The notes below the pieces were generated by a model, which had not been told where the DNA came from, did no database searches, and saw nothing but the letters and a program-made list of their open reading frames with translations. The position numbers were made by a program, and so were the translations under genes. Below, piece after piece: positions 1 to 42,341 of a stretch of DNA of 42,341 nucleotides (the stretch's first letter is position 1; the number at the start of each line of letters is the position of its first letter). The DNA is from a virus. Location: IMG/VR virus record IMGVR_UViG_3300006871_000013, positions 1-42,341 of that record; one strand, given 5' to 3'.

Positions 1-102
1 GCTGAGAAAAATCCGAACAAGGCTGCGCAGCACGCTCGGAACGCGGCGCACCTAGCACGTCTCTTGGCGCAACGTCAAGAGAAATTCGGAAAATCAGGCT
101 AA
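1..102 (+). CDS. Possible C-terminal end of a plus-strand gene, cut by the window edge
   Basis: Frame 1 is open from the first base for 33 codons and stops with TAA at 100-102. The peptide is alanine-, histidine- and arginine-rich and could be an amphipathic helix. It would converge on the methyltransferase gene ending at 94 with a 9-base overlap, the same arrangement as at 41831-41870. If the window ends are joined, this frame runs back only to a TAG at 42306-42308 with no ATG, GTG or TTG, so in a circular genome it would probably not be a gene. No function can be given. Confidence 0.25.
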   Translation, partial: AEKNPNKAAQHARNAAHLARLLAQRQEKFGKSG

Positions 103-783
103 TTCTGGAAGGGTCGTTTGAAATTCCAGCGGCAATGCGTCTTGTTGTAAGCGTTCCGCGGCGATCTCGCAGTATCGTTCCTCGCGCTCAATACCGACAG
201 CCTGCTTACCGAGGCGCTTCGCTGCGACGAGCGTGGTTCCACTGCCCATGAATGGATCGAGCACGGTTGAAACTTCTGACGGTGCGAGCATGAGCGCCCA
301 CCGCATCACGGCTTCTGGCTTTTGGGTCGGATGCTCGCGAAACTCTCGCTGACAGCCTGGCTCCTGAAGCATTCCAGCCCACCGATAAGTTAAGCGACGA
401 ACAGCTTTGTCGAGATTCGTCCATGCGAGCTCGCAATCGGCGAAGTCGTTCGCGCCGTTATCTTTATCCCACACAAGCCAGCACCGCGCAGGCGGCAGTT
501 CGTAATAGTTGCCACCGAAAATGATTGCGAATCTTGAGAGACGGCGAGCCAGCGAGATGGCCTCGTGTGAAGGCCTGTCATCCCACGTTGCTGCCCCATA
601 GTCCTTTGCGACAGCAATATTGCCACGACTCTTATTTTTGCCTGCAGCCTCTCCGATTCCATAAGGCGGGTCTGTCAGCAGCAAATCGAACCGCTGCGCG
701 CGATGTCCGTCGAACTCATCCAGCACGCACAGCGCTGAGCCGTGGTAAATCGCGACACCTGATTGCTCGTAATAAGGCTTCAT
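94..783 (-). CDS. DNA adenine/cytosine (amino) methyltransferase, copy 1
   Basis: A 229-residue S-adenosylmethionine-dependent DNA methyltransferase of the N6-adenine/N4-cytosine class. The catalytic motif DPPYGI is at residues 38-43, HPTQKP at 151-156 and the SAM-binding DPFMGSG at 176-182. Catalytic motif before SAM motif is the beta-class order. The target sequence cannot be read from the protein. It is probably a stand-alone phage enzyme that masks sites from host restriction, since no restriction endonuclease partner is adjacent. The ATG lies immediately after the TAG of a 25-residue ORF, so translation is probably coupled. The first about 15 and last about 50 residues nearly match the second methyltransferase (1807-2466), while the centre differs strongly. 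Confidence 0.93.
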   Translation of the reverse strand: MKPYYEQSGVAIYHGSALCVLDEFDGHRAQRFDLLLTDPPYGIGEAAGKNKSRGNIAVAKDYGAATWDDRPSHEAISLARRLSRFAIIFGGNYYELPPARCWLVWDKDNGANDFADCELAWTNLDKAVRRLTYRWAGMLQEPGCQREFREHPTQKPEAVMRWALMLAPSEVSTVLDPFMGSGTTLVAAKRLGKQAVGIEREERYCEIAAERLQQDALPLEFQTTLPELA

Positions 784-861
784 CTAGGCACGCCGTCTAT
801 GCAACTCGATCCGGCAGATGACGGTGAGCGCGTAACAGGCGAGAACAAGCGCGTGCAGCAT
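784..861 (-). CDS. Tiny one-helix membrane peptide (25 aa), candidate
   Basis: An ATG ORF of 25 codons fills the space between the 150-residue gene and methyltransferase 1, and its TAG abuts that enzyme's ATG. The N-terminal half (HALVLACYALTVIC) is hydrophobic and the C-terminus carries the arginines (HRRRA), consistent with a single membrane helix. No good ribosome site is visible. Support is positional: comparable tiny hydrophobic ORFs sit at 1321-1407 and 2463-2579 in the same operon. It may only serve as a translational relay. Confidence 0.4.
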   Translation of the reverse strand: MLHALVLACYALTVICRIELHRRRA

Positions 862-865
862 CGGG

Positions 866-1318
866 CTAGTCGTCGGCATCGGCAATGATGGCTTGGGCAA
901 TTAAGTTGGCGGCCGTGGGTCCCACCGATTGCGCGTGTTCTGCCGCGAGCGCTTCACCAATCCGTCGTCGCTCATCATAGCGAGTCCAAGTAATCACAGT
1001 TCGCAGTGCGGACCAGATGCGATGCCATGACGTTGGAGTCGCGCCGACATCATGCGTGCAGATAGACCAAATCGCCCACTTCGCCGTAGCCAAGTCCAAA
1101 TCAGCGGCATTCATCTCGTCGCCGCGCCATGGAGCTTCACGAGACGCCTCGCGAATCGTGTGCTGAGTCACTAGCAATTCTTGAATCAACGCCTCATATC
1201 GCTCGTCGGTCCAGTATTCAGTATAACCAGGTATCTTAGAATGGTCGCCGCTATACGGTTTATCCGCGAATCGCTTGCGCAACAACGCCACGAATTCATC
1301 GTCAGACTCGATATCCAT
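866..1318 (-). CDS. Hypothetical protein, 150 aa
   Basis: Not recognised. It is a soluble, acidic and probably mostly helical protein with several tryptophans (for example AKWAIWSIC near residues 79-87). The start is supported by AAGG seven bases upstream, provided by the end of the 28-residue ORF before it. It is followed by the tiny membrane ORF and then methyltransferase 1, so it belongs to the leftward operon. Confidence 0.75.
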   Translation of the reverse strand: MDIESDDEFVALLRKRFADKPYSGDHSKIPGYTEYWTDERYEALIQELLVTQHTIREASREAPWRGDEMNAADLDLATAKWAIWSICTHDVGATPTSWHRIWSALRTVITWTRYDERRRIGEALAAEHAQSVGPTAANLIAQAIIADADD

Positions 1319-1320
1319 CG

Positions 1321-1407
1321 TTAGACCTTGAAGCGGACGAGTCCCAGGTAAAGCGCGGCGATCCAGAGCACGCAGAGCCCGATCCCGACCAGTTGAAATG
1401 ACGACAT
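1321..1407 (-). CDS. Tiny one-helix membrane peptide (28 aa)
   Basis: A 28-codon ORF with a ribosome site (AGGA, 7 bases upstream of ATG). Residues 5-24 form one continuous hydrophobic segment (QLVGIGLCVLWIAALYLGLV) followed by RFKV, so it should be a single membrane-spanning peptide with a positive tail. It lies between the 67-residue gene (4-base gap) and the 150-residue gene (2-base gap). Function unknown; small membrane peptides of this kind can be holin-like or superinfection-exclusion factors, but nothing here decides that. Confidence 0.6.
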   Translation of the reverse strand: MSSFQLVGIGLCVLWIAALYLGLVRFKV

Positions 1408-1411
1408 TGTG

Positions 1412-1615
1412 CTATCCTACTTCCTCAGAGAAGGTGGCCTCGTCAGTCTGCGTCTGTTGCGGTTTCGACTGCGACGGTTCTGCAAGGGCTGGCGCATGGT
1501 CCCCTTCTCCACTCCTCAGAATCCAGCGCTGGATCGCGCAGCCCTCACCTGGACAGCGATGCGGAAACGCGATGAACTCGCCCACGCGCCGAAAATGCCC
1601 GAGCACCAGCGTCAC
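1412..1615 (-). CDS. Hypothetical protein, 67 aa, GTG start
   Basis: Starts with GTG overlapping the TGA of the preceding 59-residue gene (GTGA), the coupling pattern used throughout this operon. The N-terminal half has a compact region with two cysteines (HRCPGEGC, about residues 19-26) and the C-terminal third is low-complexity and rich in Ser, Gln and Thr. The cysteine pair suggests half of a metal site but no full motif is present. Function unknown. Confidence 0.6.
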   Translation of the reverse strand: MTLVLGHFRRVGEFIAFPHRCPGEGCAIQRWILRSGEGDHAPALAEPSQSKPQQTQTDEATFSEEVG

Positions 1616-1791
1616 TCGCGCACCATGAACTTCGGCGGAACGCGAACCATCACGGTATGCCCGCGCTTCATGTCCTGCTCGAGTGTGAGCGGAAACGTCT
1701 CCGGCACCAGGCTATACAACCGATCCTCGAGCACGGCGATCCGCTTGCGCAACTTCAGAATTTCACGCTGATACGTGCGAATGGACTTCAT
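1612..1791 (-). CDS. Small coiled-coil protein, 59 aa
   Basis: ATG start preceded by GGAG six bases upstream. Residues 5-28 are heptad-like and highly charged (YQREILKLRKRIAVLEDRLY), a short coiled coil, followed by a beta-like stretch ending in MVRVPPKFMVRE. Its TGA overlaps the GTG of the next gene. It probably oligomerises; no function is assigned. Confidence 0.65.
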   Translation of the reverse strand: MKSIRTYQREILKLRKRIAVLEDRLYSLVPETFPLTLEQDMKRGHTVMVRVPPKFMVRE

Positions 1792-1806
1792 CGCTCCACG
1801 GCTTCG

Positions 1807-2466
1807 CTAAAGAGACTCGCTTGCTGCGAACTCAAAGGACAACGCTTCTTGCTGGAGGCGTTCTGCCGCGATTTCGCAGTATTTCTCCTCGATTTCTATG
1901 CCGATCGCTTTGCGTCCAAGCCGCTTAGCCGCCACGAGTGTCGTGCCACTGCCCATGAACGGATCGAGAACGTCTCCGAGCGGAGCTTTAGCTATCAGGT
2001 CGATCATTAATGACAACGGTTTTTCCGTAGGATGGTCACGTTGCACGAAATTAGGTGAGATTGCGTTGTAGGCGAGCACTGATGACCCTCGATGTCCAGA
2101 AAAACCTTGACCGATAACATAAATATCCTCGTGATTTGGTCGCCAAGGAAAGGACAGGTCGCCCATGCCTACATGCGGACCTTTGTCCCAAATCAGCAAT
2201 GCTCTAATGTTTTTGGGTCGCGCAATTTTCCATGAACCGAACACGATGGCAGGACGGTCGCCCCACCATACAAGAACATGATCTCGAAGCACGGTCGAGT
2301 TATCTCCAAACACGCGACACTCGCCGAGAAATCCATCCATTCCTGAATGCCAATTAAGACCGTAAGGCGGATCTGTCACTAATACATCGGCCGACAACAC
2401 CGGCAGAATCTCCCGGCAATCTCCGCAGTAGATCGTGATGCCGGATTGTTCGTAATACGGCCTCAC
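1807..2466 (-). CDS. DNA adenine/cytosine (amino) methyltransferase, copy 2
   Basis: A 219-residue beta-class amino-methyltransferase. DPPYGL is at residues 32-37, HPTEKP at 145-150 and DPFMGSG at 168-174. The GTG at 2464-2466 is chosen over the upstream ATG because GGAGG lies five bases before it and because the reading then begins RPYYEQSG, matching the paralogue's KPYYEQSG. GTG overlaps the TGA of the tiny membrane ORF (2463-2579). The N- and C-terminal ends closely match copy 1, while residues about 38-140 do not, so the two probably recognise different sites. Likely role: protection of phage DNA from restriction, or epigenetic marking. Confidence 0.93.
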   Translation of the reverse strand: MRPYYEQSGITIYCGDCREILPVLSADVLVTDPPYGLNWHSGMDGFLGECRVFGDNSTVLRDHVLVWWGDRPAIVFGSWKIARPKNIRALLIWDKGPHVGMGDLSFPWRPNHEDIYVIGQGFSGHRGSSVLAYNAISPNFVQRDHPTEKPLSLMIDLIAKAPLGDVLDPFMGSGTTLVAAKRLGRKAIGIEIEEKYCEIAAERLQQEALSFEFAASESL

Positions 2467-2579
2467 CGATACCTCCGTAATGTCTCCCGCAACGCCTGGA
2501 TCGCCGGCCAAATGAACGCGATGGCATATGCGCCGAACATGATCCCGAACGCAATCGCCGACACGGCTCCAATGCTCAT
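2463..2579 (-). CDS. Tiny one-helix membrane peptide (38 aa)
   Basis: The ATG overlaps the TGA of the upstream 98-residue gene and its own TGA overlaps the GTG of methyltransferase 2, so it is translationally locked on both sides. Residues 2-26 are a continuous hydrophobic helix (including AFGIMFGAYAIAFIW) and the C-terminus is basic (RETLRRYR). It should be a single-span inner-membrane peptide with a cytoplasmic positive tail. Function unknown. Confidence 0.65.
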   Translation of the reverse strand: MSIGAVSAIAFGIMFGAYAIAFIWPAIQALRETLRRYR

Positions 2580-2872
2580 GGCGTCACCTTAGCATTGTGA
2601 ACCGCGATCCCCGCAAACGCGCCGGTCATGGCGAGATTCACGGCGACCGCGAGTTTTGGATGCTCTCGAGCCAGAAGCGACGTGCCCCACAAGCTCCCGG
2701 CCGCGATGCCCATCTTCGCCGCGCCAAAGATCGCCGGCTGATCGAAGCGCGCGAGCCACGGATTCATCTCACGACACCGATTCGCGCCTAAACAGTGTTC
2801 CGTAGACGCGAGATCGGCCCCATGTGCGGCAATCGCCGTGACCATCGAGAGCTTCAGCAGCAGCGGCCACAT
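2576..2872 (-). CDS. Small multi-span membrane protein, DUF5658-like
   Basis: A 98-residue protein with three hydrophobic stretches, roughly residues 3-22, 45-65 and 72-90. The arrangement of GADLASTEHCL, then EMNPWLARF, then a KMG helix and a final VHN resembles small DUF5658-type membrane proteins (an aspartate in helix 1 and an NP pair before helix 2); this is family resemblance by eye. The ATG at 2870-2872 begins two bases after the previous stop; a GTG at 2897-2899 would add nine residues and overlap. It could be a holin-like or host-modifying membrane protein. Confidence 0.6.
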   Translation of the reverse strand: MWPLLLKLSMVTAIAAHGADLASTEHCLGANRCREMNPWLARFDQPAIFGAAKMGIAAGSLWGTSLLAREHPKLAVAVNLAMTGAFAGIAVHNAKVTP

Positions 2873-2874
2873 GG

Positions 2875-3483
2875 TCAGTAGCGAAACGTCAGCACCCACG
2901 GCCCGCCGAAGTCGCCGCAGTCCACGTCATGCGTTGAGCCTGAACAGGGGCCACTCAGAAACGGCGGCTGATGAATGCGCGGGCGCCATTCGCTCGGCGC
3001 ACGACACATATTTTGCCACTCGAAGCCGCAGGCCCTCAGCGCATCGGCCATCTGTTGCATGGCGGCTGTCGTCACGACGTTGCCGACCTTCACGCGATCG
3101 AACCAGGCGCGGAATTGGTCTTTGTCGTGATCGACTGGACACCCCACGGGCTGCGGCGCCGCAACCTGCAAGGTAATCGACACGTCCTGCTGAAACGCGG
3201 CGACGCCGTTCCCTGGCACATCCACCGCTTTCTGCTCGATCGATTGCCAGTTGGGATTGAAGCCCGCATTTTTGTTGACATGCAACGTCCACTGCTGATC
3301 GGGATGCGCGTTCGCGTTGATCGCGATGATCCCAGCCGCGGCATAGCCGAAATCGGTGTTCCCGCCCGCGTCGGCGATCTGCTCGAACAGCGCTTTATCG
3401 GTCGAATCCCCACGAAATGCGAGTCTGACGGTGATGCCTGGCACGGGACGCCCGGATTGGTCTCGGAGTTGGACTTGAGCCAT
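2875..3483 (-). CDS. Hypothetical protein with beta-rich N-terminal domain, 202 aa
   Basis: Good ribosome site (AAGGAG, nine bases before ATG). The first about 110 residues look like a beta-sandwich with a carboxypeptidase-regulatory/Cna-B flavour (DQSGRPVPGITVRLAF). The C-terminal part is cysteine-rich (residues about 124-190, including CGFEWQNMC and GPCSGSTHDVDCG), suggesting disulphides or metal binding. No signal peptide is seen. The gene lies in the accessory operon, not with virion genes. Function unknown. Confidence 0.7.
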   Translation of the reverse strand: MAQVQLRDQSGRPVPGITVRLAFRGDSTDKALFEQIADAGGNTDFGYAAAGIIAINANAHPDQQWTLHVNKNAGFNPNWQSIEQKAVDVPGNGVAAFQQDVSITLQVAAPQPVGCPVDHDKDQFRAWFDRVKVGNVVTTAAMQQMADALRACGFEWQNMCRAPSEWRPRIHQPPFLSGPCSGSTHDVDCGDFGGPWVLTFRY

Positions 3484-3500
3484 GCAGATACACTCCTTGT

Positions 3501-3527
3501 TTACTGAATTTCTACGAATTGAGCCAT
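3501..3527 (-). CDS. Possible 8-codon minigene
   Basis: Between the 132- and 202-residue genes an ATG preceded by AGGAG (nine bases) opens an 8-codon frame (MAQFVEIQ) closed by TAA. The next real gene also begins ATGGCTCAA (MAQ), 18 bases after this stop. Either it is a translated minigene that relays ribosomes or a remnant of the original start left when the 202-residue gene was inserted or duplicated. Confidence 0.35.
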   Translation of the reverse strand: MAQFVEIQ

Positions 3528-3926
3528 CTAGGACGGCTCCTGCGGCGGCGGGGTGGCCTGTGAATCCGTCTGATATTTCGCGAGCAATTCGCGGCAGCGC
3601 ACGATGAAATCCGCCCGTTCCATGCGATGCTCCCCGCGCGTTCCATCACGGCTTAACTTTGACCGCTGCGTTTTCGAGCAGAGCAAAAGCAGATAGCCTA
3701 GGAGTTCGCCAGCTTCGTCCGGTTCTCCAGGTGTCGGATTCGCCCAGTGGTCGCCAGCATGAGCAGATTCGATGCAGAACTTTACGCTGTCGTCGTCAAT
3801 GTTCTGGTCATCTAGGACGATATGAAGCACGCCGCCGACGCCGTTCTGAGGGAAGCCGTAGAACGCATCGATGAGCGGCGCAAGTTCCGGAACCGTCGGC
3901 CGGAGCTTCCGCGCAGTTTCATTCAT
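3528..3926 (-). CDS. Hypothetical protein, 132 aa, with linker tail
   Basis: Not recognised. A soluble protein whose C-terminus is TPPPQEPS; the codons for QE form AGGAG, the Shine-Dalgarno sequence of the ATG downstream. It starts with an 8-base overlap inside the end of the 378-residue gene. The proline-rich tail is of the same family as the tails at 5052, 6559, 6771, 6965 and 7453, although the bodies of those proteins are unrelated. Confidence 0.7.
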   Translation of the reverse strand: MNETARKLRPTVPELAPLIDAFYGFPQNGVGGVLHIVLDDQNIDDDSVKFCIESAHAGDHWANPTPGEPDEAGELLGYLLLLCSKTQRSKLSRDGTRGEHRMERADFIVRCRELLAKYQTDSQATPPPQEPS

Positions 3927-5055
3927 ATCGGCTCACTTCTCCTGCGGCGTGGCGGGGCGCGGCCGGTAAGGGCATCCAATGGGTCGGGTATGACCACGTC
4001 GGTTTGCCATCCTTGGCGAATACCCACAATGATTGCTCACCCCAACCTGCGGGATCGGGATGGCGCCAGCAATCCCAGAGCATGATCGTCCACCAATGAT
4101 CGCCCGCCTTCACCCCGCGCTGTGCGTCAGGTGGCGATCCCGAGTGCAAGCCGAATCCGAGGACGGCACTTCCATCTTTCGGCGCCGTCTCAATCGGTTG
4201 CCAGCCCTGCGGCGTGGCGGGCAGGACGCTAGCGGCCTGCAATGCTTCGATCGTCAACTGATCGCGCGATGGCGGAAACTCCACGGCTTCACGTTCTGCA
4301 CGACTCACGCATGAGCATCCGACGCCTTTCGCGCCTCTCGGATACTTCGCGCGGTCGGTGTTACAGACCAGATCGTGACACTGCGTGTGATCGAACTGCG
4401 CGGGCGGGACGCGGGTGGCTCGCAACATGCCAAGCAGGAAGGCTTCGATCCGTGCGGCGTGCCCTACCTCGAACGTATTCCCGATCTTCCCAAACATCGC
4501 CATTTCGAAGTCGTTCCAGACTTCCAGTGGAACACGATCAACCACGTCTTTTTCGCTCCTAAACGTCGAGCACGTCAGACCGCCATCCTTGCTCGCGACG
4601 TATCCACTATTCGGATGATCGGCTGCGGGCGCACCACAATTCGAGCAGCGCGACGGTTCCTGCGCGGGCGGGACGCGGGCGGCGTCTCCCCGTGCCAACT
4701 TTTGACCGAGTTCGTAAGCGCGATTCATCTCGTCGGCGAAGTGTTGCGCGTCTTCCTCGTCAGCCCACGACTGACTCGACGCCACGTCATCAGGTCCGAG
4801 GACACCCCACGTTTTCCCGTGCGAACATTTCGAGCAGCCGTCGTCATCAACTTCAACTGTGAATACTGGTTGGGCCTGCGGGCCTGCGGCTCCCCCAGCG
4901 AGAAAGGCGACGGCTCGCGCAAATCCGCAGTCCTCGTCATGGTCTTTCGCAGGATTGCCTTCAGTTCGCAGTTTGCCCGAATCGCAGAACGCACAGCCAT
5001 ACGGATGCTCGACGATGGCGCGCAAAATCTCGACGGCGGTATCCTCTCGCGTCAT
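3919..5055 (-). CDS. Multi-module cysteine-rich protein with C-terminal DUF551 domain
   Basis: A 378-residue mosaic. In order: a CAFC...C module (about 20-45), a CSKC module (about 73-80), a linker RVPPAQEPS (about 127-135), a zinc-ribbon-like CSNCG...C module (about 137-165), a helical segment, a second RVPPAQ linker, another Cys-rich module, and a C-terminal DUF551 domain (WQPIETAPKDG through THWMPLP, about 283-366). DUF551 is common in phage and prophage accessory regions but its function is not known. The DNA of the internal linkers (4396-4415 and 4660-4679) is repeated exactly for 20 bases and resembles the inter-gene tails of this operon, suggesting that formerly separate genes fused. 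ATG overlaps the preceding TGA, with AGGAG eight bases upstream. Confidence 0.8.
   Translation of the reverse strand: MTREDTAVEILRAIVEHPYGCAFCDSGKLRTEGNPAKDHDEDCGFARAVAFLAGGAAGPQAQPVFTVEVDDDGCSKCSHGKTWGVLGPDDVASSQSWADEEDAQHFADEMNRAYELGQKLARGDAARVPPAQEPSRCSNCGAPAADHPNSGYVASKDGGLTCSTFRSEKDVVDRVPLEVWNDFEMAMFGKIGNTFEVGHAARIEAFLLGMLRATRVPPAQFDHTQCHDLVCNTDRAKYPRGAKGVGCSCVSRAEREAVEFPPSRDQLTIEALQAASVLPATPQGWQPIETAPKDGSAVLGFGLHSGSPPDAQRGVKAGDHWWTIMLWDCWRHPDPAGWGEQSLWVFAKDGKPTWSYPTHWMPLPAAPRHAAGEVSRYE
3941..3956 (-). repeat. 16-bp linker repeat at the end of the 378-residue gene
   Basis: Exact match to 4206-4221 inside the same gene, just before the DUF551 domain. This copy contains AGGAG upstream of the 132-residue gene. 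Confidence 0.8.
4396..4415 (-). repeat. 20-bp linker repeat inside the 378-residue gene, copy A
   Basis: Exact match to 4660-4679. Encodes RVPPAQ between two internal modules of the fused protein. Confidence 0.88.
4660..4679 (-). repeat. 20-bp linker repeat inside the 378-residue gene, copy B
   Basis: Exact match to 4396-4415. Here the continuation is RVPPAQEPS, which resembles the terminal TPPPQEPS of the 132-residue protein. Confidence 0.88.
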
Positions 5056-5228
5056 TCGGCCTTCTCCTGTGGCGGCCCTGCGGATCGGGGCGCGACCGGA
5101 TTGTCAAGCAACGAATCCCAAACGTCGATTTCATCCTGCTTACAGCCCCAAAACAGCTGGCCCGTCTTGCCATTCTTCCGGCTGACCATCGGGCCGCCGC
5201 ACTCAGGACATTTCACGTCTTCGATCAT
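5052..5228 (-). CDS. C4-type zinc-finger-like protein, 58 aa
   Basis: The first 30 residues resemble the topoisomerase I C-terminal zinc finger: KCPECGGPMVSRK then GQLFWGC. The second cysteine pair of the canonical finger is incomplete, so it is half of that motif or a diverged version. It ends AGPPQEKAE, with QE codons forming AGGAG for the 378-residue gene. ATG overlaps the preceding TGA. A nucleic-acid-binding role is likely but unproven. Confidence 0.7.
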   Translation of the reverse strand: MIEDVKCPECGGPMVSRKNGKTGQLFWGCKQDEIDVWDSLLDNPVAPRSAGPPQEKAE

Positions 5229-5413
5229 TTGCTCACCACTCGGGCGAGCGCGCATCGATCGCACTCGCACTTCTCGGGCCATTTCCGTGGTGGTTTGCGG
5301 CCGTCGAACTCAGCGCCGCACTGCGGGCAACCGTTTGAATCAAACCGCAGCCGATGCCCACATTCGTAACATCGTGACCATAGCCACGACCCTTTTTCTT
5401 TTCGATCAGTCAT
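5225..5413 (-). CDS. Zinc-ribbon protein, 62 aa
   Basis: Contains CYECGH (about 15-20) and CPQCG (29-33), a classic zinc ribbon spaced by a short hairpin, plus a third CECDRC element (49-54). Probably a small nucleic-acid- or protein-binding zinc protein. Its own ribosome site is weak. GGAG upstream is better placed for an overlapping 7-codon ORF, so translation may depend on reinitiation. Its TGA overlaps the next ATG. Confidence 0.72.
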   Translation of the reverse strand: MTDRKEKGSWLWSRCYECGHRLRFDSNGCPQCGAEFDGRKPPRKWPEKCECDRCALARVVSK

Positions 5414-5476
5414 GGGCGAGGTCGCTCATCGGGCACGCTCCGCCACAGCCACGAGTTCAGAGGCGTGCGGTTTCAT
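5406..5476 (-). other. Two nested minigenes (16 and 7 codons) in the gap before 5413
   Basis: After the gene ending at 5473, an ATG overlapping its TGA opens a 16-codon frame (MKPHASELVAVAERAR, 5426-5476). Its TGA overlaps another ATG opening a 7-codon frame (MSDLAHD, 5406-5429), whose stop lies five bases beyond the ATG of the zinc-ribbon gene. GGAG in the first minigene sits eight bases from the second ATG. The unbroken chain of stop-start overlaps suggests ribosome relay, or that a former gene here was deleted leaving its ends. Confidence 0.35.
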
Positions 5477-5868
5477 CGCTCGGCCGCCTCCGAGGGCGCA
5501 CCAACGTCAACTTTCAATAGATCGGGCCGTAATTCCTTGCAGCGAAACCACGCCACGCCGAACGGCACCTTGAATTGATCGGCGATCTGCGTGACTCGCA
5601 TCATAGGCCACGGCATCAGAACCGCGCCGAACTTCTGCGCCCACGCATCGCCCGCGAACTTCCCACGCCGTTCCGACTTCAGCCCCTTCAGAAACTTGGT
5701 GAAGTCCGCATCAGTCATCGCGGCGACAACCGGCTGCGCATCGAGCGCCAGCGGCGCGTAAGCCGTGACGAGTTCACGGAGTTCAGCCAGCGTCGAGCAG
5801 TCCGTCAGCGCCTTCGCGTAGTCGCGATCCTGACTGCCGCTCATCGCGCGACTCATCTGAAAACTCAT
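5473..5868 (-). CDS. Hypothetical protein, 131 aa, possible HTH, PSEA-type tail
   Basis: Mostly helical. The segment MRVTQIADQFKVPFGVAWFR (about 90-109) resembles a helix-turn-helix, so a DNA-binding role is possible. It ends GAPSEAAER, where the SEA codons supply GGAGG for the following start. ATG overlaps the preceding TGA. The last 19 bases of the tail module (5482-5500) are repeated exactly at 5874-5892 in the upstream gene. Confidence 0.7.
   Translation of the reverse strand: MSFQMSRAMSGSQDRDYAKALTDCSTLAELRELVTAYAPLALDAQPVVAAMTDADFTKFLKGLKSERRGKFAGDAWAQKFGAVLMPWPMMRVTQIADQFKVPFGVAWFRCKELRPDLLKVDVGAPSEAAER
5482..5500 (-). repeat. 19-bp linker repeat (PSEA class), copy A
   Basis: Exact match to 5874-5892. 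A 13-base part also occurs at 6144-6156. It encodes APSEAA and provides GGAGG. Confidence 0.88.
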
Positions 5869-6137
5869 TTCGGGGCCGCCTCCGAGGGCGCAGCCGCCCC
5901 CACCGCAGAATCTTCGTCTTCAGGATGTGCCCATTCAGCGGGGCCGATCCATCCGATGTGCTCGAACTTCACGCGGTAGTAGGCATCGCCGCCCTTATCG
6001 CCCTGTCCTGGCACGCGCACGTAGCCGATGACGCCCCAGTCGCGCACTTCCGTCACGACGAGAAAGCAGGCACCGAACACAGAATCGTGTGCTGGATCTA
6101 TTTGCACGACATCGTGAACGCGAACGACTTGTTTCAC
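5865..6137 (-). CDS. Hypothetical beta-rich protein, 90 aa
   Basis: GTG start overlapping the preceding TGA, with GGAGG seven bases upstream. The body (VVRVHDVVQIDP, FLVVTEVRDWGVIGYVRVP) looks like a small beta-barrel of the kind seen in KOW/SH3-like phage proteins, and it ends with an acidic stretch before the APSEAAPK tail. Function unknown. Confidence 0.7.
   Translation of the reverse strand: MKQVVRVHDVVQIDPAHDSVFGACFLVVTEVRDWGVIGYVRVPGQGDKGGDAYYRVKFEHIGWIGPAEWAHPEDEDSAVGAAAPSEAAPK
5874..5892 (-). repeat. 19-bp linker repeat (PSEA class), copy B
   Basis: Exact match to 5482-5500, at the 3' end of the 90-residue gene. Confidence 0.88.
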
Positions 6138-6559
6138 GGCTGGGCCTCCGAGGGCGGGATCGCCGCCACCTGAAAGGCTTTAGGCACGAACGATCCTTCA
6201 CGTAATTGCTGCAATGTCACCGTGAATCGCATCTTGCAAGACGTGCAGAGAACGAGCCGCCGCCCGCGCGGGAGTTTTTCAATGATCGCACCTTGCGTTC
6301 GCAGTCCAGTTCGCCCGTCGATCTGCGGCTGTTCTTCGGTCGTTGTGGAGACGCGGCCAGCGATCTTGTGACTCGTGCAGATTTTCAGAAATCGACGATT
6401 GCAAGGACAGCGGAGTTTCGTTCGTTCCCACGTCGTTTTGTCAGTGCCGCTCCGATTCGGCCATATCGGATATTCGCCCGGTTGTAGCGTCTCAGAATGA
6501 CGCAGATTTACCCGGCTACGAATCCCTGTCGCCGTTGGACGATCCAAAGGCAAATTCAT
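6134..6559 (-). CDS. Cysteine-containing protein, 141 aa, with linker tail
   Basis: Starts at ATG 6557-6559, which shares one base with the preceding TAA and has AGGAG eight bases upstream. Cysteine motifs CPCNRRFLKIC (about 50-60) and LCTSC (about 104-108) suggest one zinc site. The C-terminus is VAAIPPSEAQP. The first seven residues of this tail match VAAIPPSPQE in the upstream gene while the last part belongs to the PSEA class, so it is a chimera of two linker classes. Function unknown. Confidence 0.72.
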   Translation of the reverse strand: MNLPLDRPTATGIRSRVNLRHSETLQPGEYPIWPNRSGTDKTTWERTKLRCPCNRRFLKICTSHKIAGRVSTTTEEQPQIDGRTGLRTQGAIIEKLPRGRRLVLCTSCKMRFTVTLQQLREGSFVPKAFQVAAIPPSEAQP

Positions 6560-6587
6560 TAGTCGGTCTCCTGCTCCTGCGGGGAGG
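6558..6587 (-). repeat. 30-bp linker repeat, copy A
   Basis: Exact 30-base match to 6770-6799. It encodes the end of SPQEQETD plus the stop of the 69-residue gene and contains AGGAG for the next start. Confidence 0.9.
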
Positions 6588-6768
6588 GCGGGATCGCGGC
6601 CACATTCACTGCACGTCTTTCCAAATAGCGGCGTCGCTTCGCTAATGCTTTCTCGCCACGACGTTCTTCGGCTTCTAGCGCCTCCCATACTGCCACTGCG
6701 AGATCGAACGGGAGAGGTTGCCGACGATCCAGATACAGCTTGATTCGTTCGCGCATTTTAGGAGTCAC
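6559..6768 (-). CDS. Small helical protein, 69 aa, with linker tail
   Basis: GTG start at 6766-6768, two bases after the previous TAA, with AGGAG eleven bases upstream. The body is charged and helical (KMRERIKLYLDRR, EALEAEERRGEKALAKRRR). It ends AAIPPSPQEQETD, identical in its last eight residues to the tail of the upstream 65-residue protein. The underlying 30 bases (6558-6587) are an exact repeat of 6770-6799. Confidence 0.65.
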   Translation of the reverse strand: MTPKMRERIKLYLDRRQPLPFDLAVAVWEALEAEERRGEKALAKRRRYLERRAVNVAAIPPSPQEQETD

Positions 6769-6769
6769 G

Positions 6770-6799
6770 ATTAGTCGGTCTCCTGCTCCTGCGGGGAGG
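6770..6799 (-). repeat. 30-bp linker repeat, copy B
   Basis: Exact match to 6558-6587, at the 3' end of the 65-residue gene. The genes upstream of the two copies are unrelated. Confidence 0.9.
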
Positions 6800-6968
6800 C
6801 AAACGGATTCGCGTATGGAATTTCTCGCCAACGCTGAAGCTGACAGCAACAGCAAATGTCCTGCACCTTGTAAACGACGGACGCGAAACCTTGTGGCCCA
6901 TATCGGAAATTCTCCCGCCACAAGTGCTGTCCCATCCGACAGACGAGTCGATGCAGAACCGGAATCAC
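6771..6968 (-). CDS. Small cysteine-rich protein, 65 aa, with linker tail
   Basis: GTG start overlapping the TGA of the 163-residue gene, with AGGAG eight bases upstream. Contains an unusual CCCC run (about residues 41-44). It ends ASPQEQETD, encoded by the 30-base repeat shared with 6558-6587. Not recognised. Confidence 0.65.
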   Translation of the reverse strand: MIPVLHRLVCRMGQHLWRENFRYGPQGFASVVYKVQDICCCCQLQRWREIPYANPFASPQEQETD

Positions 6969-7456
6969 TTGTTGGGCTCCTGCGGGGAGGGCGGATTGGC
7001 CCATTCGTCCCCTGACAAGCCGTTCTCGGTCCAGTAGCCGAGGAACGCCACGACGAGATTCTGAAGCAGGGCATCAGGATCTAGGTCTGGTTCCGAGCCT
7101 TGCATTGTGGCGGATCGATAGGCGTATCGCCCCGCCGCGCGAATGATGTCGGCGAACTCCTGACGAGAGAATCGCCGCGCAATGAACGGTTCGCCGGGGA
7201 TCTGTTGCACGATGGAAATGTGACCGGCTCCGATCCGCAGGTTCATCGGCGGCGGTTCGTAATGCTCCGTCTTGACCGTGCTCCAATGCCCCGCCGGCAG
7301 TGGCATCGACATCGTCGCGAAGCCTGAGCCATCAGGCAACAGCGCGCATTCTTGGATGGTTCCACCGACATCATCAGCCAGTCGTTGAACAACAGACGGT
7401 GGATCGATCGGCGTGATGCCAGCCGCTTGATCGGATTCTGAGATGCGCTCGTTCAT
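6965..7456 (-). CDS. Hypothetical protein, 163 aa, with linker tail
   Basis: Not recognised. ATG overlaps the preceding TGA and AGGAG lies eight bases upstream inside the previous gene's QE codons. The sequence is a mixed alpha/beta soluble protein and ends NPPSPQEPNK, the same class of tail as its neighbours. Position in the early operon suggests a host-takeover or accessory role. Confidence 0.72.
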   Translation of the reverse strand: MNERISESDQAAGITPIDPPSVVQRLADDVGGTIQECALLPDGSGFATMSMPLPAGHWSTVKTEHYEPPPMNLRIGAGHISIVQQIPGEPFIARRFSRQEFADIIRAAGRYAYRSATMQGSEPDLDPDALLQNLVVAFLGYWTENGLSGDEWANPPSPQEPNK

Positions 7457-7848
7457 GTGATTTTCTCCTGCGGGGAGGGCGGGATCGCCCCGCGCAACAC
7501 TCGAAGCTCTTTGTCGGCTGCTTGCATGAAGTCATTCTCGGCGCTGAACATGAACGTCCCGTCCGCAGCATTGAACAGCGCGAGCGGCCAGCCGCTGCGT
7601 TCTATGTAGACGTGGAATTGAGGAATCTTCGGTGCGTTCGGCGGTTGCCAGTGCTCAGACTTACCGCCGTTCAGGCAGATCCGCCACGTCGGTTCGCTCT
7701 GAAAGCGATAGTCCCACTCGCCAGCCGGAATGCGTCCGAGCGCCTCTGCGATCTCGGTGCACGCCAGCATCGCCGCCATAATTCCATCGCGTTCCACTTT
7801 CTCGCCAACTGTTCTCGGTTCGCGTGCCTCGCGCTCGACTGGAGTCAT
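7453..7848 (-). CDS. Hypothetical protein, 131 aa, with linker tail
   Basis: Not recognised. Starts with ATG overlapping the HNH gene stop, with GAGG upstream. It ends GAIPPSPQEKIT; the last 24 bases of its linker (7465-7488) recur exactly at 6574-6597. The body is a tryptophan-containing alpha/beta protein. Confidence 0.72.
   Translation of the reverse strand: MTPVEREAREPRTVGEKVERDGIMAAMLACTEIAEALGRIPAGEWDYRFQSEPTWRICLNGGKSEHWQPPNAPKIPQFHVYIERSGWPLALFNAADGTFMFSAENDFMQAADKELRVLRGAIPPSPQEKIT
7465..7488 (-). repeat. 24-bp linker repeat (IPPSPQE class)
   Basis: Exact 24-base match to 6574-6597. A 20-base form also occurs at 6976-6995. Each sits at a gene end and carries the ribosome site of the next gene. 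Confidence 0.88.
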
Positions 7849-8195
7849 AGCCTGAACCTCAAGCGATCGACATCGCCAGTTACGATAATTTCCTGATCCG
7901 CATCTCCTGAAATCTGGATGATGCCGGCGTGTCGCAGCGCATGATGATCTTTACACAGCCAGACGCAGTTCGATGTGAGCCAGCGTCGCCGTTTTGATTG
8001 CGAGCGCGGCACGATGTGATGGAGCTCGCTCGCGTATTCGGCACATCCTGGAATCCGACACTTCCCATGATCGCGTTTGCGTGTGATTTCGCGGCACGCC
8101 CTCTCCTGTTTCGCGTCCCACTTCTGCCGGCGCTTTTTCAGCACCGCTCGGATTTCCGGTTTGGGATGCGCGAGACGGGTATCGGTCATGTCCAT
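7845..8195 (-). CDS. HNH endonuclease
   Basis: A 116-residue HNH nuclease. CRIPGC (46-51), ELHHIVPRS (58-65), N76 and CKDHH (81-85) give the beta-beta-alpha-metal fold with a paired-cysteine zinc site, and the N-terminal third is strongly basic. Such proteins act in phage as packaging-associated nickases or homing endonucleases. Here it sits far from TerL, on the other strand and in the early operon, so a homing or host-DNA role is as likely as packaging. A second ATG two codons in is an alternative start. Confidence 0.92.
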   Translation of the reverse strand: MDMTDTRLAHPKPEIRAVLKKRRQKWDAKQERACREITRKRDHGKCRIPGCAEYASELHHIVPRSQSKRRRWLTSNCVWLCKDHHALRHAGIIQISGDADQEIIVTGDVDRLRFRL

Positions 8196-8202
8196 TAGCG
8201 AA

Positions 8203-8502
8203 TTACTGGATCTGCTTTGAGTCAGTCGGAGCCGCGATAGGCGTCAGTGCGAGAATCCGATCCTCGGTGCCTTCGACGCGCTTGCCGTAACGGTGCTGGA
8301 GCTCCACCATGCGAATCAGCTTGCCCGCGACGTTGCAGGAGGCGTTCGCGCGTTGCGGCTCGATCCGGCCGGCGATGGTGTCGGCGAGGAGCGCGGCCAT
8401 GACTCGCGAAAAATCGGCGCCGGTTGTGATGCCGCTGTCGGCGAGTCGGGCTGATGTAGGAACTTTTTGATCTCCGCCAGCGTTCTTTTTGCGTCGCGCC
8501 AT
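8203..8502 (-). CDS. Small phage protein with ANASCN...AGKL motif, 99 aa
   Basis: Strong ribosome site (AGGAG, eight bases before ATG). The first 20 residues are basic, followed by helices with ANASCNVAGKLIRMVELQHRYG (about 54-75), reminiscent of small conserved phage/prophage hypotheticals; this is recognition by eye. It could be a small terminase-like or DNA-associated helical protein, but TerL is on the opposite strand 3 kb away. It overlaps the preceding HTH gene by 187 bases in another frame. Confidence 0.72.
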   Translation of the reverse strand: MARRKKNAGGDQKVPTSARLADSGITTGADFSRVMAALLADTIAGRIEPQRANASCNVAGKLIRMVELQHRYGKRVEGTEDRILALTPIAAPTDSKQIQ

Positions 8503-8921
8503 GTGAATGTCTCCTCTGAATTCCAGCGATACAAAACCATGCCCTTATGCACGAGACGAATCGGCTGCTCGAGCACGCGCGACCAGTGAGCACCCTCTTG
8601 GAGAGCACCAGCGACAGATCGCAACAGCCGAAATGTGACCCATCCGATATCGCGCTGCGTGCCAGGCTTCTGCGATTGCAGCCAGAACACGCGGCCCGCG
8701 AATACTCCGCGCCGACTTCCGAACCACGCCGCACCGTTGATGCTCGCACGCACAATGTCGCCATCCATCGCTAGAACCGCGCAGAGCATGGAGATCGTGC
8801 CTTTTGAGACGCCTATCGCATCCGCAATCATCTGCCCGGTCATTGGATGCGTCGTGCGATTCAAAGCTTTGACAATGCGCGCTCTGTGCGGCGATCGAGC
8901 GCCGCGCCAACCACGAGCCAC
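8316..8921 (-). CDS. Predicted winged-helix/HTH protein, 201 aa
   Basis: GTG start at 8919-8921, two bases after the zinc-protein stop, with a GGAAG-like ribosome site. Residues about 12-60 (ARIVKALNRTTHPMTGQM, then IADAIGVSKGTISMLCAVL) form a helix-turn-helix with the recognition helix around GVSKGTISML, followed by a wing-like segment. A DNA-binding regulator is likely. The last about 60 residues lie in the 187-base overlap with the next gene and are low-complexity (S, P, R), so the useful protein may end near residue 140. The longer frame from 9140 overlaps two other genes and is rejected. Confidence 0.65.
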   Translation of the reverse strand: MARGWRGARSPHRARIVKALNRTTHPMTGQMIADAIGVSKGTISMLCAVLAMDGDIVRASINGAAWFGSRRGVFAGRVFWLQSQKPGTQRDIGWVTFRLLRSVAGALQEGAHWSRVLEQPIRLVHKGMVLYRWNSEETFTWRDAKRTLAEIKKFLHQPDSPTAASQPAPIFRESWPRSSPTPSPAGSSRNARTPPATSRAS

Positions 8922-8923
8922 TT

Positions 8924-9106
8924 TTACTTCCGCCCTTTCACGGTGCCCTCTTGGGCGGCATCGCAGGCTTCTCGATCGGCACAATAGTAAAACTCCACCA
9001 TCATCGTGCCGTCCTTGACGAGTTGCCATTCGGAGGATTGCTCGATCGGAATATCTCGGCCACAACGACCGCAGTTGACGATGCAGCCCTCCCAACGAAT
9101 CCTCAT
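8924..9106 (-). CDS. Zinc-ribbon-like protein, 60 aa, with DAAQEGT tail
   Basis: ATG overlaps the previous TGA with GAGG six bases upstream. CGRCG (about 12-16) and CADREAC (about 42-48) form a likely four-cysteine zinc site. It ends DAAQEGTVKGRK; the upstream gene ends DAAQEGTTRGRK although the two bodies are unrelated. Confidence 0.7.
   Translation of the reverse strand: MRIRWEGCIVNCGRCGRDIPIEQSSEWQLVKDGTMMVEFYYCADREACDAAQEGTVKGRK
8946..8963 (-). repeat. 18-bp linker repeat (DAAQEG class), copy A
   Basis: Exact match to 9125-9142; encodes DAAQEG at the end of the 60-residue gene. Confidence 0.88.
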
Positions 9107-9369
9107 TTGCGGCCTCGCGTTGTTCCCTCTTGGGCGGCATCGATCAGTTCGCCTTCATCCGCTCGCGATTTGCTTTTCTTCTTTTCAGAATTCCGCCGTG
9201 CGCGCGCCAGTGTGTCATCGTGACTCCAATTCTTCGGCTGCGCGAGCCCTATAGTCAGCGTCGTGCCTTCGCGCAACTCGTAATGGAGCCAGCCTTTCGA
9301 TGTGACTTGTCCTTTATTGACGCGATGCCACTTGTCGCCGAATTTGACGGCGTATTTCGCGTTGCTCAT
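9103..9369 (-). CDS. Small basic protein, 88 aa, with DAAQEGT tail
   Basis: Start chosen at ATG 9367-9369 because it overlaps the TGA of the ribbon-helix-helix gene and has GAGG four bases upstream. The first 50 residues look like a small beta domain (KYAVKFGDKWHRVNKG); the middle is highly charged and basic (RARRNSEKKKSKSR). It may bind nucleic acid. It ends with the DAAQEGT tail. Confidence 0.7.
   Translation of the reverse strand: MSNAKYAVKFGDKWHRVNKGQVTSKGWLHYELREGTTLTIGLAQPKNWSHDDTLARARRNSEKKKSKSRADEGELIDAAQEGTTRGRK
9125..9142 (-). repeat. 18-bp linker repeat (DAAQEG class), copy B
   Basis: Exact match to 8946-8963; encodes DAAQEG at the end of the 88-residue gene. Confidence 0.88.
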
Positions 9370-9503
9370 TTGCCCTCTGCGTAGCGCTGAATCCACCGCG
9401 CGAACAAATCCTTCACCTTCACGCTCTCACGCATCGCCCGCAATCGGAGCTTGCGCCAGGCGGCTTCAGGAATCTGTTTCACGGTGTAGCTCTTATCTGA
9501 CAT
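9366..9503 (-). CDS. Ribbon-helix-helix-like protein, 45 aa, first gene of the leftward operon
   Basis: Residues 5-45 (KSYTVKQIPEAAWRKLRLRA onward) match the pattern of small CopG/Arc-type ribbon-helix-helix DNA-binding proteins: a short beta strand, then two helices. The start at 9501-9503 is preferred over the upstream ATG at 9626 because a near-perfect sigma70 promoter (9513-9541) ends only nine bases before it. The mRNA would be leaderless or nearly so, and no ribosome site is present. A palindrome in the promoter spacer would be a fitting operator, so it may repress its own operon. That is inference. Confidence 0.72.
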   Translation of the reverse strand: MSDKSYTVKQIPEAAWRKLRLRAMRESVKVKDLFARWIQRYAEGK

Positions 9504-9512
9504 TGAAGTGAG

Positions 9513-9541
9513 AGTATACGAGACAACCGAGGTTGTGTCAA
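9513..9541 (-). promoter_or_regulatory. Leftward sigma70-type promoter
   Basis: On the minus strand TTGACA (9536-9541), a 17-base spacer and TATACT (9513-9518) make a near-perfect sigma70 promoter. The expected transcription start falls about three bases before the ATG at 9503. It drives the left-arm operon. Confidence 0.85.
9523..9536. promoter_or_regulatory. Palindromic operator candidate in the leftward promoter
   Basis: A perfect inverted repeat ACAACC-GA-GGTTGT occupies the spacer and touches the -35 box of the leftward promoter. A protein bound here would block RNA polymerase. The ribbon-helix-helix protein encoded just downstream is the obvious candidate ligand. Confidence 0.55.
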
Positions 9542-9796
9542 GCACGAGAATTCTTAGCATTACAGAGCCAGCACCATTTAATACTGAACTGTCAAGATGG
9601 TATTTGCGCCTGAGACAAGATTTCACATTTCACTTTTCAACAGGCTAAATGATGCAAATCGCATAGTTTTCCACAGGCTCTATTTCGCAATTATCCGCCC
9701 CCTGGCGCGTCGTTTTCGATTTCAGCGGGTTCGGTATTGCCTCAGCCGCGTTCGGGCTTTAAAACCGAAATTGGTATTTCGCTACACACCTCATCT

Positions 9797-9837
9797 GTTG
9801 ACGGACGTGTTGACAAATTCCGAAAGGGGCGTATCGT
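9797..9837 (+). promoter_or_regulatory. Rightward promoter overlapped by two inverted iterons
   Basis: TTGACA (9810-9815), a 16-base spacer and TATCGT (9832-9837) form a sigma70-like promoter about 17 bases upstream of the TTG start of the initiator gene. GTTGAC occurs at 9797-9802 and 9809-9814, 12 bases apart. It is the reverse complement of the GTCAAC iterons inside the gene, and the second copy covers the -35 box. This suggests autoregulation by the initiator. Confidence 0.6.
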
Positions 9838-9853
9838 TTCAAGGCTCACTAAA

Positions 9854-10723
9854 TTGGCAGGCTATACCAAGCTCTTTCAGTCGATTCTCGCCAGCACCAT
9901 CTGGAGCGCGGACGACAAAACCCGCCTCGTCTGGATCACCTTGATGGCGATGGCGAACCAATACGGTATCGCTGAGGGCTCGATTCCAGGTTTAGCCGTG
10001 TTCGCGCGGGTCTCCATTGACGATTGCGAACATGCGCTAAATGAGTTACTTGCACCCGATCCGTATTCGCGGTCGAAAGAGTTTGAAGGCCGACGCATCG
10101 AAACGGTCGAAGGCGGCTGGAAACTCCTCAATCACCGCAAATACCGCGACAAAATGAACGCGGACGAGCGGCGCGAATATCTCCGCCAGAAGCAGGCTGA
10201 GCAGCGTGCCAAACGCAAGCGCGTCAACAAATCAGTCAACACTCGTCAACAAATGTCAACAGTGTCAACACATACAGAAGCAGAAGCAGAAGCAGAAGCA
10301 TCTAGATCTCGGTATTTGATAGATTCTGATCAATTGAAAGATCAGGATAATCAGCAGCAGGAGAGTGCGGCTGCGCCTGCTGTTGACGGCAACGGAAATG
10401 GCAACGGAGCTAAGAAGAAACCCGCCTTCGCCGGTCAACGCCTCGTGATCTACGATTGGCAACTCGCGGAGCTTGAAGGCTGGCTCGGCGAATACGCCCC
10501 GCAGTTCAATCTCCTTGACTGGTTTTTCCGCCTCGATGCCCACGCCGAACTCCACAAAATCATCATTCCGAAGCGCGACGGCGGCGCCTGGTTGCAAAAG
10601 GAATTCATCGCGGAAGTGCAACGCTGCGGGATTCCGTTACAGCTCGCATCGGCTGAACAATCCAAAACACCAAACGCCGCCGAGCGACGGACGCTCGAGA
10701 TGGCGAGACGCTGGGGGCGATGA
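9854..10723 (+). CDS. Phage replication initiator / replisome-organiser-like protein
   Basis: A 289-residue protein if the TTG at 9854 is the start (AAGG nine bases upstream). That start gives MAGYTKLFQSILASTIW, matching the usual N-terminus of phage winged-helix replication proteins. The N-terminal domain (1-100) has the family pattern TRLVWITLMAMANQYG, SIPGLA, APDPYSRS, EGRRIE and GGWKLLNHRKYR. Residues 100-200 are a charged, low-complexity hinge with an EAEAEAEA run, and the C-terminal domain (about 195-289) is predicted to be helical. By family knowledge such proteins bind origin DNA and recruit host helicase. The hinge codons contain the iterons, as in the lambda O gene. No helicase or polymerase is encoded nearby, so host replication machinery is presumably used. 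Confidence 0.82.
   Translation: MAGYTKLFQSILASTIWSADDKTRLVWITLMAMANQYGIAEGSIPGLAVFARVSIDDCEHALNELLAPDPYSRSKEFEGRRIETVEGGWKLLNHRKYRDKMNADERREYLRQKQAEQRAKRKRVNKSVNTRQQMSTVSTHTEAEAEAEASRSRYLIDSDQLKDQDNQQQESAAAPAVDGNGNGNGAKKKPAFAGQRLVIYDWQLAELEGWLGEYAPQFNLLDWFFRLDAHAELHKIIIPKRDGGAWLQKEFIAEVQRCGIPLQLASAEQSKTPNAAERRTLEMARRWGR
10223..10271 (+). repeat. Five iterons (GTCAACA) in the initiator gene, candidate replication origin
   Basis: GTCAACA occurs at 10223, 10235, 10245, 10255 and 10264, all in the same orientation, with centre-to-centre steps of 12, 10, 10 and 9 bases, i.e. about one helical turn. All five fall in codons 124-140 of the initiator, in its flexible hinge. Two inverted copies overlap the gene's promoter and another GTTGAC is at 10382-10387. 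Such a cluster is not expected by chance and matches initiator-binding iterons. Confidence 0.75.
10275..10300 (+). repeat. Tandem CAGAAG hexamers (about 4.3 copies)
   Basis: Four consecutive CAGAAG units immediately after the iterons encode the EAEAEAEA run. Because the unit is six bases, copy-number change would keep the reading frame. Confidence 0.8.
10298..10360 (+). other. AT-rich stretch beside the iterons, possible DNA-unwinding element
   Basis: Directly after the iterons and hexamers the sequence turns AT-rich relative to the surrounding coding DNA. It contains an inverted repeat CTGATC/GATCAG separated by eight bases. Iterons followed by an AT-rich block is the layout of iteron-type origins, including lambda ori. 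The assignment is inference from layout. Confidence 0.5.
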
Positions 10724-11010
10724 TGCGCGAATGGCGCCGTGTTCCCGCCGATACTCTATGCGGAAATTGTTCAAACACGATCCCGCAAGATGAACCCGCG
10801 ATCTACATCAAGCTCGAGAACGTGAAACGTGAACTGGTGCGCTGTCAATCGTGCATCGGTGTGGCGCCGCCTGATCTGCCGCCGCGCATTCGTCCGCAGT
10901 CCACCACGAAGCCGATGCAGAAGTTGAAACGCACGGCGCTCGGTATGACGCGCGAACGTGTCGAATCAGAACTCGCGGCTACTGCGCGCATGTTGGGGGA
11001 ACGTGAATGA
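10720..11010 (+). CDS. Zinc-ribbon protein, 96 aa
   Basis: ATG overlaps the initiator's TGA, with GGGGG just upstream. CGNC (about 14-17) and CQSC (about 42-45) are separated by a beta-rich segment, a typical two-knuckle zinc site. The C-terminal half is basic and helical. Probably nucleic-acid-binding; its place after the initiator suggests a role in replication or early regulation. Confidence 0.75.
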   Translation: MMREWRRVPADTLCGNCSNTIPQDEPAIYIKLENVKRELVRCQSCIGVAPPDLPPRIRPQSTTKPMQKLKRTALGMTRERVESELAATARMLGERE

Positions 11011-11186
11011 ATCGCTCTGATGTGCTGCGTTTTTTGGCCGAACGAATCTTGCAACAGTGGTGGGGCTGCGAGAGCGTGCGTGTATGGGACGGTGCTGATT
11101 GGGCAGAAGCGCGCGATCGAAGGCGCGATGGATTTCGCGCAGACATCGACATCGCCGATGCGCGCCGCATTCTGAGTTTCGAATGA
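11007..11186 (+). CDS. Hypothetical protein, 59 aa
   Basis: Short ATG ORF coupled on both sides (ATGA overlap with the 96-residue gene, and its TGA overlaps the next ATG). Begins NRSDVLRFLAERILQQWWG and has an acidic, helical C-terminus. Not recognised; support is the unbroken coupling. Confidence 0.6.
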   Translation: MNRSDVLRFLAERILQQWWGCESVRVWDGADWAEARDRRRDGFRADIDIADARRILSFE

Positions 11187-11437
11187 TGCAAAAAACCGCT
11201 GAAGGTTGGAACAAACTCTATCGTCACGCGCCCGCATCGGATCGCTCGCGTGTGAAACTGCGCGTCACCGAGAAATCGAAAGCGCGATCCTGGTGGGCGG
11301 CTCATGCGGCACCAGATTCACGCGATGGTTTTATGGCAGCCGCAAAATCCCGCGAGGACGAACGCCGGCATCTCGAGGATTTGCGGATCGCCGCGCAGTC
11401 ACGGCCGAGCGCCACGATCGCCTTCTGGAAGTTCTGA
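11183..11437 (+). CDS. Small basic protein before TerL, 84 aa
   Basis: Starts with ATGATG overlapping the previous stop and ends with TGATG, sharing one base with the TerL start. Arginine- and lysine-rich, helical. The position just before the large terminase is where a small terminase often lies, but the length and sequence do not show the usual DNA-binding domain, so TerS is only a possibility. It overlaps a longer N-terminal extension of the TerL frame. Confidence 0.6.
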   Translation: MMQKTAEGWNKLYRHAPASDRSRVKLRVTEKSKARSWWAAHAAPDSRDGFMAAAKSREDERRHLEDLRIAAQSRPSATIAFWKF

Positions 11438-12885
11438 TGGCGCTGACGTTCTCTGGCACCGTCGCGAGATTCATCGACGATTCCACGAGGGAGATCAGTC
11501 TTGAAGGCGGTTTTCGCTCCGGCAAAACGACAGCCGCGATCTGGAAAGTGCGCAAGTCGCTGAAAGACAATCCCGGCATTCAGTGGTTCATCTGCCGCTA
11601 CGCCGACGTAGACATTCAGACGAAGCTGAAACCCGCGATTGATTCCATCTGCTACGAATTCGATCCCAACGATCTGCCGCAGTGGAATGCGAGCGAAAAA
11701 GCGTTTGAGTTTGCGAACGGCTCGCGGTTGATCATGTATGGCCTGCAAACCGTCGCCGCCTTGTCACGCTACGCGAAGCTGCGCGGGCTCGGCGGCGCGA
11801 AAGGTGTCGCAGGCATCATGGTCGATGAAGCGCAGGAGATGCCGGCGGATATTGCACTGGAGCTCCGCGGCCGTCCAAGCCAAAAAGGTTTCCCCATCCA
11901 AATCATCTTCGTGTCGAATCCGCTCAATCACGATGATTGGCTAGCGGAACAATTTCCCGAGAGCAACAAGATTCCGCATCGCCGCTACTACAGCGTGTCC
12001 ATTTACGATAACGCGCACAATCTTGCCGATGACATGATCGCGGGCCTCGAGGCTGCGTATCCGCCCGAACATGCGAAACACAAGACGGTGATTCTCGGCC
12101 AGCGCGGCGTGAACGTCGAGGGCGATCCCGTCTACAGCAAATTGTTGCGCCGGAAAACGCATGTCCGCGATCTGACGCTGCTCGGCAACTCGAAACTATT
12201 TGAAGCGTTCGATGTGTGGAAACACAATTTCGCGTGGGTCGTCGCCGAGCGGCCGTATTTCGGCGGCTTGTGGTTTCATGGCGGCGTGCTCGGGCAGCGC
12301 GTCTCGCTCCAACATTTTCTGGATATCGTGAAGCAACAACGCGCCGACTGGTTTTCCACGCGCCCGATCGCGACGTGTTGCGTAGCGAGTTCGAAAACGA
12401 CCGAACTGAAACGCGAGCGCTACACCGCCGTGACGCTGCTCCGCGAAGCCGGCTTCATGCCGCAGTTCCGCGACAACGGCAACGAGCCGGATATCGTGTT
12501 GGCGATGATCGAACGCATCGCGAGTTACATGCGGCAGCGCGGCGCGACGGGCGATGAACTGTTCGGCATTCACGAATCCGATCAGCGCTGGCTCCGCGTC
12601 TCCAAGGAAGGCATCGTGCCGTGCCAATTCCTCACGGAAGCGTTCGAATCCGGGTACGTGTGGGATGACCATTTCGTGTCGGTGAATTCACTTGAAGTCA
12701 AGCAACCCAAAGCCGATGACTGGTTCGAGCATGGGATGCGCTGCGCGGAAACGCTGGAGCTGAATTTCGGCGCGAGCCGCCCCACAGACGACGAAGCGGC
12801 GAAGCGCAAGGCTGCGAATGCGAGGCGTGCGCGAGCCTTCCGCGAATCAGCCTTGACACGGGCCGATGGGTGGTTAGCCTCCTGA
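11437..12885 (+). CDS. terL: Terminase large subunit
   Basis: A 482-residue packaging motor. Walker A GGFRSGKTT at 24-32, Walker B GIMVDEAQ at 126-133 (catalytic E131) and a motif III-like IIFVSNP at about 156-162. The nuclease domain starts around AFDVWKHNF with D259 as a likely metal ligand. The ATG at 11437 is preferred to the upstream frame from 11206 because GGAAG lies five bases before it and Walker A is then at its usual distance from the N-terminus. It cuts concatemeric DNA and pumps it through the portal. By gene order and portal type, headful packaging is likely but cannot be shown here. Confidence 0.95.
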   Translation: MALTFSGTVARFIDDSTREISLEGGFRSGKTTAAIWKVRKSLKDNPGIQWFICRYADVDIQTKLKPAIDSICYEFDPNDLPQWNASEKAFEFANGSRLIMYGLQTVAALSRYAKLRGLGGAKGVAGIMVDEAQEMPADIALELRGRPSQKGFPIQIIFVSNPLNHDDWLAEQFPESNKIPHRRYYSVSIYDNAHNLADDMIAGLEAAYPPEHAKHKTVILGQRGVNVEGDPVYSKLLRRKTHVRDLTLLGNSKLFEAFDVWKHNFAWVVAERPYFGGLWFHGGVLGQRVSLQHFLDIVKQQRADWFSTRPIATCCVASSKTTELKRERYTAVTLLREAGFMPQFRDNGNEPDIVLAMIERIASYMRQRGATGDELFGIHESDQRWLRVSKEGIVPCQFLTEAFESGYVWDDHFVSVNSLEVKQPKADDWFEHGMRCAETLELNFGASRPTDDEAAKRKAANARRARAFRESALTRADGWLAS

Positions 12886-12889
12886 AAAC

Positions 12890-13198
12890 GTGGTAGACTT
12901 TCGCGCAATCCCCATGCCGTTATCCGCCGATGAACTCGCGGAACGTCTGTTGCGCCGGCCGGTGACCGAAACGCGCGTGTTGAAACTCCGTCGCCATCTG
13001 CGCAGCTCCGAACAGACCGACGAAGTGCTACAAGCGATTCAGGACCACCGCAGCGGCGGCGACGATGTGCGCGCCTTCGTGCATCAGACCCTCACGAGCG
13101 CACGGCCGCAAGTGATCCCGCCACTCCCGCCCGATATCCAAGCCAAAGTCGATGCGTTCAAAGCGCAGCGAGCGCGCGAAGCCGCGAAGCGTCCATGA
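12890..13198 (+). CDS. Hypothetical helical protein, 102 aa
   Basis: Not recognised. Helical and charged, with a proline-rich stretch (VIPPLPPDI, about 77-85) near the C-terminus. The start is unsure: GTG at 12890 or ATG at 12914, neither with a ribosome site. Its end overlaps the next ATG by four bases. The location between TerL and portal suggests a packaging or capsid-assembly accessory. Confidence 0.65.
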   Translation: MVDFRAIPMPLSADELAERLLRRPVTETRVLKLRRHLRSSEQTDEVLQAIQDHRSGGDDVRAFVHQTLTSARPQVIPPLPPDIQAKVDAFKAQRAREAAKRP

Positions 13199-13452
13199 GT
13201 GAATCCGCTGTCAAGTTTCAACGTCGAGAAATCCGCCGCGCGTTCGGCTCGCAAGCCATCGATGCGATGACGACGAGCATGTCAGCGCGCGATGCCAAGA
13301 TCGCGGAACTCGACGCGAAGCTGCTTTCACTCGGCGTGTATATCGAAGGCTTACAGAAGTCGCATGATCTCAAAACGCTGACGCTTGAGAATCGCATCGC
13401 GCGGTTAGAAGCGCGTCGCGTGTGGCATCGGGATTTCTGGAGGCGCAGCTAA
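13195..13452 (+). CDS. Small coiled-coil protein, 85 aa
   Basis: ATG overlaps the preceding stop. From about residue 30 the sequence shows heptad spacing of leucine and isoleucine (KIAELDAKLLSLGVYIEGL and LENRIARLEARR), a coiled coil. It ends at the TAA that overlaps the next ATG. Function unknown. Confidence 0.7.
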   Translation: MSESAVKFQRREIRRAFGSQAIDAMTTSMSARDAKIAELDAKLLSLGVYIEGLQKSHDLKTLTLENRIARLEARRVWHRDFWRRS

Positions 13453-13625
13453 TGTCGGCAGTCTCACGCGCGCAGCAACGGCTCATGCAGGCCGCGGAGC
13501 ACGGAGCAAAATTTCCGATGGCTCGCAAGATCCGCCAATCGATGAGCCTTCAGCAGATGCACGACTTCGCGGTCGGCTCCGAGAAAAACAAACCCGAACA
13601 CGTTGCGAAATCGAAGCGGAAGTAA
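13452..13625 (+). CDS. Small basic protein, DUF3008-like, 57 aa
   Basis: Starts at ATG 13452 (TAATG overlap) with GGAGG eight bases upstream. The motif SRAQQRLMQAAEHGAKFPMA, then KIRQSMSLQQMHDFA and a basic tail, resembles the small DUF3008-type phage proteins (SKAQQRFM pattern). These are common between terminase and portal genes; function not known. Confidence 0.72.
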   Translation: MSAVSRAQQRLMQAAEHGAKFPMARKIRQSMSLQQMHDFAVGSEKNKPEHVAKSKRK

Positions 13626-13627
13626 TC

Positions 13628-13828
13628 ATGGCGACACTGTCAAGCCTCGGCCGTCGCGCGCTTGCGTCCTCGGAATTCGCTGAACCGGGCAAACGCAAAT
13701 ATCCAGTCAACGACAAAGCGCACGCCCGCAATGCGCTGGCGCGCGTCTCGCAGTTCGGGTCGCCCGCCGAAAAAGCCAAAGTGCGCGCGAAAGTGCATCG
13801 GAAGTATCCCGATATCGGGCAGAAGTAA
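13628..13828 (+). CDS. Small conserved-type phage protein, 66 aa
   Basis: Carries the pattern FAEPGKRKYPVNDKAHARNA followed by LARVSQFG and a VR.KV motif, seen in small phage and prophage proteins annotated as hypothetical or DUF6582-like. Basic and probably helical. Starts two bases after the previous stop and ends three bases before the portal. Confidence 0.7.
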   Translation: MATLSSLGRRALASSEFAEPGKRKYPVNDKAHARNALARVSQFGSPAEKAKVRAKVHRKYPDIGQK

Positions 13829-13831
13829 TTC

Positions 13832-16165
13832 GTGGCGGTCGATCTCGATCTCGCGCGTGCGCGTTTCAAACTCTGGCGCGAAGCCGATCAAAAACAACTG
13901 AAACGCGAAGAAGAAGACTGCGAGTTCTACGACAACAAGCAGTGGCCCGCCGAGATTCTGCGCATTCGCCAAGGCACAGCCGGTAATTCGAGTTCATCGG
14001 TGCCAGCCGTGCCGGCGCGGCCGTGCATCACCGTCAATAAAGTCAAAGACCGCGTGCGACATGTCCTCAACGAAATTCTGCAAGCCGATCTCGGCTTATC
14101 GCTCGTGCCAGCCGATGACTGGGGTGGCCCGACCATCAACGAGGATGAAATCGAAACACGCGAGGGACTGATCCGCCGCATTCAACGCGACTCCAAATCG
14201 CAGGCAGCGATCTCGTGGTCTGGCGAACGCGCGACGATTGCGGGCCGTGGCTACTTCGGCATCATGACAAAGTTCGTGGATGCCCCAGCCGATGCGCCGT
14301 TGACGCCCGCACATTTCGATCAGGAAGTCGTGTTTCGCCGGTTCTACGATCAGCGTGCAGTTGGGCTCGATCCGGCACATGAAGAACCCGATGGCTCAGA
14401 CGCGGAATGGGCGTTTGTGCGCACGTTCATGCCGTGGGAGCAATACAAAGCCGATCACCCGCGCCTCGCGAACGGTCAGAAGAATCAGGTCCTCAGCGCG
14501 TCTGATAAAGACTTCGGCGAATGGGTCCGCGAACTGCCGGAGTGGTTCGAGCTCCAGAAAGAGCAGAAAACGCTGCTCGTCGTCGAGTATTGGTATTACG
14601 AATACTCGCCACGCGACATCGTGCTGCTCGACGACAGCTCGGTCATGGATGCGGAGTTGATCGATGCCGAGACGCTGAAAGCGATTCCCGACGAGCGCCG
14701 CCGCACGGTTTACGACAAGCGCGTGAAGATGTGCAAGATCGACGGGCGCAATGAAACGCCGCTCGACGAATGCGTATGGCCGGGGCGTTACATCCCCATC
14801 ATCAAAGTGCTCGGCGAAGAAATCCAACCCTACGATCAGCAAAAACGCGCCGAAGGCATGGTGCGGACAGCGCGCGATTCACAGCAAGCGTTCAACTACC
14901 TGATTTCATCGGCGGTCGAAGTGATCGGACTCGGTCCGAAGGCGCGATTCATGGCCGCGGCAGGACAGTTCGAGCAGTTCGAAGGCATGTGGGATGCGAG
15001 CGTCACGCGCACGATTCAGCGGCTCGAATACAATGCGAAGACGCCCGCGACCGGCGATGTGATTCTGCCGCCACCGCAAATTCTCGGCATGGAGCCGCCG
15101 ATTCAGGCGATGGCAATGATGATCACGCACTTCGATGCGGCCATCGCCTCGACGACGGGCATTCCCGATCCGATGATGGGTAATGTCGATCCGGCCGTGC
15201 GTTCCGGCAAAGCGATTCATGCATTGCTCGATACCGCACTCCGTGGCACGAGCAATTACATGAATAACCTCGTGCGCTCCGTGCAATATGCCGGCAAGAT
15301 CGTGAACGATTTACTGAAACCGATCTATGGCAATCGACCGGGGCGACTCGTGCGGATGGTGACCGGCGAATCCGATACGCAAACCGTGATGCTCGGCCAA
15401 CCGCATGTGATGCAGGGCGATCAGCCCGTTCCGGTCGGCATGGCGCCAGGACAAATGCCGCCGTCGCATCCACAAGCCGCGCAAGCGAAAACCTACGAAC
15501 TCACGGATGCTGGCGCGAATGGGAACATCGCCGTGAAGGTCTCGAAGCATTTCGAGACACGACGCGAACAGGAATGGACGCAGATCGCGGAACTGCTCGC
15601 CGCGAATCCGCAGCGCGATCAACTTTACGGCGATTTGTTTTTCAAATACTCCGATGGGCCTGGCAACAAAGAACTCGCCGAGCGCGCACAGTTCGGATTG
15701 CTTCCGCAGATTCAACAAGCGATCCAGTCAGGCAAGCCGCCCGATCTCGTGGCGATGCAGAAGGTGCAGGCGCAGGATGCGATCATCAAGCAGATGCAGC
15801 AAGTGATCGAGAACATGCAGCGCAAGATCGATGCGAAAGAAACCGAGTCTGCCGCGAAGTTGGCGCAAGCGGAAATGGACAATTCGACCAAAATCGCCGT
15901 GGCGCAAATCCAAGCTGGCGCGCAGCAAGCCGTCGCCGAGATGAAAGAAACCATGAAGGCGCTCAATCAGCAAGTCGAGCAAAATTTTGAGCGTATCCGG
16001 CTGACGCTCGAAGGCGTGCAGGAACATCGGCTCGCGGAGAAGGAACACATTCACACGCTCGAGACGCAACGCGCGCAGCACGGCCATGATCTGCATCAGC
16101 TCGCGCATGAACACGAACACGAAATGAATCTGGCTGCACTGGAACCGCAAGTGGAGACGACGTAA
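13832..16165 (+). CDS. Portal protein, P22 gp1-like
   Basis: A 777-residue portal starting with GTG. The N-terminal part (FYDNKQWPAEI about 30-40, PCITVNKVKDRVRHVLNEI about 65-83) and the middle clip/wing region match the large P22-type portals, whose usual length is about 725 residues. Residues about 620-760 are one long charged helix rich in Q, E and K (IIKQMQQVIENMQRKIDAKE and on), the C-terminal barrel typical of P22 portals. It forms the dodecameric ring through which TerL packages DNA. Neighbouring scaffold and coat genes support this. Confidence 0.93.
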   Translation: MAVDLDLARARFKLWREADQKQLKREEEDCEFYDNKQWPAEILRIRQGTAGNSSSSVPAVPARPCITVNKVKDRVRHVLNEILQADLGLSLVPADDWGGPTINEDEIETREGLIRRIQRDSKSQAAISWSGERATIAGRGYFGIMTKFVDAPADAPLTPAHFDQEVVFRRFYDQRAVGLDPAHEEPDGSDAEWAFVRTFMPWEQYKADHPRLANGQKNQVLSASDKDFGEWVRELPEWFELQKEQKTLLVVEYWYYEYSPRDIVLLDDSSVMDAELIDAETLKAIPDERRRTVYDKRVKMCKIDGRNETPLDECVWPGRYIPIIKVLGEEIQPYDQQKRAEGMVRTARDSQQAFNYLISSAVEVIGLGPKARFMAAAGQFEQFEGMWDASVTRTIQRLEYNAKTPATGDVILPPPQILGMEPPIQAMAMMITHFDAAIASTTGIPDPMMGNVDPAVRSGKAIHALLDTALRGTSNYMNNLVRSVQYAGKIVNDLLKPIYGNRPGRLVRMVTGESDTQTVMLGQPHVMQGDQPVPVGMAPGQMPPSHPQAAQAKTYELTDAGANGNIAVKVSKHFETRREQEWTQIAELLAANPQRDQLYGDLFFKYSDGPGNKELAERAQFGLLPQIQQAIQSGKPPDLVAMQKVQAQDAIIKQMQQVIENMQRKIDAKETESAAKLAQAEMDNSTKIAVAQIQAGAQQAVAEMKETMKALNQQVEQNFERIRLTLEGVQEHRLAEKEHIHTLETQRAQHGHDLHQLAHEHEHEMNLAALEPQVETT

Positions 16166-16167
16166 GT

Positions 16168-17223
16168 ATGGATACTGCTACTGAAGTCGGAACACCCGCC
16201 GCCGAAGGCATCACGCCGGAGCCCGCCGCACCAGTCGCCGAGACGCCAGTCAAGCCGGAAGCCACACCGGAAGAAACCAGCATCTCGGCGCACGCCGCCA
16301 AATACAATCCGAACCGAGCGCGCGGAGCTGACGGGCGCTTCGTGGAAGGTGGCAAAGCGACCGAGACGCCCGTCACCGCGAAGCCCGCGCAGGAAGCCAC
16401 GCCAGCGCAACCACGGCGCCGCGAGAAGGACGTAGCGACGCCTGGCGATACGCCGCGTATCAACGAACTGACGCGCAAACTGCGCGATGCCGAACGACGC
16501 GCGCAGGAACTCGAAGCGCGCACGCGACAAATCCAGCCCGATACGCGCCAGCCGACGAATGGCAACGGCGCGACGGACCATTGGGCGTTTCCCAAGCCCG
16601 AACCGAAACAAGTCGATTTCGCGAACGCCGATGATCCGTATGCGGCGTGGCTCGAAGCGCGACAGGATTGGCGGCTCGAGAAGCGCGATTGGGAAGCGAG
16701 CCTACAACAGCAGACCTCCACGGCACACGAAACCGAGCAGCAATTCTGGAATAGTTTCGACGGCAAAATGACGGAGTTTGCCAAGCAGACGCCCGACTGG
16801 CAAACCCTCTTTGCCGGCGATGGCCCGGAGCACATGCGGGAGCACATGCCCCCCGCAATGCAGGCCATGATTTTTATGGATGACAATCCGGGGCGACTCA
16901 TGTATGCTTTCGCACGCGACGCGGCTTTGTTTGACGAAGTGGCGTCGTGGTCAGAAGGCATTCGCATTCCTGCGGCCACCGCCTCAGAGGATGAACGGAA
17001 TGCGGCTCTGGCTGCCGTCTCTCGCTTGAGACGCCGACTCGATCGCCGTGGGTTTCAGACCGCCGTCACCGCATCGGTCCCCGCGACGCCCCAAGTAACC
17101 GTGGTCCCAAAGCCGCCTAATGCGGTGCGGACAGGACCGATGAGATCGGGCGACGAACCGCCCGGCGACGGCCACACCATTGCGGATCATGCCCGCACAT
17201 GGGGTCCGAAAGGCCGACGCTAA
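16168..17223 (+). CDS. Capsid scaffolding protein, putative
   Basis: 351 residues between portal and coat, the standard place of the scaffold. The N-terminal 90 residues are disordered, rich in Pro, Ala, Thr and Glu. Residues about 95-125 are a charged coiled coil (RINELTRKLRDAERRAQELE), the middle is helical, and the C-terminus is short and basic (HARTWGPKGRR). The basic end fits the coat-binding region of P22-type scaffolds. No protease motif is seen. Confidence 0.8.
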   Translation: MDTATEVGTPAAEGITPEPAAPVAETPVKPEATPEETSISAHAAKYNPNRARGADGRFVEGGKATETPVTAKPAQEATPAQPRRREKDVATPGDTPRINELTRKLRDAERRAQELEARTRQIQPDTRQPTNGNGATDHWAFPKPEPKQVDFANADDPYAAWLEARQDWRLEKRDWEASLQQQTSTAHETEQQFWNSFDGKMTEFAKQTPDWQTLFAGDGPEHMREHMPPAMQAMIFMDDNPGRLMYAFARDAALFDEVASWSEGIRIPAATASEDERNAALAAVSRLRRRLDRRGFQTAVTASVPATPQVTVVPKPPNAVRTGPMRSGDEPPGDGHTIADHARTWGPKGRR

Positions 17224-17237
17224 TCATCGGTTCGGTC

Positions 17238-17252
17238 GCCCCTGCAAGGGGC
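17238..17252 (+). promoter_or_regulatory. Hairpin over the coat-protein ribosome site
   Basis: GCCCCT-GCA-AGGGGC is a perfect 6-bp stem whose 3' arm contains AGGGG, the only Shine-Dalgarno-like sequence for the GTG at 17257. If formed, it would restrain initiation of the coat gene unless opened by ribosomes finishing the scaffold 15 bases upstream. Confidence 0.45.
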
Positions 17253-17256
17253 TACG

Positions 17257-18492
17257 GTGGCGAATACATTCATCACGCCTAATTGGGTCTCGACCGATGT
17301 GGCGATGTTCTGGCAGAACAACATCAAGTTGGTCGCCATGTTCGATCGCACCTGGGAAGGCATGTGGCGGGACAAACCCGATGGCGCGCAGATCGGGTAT
17401 ACCGCGCAAGTCCGACTCCCGCAGCGTTTCCGCGTCAAGCGCGGCCAAGCGCTCCAGCAGCAATCCATTCTGAATCAGACCGTGCCGGTCACGCTGACCG
17501 ATCAGCTCCAAGTCGCAATGGGCTGGTCATCGGCCGATGACGCCGTGGCGGTCGAAGAAGTGCAGGAACGCTACGACATGCCGGCCGGTCAGGCGCTCGC
17601 AAACGAATGCGACGTATTTGCCGGCGCCCAAGTCTACAAGTCGGTGTATTACTCGATTGGCGCACCGGGTGTGCCGCTCACGAGTAACCAGACCTGGACC
17701 GATGGTGTCGCGCGGCTCCGCAACGTCGGCACGCCGTCTGACCTCTACGCGATCGTCGATCCGCTGACGCAGAGCAACCTCCAGGCGACGAATCTCGCAG
17801 TCTTCAATCCCGCCGCGAAAATATCGAAAATCTTCAACGAAGGCTTCTTCGGCTTCGGCGCCCTCGGCGTGGACGAATGGGCGTGGGACCCGAACTTGCC
17901 GACGCACACGACCGGCACGTTCACGGCCTCGACGCCACTCATCAACGGCGCCAATCAATCCGGCACGTCGCTCACCACAGACGGCTGGGGCACGTATGCG
18001 CTGAAGGAAGGCGACGTGTTCACGATCGATGGTGTTTACACCGTCAATCCAGTGAGCTACGCGAACACGAATCAATTGCAGCAGTTCACGCTAAGCGCGG
18101 ATGTGTCGGGTTCGAGCACGGCAACACTGACGTTTACGCCGTCGCTCATTGCCTCGACCGATTCACAGTTGCAGTCGGTGAACTCGCTGCCGGCCGACAA
18201 TGCAGCGATCAACGTGCTTGGCGCGACTGGTGCAGTGGCCGGCACGCTGACGACGACGCTGTCGCGGCAGTCGATCGTGTGCAACCCGAAGGCGTTCGCT
18301 TGGGTCATGGCGGATCTGCCAGTCAAGCTGGCTGGCGCCGTCGCGGGGCGCGTGAGCGATCCGCAGGCCAAGGTGAGCATCCGCTACGTGGATCAATACA
18401 ACATCCAGACCGATCAACTGCCTCGGCGCATGGATGCGCTCGTCGGCGCGGCTCCGATCGAGCCGTATTTCGCGCTGCGCGCGTGGAGCTAA
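17257..18492 (+). CDS. Major capsid (coat) protein, P22 gp5-like
   Basis: 411 residues, close to the 430 of P22 coat. GTG start with AGGGG five bases upstream. Family features include the N-terminal WVSTDVAMFWQNN, a GDVFTIDGVYTVNP element (about 250-263) and a late LPVKLAG segment before the C-terminal strand. It forms the icosahedral shell (HK97 fold by family knowledge). Residues about 205-300 are rich in Thr, Ser and Asn and likely include the inserted domain typical of P22-like coats. Confidence 0.93.
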   Translation: MANTFITPNWVSTDVAMFWQNNIKLVAMFDRTWEGMWRDKPDGAQIGYTAQVRLPQRFRVKRGQALQQQSILNQTVPVTLTDQLQVAMGWSSADDAVAVEEVQERYDMPAGQALANECDVFAGAQVYKSVYYSIGAPGVPLTSNQTWTDGVARLRNVGTPSDLYAIVDPLTQSNLQATNLAVFNPAAKISKIFNEGFFGFGALGVDEWAWDPNLPTHTTGTFTASTPLINGANQSGTSLTTDGWGTYALKEGDVFTIDGVYTVNPVSYANTNQLQQFTLSADVSGSSTATLTFTPSLIASTDSQLQSVNSLPADNAAINVLGATGAVAGTLTTTLSRQSIVCNPKAFAWVMADLPVKLAGAVAGRVSDPQAKVSIRYVDQYNIQTDQLPRRMDALVGAAPIEPYFALRAWS

Positions 18493-18496
18493 GCAC

Positions 18497-19198
18497 ATGG
18501 CCTTGACCAACACAACGCTTGCCGCCGCGTGCGATGCGAAACAGAACACGCTGAGCATTACATCCACCTCGAGCGGATTCCCGGCTGTCGGTGCGTATTC
18601 GACACCGCTCCAGATCATGCGCGTGGACGGCGAAGACATGCTCATCTCGACCGTCGTTGCCTCGGGCATCGTGAAAGTGGCGATGCGCGGCTACAATGGC
18701 ACGGCCGCGGTGCCGCATGATCTGCTGGCCGTCGTCTCCACATCGTCGGCCGCGAGTGATTTTCTCGCGGTGCCCACTGGCGGTGTGAGTCAGCGGCCTC
18801 CGTATGTCGATGACATCGTGACGCTCGGCGAAGACACGGTATTCGCCGCGGCGGGCACAGCGGCGACGGCGGGCGTGCAGCCGTATCCGATCAAAAACAC
18901 GACCTACATCATCACGAAGGCGAGCGCGTGCGCGATCACGTTGATCGCGGTCGGCGCGACGACCCCGGCTCCGTCCTCGGCGACGATGGGCGTCACCATG
19001 ACGTTCATCGCCGGCACGGCGCAGGCCCATACCGTCACCTATGGGCCGGGATTCGACGGCGACACCACGACGTCAGATGTGGCGACGGCGAATTCCAAGG
19101 TCGGCGCGGTGCTGATCGTGAAAGTGGGCTACACGGGCTTGCTGGCCGCGGCGAATGCGTCTGTGAACGCTTCGACGGGCCAGTGGACCCTCGGTTAA
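18497..19198 (+). CDS. Probable capsid-associated structural protein, 233 aa
   Basis: Starts four bases after the coat stop. The protein is rich in Ala, Thr, Val and Gly with regular beta-strand alternation and almost no charge clusters, like head decoration or small virion proteins. The part KVAMRGYNGTAAVPHDL recalls domains in metagenomic phage capsid neighbours. The exact role is not recognised. Confidence 0.65.
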   Translation: MALTNTTLAAACDAKQNTLSITSTSSGFPAVGAYSTPLQIMRVDGEDMLISTVVASGIVKVAMRGYNGTAAVPHDLLAVVSTSSAASDFLAVPTGGVSQRPPYVDDIVTLGEDTVFAAAGTAATAGVQPYPIKNTTYIITKASACAITLIAVGATTPAPSSATMGVTMTFIAGTAQAHTVTYGPGFDGDTTTSDVATANSKVGAVLIVKVGYTGLLAAANASVNASTGQWTLG

Positions 19199-19216
19199 CG
19201 AAAGGACGCTGAACGC

Positions 19217-19681
19217 ATGGGCGTGGTTTGGACTCCAGAATCAGAACACGCGAAAGAGATGCGGCGCTGGGAAGCCCATCATACGCAGTATGGGCCTCCT
19301 GGTCGCCCGCACGAATACCGGCCATATCCGGCCGCGATGTATAAGGCGGAACGACTCGCCGATGGCACGCGGCGGATTCTGCCGATGCAGACCGCGAAAG
19401 ACGAGCAAGAGCAGCGCAACTTCGAATCGCGCGGCTACGTGGCTGGCGGGCCGCAGGCGGCGCTCGACGAATGCGATCGGATTCACATCCGCGAGGCAGG
19501 GAAGCTCGCGGCGGAGCGTGAATTCTCGAAGCGGCGCATGAGCGCGAAAGCGCGAGCCGAAGCGGACGCGGCCGAAGCGGCGCATGGCGCACGGCATTTG
19601 CCGGATGTGCCGGAAACGCCGATCAAGCGACGCGGACGGAAGCTGAAGATCGAAACGCCGGAACCTGCCCCGGTCGCATAA
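19217..19681 (+). CDS. Hypothetical protein, 154 aa
   Basis: AAAGGA lies about 11 bases upstream of ATG. Polar, arginine-rich, with a long charged helix (ECDRIHIREAGKLAAEREFS) and a basic C-terminus ending in a proline-rich tail. Often seen in this position as an uncharacterised head-completion-region protein; not recognised here. Confidence 0.65.
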   Translation: MGVVWTPESEHAKEMRRWEAHHTQYGPPGRPHEYRPYPAAMYKAERLADGTRRILPMQTAKDEQEQRNFESRGYVAGGPQAALDECDRIHIREAGKLAAEREFSKRRMSAKARAEADAAEAAHGARHLPDVPETPIKRRGRKLKIETPEPAPVA

Positions 19682-19716
19682 GCGCCGTGGCCGCGTCGTA
19701 AGACGCAGGAGCAGCC

Positions 19717-20715
19717 ATGCCTGGATTGACGCCCGTCACTGGCGGGGGAGCCTTTACCCGCCAGAACATCGCACAGATCAACGCCAACTTCGCGGCGATC
19801 AGTCAGCCGGATTTGTGGGTCCGTCCGCAGAATGGCAACGATGCCAATCCGGGCACCTACGAATCCCCGCTCGCGACCTTCGGCGGCACGTCGAAATATC
19901 TCAAGCCTGGGATGGTGATCGGGCTGCTCGGCACGGCATTCGAGTGTTGGGCACCGCCAGCCGTCAACGACATCACGATCGTCGGCATGGCGAATCAGCC
20001 GCGGCAGGCGACGGATTCAGGCATTCCGAATGGTGGCGGATCAACGTGGCTCAATGCGACGCACACCGGCACGCCCACCGCCTCACCGCTGCTAAAGATC
20101 GGCGGCGCCGCGACGGAACTGAAAGTCTCGCAGGGCTGGACGCTCCGCAATATCTACATGAATAACAACGCGACGGGCTCAACCACGTCGTGCGTCGAGC
20201 TCATGCGCGGCGACGGCGCGGGCGTGGATGTGGGGCGCGATGCCTCACATTTCGCGGCCTACGGCTGCAAGTTCACGGGCGCGAATTTCGGCATTCGCGA
20301 TAGCGGCGGCGCGTCGTTCGTGCGGCTCGAGGATTGCGAGTTTTTCAACTTTGCCGGCGCGGGCGACACGGCCATCAAGGAAGGCACCGATACCGACGTG
20401 GCGCTGCCGCTTCAGTGGGTCGTGCTGAATAACCGCTTTTGGAACAACACGGTTCACATGACGGTGCCGCTGTCATCGGCCGTGATTCAGGGGAACAGTT
20501 TCGGCTACATCGGCTCCTCGATCACGACGACGACGCAGATGACGCTCACGAGTGGCAAGAACAATTCGATTCACGGGAACTTCTTCGAAGTGCCGTATAG
20601 CACGAATGGCATTACGGCGATGTTCGCGCTCGGCACGAATGATCGCTTTTTCCTGAACTCGTTCGGCTCGGCCGTCACGACGACGATCTTCGGGTTTGGA
20701 TCGCCATCGTCGTAA
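19717..20715 (+). CDS. Right-handed beta-helix protein, putative virion fibre/spike
   Basis: 332 residues. AGGAG five bases before ATG, preceded by a small hairpin GCGTC-GTAA-GACGC (19693-19706). The start GGAFTRQNIAQINANFAAI is followed by LWVRPQNGNDANPGTYESP, a typical lead-in to parallel beta-helix domains. From about residue 80 onward short repeats end in small hydrophobics and asparagines (LRNIYMNNN, YGCKFTGANFGI, VLNNRFWNN, IQGNSFGYI, IHGNFFEV), the coil pattern of pectate-lyase-like folds. It may be a head fibre or a depolymerising spike; no catalytic residues can be assigned. Confidence 0.72.
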   Translation: MPGLTPVTGGGAFTRQNIAQINANFAAISQPDLWVRPQNGNDANPGTYESPLATFGGTSKYLKPGMVIGLLGTAFECWAPPAVNDITIVGMANQPRQATDSGIPNGGGSTWLNATHTGTPTASPLLKIGGAATELKVSQGWTLRNIYMNNNATGSTTSCVELMRGDGAGVDVGRDASHFAAYGCKFTGANFGIRDSGGASFVRLEDCEFFNFAGAGDTAIKEGTDTDVALPLQWVVLNNRFWNNTVHMTVPLSSAVIQGNSFGYIGSSITTTTQMTLTSGKNNSIHGNFFEVPYSTNGITAMFALGTNDRFFLNSFGSAVTTTIFGFGSPSS

Positions 20716-21238
20716 GGTTGAACTCCTCGGCGGCGGGCTCACGATCGGCGACGTGCCGCCACATGATCCCGCCGCAGAACGCTGGGGGCTGAACCGGCTG
20801 ATGTTCAGCCGGTATGCCGGGAATTTTACCGACTGGCATCGCTGGTTTGACCTCCACTCCACGGCGCACATTCTGAGGTATCGGCCCGATGCGTATGCCT
20901 GGTATACACAGCAACCCGCCAACAAGCCGATCTACCGATGGGCGCACGATGCTGCACTCCCTGGCTGTTGCGTGTATCCGCGCGAGCGCGTCGCCGATGC
21001 AGATGAGCGGGACTTTGCGTGTTCCCTCGCCTGGATGTTCGCTCTGGCTATTGCCGAAGGTTTCGATGACATCGACTGCTTTTGGTTCGTCGTCGATCCG
21101 AACGAACCCGCCTACCGTGACCAAATCGCCAGCGTGCGTTACTGGATCGGTCGCGCCCGTGGAGCCGGTCTCCGCGTGACCATTCACGGCGATTCATTCC
21201 TGAAGCCCTCAGGGCGTCTCTACGGATACGAGTCGTGA
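20696..21238 (+). CDS. Phage protein with Rossmann-like WGLN motif, 180 aa
   Basis: TTG start overlapping the previous gene by 20 bases. AERWGLNRLMFSRY followed by WHRWFDLHS, then Y.W.QQPANKPIYR and a late ALAIAEGFDDIDCFWF recalls a family of uncharacterised phage proteins with a Rossmann-like fold found near tail genes. Recognition is by pattern only. It is not an obvious structural protein; a nucleotide- or sugar-related role is possible. Confidence 0.65.
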   Translation: MDRHRRKVELLGGGLTIGDVPPHDPAAERWGLNRLMFSRYAGNFTDWHRWFDLHSTAHILRYRPDAYAWYTQQPANKPIYRWAHDAALPGCCVYPRERVADADERDFACSLAWMFALAIAEGFDDIDCFWFVVDPNEPAYRDQIASVRYWIGRARGAGLRVTIHGDSFLKPSGRLYGYES

Positions 21239-22206
21239 GCCTGACCGCTCAGCAAGTCATTGACGGCGCCGCGTTCATTGTGGGCGCGCGAGCGGCGGGC
21301 GAATCCACGCCGAGTTATCTGGTTCCGGAAGGACTCATCAGCCTGAACGACATGGTGCGGTCCTGGTGGAATGACAATTTGTTGTCGCCGTTCGTGGGGC
21401 GCGAAGTCTTTCCCCTGGTGGCGAATCAGAATACTTACACGATGGGACCGGGCGGCACGTTCAACACGACGCGGCCGATGGGCCTGACTGGTGCCGCGCT
21501 GCTGTTGAATCCGACGATTTCGACCGACGCGATCACAGCTGTCTCGACGACGAACAATACCTTTACCGTCGCGACGAATCGCACGTCTACGTATACGTCA
21601 GGCACCGAATTTATCATCACGGGATCGACGGGCAACAACGGGAGCTATACCGTCGTCACGTCCGCGTTTAGCGTGTCTACGGTGATCACGGTCGTCGAAC
21701 CGGTCTCGAGTTCGACGGCCGATGGCACGATTACGGTCTTGTTTCAGACGAACTCGACGACGGAAGTGCCGACGCCAGTGATCACGGATGATCAGTATCA
21801 GAACATTCTCATCAAGTCGCTGCCGAACTCGCAATTTACGACGGTCTACTACAACCAGACCACGACGAACGACCTCGCGACGATCTTCCTCTGGCCGACG
21901 CCGAATACTGCGGCCAATGGCATCGTGCTCTATCGACTGGAGCACATCGCGGAGTTCGCCAGTCTCAGCAAGACGTATTCTTTTCAGCCAGGGCTCGAGA
22001 AGGCACTGAAATGGAATCTCGCCTTCGATGTCTGCACGTCATGGGGCCGTGCGCTGCGTCAGGATATCGTGGACACCGCGCGCAGCACACTCGCGGCGAT
22101 CAAGCGGCAGAATACGCGCTGGAATGATTCACCGAACGAAGCCGCCTGGGCGATTCGCGGCAATCCGCGCTTCGGCTACAACATCAACACGGACAGCGGA
22201 GGCTAG
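21235..22206 (+). CDS. Head-tail adaptor, P22 gp4-like, with an inserted beta domain
   Basis: 323 residues, GTG start overlapping the previous stop (GTGA). The N-terminal helices (QQVIDGAAFIVGARAAGE, LISLNDMVRSWW), EVFPLVANQNTYTMGPGG, RPMGLTGAAL and the later DDQYQNILIKSLP...TVYYNQT...LWPTPN match the tail-accessory/adaptor family that binds under the portal. Residues about 96-175 (21520-21759) are a Thr/Ser-rich beta segment that interrupts the adaptor, making it longer than usual. Confidence 0.78.
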   Translation: MSLTAQQVIDGAAFIVGARAAGESTPSYLVPEGLISLNDMVRSWWNDNLLSPFVGREVFPLVANQNTYTMGPGGTFNTTRPMGLTGAALLLNPTISTDAITAVSTTNNTFTVATNRTSTYTSGTEFIITGSTGNNGSYTVVTSAFSVSTVITVVEPVSSSTADGTITVLFQTNSTTEVPTPVITDDQYQNILIKSLPNSQFTTVYYNQTTTNDLATIFLWPTPNTAANGIVLYRLEHIAEFASLSKTYSFQPGLEKALKWNLAFDVCTSWGRALRQDIVDTARSTLAAIKRQNTRWNDSPNEAAWAIRGNPRFGYNINTDSGG

Positions 22207-22572
22207 ATGGCCGGCAAATCGCAGCTTGTATATCCGCTGACGGAACAAACGCTGAAACCTGACGCGTTGACAGCCGATTCGTTCTGTATGTTGCCATTCG
22301 TCGTCGGCCAAGCGCTTGAGATTACGATTTACGTCTCGTTTCTCGACGGCGTCACATCGGGCGTTGTGAAGGTCGAAAGCTCGTATAGCCCCAGCTATGC
22401 CGGAACGTGGCCGGTCGAAGCCACAGTGACCTTTACCGGGACAGCGCCGAACATGCAGGTTGTCCACCTCACGGCATTGAATCAGGCGATGCGGTGTCGC
22501 ATCTCGACGACGATCGCGGGCGGGAGTGATCCGAAGGTGCGAATCTTTGCGATGGCGGCGAATCAGTCGTAG
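22207..22572 (+). CDS. Small virion-region protein, 121 aa
   Basis: ATG immediately follows the previous TAG with GGAGG four bases upstream. Beta-rich (ALEITIYVSFLDG, VVKVESSYSPSYAGTW, ATVTFTGTA), suggesting a small jelly-roll or Ig-like domain. Probably a minor virion protein; not recognised. Confidence 0.65.
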   Translation: MAGKSQLVYPLTEQTLKPDALTADSFCMLPFVVGQALEITIYVSFLDGVTSGVVKVESSYSPSYAGTWPVEATVTFTGTAPNMQVVHLTALNQAMRCRISTTIAGGSDPKVRIFAMAANQS

Positions 22573-22583
22573 GGAGCGGCCCG

Positions 22584-22925
22584 ATGAAAATGTCTGAACT
22601 TTTTCGCAAAACCGACGAAGCGCTGGATCTGGTCGAAGCCAAGCGCGCCGCACACGATCAAGCCGTCGCGGCGCACGCCGAGACCGCCGAGAAGGCGAAG
22701 GCGAAATTGGTGAAGGATATCGACCTCGCCAATGCCAAGCATGCCAAAGCCGTTGCGGATGCGCAGATCGCCTACGATGAAGCGGTCGCTGCAACGGCCC
22801 GAGAACAGCAGCAGTCCGCAGGCGAGCTCGAATCGGCACAGGCCGAGCTCGATGTCTTACGAGCGCAAGTCGGCACGCTCCTCGGGCTCGAAAAAGCCAA
22901 TTCTCGCGCGACCGTGTCGGGCTAA
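22584..22925 (+). CDS. Coiled-coil protein, 113 aa
   Basis: GGGAG seven bases before ATG. Almost the entire length is an alanine-, glutamate- and lysine-rich helix with heptad character (from LDLVEAKRAAHDQAVAAH to LESAQAELDVLRAQVGTL). Could be a trimeric needle- or whisker-like element given its place before the tail fibre, but that is inference. Confidence 0.65.
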   Translation: MKMSELFRKTDEALDLVEAKRAAHDQAVAAHAETAEKAKAKLVKDIDLANAKHAKAVADAQIAYDEAVAATAREQQQSAGELESAQAELDVLRAQVGTLLGLEKANSRATVSG

Positions 22926-22935
22926 ACGTGTCCTC

Positions 22936-23151
22936 ATGTCCACGAGAATTGGCGGTGTTGCCGAAGTCACCGAAAGCGGCTTGCGCCTGCCGATTTACGA
23001 TTACGTCTCGAACACGTCCGCATCCACCTCTGATACCTACATCTTCAAGCTAGGCGGCTCGTCTGGCGAGACGGTCTGCACGGTCGCAATCGTCTATACC
23101 GACAATACCAAAGCCACGATTTTGACGGTCACGCGGACGCCGCATCTCTAA
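22936..23151 (+). CDS. Small beta-rich protein, 71 aa
   Basis: ATG at 22936. A short beta protein (LPIYDYVSNTSASTSDTYIF, ETVCTVAIVY). Its TAA directly precedes the ATG of the tail fibre gene. Probably a small tail-associated protein; not recognised. Confidence 0.6.
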   Translation: MSTRIGGVAEVTESGLRLPIYDYVSNTSASTSDTYIFKLGGSSGETVCTVAIVYTDNTKATILTVTRTPHL

Positions 23152-25554
23152 ATGGGCGTCACCTTTAATCCGTTCAGCGGGACGTTCGATTTCACCGGAA
23201 CCGGCGGAAGCAGTAGCGGCATCGGTGGATCGATCGCGGATACCCAAATCGCATTCGGCACGGGTGTCAACACGATCGGCGGTGAAAGCACTTTTACTTA
23301 CGATTCCGCAACGAACATTCTGACGGTTGAACGGCTGGCGCTATCTGGAGGTTCTGGCGCCACCAATATTTTGAGTCTCACCCAAGCCGATGACAGCCCG
23401 TGTGCAATCGAGTTTATTAACGCCACGATTCCAAGCACGACGACTTGTGTCTATGTTGCCAACGACGGCAGTTATCACATTTCGGGACCGGGCAACACGA
23501 GTCTGATCCTCGGCAATGCCGCTCAGGATGTCGAGATCGGGCCGAAACTGTCCGTTGGAGGCACCAGCTCATTTCTGATGTCCATCGATGACGCGGCCAG
23601 CGCACCAGGGCTTGTCGTCAATAAATTCGACGCGTTCATTACCGAGACGGATCTCGTTGCGGGGAATGTGCTGACGAATCTTCAGGTCTCCACCGCCTAT
23701 GGGCAAGGCGCTGTGGCCTCGATCGGGACGTTACAGAACTTCGTCACTTTCATCAATGTCGTTGGGAGTGGGTCGGCGAGTAACGAATATGGGAGCGCCG
23801 TAAAAATTCTGCGCGCAGACCTCGGCACGGGCTATACGCAGACTGGGCTGCCCACGGGACGTTTCTGGCTTGAGGATGCAGGCGTGCATGGCCCCATTGG
23901 GATCAAGCCGAACACGCTGAACGGGAACGTCCTCGTCATCAACAATTACTACAACGGGTCGCCTAACGATTCCGCCTCGGCTGGGATGTGGATCACGACC
24001 ATCAAGGGCGGCGGTCCCGGCACCGACGCGACTCATGCGGCAGCGAACACGTATGCCGTCGATGTCGGCCTCGGCATTACCGGAGTTGGCAACGACGGCA
24101 GTAATCACGTTGGATTTACGACGGGGATTCAGATTGGCGGCAGCGGATCGCCGTGGAATGAACCCGCCTCATTGATTGGGACTGGGATACACATCCGAGA
24201 CTTCACCTCCATTGGTCTGCTCATCGACAACCCCAGCGGTTCGCCCTCATTCACGATCGATGCGAACACCGGCACCTCGCGATTCTCAACGCTGCTCGCT
24301 ACGGCGACGGCGACGATCGGCACGCAAGGCAGCACAACGGGGGCAGTGCTATTTAAGGGGACCTCGGCTGGCACCGTGACACTGTCGGTGGCCGACACCG
24401 CTGGCACTTGGACGATGAAGCTGCCCACGACGGCCGGGACGAGCGGCTATTCGCTGACGACGGATGGTTCAGGCAATACGACGTGGACGAACATTTCTGC
24501 GAGTGGCGCCAATACCGCGCTCAGCAATCTCGCCTCAGTGGCGATCAATACGACGCTACTGCCAGGCAGCGATGATGGTGCCGCGCTCGGGAACGCGACG
24601 CACGAATTCTCCGATCTGTTCCTTGCCAGCGGCGGCGTGATCAACTGGGCGAATGGCGACGTCACGATCACGCACGCCACGAACACGCTGACCTTTGCTG
24701 GTGCCGCCTCGGGCTATCAGTTCGATGGCCTGGTCGCCCCGATCGCGAATGATGGTGCAGCGCTCGGCAACACGTCGCTCGGCTGGAGCGATCTCTTTGT
24801 CGCATCCGGGGCAGTGCTGAACTTCAATAACGGCAACGTCACCGTCACGCATTCGGCCGGCATCCTGACCGTTGGCGGAAGCGCCACGAATGGCGTCAAC
24901 CTGACCTTGGCCGCGGGCGGCACGTCGCGAGCCTCTCTGACGATTCCCGTCAGCACGTTGACGACGACTGCGAGTCAGGGAGATATCGAAGCAGACGCGA
25001 CGAACTTCTACGGCACGACGGATGCTGGCAATCGCGGCATTTTCCCAGTCGTGAACTTCATTCGGCAACATGCGGATCGCGCGGCCTTCGCGACTGGCAC
25101 CGCGCAACAAGCCATCTTCGACAGTGTGGCGAATGGCACGCTGACGCTCGAGACCGGCGCCTATCAGTTTGAATGCATGATTCAGATCAAGGGCATGTCA
25201 GGGACGAGCGGAAACCTGAAGTTTAGCTTGGCCGGCGCAGGCGGTGCGTCCCTCGCGAGCATTCTCTATGCGACCTATGCGCTCGACAATGCGAATGATA
25301 CGGGCGGCACGAATCCCACAATGATCTCGCAGATCATTTCCACGCAGACGGCGACAAACATCGCGTCACCAACCGCACAGACGGTCTGCACGTTTTATGC
25401 GACAGGTAGCTTTGAAGTCACAGGCGCCGGCACGATCATTCCGTCCGTCGCGCAAACGACTTCGGTCAGCACGGCGGTCACAACGGCCGGATCATATTTC
25501 ACGGTCTATCGCATGGGCGTATCAACTGTCGTTAGCGTGGGGCAATGGTCATGA
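23152..25554 (+). CDS. Tail fibre-like protein, 800 aa
   Basis: Gly-, Ser-, Thr- and Asn-rich throughout with long beta-alternating stretches, as in phage fibres. It begins GVTFNPFSGTFDFTG, a common virion-attachment start. Two tandem modules near residues 474-590 share DGAALGN...SDLF.ASG...NG.VT.TH...LT, repeated every 59 residues (DNA from 24571 and 24748). The last about 150 residues form a separate globular part (AAFATGTAQQAIFDSVANGT onward) likely to be a receptor-binding or trimerising tip. The likely role is host recognition. Confidence 0.82.
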   Translation: MGVTFNPFSGTFDFTGTGGSSSGIGGSIADTQIAFGTGVNTIGGESTFTYDSATNILTVERLALSGGSGATNILSLTQADDSPCAIEFINATIPSTTTCVYVANDGSYHISGPGNTSLILGNAAQDVEIGPKLSVGGTSSFLMSIDDAASAPGLVVNKFDAFITETDLVAGNVLTNLQVSTAYGQGAVASIGTLQNFVTFINVVGSGSASNEYGSAVKILRADLGTGYTQTGLPTGRFWLEDAGVHGPIGIKPNTLNGNVLVINNYYNGSPNDSASAGMWITTIKGGGPGTDATHAAANTYAVDVGLGITGVGNDGSNHVGFTTGIQIGGSGSPWNEPASLIGTGIHIRDFTSIGLLIDNPSGSPSFTIDANTGTSRFSTLLATATATIGTQGSTTGAVLFKGTSAGTVTLSVADTAGTWTMKLPTTAGTSGYSLTTDGSGNTTWTNISASGANTALSNLASVAINTTLLPGSDDGAALGNATHEFSDLFLASGGVINWANGDVTITHATNTLTFAGAASGYQFDGLVAPIANDGAALGNTSLGWSDLFVASGAVLNFNNGNVTVTHSAGILTVGGSATNGVNLTLAAGGTSRASLTIPVSTLTTTASQGDIEADATNFYGTTDAGNRGIFPVVNFIRQHADRAAFATGTAQQAIFDSVANGTLTLETGAYQFECMIQIKGMSGTSGNLKFSLAGAGGASLASILYATYALDNANDTGGTNPTMISQIISTQTATNIASPTAQTVCTFYATGSFEVTGAGTIIPSVAQTTSVSTAVTTAGSYFTVYRMGVSTVVSVGQWS

Positions 25555-26594
25555 CGTGGAAGTCTATCGTGATCGCGGTGCTCTGTGGTGTCTCATTGTC
25601 TGGACAGACCAAAGGCACAGGCATCACGCCGCCGAAGTCCGTTCCCCTACCTCCGCCTGTCCACATCGACGCAATCGAGATCAGCGCGGACATTCGCGGC
25701 AACGAAGGCACGGAAGGGCTGACGAATCTTCCCAAAACGATGCCGCAGGCGACGATCAATGGGATCAATAACCTCTTCGTAGTGGCGGCTCCAAGTGTCG
25801 ATCAGGTGACGCGTTCGTGGATGAATTGCGAACACGACATCGCAGGCTTCGACACAATCAACGACTGGTTTACCTGCCGCCTGCCGCACATGCCGCCGAT
25901 CGCGGTGGACGGGCAGACGGTGACGATGAGCGAATTCGACCCGGCATGGCAGGAAGACTTGACGCTCACGTATCAGGCGGTCTTTCCGCGCTATATCGAT
26001 CTGCACGCCACTTTCGTTCCGCACGACGCCGCGCTGTTCACGAACGCGGCTGGTTTCGGCGGCTACGCCGTTCAGATGTTCGCGAGCTACATGCCGCAGA
26101 CGACGGACGTCGGGATCTATACGCTGTGCATTCCGTCGGCTGGTGCGTCGGAGCAATGGTGTCGCCTGAACATGGCCGACTCGGGCGGATCGTGGCTGCA
26201 CGTCAACGCCTCGGCGCTCCCTGTTGATCCGGCGCCCGCGAACACCTACGGCTTCGCGACCACTTACAAAGGGAATCTCAAAAGCGTGGACTATCCGCGC
26301 TACATACAGCCCTTCTACTGCGGGCACATCACGAGCACAGGCATGGTCTATGAAATCATGTTTGACCGCACCGTGACGGCGACCGATCAGATTCGCTTCA
26401 CGCAATACAAATGGCTCGTCAAGAGCGAAGCGGGCACGCCCGCGTGGGACTGGCAATACGTCATCACACAGCTCGTCTCTGGCGCCACCTACGGCTTCAA
26501 TGCGCGAGTCGCGGTATTCCCCTACGATGCCGCGACGTTTCAAGCGTCGTGTCAGGCCGAGTTCGCGATCTATCAGACAGGACTGGGACAATGA
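25551..26594 (+). CDS. Secreted protein with signal peptide, within the tail module
   Basis: 347 residues if started at ATG 25551, which overlaps the fibre stop (ATGA); an in-frame ATG two codons earlier is possible. The N-terminus MTWKSIVIAVLCGVSLSG is a typical Sec signal peptide. The mature part is an extracellular-type beta protein with several cysteines (MNCEHDI, TCRLP, TLCIPS, YCGHI) and many aromatic residues. It has no visible catalytic motif. A signal peptide is unusual in a virion-gene cluster; it may be a moron-like cell-surface protein or a protein exported late in infection. Confidence 0.75.
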   Translation: MTWKSIVIAVLCGVSLSGQTKGTGITPPKSVPLPPPVHIDAIEISADIRGNEGTEGLTNLPKTMPQATINGINNLFVVAAPSVDQVTRSWMNCEHDIAGFDTINDWFTCRLPHMPPIAVDGQTVTMSEFDPAWQEDLTLTYQAVFPRYIDLHATFVPHDAALFTNAAGFGGYAVQMFASYMPQTTDVGIYTLCIPSAGASEQWCRLNMADSGGSWLHVNASALPVDPAPANTYGFATTYKGNLKSVDYPRYIQPFYCGHITSTGMVYEIMFDRTVTATDQIRFTQYKWLVKSEAGTPAWDWQYVITQLVSGATYGFNARVAVFPYDAATFQASCQAEFAIYQTGLGQ

Positions 26595-27601
26595 AGCGTC
26601 TCGCCTTCGTGTGCGCGCTCCTCGCCGTGCTGACGATTCGGTCGTTTGCGTCCACGTTCGTGCAGCCCATCGTCGTGCTGGCCGCGTATCGCGAAGGTGG
26701 TGTGCCCTACTGGCCGAGTCCCACGGCGACGATCGCAAACGTGCAGGCTGACAACGTGCGCCAGATGGCGGTCTGGGGCAAGTCGTCCTACGGTGACTAT
26801 ACGCTCGTGCCGCAAAGCTACGGCTGGTTCATTGTGCCGCGGACATTCAATGGGAAAGACGCCTGCGGGCCAGCGAACACACAGTTGTATGGCGCGGAGG
26901 TTGAACGCCAGGCCAAGGCGGCGGGTGTCGTCTATCCGGCTGGTGCGCGCATCACGATTCAATCGGACTGCGGGCATTCACAGCGGCAGTATTATTCGAC
27001 GCTTGGGACGGCTGGCCCCTTCACCGATGGCAAGACCTTCAACTCGATGTGGTGTATGGTCATTGGCTTGCCGTGGATACATTCCAACGACTCGCCCGTG
27101 CTCGGCGCGAACCACTTCGATCCAACGACACAGTGTGGTCTGCCCGGAGGCCCATACGCGGGCACCTCGAACGGTGGGGAACGCTGGCGCAAAAGCTGGC
27201 TGCTCGCGCCGCAGCTCGCGATTGACTCGGGGACTCCCACGGCGATTCAGACGAAGTTCATCGAAGCCCTCGAACTACCACGCGGGACGAGAACCAAATA
27301 CTGGCGCTTTGGCATCGGCGCGGTGGACGTGCGCCAGGGTGGACCCAGGCAAAACCCGACCGTGAACGTCTATATTGGCGACAGCATCCAGGATCTCGAT
27401 CCGGTTAATCCGTGCCGATATTACACGCTCCCCGTGGGGCAGACCTACATCATGGTCGATCAGAGCAGCGGGACGGGTGATCGCTACCTCGGTATCAGCA
27501 ATGATGGATTTGCGGCTGACCAGACCGGCGCGTGGGTCAGCGTGTTTCCGGCCACGCAAACACAAAATACGATTCGCTGTCAGGCAGGTTCCCCAAAATG
27601 A
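26591..27601 (+). CDS. Second secreted protein with signal peptide, cysteine-rich, 336 aa
   Basis: The ATG at 26591 overlaps the previous stop (ATGA) and yields a clear signal peptide (MKRLAFVCALLAVLTIRSFA). Longer in-frame starts lie inside the upstream gene. The mature protein has at least seven cysteines. The block SSYGDYTLVPQSYGWFIVP (65-83), followed by ACGPANTQLYGAEVERQAKA, resembles the N-terminal part of M6/M11-type secreted metalloproteases, but no HExxH is present where the zinc motif should be. It may be an inactive relative or an unrelated surface protein. Confidence 0.72.
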   Translation: MKRLAFVCALLAVLTIRSFASTFVQPIVVLAAYREGGVPYWPSPTATIANVQADNVRQMAVWGKSSYGDYTLVPQSYGWFIVPRTFNGKDACGPANTQLYGAEVERQAKAAGVVYPAGARITIQSDCGHSQRQYYSTLGTAGPFTDGKTFNSMWCMVIGLPWIHSNDSPVLGANHFDPTTQCGLPGGPYAGTSNGGERWRKSWLLAPQLAIDSGTPTAIQTKFIEALELPRGTRTKYWRFGIGAVDVRQGGPRQNPTVNVYIGDSIQDLDPVNPCRYYTLPVGQTYIMVDQSSGTGDRYLGISNDGFAADQTGAWVSVFPATQTQNTIRCQAGSPK

Positions 27602-27777
27602 AGCAACTCGATCCAGGCGATCTCGCCTATCACGCCTTTGTGCATAAACAACTCGCCGATGCGCAAGCGGTGGCAAATGCGTGGGGGCGCTACTTGGCGC
27701 AGAAATACAAACTCACGCAGGCCGACAACGTGAACGAACGCGGCGAAATCAACGGCCCGAACAGCGATGCTGGTTGA
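27598..27777 (+). CDS. Small helical protein before the hub gene, 59 aa
   Basis: ATG overlaps the preceding TGA. Helical (HKQLADAQAVANAWGRYLAQ, KYKLTQADNVNERGEI), matching a small uncharacterised phage protein type that ends in a KY.L...D.....G.I pattern. Overlaps the next gene by 11 bases. Function unknown. Confidence 0.65.
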   Translation: MKQLDPGDLAYHAFVHKQLADAQAVANAWGRYLAQKYKLTQADNVNERGEINGPNSDAG

Positions 27778-28894
27778 AACCTTCGTCGGTCCCTCGAACG
27801 TCAACTCCGCGCTGACCTTCGACGCCGATCGCACGATTAACGAATACATCGAACCGCAGAAGCCCGGAAATGGCGGCAAAAGCGATGTAATGCTCGTGCC
27901 GGCGCCGGGCTTAACGCTGTTCGCCGCAGTGCCTGGCTCGAGCGTGCCGCTGCTCTTTCAGCAGGACGGCCGCGCGTTTGGTGTCGCTGGCGATCAGTTC
28001 ATTGAAATCTTCGCCGATGCGTCGTGGACGAGCTATGGCACGGTCTCCGTCGTCACCGATGTCTATCCGACGCTGTGCAGCAATGGCACGGCTGGCTTTC
28101 AGCTCTTTCTGACGGCTGGGCTGAATGGCTATATCTTCGATCTGAACACGAACACGCTGACGCTGATCGCCGATCCGGACTTCCCGCAGGGCCAAGCCTT
28201 GATGGGCGAGTTTATGGACGGGTATTTCCTCGTGCTGGTGTCAGGGACGCGACGCTTCCAAATCTCTGCGCTCGAGGATGGCACGTCATGGGATGGGCTC
28301 GACGTAGCGGAGCGCTCGGAAGCCTCCGATAACCTCTCGGCGATGCGCCGCAATCATCGGGAAATCTGGTTTCAAGGCACGCTCACATCGGAAGTCTGGT
28401 ATGACAACGGCGATCCGCTGTTCCCCTTCGCGCCGATTCAGGGCGTGTTTCTCGAGGAAGGCGTGCCATCGTCGTGGACGACGCGGCGGTTCAATAACAC
28501 GCTCGTCTATGTGGCGAAGAATCAAGACGGCGCCGGCATCGTCATGCGGGCGGATGGCTACAACCCCGTGCGGACTTCGACGCACGCCGTGGAGCTCGCG
28601 ATTCAGAATACCGGCCTTGCGACCGCGCGGGCGTGGGTCTATCAAGAGCGTGGGCACTTGTTCTACTTGCTCCACTTGCCGACGAATGAAACGACGTTCG
28701 TGTATGACGTGGCGCTCGATCGCTGGGCTGAACGCGCGACCTTGGTTGATGACAGCGTCGAGCCGTGGGTATGGGCGCCGAATCGCCCAATCTCGCACTG
28801 CTTTGCGTTCCAAAAACATCTCGTCGGTGACATTTCCACCGGCACGATCTACGAGCAGTCCGTCACAATCTTTACGCAGGAATTGGCTGTCTGA
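27767..28894 (+). CDS. P22 gp10-like hub / DNA stabilisation protein, lacking its C-terminal domain
   Basis: 375 residues against about 470 for P22 gp10. The repeating beta pattern and the segments RRNHREIWFQGTLTSEVWYD (about 195-215), VVLE-like propeller blades and FVYDVALDRWAERATL (about 312-327) fit the gp10 propeller. It ends shortly after GDISTGTIYEQS, where family members continue into a C-terminal beta domain. That missing domain seems to lie at the end of the next protein (residues 514-615). The two genes overlap by one base. Confidence 0.75.
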   Translation: MLVETFVGPSNVNSALTFDADRTINEYIEPQKPGNGGKSDVMLVPAPGLTLFAAVPGSSVPLLFQQDGRAFGVAGDQFIEIFADASWTSYGTVSVVTDVYPTLCSNGTAGFQLFLTAGLNGYIFDLNTNTLTLIADPDFPQGQALMGEFMDGYFLVLVSGTRRFQISALEDGTSWDGLDVAERSEASDNLSAMRRNHREIWFQGTLTSEVWYDNGDPLFPFAPIQGVFLEEGVPSSWTTRRFNNTLVYVAKNQDGAGIVMRADGYNPVRTSTHAVELAIQNTGLATARAWVYQERGHLFYLLHLPTNETTFVYDVALDRWAERATLVDDSVEPWVWAPNRPISHCFAFQKHLVGDISTGTIYEQSVTIFTQELAV

Positions 28895-30753
28895 TGGCGT
28901 TCGTCAGCGAAATTATCCCGTTCAACATTCGGACTGGCACCGGCACGCAGACGGTCAATCACATCCTATTCCCGACCGTGCAGGCGAAAGCGTATATCTT
29001 CGCCTCGACGAGCCGCGTCGGCACGAATTCATGGGCCTCGCATAGCCGCGGGTTTGATGATGGCGTAACGCATGTCGGCACCGGCATGGGCGCGGCGGAA
29101 ACCTTCGGCACCAATCTCACGGCACGCGGGCTGAGTTCGGAATTCTCCCTAATCACGGAGCAGGCGCAAGTCTCGTTCGGTGGCGCACAGATGCGCTTCC
29201 GCGGTTATGTGAGCGCGATCGGGGTCGGCAGTTTTGAAATCACGACCGATCTCAATAACACGCCAGGGGCGCTCTGGTATGCCATCATGCTCGGCGCCGA
29301 CGACGTCTCGGACGATCTGCAATGCGCCGTGGGCGTGCATACGTCCAACGCGCCGGGATCGGAAGTGGTCGGATTCTCGCCGGTCGCGGTCCTCGGACTG
29401 AGCGTGGTCGTTGGCACGTCTGAGACGACGGGCGCTGCGCAGCATGTCGGCTATGCGACACCATGTAATTCCAAACAGGCGAGCTTTGGTGTGGCGGCAG
29501 CATGGGGCACAAGCGATGCGAAGTCCTATGAAGTCGCCGACATCATCGATGCGGTAATCGCGTCTGACACCGCGCCAGGGGCCACGCCGGGCAGTCAGCG
29601 CACCGTCTCCGCGTGGGATGCGACCGGCTTTGATATCGGTGGCGCGACCGTCACGACTGGCGATTTTCGGATCGGCTATCTCGCGATTGGCGGCGCGGCG
29701 GTGGCGGCGAATCTCGTCGCGGCGAATCAGAAGACGAGCACGGGCGCACAGAACGTCACGATTGATGCGGTCGCGCCGAAGCTCGTGCTGTTTGGCTCCG
29801 CGAATCACACGACGGCGACGACGGTCTTTGTGAATGCCAATCTCTCGTTCGGCGCGTTCGATGGCACCTCGACGCTCGGAATGTATTTCGCTTTGACGAA
29901 TGGCTCCGTCTCGCCCTTCAGTCAAGACGGCGATACATCCACCACAAGCTGCATCATTATGCGGACGGCGACGGGCCATGCGACCAGCACGCTCAATGCT
30001 GAAGCATCCTGCACCGCGATCACGAGCGGGAATGTCGCGCTGAATTGGTCAACGGCCGACGCGACGGCGCGCGAGTTCTACATGCTCGTGCTCGCCGAAG
30101 GGCAGAATAACGGTCCCTGCGGCGCCAATCCGTTCTTAAGCAATAGCCTGACGGTCACGAAGATTGCTTCGCCGCCCACCTCAGAATTGTTCACGTTCAC
30201 CACGACGGGCGGGCTGTCGCCGAGCACATTTTCACTCGCCGATGGTGCCTCGCGGATCTATACCGGCATTGCTGATGGCACCTATGGCGTGACGGAGAAT
30301 CCGCAAGCGGGTTGGACGCCGAGCTACGGCGTGAGCAGCGGCGATCCGCACACGGCGATTATCATTAATGCGAGCACACAGCCGACCGTCACCGTCACGG
30401 TCAACAATACGTATCGCACGACGGTCCAAAAGTTGCGAAGGTATCGGCGGTTCAATCTGCCGTGGTCGGAGAACTACAACATTTTCATTCGGCGCGCAGA
30501 ATTAATCGCGCAGATGGGCGTGGGCACGAGTATCCTTGACCCGACCGTGACGCTACGTTTCTCGAAAGATGGCGGGAACACCTATCCGATCGTCCGCACG
30601 GTGACGCTTGGCCTACAAGGTGACTATACGAAGCGAGCCTATACGCTGGCGCTCGGCGAAGCGCGGAACTGGGTCTGTGAAGCTTACTGCGATGATCCGG
30701 TCTATTGCGGCTGGATCGCGTTCGACGTGGACGTGGATAAGGGCATTAGCTGA
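28894..30753 (+). CDS. Tail protein: three beta modules, a prealbumin-like domain and a gp10-type C-terminal domain
   Basis: 619 residues. Residues about 12-138, 145-267 and 283-403 look like three diverged copies of one beta module; each begins with a hydrophobic pair such as AKAYIFAS or APKLVLFGS and ends Y...L/IG (YAIMLGA, YLAIGGA, MLVLAEG). Residues 431-508 form a Cna-B/prealbumin-like domain (FSLADGASRIYTGIADGTYG). Residues 514-615 (RRYRRFNLPW, MGVGTSILDPTVTLRFSKDG, DYTKRAYTLALGEARNW, DDPVYCGWI) match the C-terminal domain of P22 gp10. It is probably assembled on the hub as a decorated tail knob. Confidence 0.75.
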   Translation: MAFVSEIIPFNIRTGTGTQTVNHILFPTVQAKAYIFASTSRVGTNSWASHSRGFDDGVTHVGTGMGAAETFGTNLTARGLSSEFSLITEQAQVSFGGAQMRFRGYVSAIGVGSFEITTDLNNTPGALWYAIMLGADDVSDDLQCAVGVHTSNAPGSEVVGFSPVAVLGLSVVVGTSETTGAAQHVGYATPCNSKQASFGVAAAWGTSDAKSYEVADIIDAVIASDTAPGATPGSQRTVSAWDATGFDIGGATVTTGDFRIGYLAIGGAAVAANLVAANQKTSTGAQNVTIDAVAPKLVLFGSANHTTATTVFVNANLSFGAFDGTSTLGMYFALTNGSVSPFSQDGDTSTTSCIIMRTATGHATSTLNAEASCTAITSGNVALNWSTADATAREFYMLVLAEGQNNGPCGANPFLSNSLTVTKIASPPTSELFTFTTTGGLSPSTFSLADGASRIYTGIADGTYGVTENPQAGWTPSYGVSSGDPHTAIIINASTQPTVTVTVNNTYRTTVQKLRRYRRFNLPWSENYNIFIRRAELIAQMGVGTSILDPTVTLRFSKDGGNTYPIVRTVTLGLQGDYTKRAYTLALGEARNWVCEAYCDDPVYCGWIAFDVDVDKGIS

Positions 30754-31220
30754 TGCCGAATCATCTGCTCTATCAAGCCCCGCAACAGCAGATTGCCGAT
30801 CCAGATACCGGCACGGTGACACGCGAATGGTATCTCTGGTTCATGGACGTGTTGCAGGCGCTCACAGCAGCGGGTGATGTGTTCGGGCCTGGATCGAGCG
30901 TCAACAACGCGATCGTGTTGTGGGATGGCACAAGCGGCACGCAGATCAAGGTTGCGACCGGCACGGGTTTGGTGCAGGCGGCATCAGGCGTCTATGCGAC
31001 GACACCAAACACGGCGGCGTCGAAGTTGGTCGGGCGTGGGAGCGCGAGCGGCGCGGGACCGTGGGAAGAAATCTCGATCGGCACGGGTCTGACGATGACC
31101 GGCACGACGTTGAGCGCGGCGGTCTCGGCCGATTATGTCGTATTGAGCGATGGCGCCAATCCGCCGACGCCAGTGAACGATGGCGCGGGTAACTTCATCT
31201 ACGTCGCCTACACGCCATGA
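30753..31220 (+). CDS. Tail-associated protein, 155 aa
   Basis: TGATG overlap with the previous gene. The N-terminal pattern LYQAPQQQIADPDTGTVTRE WYLWF is one often seen at the start of small tail or fibre-attachment proteins, and the remainder is Thr/Gly/Ala-rich fibre-like sequence. Likely a fibre-base or attachment protein. Confidence 0.68.
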   Translation: MPNHLLYQAPQQQIADPDTGTVTREWYLWFMDVLQALTAAGDVFGPGSSVNNAIVLWDGTSGTQIKVATGTGLVQAASGVYATTPNTAASKLVGRGSASGAGPWEEISIGTGLTMTGTTLSAAVSADYVVLSDGANPPTPVNDGAGNFIYVAYTP

Positions 31221-32098
31221 GTGATACCGCCCTTCCCGTCATCTTTCATTACGGCACGAATGCCGCGCGACTCGCCTTCACGCCATCGCCGGCAGCCGGA
31301 GTGAATCAGCTCTACATTTGGTATGAGAGCGACACCAACTCAACATGGGCCTACACGACGGGCTGGCATCAGATTTCGAGCACAGGCGTCGGCGTCACCG
31401 CGTCAGGCACACTCACCGCGAATCAAGTCATCATCGGCGGCGGCACATCCGTCGTCGCGGCGCTCGGATCGCTTGGCACGACGACAACGGTGCTGCACGG
31501 CAATGCGGGCGGGGCGCCATCATTCGCAGCCGTCTCGTTATCAGCGGATGTTAGCGGCACGTTGCCAGGCACGAAGGGCGGCGGGCTCGTGTTGCTCGAG
31601 CAGCACGCAGCGAGCAATTCGGCTTCGCTCGATTTCACGACGGCGATCACGTCTACGTATGACGAGTATCTGTTCGAGCTGGTGAGCCTCGTGCCGGTAT
31701 CGAATTCTGATCTGAAGATGTTGGTCTCCACGGACGGCGGCGGCACCTGGGACACCTCAAACGTCTATCGCTGGCAAAACCTCAGCGCATGGTCCGCTGG
31801 CACAGGGCAAAATTCAGGCGGCACGGCAACATCCTGGCTGTTGCGCGGGTCGAATACCACGCTGATTTCTGGTGCGTCCTACAACGGCACCTTGCGGCTC
31901 TTTAATCCGCTCAGTGCATCGCTGAACAAGTTAATGAAAGGCAGTCTGCCGATCGATGACAACACGCTCGGCTTGGTGATTTTCGAGTGGCTGGGGACGT
32001 GGCGCACGGCGACGGCGGTCAATGCGTTGCAATTTTCGATGGCGAGCGGGAACATCACAAGCGGAACGGTGCGCTGTTATGGGCTGTCGAAGTCGTGA
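31217..32098 (+). CDS. Fibre-like protein with a conserved C-terminal tip domain, 293 aa
   Basis: ATG overlaps the previous stop. The first 130 residues are fibre-like; the C-terminal about 150 residues (SASLDFTTAITSTYDEYLF, VSTDGGGTWDTSNVYRW, LFNPLSASLNKLM, MASGNITSGTVRCYGL) match a tip domain seen on many phage fibre proteins. It is the second candidate receptor-binding protein after the 800-residue fibre. Confidence 0.72.
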   Translation: MSDTALPVIFHYGTNAARLAFTPSPAAGVNQLYIWYESDTNSTWAYTTGWHQISSTGVGVTASGTLTANQVIIGGGTSVVAALGSLGTTTTVLHGNAGGAPSFAAVSLSADVSGTLPGTKGGGLVLLEQHAASNSASLDFTTAITSTYDEYLFELVSLVPVSNSDLKMLVSTDGGGTWDTSNVYRWQNLSAWSAGTGQNSGGTATSWLLRGSNTTLISGASYNGTLRLFNPLSASLNKLMKGSLPIDDNTLGLVIFEWLGTWRTATAVNALQFSMASGNITSGTVRCYGLSKS

Positions 32099-32532
32099 CA
32101 GTGCGTCGCGCCGTGCTCGCGGATGCGCCCGCGATTGCGAAACTCGCGGTGCAGGCGTGGCCGGAGACGCCGTTTCAGACGCCCATGCCGTCAGCAGCCT
32201 TCATGGTGTCGGCGATGCAGCGGGTAGCCAGCGATGAGCGGCAGGCGGCATTCCTGCTATTGGATGAAGCTGAGGAACCCATGGGGATCTTCGCCGGCAT
32301 CCACTTTCAGCATCCATTCGCGGGGCACCAGATTGTGTCAGAGCTGATGTTATGGGTGGCGCCGGAAGCACGCGGATACGGGCTGCAACTACTTGCGGCG
32401 GCTGAAGATTGGGCACGCGCACGGCAGGCCGATGAGTTACACTGTTACGCGCATACGCCCGACCTCGAACGGTTGTATGCCTTGGCGAAATTCCGACCGT
32501 TGGAGCGAACTTACGTGAGGGATCTGCGATGA
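32095..32532 (+). CDS. GNAT-family N-acetyltransferase
   Basis: 145 residues from GTG 32095, which overlaps the previous TGA (GTGA). Shows the GNAT order: VRRAVLADAPAIAKLAVQAW at the N-terminus, FLLLDEAEEPMGIFAGIHF (strands 2-4), then LWVAPEARGYGLQLLAAAED, whose RGYGLQLL is the acetyl-CoA pyrophosphate loop, and a C-terminal strand with YALAKFRPLERTYVR. It transfers an acetyl group from acetyl-CoA to an unknown amine. Small GNATs occur in the virion modules of some P22-like phages; substrate unknown. Confidence 0.85.
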   Translation: MTVRRAVLADAPAIAKLAVQAWPETPFQTPMPSAAFMVSAMQRVASDERQAAFLLLDEAEEPMGIFAGIHFQHPFAGHQIVSELMLWVAPEARGYGLQLLAAAEDWARARQADELHCYAHTPDLERLYALAKFRPLERTYVRDLR

Positions 32533-33041
32533 GTTCTGGAGCCCAAGCCCAAGCAGCGGCCTCGCAAGTCTCAACGCAAGCGCAAGCCGAAGCCAATCGG
32601 AATGCGCTGGACTTCGCCAAAGAAGTCTACGGCTATGAACAGCAAGCCCGTAGTCCCTATCTCCAGGGTGGCGCCGCCGGCATGGGCGAACTCTTGACGC
32701 TGCTCGGCCTCGCGCCGATGGCGAGCAGTGTCGGCAGTCGCTCGAGTGGCACTGGACTGCTGACTTCAAATAGCGGTGCAACGCGACGCGCGCCCACCTC
32801 AGGATCGGGAGGCGGCGGAGGTGGATCAGGGCCGGCGCCGCTGCAATCTGGACCGGGCCCAACGCCCAGCGATCCATATCAAGCCTTTGTCAACAACGAG
32901 CAAGGGCTCGGACGAGTCGTGTTACCACCCGTGCAAAGCGGCGCTCCAGTGACGATGACGGCGCCCGATGGCACGACACGGCTCGTGCCGGAAAGTCTCG
33001 TGCCCTACTTCCAAGAGCGCGGCTTGTCGGTCCAAGGCTAA
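32529..33041 (+). CDS. Ejection-module protein, 170 aa
   Basis: ATG overlaps the GNAT stop. The N-terminal helix (AQAAASQVSTQAQAEANRNA and ALDFAKEVYGYEQQARSPYL) followed by a Gly/Pro/Ser-rich linker is characteristic of small proteins at the start of DNA-ejection clusters. The C-terminus resembles a short folded peptide ending YFQERGLSVQG. Probably a virion-internal or tail-needle-related protein. Confidence 0.65.
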   Translation: MSSGAQAQAAASQVSTQAQAEANRNALDFAKEVYGYEQQARSPYLQGGAAGMGELLTLLGLAPMASSVGSRSSGTGLLTSNSGATRRAPTSGSGGGGGGSGPAPLQSGPGPTPSDPYQAFVNNEQGLGRVVLPPVQSGAPVTMTAPDGTTRLVPESLVPYFQERGLSVQG

Positions 33042-33044
33042 GCG

Positions 33045-33641
33045 ATGGATCAGCAAACCATCCTCGCGATTCTCGCCAAATACGGCAGCACGATGACGCC
33101 GGACGCGTTGCGTCAGGCGGATGCCGAATTGCGCGCGTTGGGCATTACGCAGGAATTCAACTCCGCAGGCGAACCGCGCGGCCGACTCTATCTCCCCGAT
33201 GGGCGCACGGTGGATCTCGGCGATTTCGGCGGGCCGTGGCAATGGGTCGATCGCGGCGTTATGGGTGGCGGCGGCGATACGAGCGGAGGCGGAGGAGATA
33301 CCAGCGGCGGGGGCGACACGGGCGGATCAGGCGGCAGCGTCTCGTCTGTCGGCGGCGTCGGCTCCAATGGATTGCCGACGCCCGGACCTGCGGGTGTCTT
33401 AAATACGGCGGGGATCACCGAAGCGCTCCGCGGCACGCCAGGCTATCAATTCGCCTTCAGTGAAGGCCAACGGGGCATCCAATCAAGCGCGGCGGCTCGA
33501 GGGACGCTGTTGACAGGCGGCACACTCAAAGCCCTCGCGCAATACGGCACGGGCCTCGCGGATCAGACCTACGGCGAAGCGGTGAATCGATATCAGAATC
33601 TCGCGGAGCTCGGCGCGCGAGTCGCGACCTCACCCATCTAG
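33045..33641 (+). CDS. Ejection-module protein with glycine-rich linker, 198 aa
   Basis: Residues about 72-105 are a GGGDTSGGG-type low-complexity linker joining an N-terminal helical domain to a C-terminal segment PGYQFAFSEGQRGIQSSAAA followed by LLTGGTLKALAQYG. That segment is a recurrent motif in phage proteins beside the ejection genes. Probably part of the virion interior or tail tip. Confidence 0.7.
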   Translation: MDQQTILAILAKYGSTMTPDALRQADAELRALGITQEFNSAGEPRGRLYLPDGRTVDLGDFGGPWQWVDRGVMGGGGDTSGGGGDTSGGGDTGGSGGSVSSVGGVGSNGLPTPGPAGVLNTAGITEALRGTPGYQFAFSEGQRGIQSSAAARGTLLTGGTLKALAQYGTGLADQTYGEAVNRYQNLAELGARVATSPI

Positions 33642-33649
33642 GATCATCT

Positions 33650-33982
33650 ATGGCAGTTCCCGTCTTTTCGCAATCGGCCGGCATGGGGAGTTCACCGATC
33701 TGGCAGTTCGCCAGTCAGGGACTCGGCGCGGCTGGCAGCGCAGTCGGCGCCTATGGACAGCAGGGCCAGTTCGGCTCCCCGCAGATGAATGCCCCACCGC
33801 TCGCGGCTGGCAATGGCGGCACGACGACGAGCGATATCATTCGACTGCTCTCACAGCAAGGGGCGATTCAGGGGCAAGGCGCCGTCGCACAAGGGCAAGC
33901 GGCAGCACAACAGGCGCAGGACACGGCGAACAAGTGGAAAACCGTGCTCTCGATCGCCGCTATGGCCGCAGCGTTCATCTAA
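33650..33982 (+). CDS. Small ejection-module protein, 110 aa
   Basis: Ala-, Gly- and Gln-rich with a hydrophobic C-terminal helix (KTVLSIAAMAAAFI), which could insert in a membrane or a virion channel. Starts eight bases after the previous stop. Placed with the ejection genes; not recognised individually. Confidence 0.65.
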   Translation: MAVPVFSQSAGMGSSPIWQFASQGLGAAGSAVGAYGQQGQFGSPQMNAPPLAAGNGGTTTSDIIRLLSQQGAIQGQGAVAQGQAAAQQAQDTANKWKTVLSIAAMAAAFI

Positions 33983-35602
33983 ATGCCCATCAGTTCCGAC
34001 ATCATCGCGCTGCTGTCCCGTCAGGGTGATCCCCAAGCGGCTGGAGCGCTACGTCAAGGCGAGATCGCGGCGCAAGAAGCGGCGCGCAAACAAGCGCTGT
34101 GGGCGTCGATCATTGGCACGGGCGTCAACATCGCGACGAACTTGCCCGGACAAATCGCGCAGATGCGCGACATGCGTGCGCTCGCCGATGAACGTCGTGC
34201 GAAAGTCCAAGCAGCACAGATGGACATGCAAGGGCGTGCCGCACTCGGCCAGACCATTCATGATCTGACAGATCCGCAGACCGGCCATGCAGACCCACAA
34301 AAAGTCGCCGATACGCTCTCGGCGAAAGGCTTCCCGCAAGTCGCAAATGCCTGGCTGAAGACGAATACGGAGAATGCCGAATCACTCGATAAACTTCGGA
34401 AGATGGAGGAAGACCGATCCAAAGCGCAGCTCGCACTCGTGGGGGATCTGGCGTATAGCGCGGGCGATGATCCAGACAAGTTCGCCGCGGGACTCGGACT
34501 ACTCGCCACCCACAAAGTCATTGATCCAAAGACCGCGCTTCAGTTCGGCGAATTGACACAGTCGGACGATTGGAAGGTGCTACGCGATAAAGTGCTCCCG
34601 CTCTCGCCGAAATGGCAGGCTGAACAGGCCGAAAAGAACAAGCCGCAGAAAGTCGCGCCTGGCGAGAAAGTCATCATGGGCGGCAATGTCATTGCTGAAG
34701 GTGGCCCGAAGCCGATGACGAACGAAGCGGAGCTTGCTGCTGATGCCGCCAATCCGCAGAGCCCAACAGCCGCACGTTCAGCCGCCGCCTTACAGTCATT
34801 GAAAGCCGTGACGCCCTACCAGCAGGCGCAACTCGCTCAGGAAGCGAAGCGCGATCCGCTGATTGCCGCGCAGACGGCAGAAGCACGAGCCCAAGCGGCG
34901 AAAGCGAATGCAGAAGTCAATCAGCCGCCGCCGAATCTGACGCCGGAAGGACTCGACGCCGTGGCGCTGTCCTTCGCGAAGACCGGCCAATTGCCGCCGA
35001 TGGGCTTCGGTAAGAAAGCGGCAGAACTGCGCACACAAATTATCAATCGCGCGGCTGAGATGAATCCGAATCTCGACCTCGCGACGAATCGTGCGAGTTT
35101 CCAAGCCAACGAAGGCGCCTTGAAGCAGCTCCAGAAGCAGCGCGATGCGATCGGCTCATTTGAGCAGACGGCAAAGAAGAATATCGATCTGTTTCTCGAG
35201 CAAGCCGGCAAGGTGGTCGATACTGGTTCGCCAATGGCGAATGCCCTTGTGCGCAATGTCAGCGGGAAGATGCTCGGCAGTCCCGATGTGGCCGCCTTCA
35301 ATGCTGCACGTCAGGTCGCCGTTAATGAGATCGCAAAGATCACGACCAATCCGAATCTCTCAGGCCAATTGAGTGATGCGGCTCGGAAAGAAGTGGAAGG
35401 CTTCAATCCCGCCAGCGCCACGCTCAAGCAGTCCGTCGCCGTGATGCGCGTATTGAAGCGCGACATGGACAATCGCACGAGTGCGCTCGACGATCAAATC
35501 TCAGCCATCAAAGGACGTATCGGCGGCAAAGCAAGCGAACCATCAGGCGGCGATGCGGATCTGGTGAAACGTCTCAATGAGCGGCGGAAGTCTGGCGGCT
35601 AA
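33983..35602 (+). CDS. Candidate DNA-ejection (internal virion) protein, 539 aa
   Basis: Long, Ala-, Lys- and Gln-rich helical protein. The first about 120 residues include EIAAQEAARKQALWASIIG, and residues about 310-520 hold a block widely seen in phage ejection proteins (LTPEGLDAVALSFAKTGQLP, then IGSFEQTAKKNIDLFLEQAG and AARQVAVNEIAKITTNPNLS). By position it corresponds to the gp7/gp20/gp16 region of P22-type phages, whose products leave the capsid to form a channel across the cell wall. No transglycosylase residues are apparent. Confidence 0.75.
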   Translation: MPISSDIIALLSRQGDPQAAGALRQGEIAAQEAARKQALWASIIGTGVNIATNLPGQIAQMRDMRALADERRAKVQAAQMDMQGRAALGQTIHDLTDPQTGHADPQKVADTLSAKGFPQVANAWLKTNTENAESLDKLRKMEEDRSKAQLALVGDLAYSAGDDPDKFAAGLGLLATHKVIDPKTALQFGELTQSDDWKVLRDKVLPLSPKWQAEQAEKNKPQKVAPGEKVIMGGNVIAEGGPKPMTNEAELAADAANPQSPTAARSAAALQSLKAVTPYQQAQLAQEAKRDPLIAAQTAEARAQAAKANAEVNQPPPNLTPEGLDAVALSFAKTGQLPPMGFGKKAAELRTQIINRAAEMNPNLDLATNRASFQANEGALKQLQKQRDAIGSFEQTAKKNIDLFLEQAGKVVDTGSPMANALVRNVSGKMLGSPDVAAFNAARQVAVNEIAKITTNPNLSGQLSDAARKEVEGFNPASATLKQSVAVMRVLKRDMDNRTSALDDQISAIKGRIGGKASEPSGGDADLVKRLNERRKSGG

Positions 35603-36415
35603 ATGGCTGACCAGCAAGAGTTCTCCGACGACGAACTGCTGAGACTCTACAAAAACCCTGCGTCCGATCTGTCGAAGCTCACATCCGGCGAACTCAAGCG
35701 ACTGGACGCCTTAACGGCGGCGCCAAAGTCCAAGCCCGTCGAATTCCCGCGCACCTACACCACGACGGCCGGCACACGGCAAGTTCCGCCAATCAGCGAA
35801 GATCCCGATCAGGCACCGACCGGCATCGCGAATACTGTTAACGCACTGAAAGGCATGGCGCAGCCGCAAGGTGCGGGCGATCTGCTGAGCATTGCCGGCA
35901 TGACGAATGTGCCCGCTGCGGCCAATGCGGTCGCCAAAGGGGCGCAAGCGGTCGCGCCGTCTGTCGGGCGAGCCTTGGAAGCCACGGGAGACGCAGCACA
36001 AGCGGCGGCACGCTCGAGAATGGGCAACCTATCGGCTGGCGGGCTATTTCTGCATGGGCTGATACAAGGCGACTGGAAACAAGCACTTCTCGGCATGACG
36101 ATTCCGGCGCTCGTGCGCGGCGGTGGCAAGATGTTATCGAATGCCGGCCAAGCGATCCGCGAAGGCGCGACCGCCAAAGCGTTCATGCAGCACGCCGAAT
36201 CATTGCCAGCCGACATTGAACTGATTCGCGAGTCGATCAGTAAAGGCATGAAGCCGGAAACCGCGATCCGCATCGTGGCCGATGGCGCCGCCGCCTACGC
36301 TGACAAATTGCGCGCCGCCTATCAGTCATCGGTAAAAGTCGCAGGCGTGCCCGTTCCGGAAGCTGTGCAGAAGCTCCTCGCCACGCCGTCATTTCAGCGA
36401 TTGCCGAAGCCATGA
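35603..36415 (+). CDS. Second candidate ejection protein, 270 aa
   Basis: ATG directly follows the TAA of the previous gene. Acidic N-terminal region (EFSDDELLRLYKNP), a low-complexity middle, and an Ala-rich helical C-terminal half with amphipathic segments (GDLLSIAGMTNVPAAANAV). The pattern fits internal virion proteins that are released with the DNA. No specific family is recognised. Confidence 0.68.
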   Translation: MADQQEFSDDELLRLYKNPASDLSKLTSGELKRLDALTAAPKSKPVEFPRTYTTTAGTRQVPPISEDPDQAPTGIANTVNALKGMAQPQGAGDLLSIAGMTNVPAAANAVAKGAQAVAPSVGRALEATGDAAQAAARSRMGNLSAGGLFLHGLIQGDWKQALLGMTIPALVRGGGKMLSNAGQAIREGATAKAFMQHAESLPADIELIRESISKGMKPETAIRIVADGAAAYADKLRAAYQSSVKVAGVPVPEAVQKLLATPSFQRLPKP

Positions 36416-36421
36416 TCGCTA

Positions 36422-36925
36422 ATGTCCGAGCACATGGCACAGTCGCGTGAATCGCCCGTGTTCCAACTGATCCGCGCGAATGATGAGAAACACGAGGCGG
36501 GCCATAAACGTCTCCGCATCGATCAGCGTGAGCATGAGGAGCGGATCGTGAGCCTCGAAGCCACGCGGCAGTCGCATGAACTGCGACTCGCGGAACTCGG
36601 TGCTGCCTTAGCGGCGCTCAAAAGTGCGCCGCAGGATTTGTCCAAGATCACGCTGTCGCCAGGACTCGTCGCCGCGATTGTGCTCTCGATCGGCGGCGTC
36701 ATTGCCGGTCAAGTCGGATCAACGTGGGGGATGCGCTCCGATATTCGCGACATCAATACGCACCTGAGCACGCAAGCGGAAGCCGATAAGAACAAGCAGA
36801 TATTACAAGACGATCGCGCCGCTGCGCTGAAGGTCGCTGTAGACGACATCAAAAAGAAACAGGATTTACAGCAGCTCGAGATTCAGAACCTTCGAGAAAC
36901 CATTCTGCAAGGAAGGACGCGCTAA
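36422..36925 (+). CDS. Coiled-coil protein with one central membrane helix, 167 aa
   Basis: A coiled coil (about 20-70), one transmembrane helix (LVAAIVLSIGGVIAGQVGS, about 83-101) and a second coiled coil (about 110-160). It opens the lysis block. Such proteins can act as holin partners or envelope-spanning lysis factors; which one cannot be told. Confidence 0.68.
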   Translation: MSEHMAQSRESPVFQLIRANDEKHEAGHKRLRIDQREHEERIVSLEATRQSHELRLAELGAALAALKSAPQDLSKITLSPGLVAAIVLSIGGVIAGQVGSTWGMRSDIRDINTHLSTQAEADKNKQILQDDRAAALKVAVDDIKKKQDLQQLEIQNLRETILQGRTR

Positions 36926-37179
36926 TGGCGATGAACGGCGGCGGCAACGACCAGCAACAGAACTGTATCCTTGAGGTTTGTTGCGGTGGACCGGACAGCA
37001 GGCAAGTCAAAGCCCTGACGGACGTAGCGCAACATGCACTCTCGTTTCTGTCACATGACGAAGCCGCCGAGGTGGCCGACTGGATCGCGCGCAACTGGGA
37101 TCTGGCGCCGAAGGGCACGCTCTATGCGTTCAAACAAGCCATTGTGGCACTCGCAAAGGGACCGGCATACTCCGGCTGA
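36925..37179 (+). CDS. Small phage protein with CCGGPDSRQ motif, 84 aa
   Basis: TAATG overlap with the previous stop. A Cys-rich start (NCILEVCCGGPDSRQVKALT) followed by helices (VAQHALSFLSHDEAAEVADW) matches a small uncharacterised phage protein seen near lysis genes. The three cysteines might bind metal. No function assigned. Confidence 0.7.
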   Translation: MAMNGGGNDQQQNCILEVCCGGPDSRQVKALTDVAQHALSFLSHDEAAEVADWIARNWDLAPKGTLYAFKQAIVALAKGPAYSG

Positions 37180-37184
37180 TCGCG

Positions 37185-37517
37185 GTGACCGACGTCGCGC
37201 TGAAAGAGTATTTCGATCGGAGACTCGATGACTTGGATCGGCGGTTCACGGATCGCTTTGTCCTCGCGGACTCTGCCGTGGCGAAAGCCGAACGCACGAT
37301 GAACGAGCGGCTCAATTCCATGAACGAGTTCCGCGAAGCCCTACGTGATCAATCCGCCCGCATGGCGCCCCGAAGTGAAATGGATAAGATTGACGAAGCC
37401 GTGCGGGAACTCCAACGGGCCAAGGCTAACCTGGACGGGCGACTCGTCGTGTTGAGCGGGAGTATCAGTCTCGCGGTGTCGGTGCTGCTGTGGACGATTG
37501 GACGGTTTCTCAAATAG
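37185..37517 (+). CDS. XhlA-like coiled-coil protein with C-terminal membrane helix, 110 aa
   Basis: GTG start. Residues 5-85 are a charged coiled coil and residues about 87-107 (VVLSGSISLAVSVLLWTIG) form one membrane anchor, the architecture of XhlA/hemolysin-type lysis accessory proteins. It lies just before the two-span holin candidate, as XhlA does before XhlB. Assignment is by architecture. Confidence 0.7.
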   Translation: MTDVALKEYFDRRLDDLDRRFTDRFVLADSAVAKAERTMNERLNSMNEFREALRDQSARMAPRSEMDKIDEAVRELQRAKANLDGRLVVLSGSISLAVSVLLWTIGRFLK

Positions 37518-37528
37518 GAGTATTCTCC

Positions 37529-37744
37529 ATGCCGCTGTTCACCCTCCTCGTCTACATCGTCGTCGTCGTGCTGCTCGTCTACCTCGCAATATGGGTGATC
37601 GACAAGCTGGCGCCGGGCCATCCAGCGATTATCGACAATGCCCTGTGGGTGCTCTGCGTGATCATTGTGGTGCTGATGGTGCTACAGGCGCTCGGGCTCC
37701 TCGGGAGCGGCCCGATGGTGCCGCGGCTTGGAAGCGGGCGATGA
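37529..37744 (+). CDS. Holin candidate (two membrane helices), 71 aa
   Basis: ATG at 37529 with AGGAG eight bases upstream; the longer frame from 37490 lacks this signal. Two hydrophobic helices (FTLLVYIVVVVLLVYLAIWV and ALWVLCVIIVVLMVLQALGL) are separated by a short polar loop, and the C-terminus is basic (RLGSGR). This is a small class II-like holin architecture. It would form the membrane lesion that releases or activates the transglycosylase. Confidence 0.75.
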   Translation: MPLFTLLVYIVVVVLLVYLAIWVIDKLAPGHPAIIDNALWVLCVIIVVLMVLQALGLLGSGPMVPRLGSGR

Positions 37745-37754
37745 TCGAGGTTGT

Positions 37755-38081
37755 ATGAAAGCTACCCAAATCGCTTGGCTCTGCGGACTCATGGCCTTTG
37801 TCTGCACGACGCTGATTGGGCAAGCCGAACTCATCGGCGAGCCGTGGCGGCACTACGTGACGGTGGGAGGCGTGCTCGCAACGGCCATCGCTGGGTTCAT
37901 GCTCCAGCATCCGTGGGACGGGCAGACTGATCGTCGGCTGGAAGGGAAGCCCACCTACATCGTGATTCAGGACGGCGTGGGAAAGCCCGTTACGCATGAT
38001 GGTGCGGCGGCGATTCTTAAGGATGCCGCTACAGACATGCCGCAACCGTTACCGGTTGTCCCTGGAAGGACTATCGCCTAA
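37755..38081 (+). CDS. Second holin-like membrane protein, 108 aa
   Basis: ATG at 37755 with GAGG four bases upstream. Two hydrophobic helices in the first 60 residues (QIAWLCGLMAFVCTTLIG and VTVGGVLATAIAGFML), then a soluble, beta-prone C-terminal tail. It could be a second holin, an antiholin or a lysis-timing factor; it follows the first holin after ten bases. Confidence 0.65.
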   Translation: MKATQIAWLCGLMAFVCTTLIGQAELIGEPWRHYVTVGGVLATAIAGFMLQHPWDGQTDRRLEGKPTYIVIQDGVGKPVTHDGAAAILKDAATDMPQPLPVVPGRTIA

Positions 38082-38338
38082 TGGCTGATGTCCTGACGCC
38101 AGTCGGCACGCACTTCTTTTCACCCGATCAACTGCAAGCGGCCTTGGACCGCGCGATTCCCGCCGCCGACATCGGACCAGGCCAACGCGGCGCTGCCGCT
38201 GCTGCTGTAGATGCTGATGGCGTCAAGGTCGCGATCATCTTCACGCCAGCGGGCGATCATTGGCGCATTCGCGGAGCCTACGCGCATGACTGGAGCGGCG
38301 ACAATAAAGTCGCAGGCGATATCCTGTATCGGTTCTAG
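38081..38338 (+). CDS. Small soluble phage protein, 85 aa
   Basis: TAATG overlap with the previous gene. Has a beta hairpin and the ending WSGDNKVAGDILYRF, a pattern seen in small proteins of phage lysis regions (H.A...DWSG.NKVAGD). Function unknown. Confidence 0.68.
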   Translation: MADVLTPVGTHFFSPDQLQAALDRAIPAADIGPGQRGAAAAAVDADGVKVAIIFTPAGDHWRIRGAYAHDWSGDNKVAGDILYRF

Positions 38339-38352
38339 AATAGGACATATCC

Positions 38353-38634
38353 ATGAAACGAGAGCGGGGGGAATTCGAAGAAATCGAACGCTCGCTCGCG
38401 CTCCTACTTCGAAAGGTGAATCAGATGGCCCGCACACTCGCAGAAGTTCAGGCCGATCTCGCCGGCATCAAGGATGATCTCGCCGCTATCTCAACCAAGA
38501 TCGACGCACTGAATCAGCAGATCGCGGACCTGAAAGCGGCCGGCGCTGGAGCCGTGACGCAGGATCAACTCGACCAGCTTGCGGCCGATGCCGATGCGCT
38601 GAAAGCCCAGGCCGACGCCGCCGCAGCCAAGTAG
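38353..38634 (+). CDS. Coiled-coil protein, 93 aa
   Basis: AGGA seven bases before ATG 38353. Nearly continuous coiled coil with a repeating hydrophobic heptad (VQADLAGIKDDLAAISTKID and ALNQQIADLKAAG), ending Ala/Asp-rich. The ATG at residue 25 is an alternative start. Similar coiled coils lie before endolysins in many phages; function unknown. Confidence 0.7.
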   Translation: MKRERGEFEEIERSLALLLRKVNQMARTLAEVQADLAGIKDDLAAISTKIDALNQQIADLKAAGAGAVTQDQLDQLAADADALKAQADAAAAK

Positions 38635-38638
38635 CTGG

Positions 38639-39085
38639 ATGGCTCGCACGGCGTATAGCGATCTGATTCGTCAAGTCGCGCTGTCGTGCGAGCTACCCTT
38701 CGACATGCTCGAGGCGCAAGTGCTCACGGAATCCGGGGGAAACCCGTGGGCCTTCCGCTACGAAGACGGCTTCTTTCAACGCTACATCGCGCACAATCCG
38801 GATGCGCTCGGTGGAAAGTATGGCCCGTTCGCGGCCTGCTCCTGTGGGCTCATGCAGATCATGGTGGAAACCGCGCTCGATATTGGCTTCACTGATCGGC
38901 CAGAGCATCTGTTCGAACCGCGCGTGGGGCTGGTGTGGGGCGCGCGCCAGATGGCCCGCCTGCTGAAGTGGTCGAATGGCGAATACCGCCAAGCCCTCGC
39001 CGCCTACAATACCGGCCGCGGGAATTGGAACTCGCCCGCTGGCACGCTCTACGTCAATCGCGTCCTGTCTGAACTCTCCGCCTGA
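38639..39085 (+). CDS. Lytic transglycosylase (SLT domain), probable endolysin
   Basis: 148 residues, entirely an SLT-type lysozyme-like domain. Catalytic Glu31 in TESGGN, the conserved GLMQIM at 70-75 and AAYNTGRG at 121-128. It cleaves the MurNAc-GlcNAc bond of peptidoglycan with formation of 1,6-anhydro ends. No signal peptide or anchor is present, so export would depend on the holin candidates upstream. No other endolysin is seen. Last gene of the rightward unit. Confidence 0.92.
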   Translation: MARTAYSDLIRQVALSCELPFDMLEAQVLTESGGNPWAFRYEDGFFQRYIAHNPDALGGKYGPFAACSCGLMQIMVETALDIGFTDRPEHLFEPRVGLVWGARQMARLLKWSNGEYRQALAAYNTGRGNWNSPAGTLYVNRVLSELSA

Positions 39086-39087
39086 AT

Positions 39088-39103
39088 ACTGAGACTCAGT
39101 CTC
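39088..39103. promoter_or_regulatory. Overlapping inverted repeats upstream of the third promoter
   Basis: ACTGA-GAC-TCAGT (39088-39100) and GAGACT-C-AGTCTC (39091-39103) overlap. They lie 25 bases upstream of the -35 box of the 39128 promoter and just after the transglycosylase stop. They fit an operator for a dimeric regulator, for example the XRE protein encoded downstream; a weak terminator is the alternative. Confidence 0.45.
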
Positions 39104-39127
39104 ATTATTGACCTCTGAAATAGCTAC

Positions 39128-39156
39128 TTGACAAACTAGTCCGCCATGTCTATATT
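39128..39156 (+). promoter_or_regulatory. Right-arm sigma70-type promoter, leaderless
   Basis: TTGACA (39128-39133), exactly 17 bases, TATATT (39151-39156), then AAAGGC and ATG at 39163. The expected start of transcription coincides with the A of the ATG, so the mRNA would have no leader. The AAAGG between -10 and ATG would then be untranscribed and not act as a ribosome site. Confidence 0.85.
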
Positions 39157-39162
39157 AAAGGC

Positions 39163-39483
39163 ATGACGAACACGACATCGGCTGTGGCGAGTCAGTTCTC
39201 AGTGGGCGACGTGGTAGATGTGCTGAATGCGATTCGCTTGCCGAAGGTGGAACAGGTCATCCATTCTGGACGCATTGAACGCATCACGTTTGCCACGGCG
39301 CATGGTGCCCCGATTTACTGGGTCGCTGGCCGGCTCTGCGGAGTGAGCGGGCACGTGTTGCGACCGCACCAATCTAAGCCAGACGACAGCATGGTCCGCT
39401 ATGAAATCACGCTGACGGTCATCCGGCCCGTGCGCTATGACCATGACGAGCCGATGGTCAGGCATGGTCGAAGCCTTGGCTGA
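39163..39483 (+). CDS. Hypothetical protein, 106 aa, first gene of the right arm
   Basis: Directly behind the consensus promoter. Small, beta-rich, soluble (FSVGDVVDVLNAIRLP, IHSGRIERITFATAHGAP), in places like an SH3/KOW-type barrel. Not recognised. Position suggests strong early expression. Confidence 0.7.
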   Translation: MTNTTSAVASQFSVGDVVDVLNAIRLPKVEQVIHSGRIERITFATAHGAPIYWVAGRLCGVSGHVLRPHQSKPDDSMVRYEITLTVIRPVRYDHDEPMVRHGRSLG

Positions 39484-39712
39484 ATCTCCACGGCAGAAGC
39501 GGTTCACGCTCAAAGAAGCCCGCACACTGCGTCAGTTGACCCAGGAACAGCTTGCGGAACGTGCGGGAATGCAGCAGTCCGATATCAGCGCGATCGAGCG
39601 TGGACGGCGGGAACAGCCTGAAATCGCTACGATTGCAAAACTGTCAACGGCGTTGGGCATGGACGGATTGTTGTCGGTGGCGGGGCTCGTGTTTGAGGAG
39701 AAAAGCTCATGA
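39464..39712 (+). CDS. XRE-family helix-turn-helix regulator, 82 aa
   Basis: Residues about 15-68 form the classical five-helix Cro/CI fold: LKEARTLRQLTQEQLAERAG, then MQQSDISAIERGRREQPEIA, with the recognition helix at QQSDISAIERG. ATG 39464 gives an overlap with the preceding gene; ATG 39437 is an alternative. It could regulate the promoter at 39128 through the inverted repeats at 39088-39103. No antagonist gene or integrase is present, so a lysogeny switch is not indicated. Confidence 0.85.
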   Translation: MVEALAESPRQKRFTLKEARTLRQLTQEQLAERAGMQQSDISAIERGRREQPEIATIAKLSTALGMDGLLSVAGLVFEEKSS

Positions 39713-39909
39713 CTGAAACGATCACCGCACAGGACATAGCCTACGCCATGAAAGATGCCCCAATGACGCACGCCTATCTGGCGCTGCTCATGAACCAAGG
39801 GAACGATCTACGCGCGGCTGAAATCCTCCGCGAACAGGTGCAATACGTCAAGCGATTCCGCGCGATGCTGGATCGCAATGTCGAGCATGGAACTGAGGCT
39901 GCGCGATGA
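39709..39909 (+). CDS. Hypothetical helical protein, 66 aa
   Basis: ATG overlaps the XRE stop with GGAG eight bases upstream. Helical, with a regular spacing in DLRAAEILREQVQYVKRF that suggests a helical bundle or oligomer. Coupled to the next gene by a four-base overlap. Not recognised. Confidence 0.65.
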   Translation: MTETITAQDIAYAMKDAPMTHAYLALLMNQGNDLRAAEILREQVQYVKRFRAMLDRNVEHGTEAAR

Positions 39910-40157
39910 CCTCGCATCAGCGTCAGTCGGCGATTGACCGCGTCGAAGAAACGATTACTGTGTTGGAATCGTTCATCGATGCAGGCCGCGATTCCGTCTA
40001 TCGCGGATTCCGCGAGAAGATGGCCGCGAACATCGTCGATGCCGTGATCGCGTTGACGGCGGAACGCACTCCAGAAGAACTCGCCAAGATCGCGCAGTCC
40101 ATGCGGCATTCTCAAGAACGCTGGAGCCGTCTGAAGAAAGCCGAGACGCATCTATGA
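39906..40157 (+). CDS. Hypothetical helical protein, 83 aa
   Basis: ATG overlaps the previous TGA. All-helical (RVEETITVLESFIDAGRDSV, NIVDAVIALTAERTPEEL) with a basic C-terminus. Ends overlapping the next ATG. Function unknown. Confidence 0.65.
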   Translation: MTSHQRQSAIDRVEETITVLESFIDAGRDSVYRGFREKMAANIVDAVIALTAERTPEELAKIAQSMRHSQERWSRLKKAETHL

Positions 40158-40342
40158 GCCAATTCGGACGCGCGGCCTACTGCCATCTCTGCGAAAAGAT
40201 CGTGCCGCACCGCGCGAAGTGCATTTGGTGTTCGCGGAATATCTGCTTCACCTGTAAATGCACCTGTCCGCTGTCACAGCCAGGCGCAGCGAAATTGGAC
40301 CCACGACGTGCCGGCCATCCGACGAAGGACGATGCGGCATGA
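40154..40342 (+). CDS. Cysteine-rich zinc-finger-like protein, 62 aa
   Basis: CHLC (10-13), CIWC (23-26) and CFTCKCTC (31-38) supply up to eight cysteines, enough for two zinc sites in cross-brace fashion. The tail after about residue 40 is polar. It may bind nucleic acid or protein; comparable zinc proteins occur in the left arm (5225, 8924, 10720). Confidence 0.72.
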   Translation: MSQFGRAAYCHLCEKIVPHRAKCIWCSRNICFTCKCTCPLSQPGAAKLDPRRAGHPTKDDAA

Positions 40343-40446
40343 TTTCAAAACTTGACCGCGCCACGGAATACGTTCTGGCGGGTGCGCTGGTTATAACGGT
40401 GATACTGATTATTATCACTGTGACGATCGGATATGCGCTGTGGTAG
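40339..40446 (+). CDS. Tiny one-helix membrane peptide, 35 aa
   Basis: ATG overlaps the previous TGA (ATGA). Residues 11-34 are one hydrophobic helix (VLAGALVITVILIIITVTIG). Its TAG overlaps a GTG for the next gene. It lies in a cluster with two more small membrane proteins (40618, 41248). Function unknown. Confidence 0.6.
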   Translation: MISKLDRATEYVLAGALVITVILIIITVTIGYALW

Positions 40447-40628
40447 TGCTCTCGCAGCGGCAAGAGGCGATCATCACGTTGCTGGCGCAGCCTGATCCGA
40501 TCGATTTGAAACCGCGGCTCCATGCGTGGCGCTGGCGATCGCCGCGAGATCGGGAAGCGATGAAACAGGATCTACTGGTGCGCTGGATGGTGCGCCGAGA
40601 AATCGAGAGCGTAGCCAATGGTGCGTGA
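40446..40628 (+). CDS. Small basic protein, 60 aa
   Basis: GTG at 40446 shares a base with the preceding TAG; a GTG two codons earlier is an alternative. Rich in Arg, Trp and Gln (LHAWRWRSPRDREA) and likely helical. Overlaps the next ATG by 11 bases. Not recognised. Confidence 0.55.
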   Translation: MLSQRQEAIITLLAQPDPIDLKPRLHAWRWRSPRDREAMKQDLLVRWMVRREIESVANGA

Positions 40629-40767
40629 ATGGGTTATTCCGATGCTAAGCTTCTGTATCATTGGAGCGGTGCTAGCGAGCGCCGGAGTGTTAGTGAGAGA
40701 ACAGCCGGTTAAATTCTTCATACTCGCCGGGATTCTCGACATTCTAATCTTGATGAATCGCCGATAG
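40618..40767 (+). CDS. Small two-helix membrane protein, 49 aa
   Basis: An ATG ORF with two hydrophobic stretches (WVIPMLSFCIIGAVLASAGV and FFILAGILDILIL) joined by a short charged turn. Ends exactly at the base before the next ATG. No homologue recognised; it could be a holin-like or exclusion protein. Confidence 0.55.
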   Translation: MVREWVIPMLSFCIIGAVLASAGVLVREQPVKFFILAGILDILILMNRR

Positions 40768-41010
40768 ATGGACGCTGAAGACAAAGCCCGCACGCCGTCA
40801 GAAGCAGGCCGCGATCGGCTGCTCCGCATTAAGGAAACGCTCTTTCCGACTCGTCGCGGCTACTGTGCTGAGCCGCTAGATATCGATGACGCACGCTGGA
40901 TGTATTATCGATTCAGCGGCGTGCTCACCGCGAAGCAGTGGGACATCGTGCTAGAAGACGCGCTATGGACTAGCGATGGATGCCGAAGACAAAACCCGGA
41001 CGCTAAGTAA
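40768..41010 (+). CDS. Hypothetical protein starting MDAEDK, 80 aa
   Basis: Begins immediately after the previous TAG. The first eight codons (MDAEDKAR) are nearly the same as those of the gene at 40976 (MDAEDKTR), mostly with synonymous differences; the rest differs. Body is charged, with aromatic residues (DDARWMYYRFSG). Not recognised. Confidence 0.62.
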   Translation: MDAEDKARTPSEAGRDRLLRIKETLFPTRRGYCAEPLDIDDARWMYYRFSGVLTAKQWDIVLEDALWTSDGCRRQNPDAK

Positions 41011-41251
41011 TAAAGCGAAGCTGCTCCAGTCCTTGCGCGAGCGCGGCTCACTGACGAATGAGCAAGCCCGACGCATCGCCGGCAGTCGAGCGATGGCTCG
41101 CGCTTGGGAACTCCAGCGAGAAGGCCATGATGTCAGCATTCGTAAGCTGCATGGTGGGCTGTGGGAGATTCGCTTGAACATGAAGCCGCTCGGGCGTGAC
41201 GCCGGCACGCGGATGCAGCAAAAGACGCTGTTTGAGATGCACAGCCGATGA
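40976..41251 (+). CDS. Winged-helix / HTH_39-like DNA-binding protein, 91 aa
   Basis: Overlaps the previous gene by 35 bases. After the MDAEDKTRT start comes LLQSLRERGSLTNEQARRIA, then AMARAWELQREGHDVSIRKL and a short wing GGLWEIRL. This resembles the small winged-helix domain of phage HTH_39 proteins (PF14090). It may be a regulator or replication accessory. Confidence 0.7.
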   Translation: MDAEDKTRTLSNKAKLLQSLRERGSLTNEQARRIAGSRAMARAWELQREGHDVSIRKLHGGLWEIRLNMKPLGRDAGTRMQQKTLFEMHSR

Positions 41252-41418
41252 TAAGTGATGCCTATATCGTAGGCACGGCGGCTGCTGTCCTGCTGTTCAA
41301 GAGCGTTTTTGACCGGCATCAGGACGAGTCCATTCGCGAGAATCTAATAATTAGCGTTATCGTGTTCGTCCTTTTTGTGGCACTCTACGGAGCAACGCGG
41401 TATTGGCTCCATGTCTAA
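41248..41418 (+). CDS. Small two-helix membrane protein, 56 aa
   Basis: ATG overlaps the HTH gene stop. Hydrophobic segments YIVGTAAAVLLF (about 6-17) and NLIISVIVFVLFVALYGATR (about 31-50) are separated by a charged stretch. Overlaps the next gene by eight bases. Function unknown. Confidence 0.58.
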   Translation: MISDAYIVGTAAAVLLFKSVFDRHQDESIRENLIISVIVFVLFVALYGATRYWLHV

Positions 41419-41554
41419 ACCTGGAGGCCCCTGCTATCAGAAGCCACTCAGTGCACGACGCAAGCGAGAACTGCGTGTGCGTCGGAAGCTCGAGAAGGGC
41501 GAACGCGAAGCTATCTTGGTAGCCATGCGAGCACGACGCGATGGCATCAGTTGA
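41411..41554 (+). CDS. Small highly basic protein, 47 aa
   Basis: About one third of the residues are Arg or Lys (SARRKRELRVRRKLEKGERE). Likely binds nucleic acid, though an RNA polymerase- or ribosome-binding peptide is possible. GGAGG occurs inside its own start region, not upstream. Overlaps genes on both sides. Confidence 0.5.
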   Translation: MSKPGGPCYQKPLSARRKRELRVRRKLEKGEREAILVAMRARRDGIS

Positions 41555-41870
41555 CGGCCGCTCGGCGATTCATCCTGACAGTGCGTTCGGGCAAAAGATT
41601 GCGGCGCAGAATCATCGCAACAAAGCCTACGATGAGCGCGATGAAGTCATCAGCGCGCTCTCAAAGCAGTTCACCGCTCACTTAATGCGCGATGAATCCC
41701 GCATGAACTGGAAAGATCTCGTGTGCGTGCATCTCCCAACTGGCAACGTCGCATGGCGCATCTCAGCCGAGAGCCGGCGCAAGCACTTCGCACACCTTCA
41801 CGAAGTCGCCAATCATTTCCAGCGCACGACTCATGCGGAGCGCACAGACAGATTGTTGACGCTCAAGTAA
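41541..41870 (+). CDS. Hypothetical protein, 109 aa, last plus-strand gene
   Basis: ATG at 41541 inside the end of the previous gene. Helical and polar; contains HLMRDESRMNWKDLVCVHLP and a histidine-rich C-terminus. Its last 40 bases overlap the end of the convergent RuvC-like gene. Not recognised. Confidence 0.65.
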   Translation: MASVDGRSAIHPDSAFGQKIAAQNHRNKAYDERDEVISALSKQFTAHLMRDESRMNWKDLVCVHLPTGNVAWRISAESRRKHFAHLHEVANHFQRTTHAERTDRLLTLK

Positions 41871-42322
41871 GTCATCACGAGCGCGAGTGCGCTCCATTCA
41901 TCGCCGCTGATTCCATAGAGCGGACCTGGCTGTTTCTTCGTGCCGATCGCACGCTGTCGCGTTGAGCCGAACAGATCGAGCACCGCTTGTCGCACGTTGG
42001 CGTCCTTCGCTCGAGAGTCATGACATAGCGCCATCTTGACTTCAAGCCGTTTCATGCGCTGCCATTCGCCTGGGCCTTCATCTATCCATGTCTGCGCGAA
42101 TCGTCCTGACCAAAACACAGTCTCGAATACCTCAGCGCCGACAGCCATACCGTAGCTAGCGACCTGCTCAATGAGCAGCAACGCGCTCGACTCATGGCGA
42201 GTGAGCCGCATCAACATATCTGCATTCGCGTATATCTCATGCTCAATGATGCGCTGACCATCCCACACCACGAGTGCGCTCTGCTCGCATCCTGGGTCTA
42301 TGGCGTAGATTCGGCTAATCAT
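41831..42322 (-). CDS. RuvC-like Holliday junction resolvase
   Basis: A 163-residue RNase H-fold nuclease. AIDPG with D9 at the N-terminus, IEQ with E52, KDANVR with D107 (112 residues C-terminal to the start of the fold's acidic set) and GDEWSALALV with D141/E142 give the four acidic residues expected for RuvC-type active sites. Length is close to RuvC (about 170). It probably resolves branched replication or recombination intermediates before packaging. GAGG lies nine bases before ATG. It is read toward the right arm and its end overlaps the last plus-strand gene by 40 bases. Confidence 0.87.
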   Translation of the reverse strand: MISRIYAIDPGCEQSALVVWDGQRIIEHEIYANADMLMRLTRHESSALLLIEQVASYGMAVGAEVFETVFWSGRFAQTWIDEGPGEWQRMKRLEVKMALCHDSRAKDANVRQAVLDLFGSTRQRAIGTKKQPGPLYGISGDEWSALALVMTYLSVNNLSVRSA

Positions 42323-42341
42323 TCGTGCGGGCCTCTGGAGA

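Follow-up and report, generated by a model that had tools for sequence, protein, structure and literature searches.

Repeated gene-end linkers, most of them overlapping a putative ribosome site of the next gene, in the left arm of a virus genome with a P22-like portal

The window, that is, the whole stretch of DNA analysed here, is a 42,341-base virus record (IMGVR_UViG_3300006871_000013) that codes for a P22-like portal (profile match to PF16510, E 1.8e-97), a P22-like coat protein and a Terminase_3 large subunit. Its left arm, which runs on the minus strand from about 9.5 kb to 0.1 kb, is made up of small genes that overlap one another and seldom match known families; among GTDB genomes, neither the terminase nor the body of gene 6965 (the gene without its terminal tail) gave an alignment. 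Two DNA N6/N4 methyltransferase genes (94-783 and 1807-2466, minus strand), with about 38% mutual identity, are the sole clear paralogues among the left-arm genes compared, and both are without a linker of the kind described below. At the opposite end of the record, 41831-42322 (minus strand) encodes a RuvC-like Holliday junction resolvase (phrog_1770, 1e-17) that may take part in recombination.

Inspection of every left-arm gene end revealed repeated linkers at 12 of them. Four genes (7453, 6965, 6771 and 6559) terminate in class 1, GCGATCCCGCCCTCCCCGCAGGAG whole or in part; a short form with CAGGAG at its end closes three more (5052, 3919 and 3528), once in another reading frame; class 2, GCGCCCTCGGAGGCGG, is found in three genes, one of which carries a chimera with class 1; and class 3, GATGCCGCCCAAGAGGG, ends genes 9103 and 8924. 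Further copies lie at joints inside the open reading frame (ORF) 3919-5055. The features, all on the minus strand, are as follows.

9125-9142, minus strand: class 3 linker CGATGCCGCCCAAGAGGG, encoding DAAQEG, end of gene 9103-9369
8946-8963, minus strand: class 3 linker, DAAQEG, end of gene 8924-9106
7465-7488, minus strand: class 1 linker GCGATCCCGCCCTCCCCGCAGGAG, AIPPSPQE, end of gene 7453-7848, an exact repeat
6977-6994, minus strand: class 1 linker CCGCCCTCCCCGCAGGAG, NPPSPQE, end of gene 6965-7456
6770-6799, minus strand: class 1 linker of 30 nt, ASPQEQETD plus stop, end of gene 6771-6968
6558-6597, minus strand: class 1 linker, end of gene 6559-6768, with 30 nt equal to 6770-6799 and 24 nt equal to 7465-7488
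6144-6164, minus strand: chimeric linker, end of gene 6134-6559, sharing 15 nt with 7475-7489
5874-5892, minus strand: class 2 linker TGCGCCCTCGGAGGCGGCC, APSEAA, end of gene 5865-6137
5482-5500, minus strand: class 2 linker, APSEAA, end of gene 5473-5868
5064-5075, minus strand: short linker CCGCCACAGGAG, GPPQEKAE, end of gene 5052-5225
3919-5055, minus strand: fused ORF (378 aa) with three joints that resemble linkers and, at residues 284-364, a DUF551-like C-terminal module
4660-4679, minus strand: 20-nt linker CCCGCGTCCCGCCCGCGCAG, RVPPAQE, domain joint inside ORF 3919-5055
4396-4415, minus strand: the 20-nt linker again, RVPPAQF, 264 nt further down the gene
4206-4221, minus strand: 16-nt linker CCCGCCACGCCGCAGG, PATPQG, just ahead of the DUF551-like module
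3941-3956, minus strand: copy of the 16-nt linker, RHAAG, just past the DUF551-like module, in another frame
3537-3548, minus strand: short linker CCGCCGCAGGAG, PPPQEPS, end of gene 3528-3926

An earlier note on this DNA had described serial proline-rich tails containing PQE, and this description is borne out: the tails of genes 7453, 6965, 6771 and 6559 are PPSPQE or FASPQE followed by a few residues, genes 5052 and 3528 end in the shorter GPPQEKAE and TPPPQEPS, and the repeats it reported are exact (30 of 30 positions between 6558-6587 and 6770-6799, 24 of 24 between 6574-6597 and 7465-7488). The array extends beyond the gene ends listed there, which are real, to class 2 (6134, 5865 and 5473), class 3 (9103 and 8924), the other-frame copy that ends ORF 3919-5055 and the linkers at the internal domain joints of that ORF. 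Genes 5865 and 5473 both end in the class 2 sequence GCGCCCTCGGAGGCGGCC, and the linker of gene 6134 combines a 5′ part like class 1, GGCGATCCCGCCCTC, with a 3′ GGAGGC like class 2, the class 1 portion before GGAGGC reading GCGATCCCGCCCTC.

In 10 of the 12 linkers, AGGAG or GGAGG lies 7-12 nt ahead of an ATG or GTG start. Among the class 1 linkers, AGGAG precedes the ATG of gene 6965-7456 by 8 nt (linker of 7453), the GTG of 6771-6968 by 8 nt (linker of 6965), the GTG of 6559-6768 by 11 nt (linker of 6771) and the ATG of 6134-6559 by 8 nt (linker of 6559); GGAGG in the chimeric linker of 6134 is 7 nt before the GTG of 5865-6137, and in the linkers of 5865 and 5473 it is 10 nt before the ATG of 5473-5868 and of a 16-codon ORF, respectively. 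Further down the arm, the linker of 5052 places AGGAG 8 nt before the ATG of 3919-5055, and the linker at 3941-3956 runs on into AGGAG 12 nt before the ATG of 3528-3926. The spacing of about eight bases put forward in the earlier note thus describes class 1 and gene 5052 well, and fits gene 3528 only in part, its AGGAG being 9 nt from the start of an 8-codon ORF and the start of gene 2875 having an AAGGAG of its own. Very short ORFs are opened by two of the 10 coupled starts, those after 5473 and 3528; the latter ORF (3484-3527, minus strand) reads MAQFVEIQ, the next real gene, 2875, also begins MAQ, and the start looks like a leftover of a replaced gene. The AGGAG sites are probably in use. 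For an SD-hiding hairpin (CTCC/GGAG) that might serve as a coupling switch, SD being the Shine-Dalgarno sequence, the predicted pairing is partial and varies from junction to junction. In class 3, the corresponding GAGGG is at least 18 nt from the next start, too distant to be its ribosome site; therefore, a role as Shine-Dalgarno (SD) sequence is not the sole thing that makes a linker.

The repeats are not a product of chance. All eight pairs of exact direct repeats of at least 16 nt in the 42 kb fall at linker gene ends or at joints inside ORF 3919-5055, and 12 of the 105 pairs of gene ends share an exact match of at least 12 nt, compared with 0 in every one of 1000 sets of segments drawn at random from the interiors of the same genes. 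When up to 3 mismatches are allowed, 0.03 matches to the 18-nt core would be expected; the window contains 3 exact ones. Stripped of their tails, the bodies give no significant blastp match to one another, in agreement with the earlier description of them as unrelated; the most similar tails are carried by adjacent genes. The same synonymous codons are used in all copies, and the chance that two independent encodings agree, computed with the codon usage of the left arm, is 0.0003 for AIPPSPQE and 0.0007 for SPQEQETD. To judge from these sequences, the repeated unit is DNA rather than peptide.

The fused ORF brings the linkers into the interior of a coding sequence. The whole ORF matches phrog_924 (5.6e-5), and its C-terminal module resembles DUF551 (PF04448) with 11.1 bits and E 0.77, under the curated cut-off of 22. 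The two copies of the 16-nt linker that flank this module are 265 nt apart, a multiple of three plus one. A module of this kind in the related contig L034 has the end WMPLPAAPQESETP with CCGCAGGAG, in the plain frame.

Homologues of two of the linked genes are found without the linkers. The body of gene 6965 has homologues in seven IMG/VR contigs (L009-L015; 48-61% identity), all without the tail: these end in ANPPKG, EANPT, GLSRL, ANPDPVPPLFR, ANPDPVPPMFR and, twice, GTSKL, compared with ANPPSPQEPNK in the window. Likewise, the homologues of body 5865 in Pseudomonas phage PAE2 and Enterococcus phage UTI-EfS3 both stop where the window's tail begins. Thus, the outcome that the earlier note had named as speaking against its reading, namely, the same tail on homologous genes, did not occur. 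Searches of IMG/VR gave no relatives for genes 5865 and 7453, and searches of annotated phages gave no match for 5473 and 7453. The exact 24-mer linker has no match in IMG/VR beyond the window's own record, and the linker plus start codon gave 12 matches, mostly due to chance, two of them being ends of DUF551-type genes. Hence, the search for different bodies joined to an identical linker, suggested in the earlier note, succeeded with other linkers only.

Of the left-arm genes tested, just two have a counterpart in L006 (terminase 72%), the nearest relative with a left arm: gene 9366 and, over its N-terminal part, the HNH gene 7845. L006 has gene ends of its own, TPQEKK and TTPEEP, and an internal TPQETQ. 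Over their first ten codons (MDMTDTRLAH; window 8166-8195 and L006 7189-7218, both minus strand), the HNH genes of the window and L006 are near-identical; over the remainder, the proteins are only distantly alike. Another contig, L004, encodes a terminase identical to that of the window and also contains the class 3 pair of 9103/8924; it begins near window position 8618. As none of the close relatives examined spans the left arm from 3500 to 8600, no event of gain or loss was seen in this phage.

Such a difference is visible elsewhere. The end pattern of DUF551 modules, WMPLPxxPQE with CCNCAGGAG, has at least 120 matches in IMG/VR; in most copies, an ATG follows CAGGAG at 5-8 nt, and the genes that come next vary among the matches listed. 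Two enterobacterial prophage contigs, L074 and L017, have in common an upstream body (...NRRAAMLAAAPQ) and a downstream gene (MTIAIDRLKEVTR...). L074 has a DUF551 module (PF04448, E 5.3e-13) between the linkers GCAGCCGCCCCGCAG and GCCGGCCGCACCGCAG; in L017 (locus 10644-11117), this module is absent and a single hybrid linker is found instead, its left part equal to the first copy of L074 and its right part, GAGGGAAAATG, being the sequence that follows the second copy. On L017, the two blastn blocks between the contigs have 12 nt in common, and these lie at the linker. A hybrid linker of this kind is what linker exchange predicts, and the alignment shows two contigs that apparently differ through exchange at the PQE linker, readable as gain or as loss. 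Other prophage contigs have the same downstream gene joined to four unlike upstream contexts, exactly at GGAGG.

Among 145 contigs (1.72 Mb), a non-random sample fetched via relatives and DUF551 ends, a scan for repeats of at least 16 nt at two stop/start junctions with unlike upstream flanks was positive in 10, with the highest number, five pairs, in the window. In L062 (600-1260), three overlapping neighbours end in WTSEPRR, RKEPRR and WTSEPSR around GGAGCCG(C/A)GCCGATGA; in L038, GGCACGAGACGCAGGA occurs at two gene ends (HETQE) and in one untranslated copy before a start.

Taken together, these observations make it probable that the tails are gene-boundary linkers that recombine at the DNA level, allowing gain, loss or swap of gene bodies or modules. 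Each linker of about 15-30 bp would represent the last codons of one gene and, mostly, the SD sequence of the next. Recombination between linkers, either homologous or dependent on short homology, would copy and rejoin them, such that bodies or modules could be inserted, removed or swapped while the upstream gene retains a stop and the downstream gene a ribosome site. The C-terminal peptide would then be largely a by-product, and the built-in ribosome site would be the reason why such joints survive. The cassette exchange proposed in the earlier note holds up on paper, where all six possible class 1 exchanges, which would delete 191 to 891 nt, leave the PQE tail in frame, retain a stop and keep the next start coupled, and in the PQE exchange of the two prophage contigs; for this phage itself, we infer that cassettes turned over and that linker exchange built the array. 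Several points count against linker exchange: shared stretches of 15-30 bp are near or below the length that RecA needs, the proteins scanned yielded no annealing recombinase, class 3 linkers are too distant from the next start to supply its ribosome site, and the identical 24-mer was found in no other IMG/VR contig. A stronger version, in which the left arm is an actively reshuffled array where coding linkers with their own ribosome sites allow any cassette to be joined to any other and content varies among sibling phages of one population, appears doubtful to us.

Alternatively, the linkers could be regulatory repeats, that is, sites at translation starts to which a protein or RNA of phage or host binds, held alike by selection in the manner of the start-associated repeats known as SAS. 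Their location at starts, their restriction to the non-structural arm and some predicted pairing over the SD sequence are all in keeping with such a role. However, one arm contains several different linker sequences, two class 3 copies lie away from the SD sequence, further copies occupy domain joints within an ORF, and RNA folding gave no consistent hairpin over the SD sequence, so that we regard this explanation as unlikely. Convergent selection, with dense overlapping genes favouring QE or SEA codons because these spell AGGAG or GGAGG and with no exchange involved, would explain why DUF551 proteins from many phages retain PQE, CAGGAG lying some 8 nt ahead of next genes that vary among the matches listed. 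It is nonetheless quite unlikely for the window, where identity reaches 10-20 nt past the SD sequence with the same synonymous codons, class 3 repeats place no SD sequence and one linker is copied in another frame. Still more improbable is a functional C-terminal tag, with PPSPQE or APSEAA serving degradation, targeting or interaction: the tails are indeed in frame in every class 1, 2 and 3 copy, but the peptides are unlike between classes, and we reject the tag because homologous bodies lack the tail and the copy that ends ORF 3919-5055 is read in another frame. Finally, remnants of tandem gene duplication with bodies since diverged, which the placement of the most similar tails on neighbouring genes might suggest, are barely credible, given that the bodies show no residual similarity and that body 6965 has its own family, with members elsewhere.

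The linker-exchange reading bears on an old question, namely, whether the borders of mosaic modules arise through homologous exchange at short border sequences or through illegitimate joining followed by selection. The serial array, the hybrid linker, the other-frame copy and the L074/L017 pair provide actual examples of a border that falls on a coding ribosome site; the two prophage contigs make a good small system for linker exchange, and repeated gene ends are a signature open to automatic search.

The earlier note had considered such tails not to be a named feature, a view that goes too far in light of two precedents, the pair of genes 67/68 of Island3 and the SAS. Genes 67 and 68 of Island3 have 60 bp in common at their 3′ ends, for which recombination at boundary sequences has been invoked (Pope et al. 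2011, PMC3029335), and in its relative Brujita the extra gene is absent and one recombinant copy is present (PMC3029335); the shared ends RYQLAHVRxVAGRKxRRR are visible in the Island3 record. As in Island3, adjacent unrelated genes of the window have common 3′ DNA and C-terminal residues, so that the same DNA ends unrelated neighbours, as described for Island3 and lambdoid linkers; the accompanying sign, a relative that lacks the intervening module and has one recombinant copy, is seen outside the window, for the PQE linker in L074/L017. By contrast, Island3 has one pair with 60 bp and the window has 12 gene ends in several classes, with repeats that mostly include the SD sequence of the next gene and with intragenic copies. 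SAS and ESAS are named ribosome-site repeats of Cluster K mycobacteriophages and Cluster EF Microbacterium phages, with a single 13-bp SAS consensus just upstream of starts, half of them accompanied by inverted repeats (ESAS) (PMC3203893, PMC7302621). Like SAS, the window repeat lies at the ribosome site of non-structural genes from different families; unlike SAS, it is located inside the upstream coding sequence, measures 15-30 nt and comes in several classes, and the SAS consensus, GGGATAGGAGCCC in Cluster K and GGGAAAGGACCCC in Cluster EF, is not matched by the linkers CCCTCCCCGCAGGAG, CCCTCGGAGGC and GCCCAAGAGGG.

The boundary (linker) sequences of lambdoid phages, as cited in PMC3029335, are short, conserved stretches located where genes meet and are proposed to direct homologous exchange; they are described between phages at module borders, whereas the window linkers are serial within one genome. 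DUF551 (PF04448) forms C-terminal modules in enterobacterial phages, such as the mosaic Ea22 (PMC10834534), and offers a close parallel as a portable C-terminus that ends in PPQE or AAPQE, codons that are the SD sequence of varied next genes; ORF 3919-5055 itself has a DUF551-like module flanked by a linker, although most tailed genes of the window are without DUF551. The promoter early stem-loops (PeSLs) of T4-type phages are repeated intergenic cassettes that mediate shuffling (Arbiol 2010, as cited in PMC4503421) and contain promoters and stem-loops, as opposed to coding ends and ribosome sites in the window. Given the precedents of Island3 67/68, SAS and boundary sequences, the array is an extreme, unusually rich form of an already known idea, and its novelty lies in combining a long series, several classes plus a hybrid, a coding tail joined with a ribosome site, and linkers at the joints of a fused protein.
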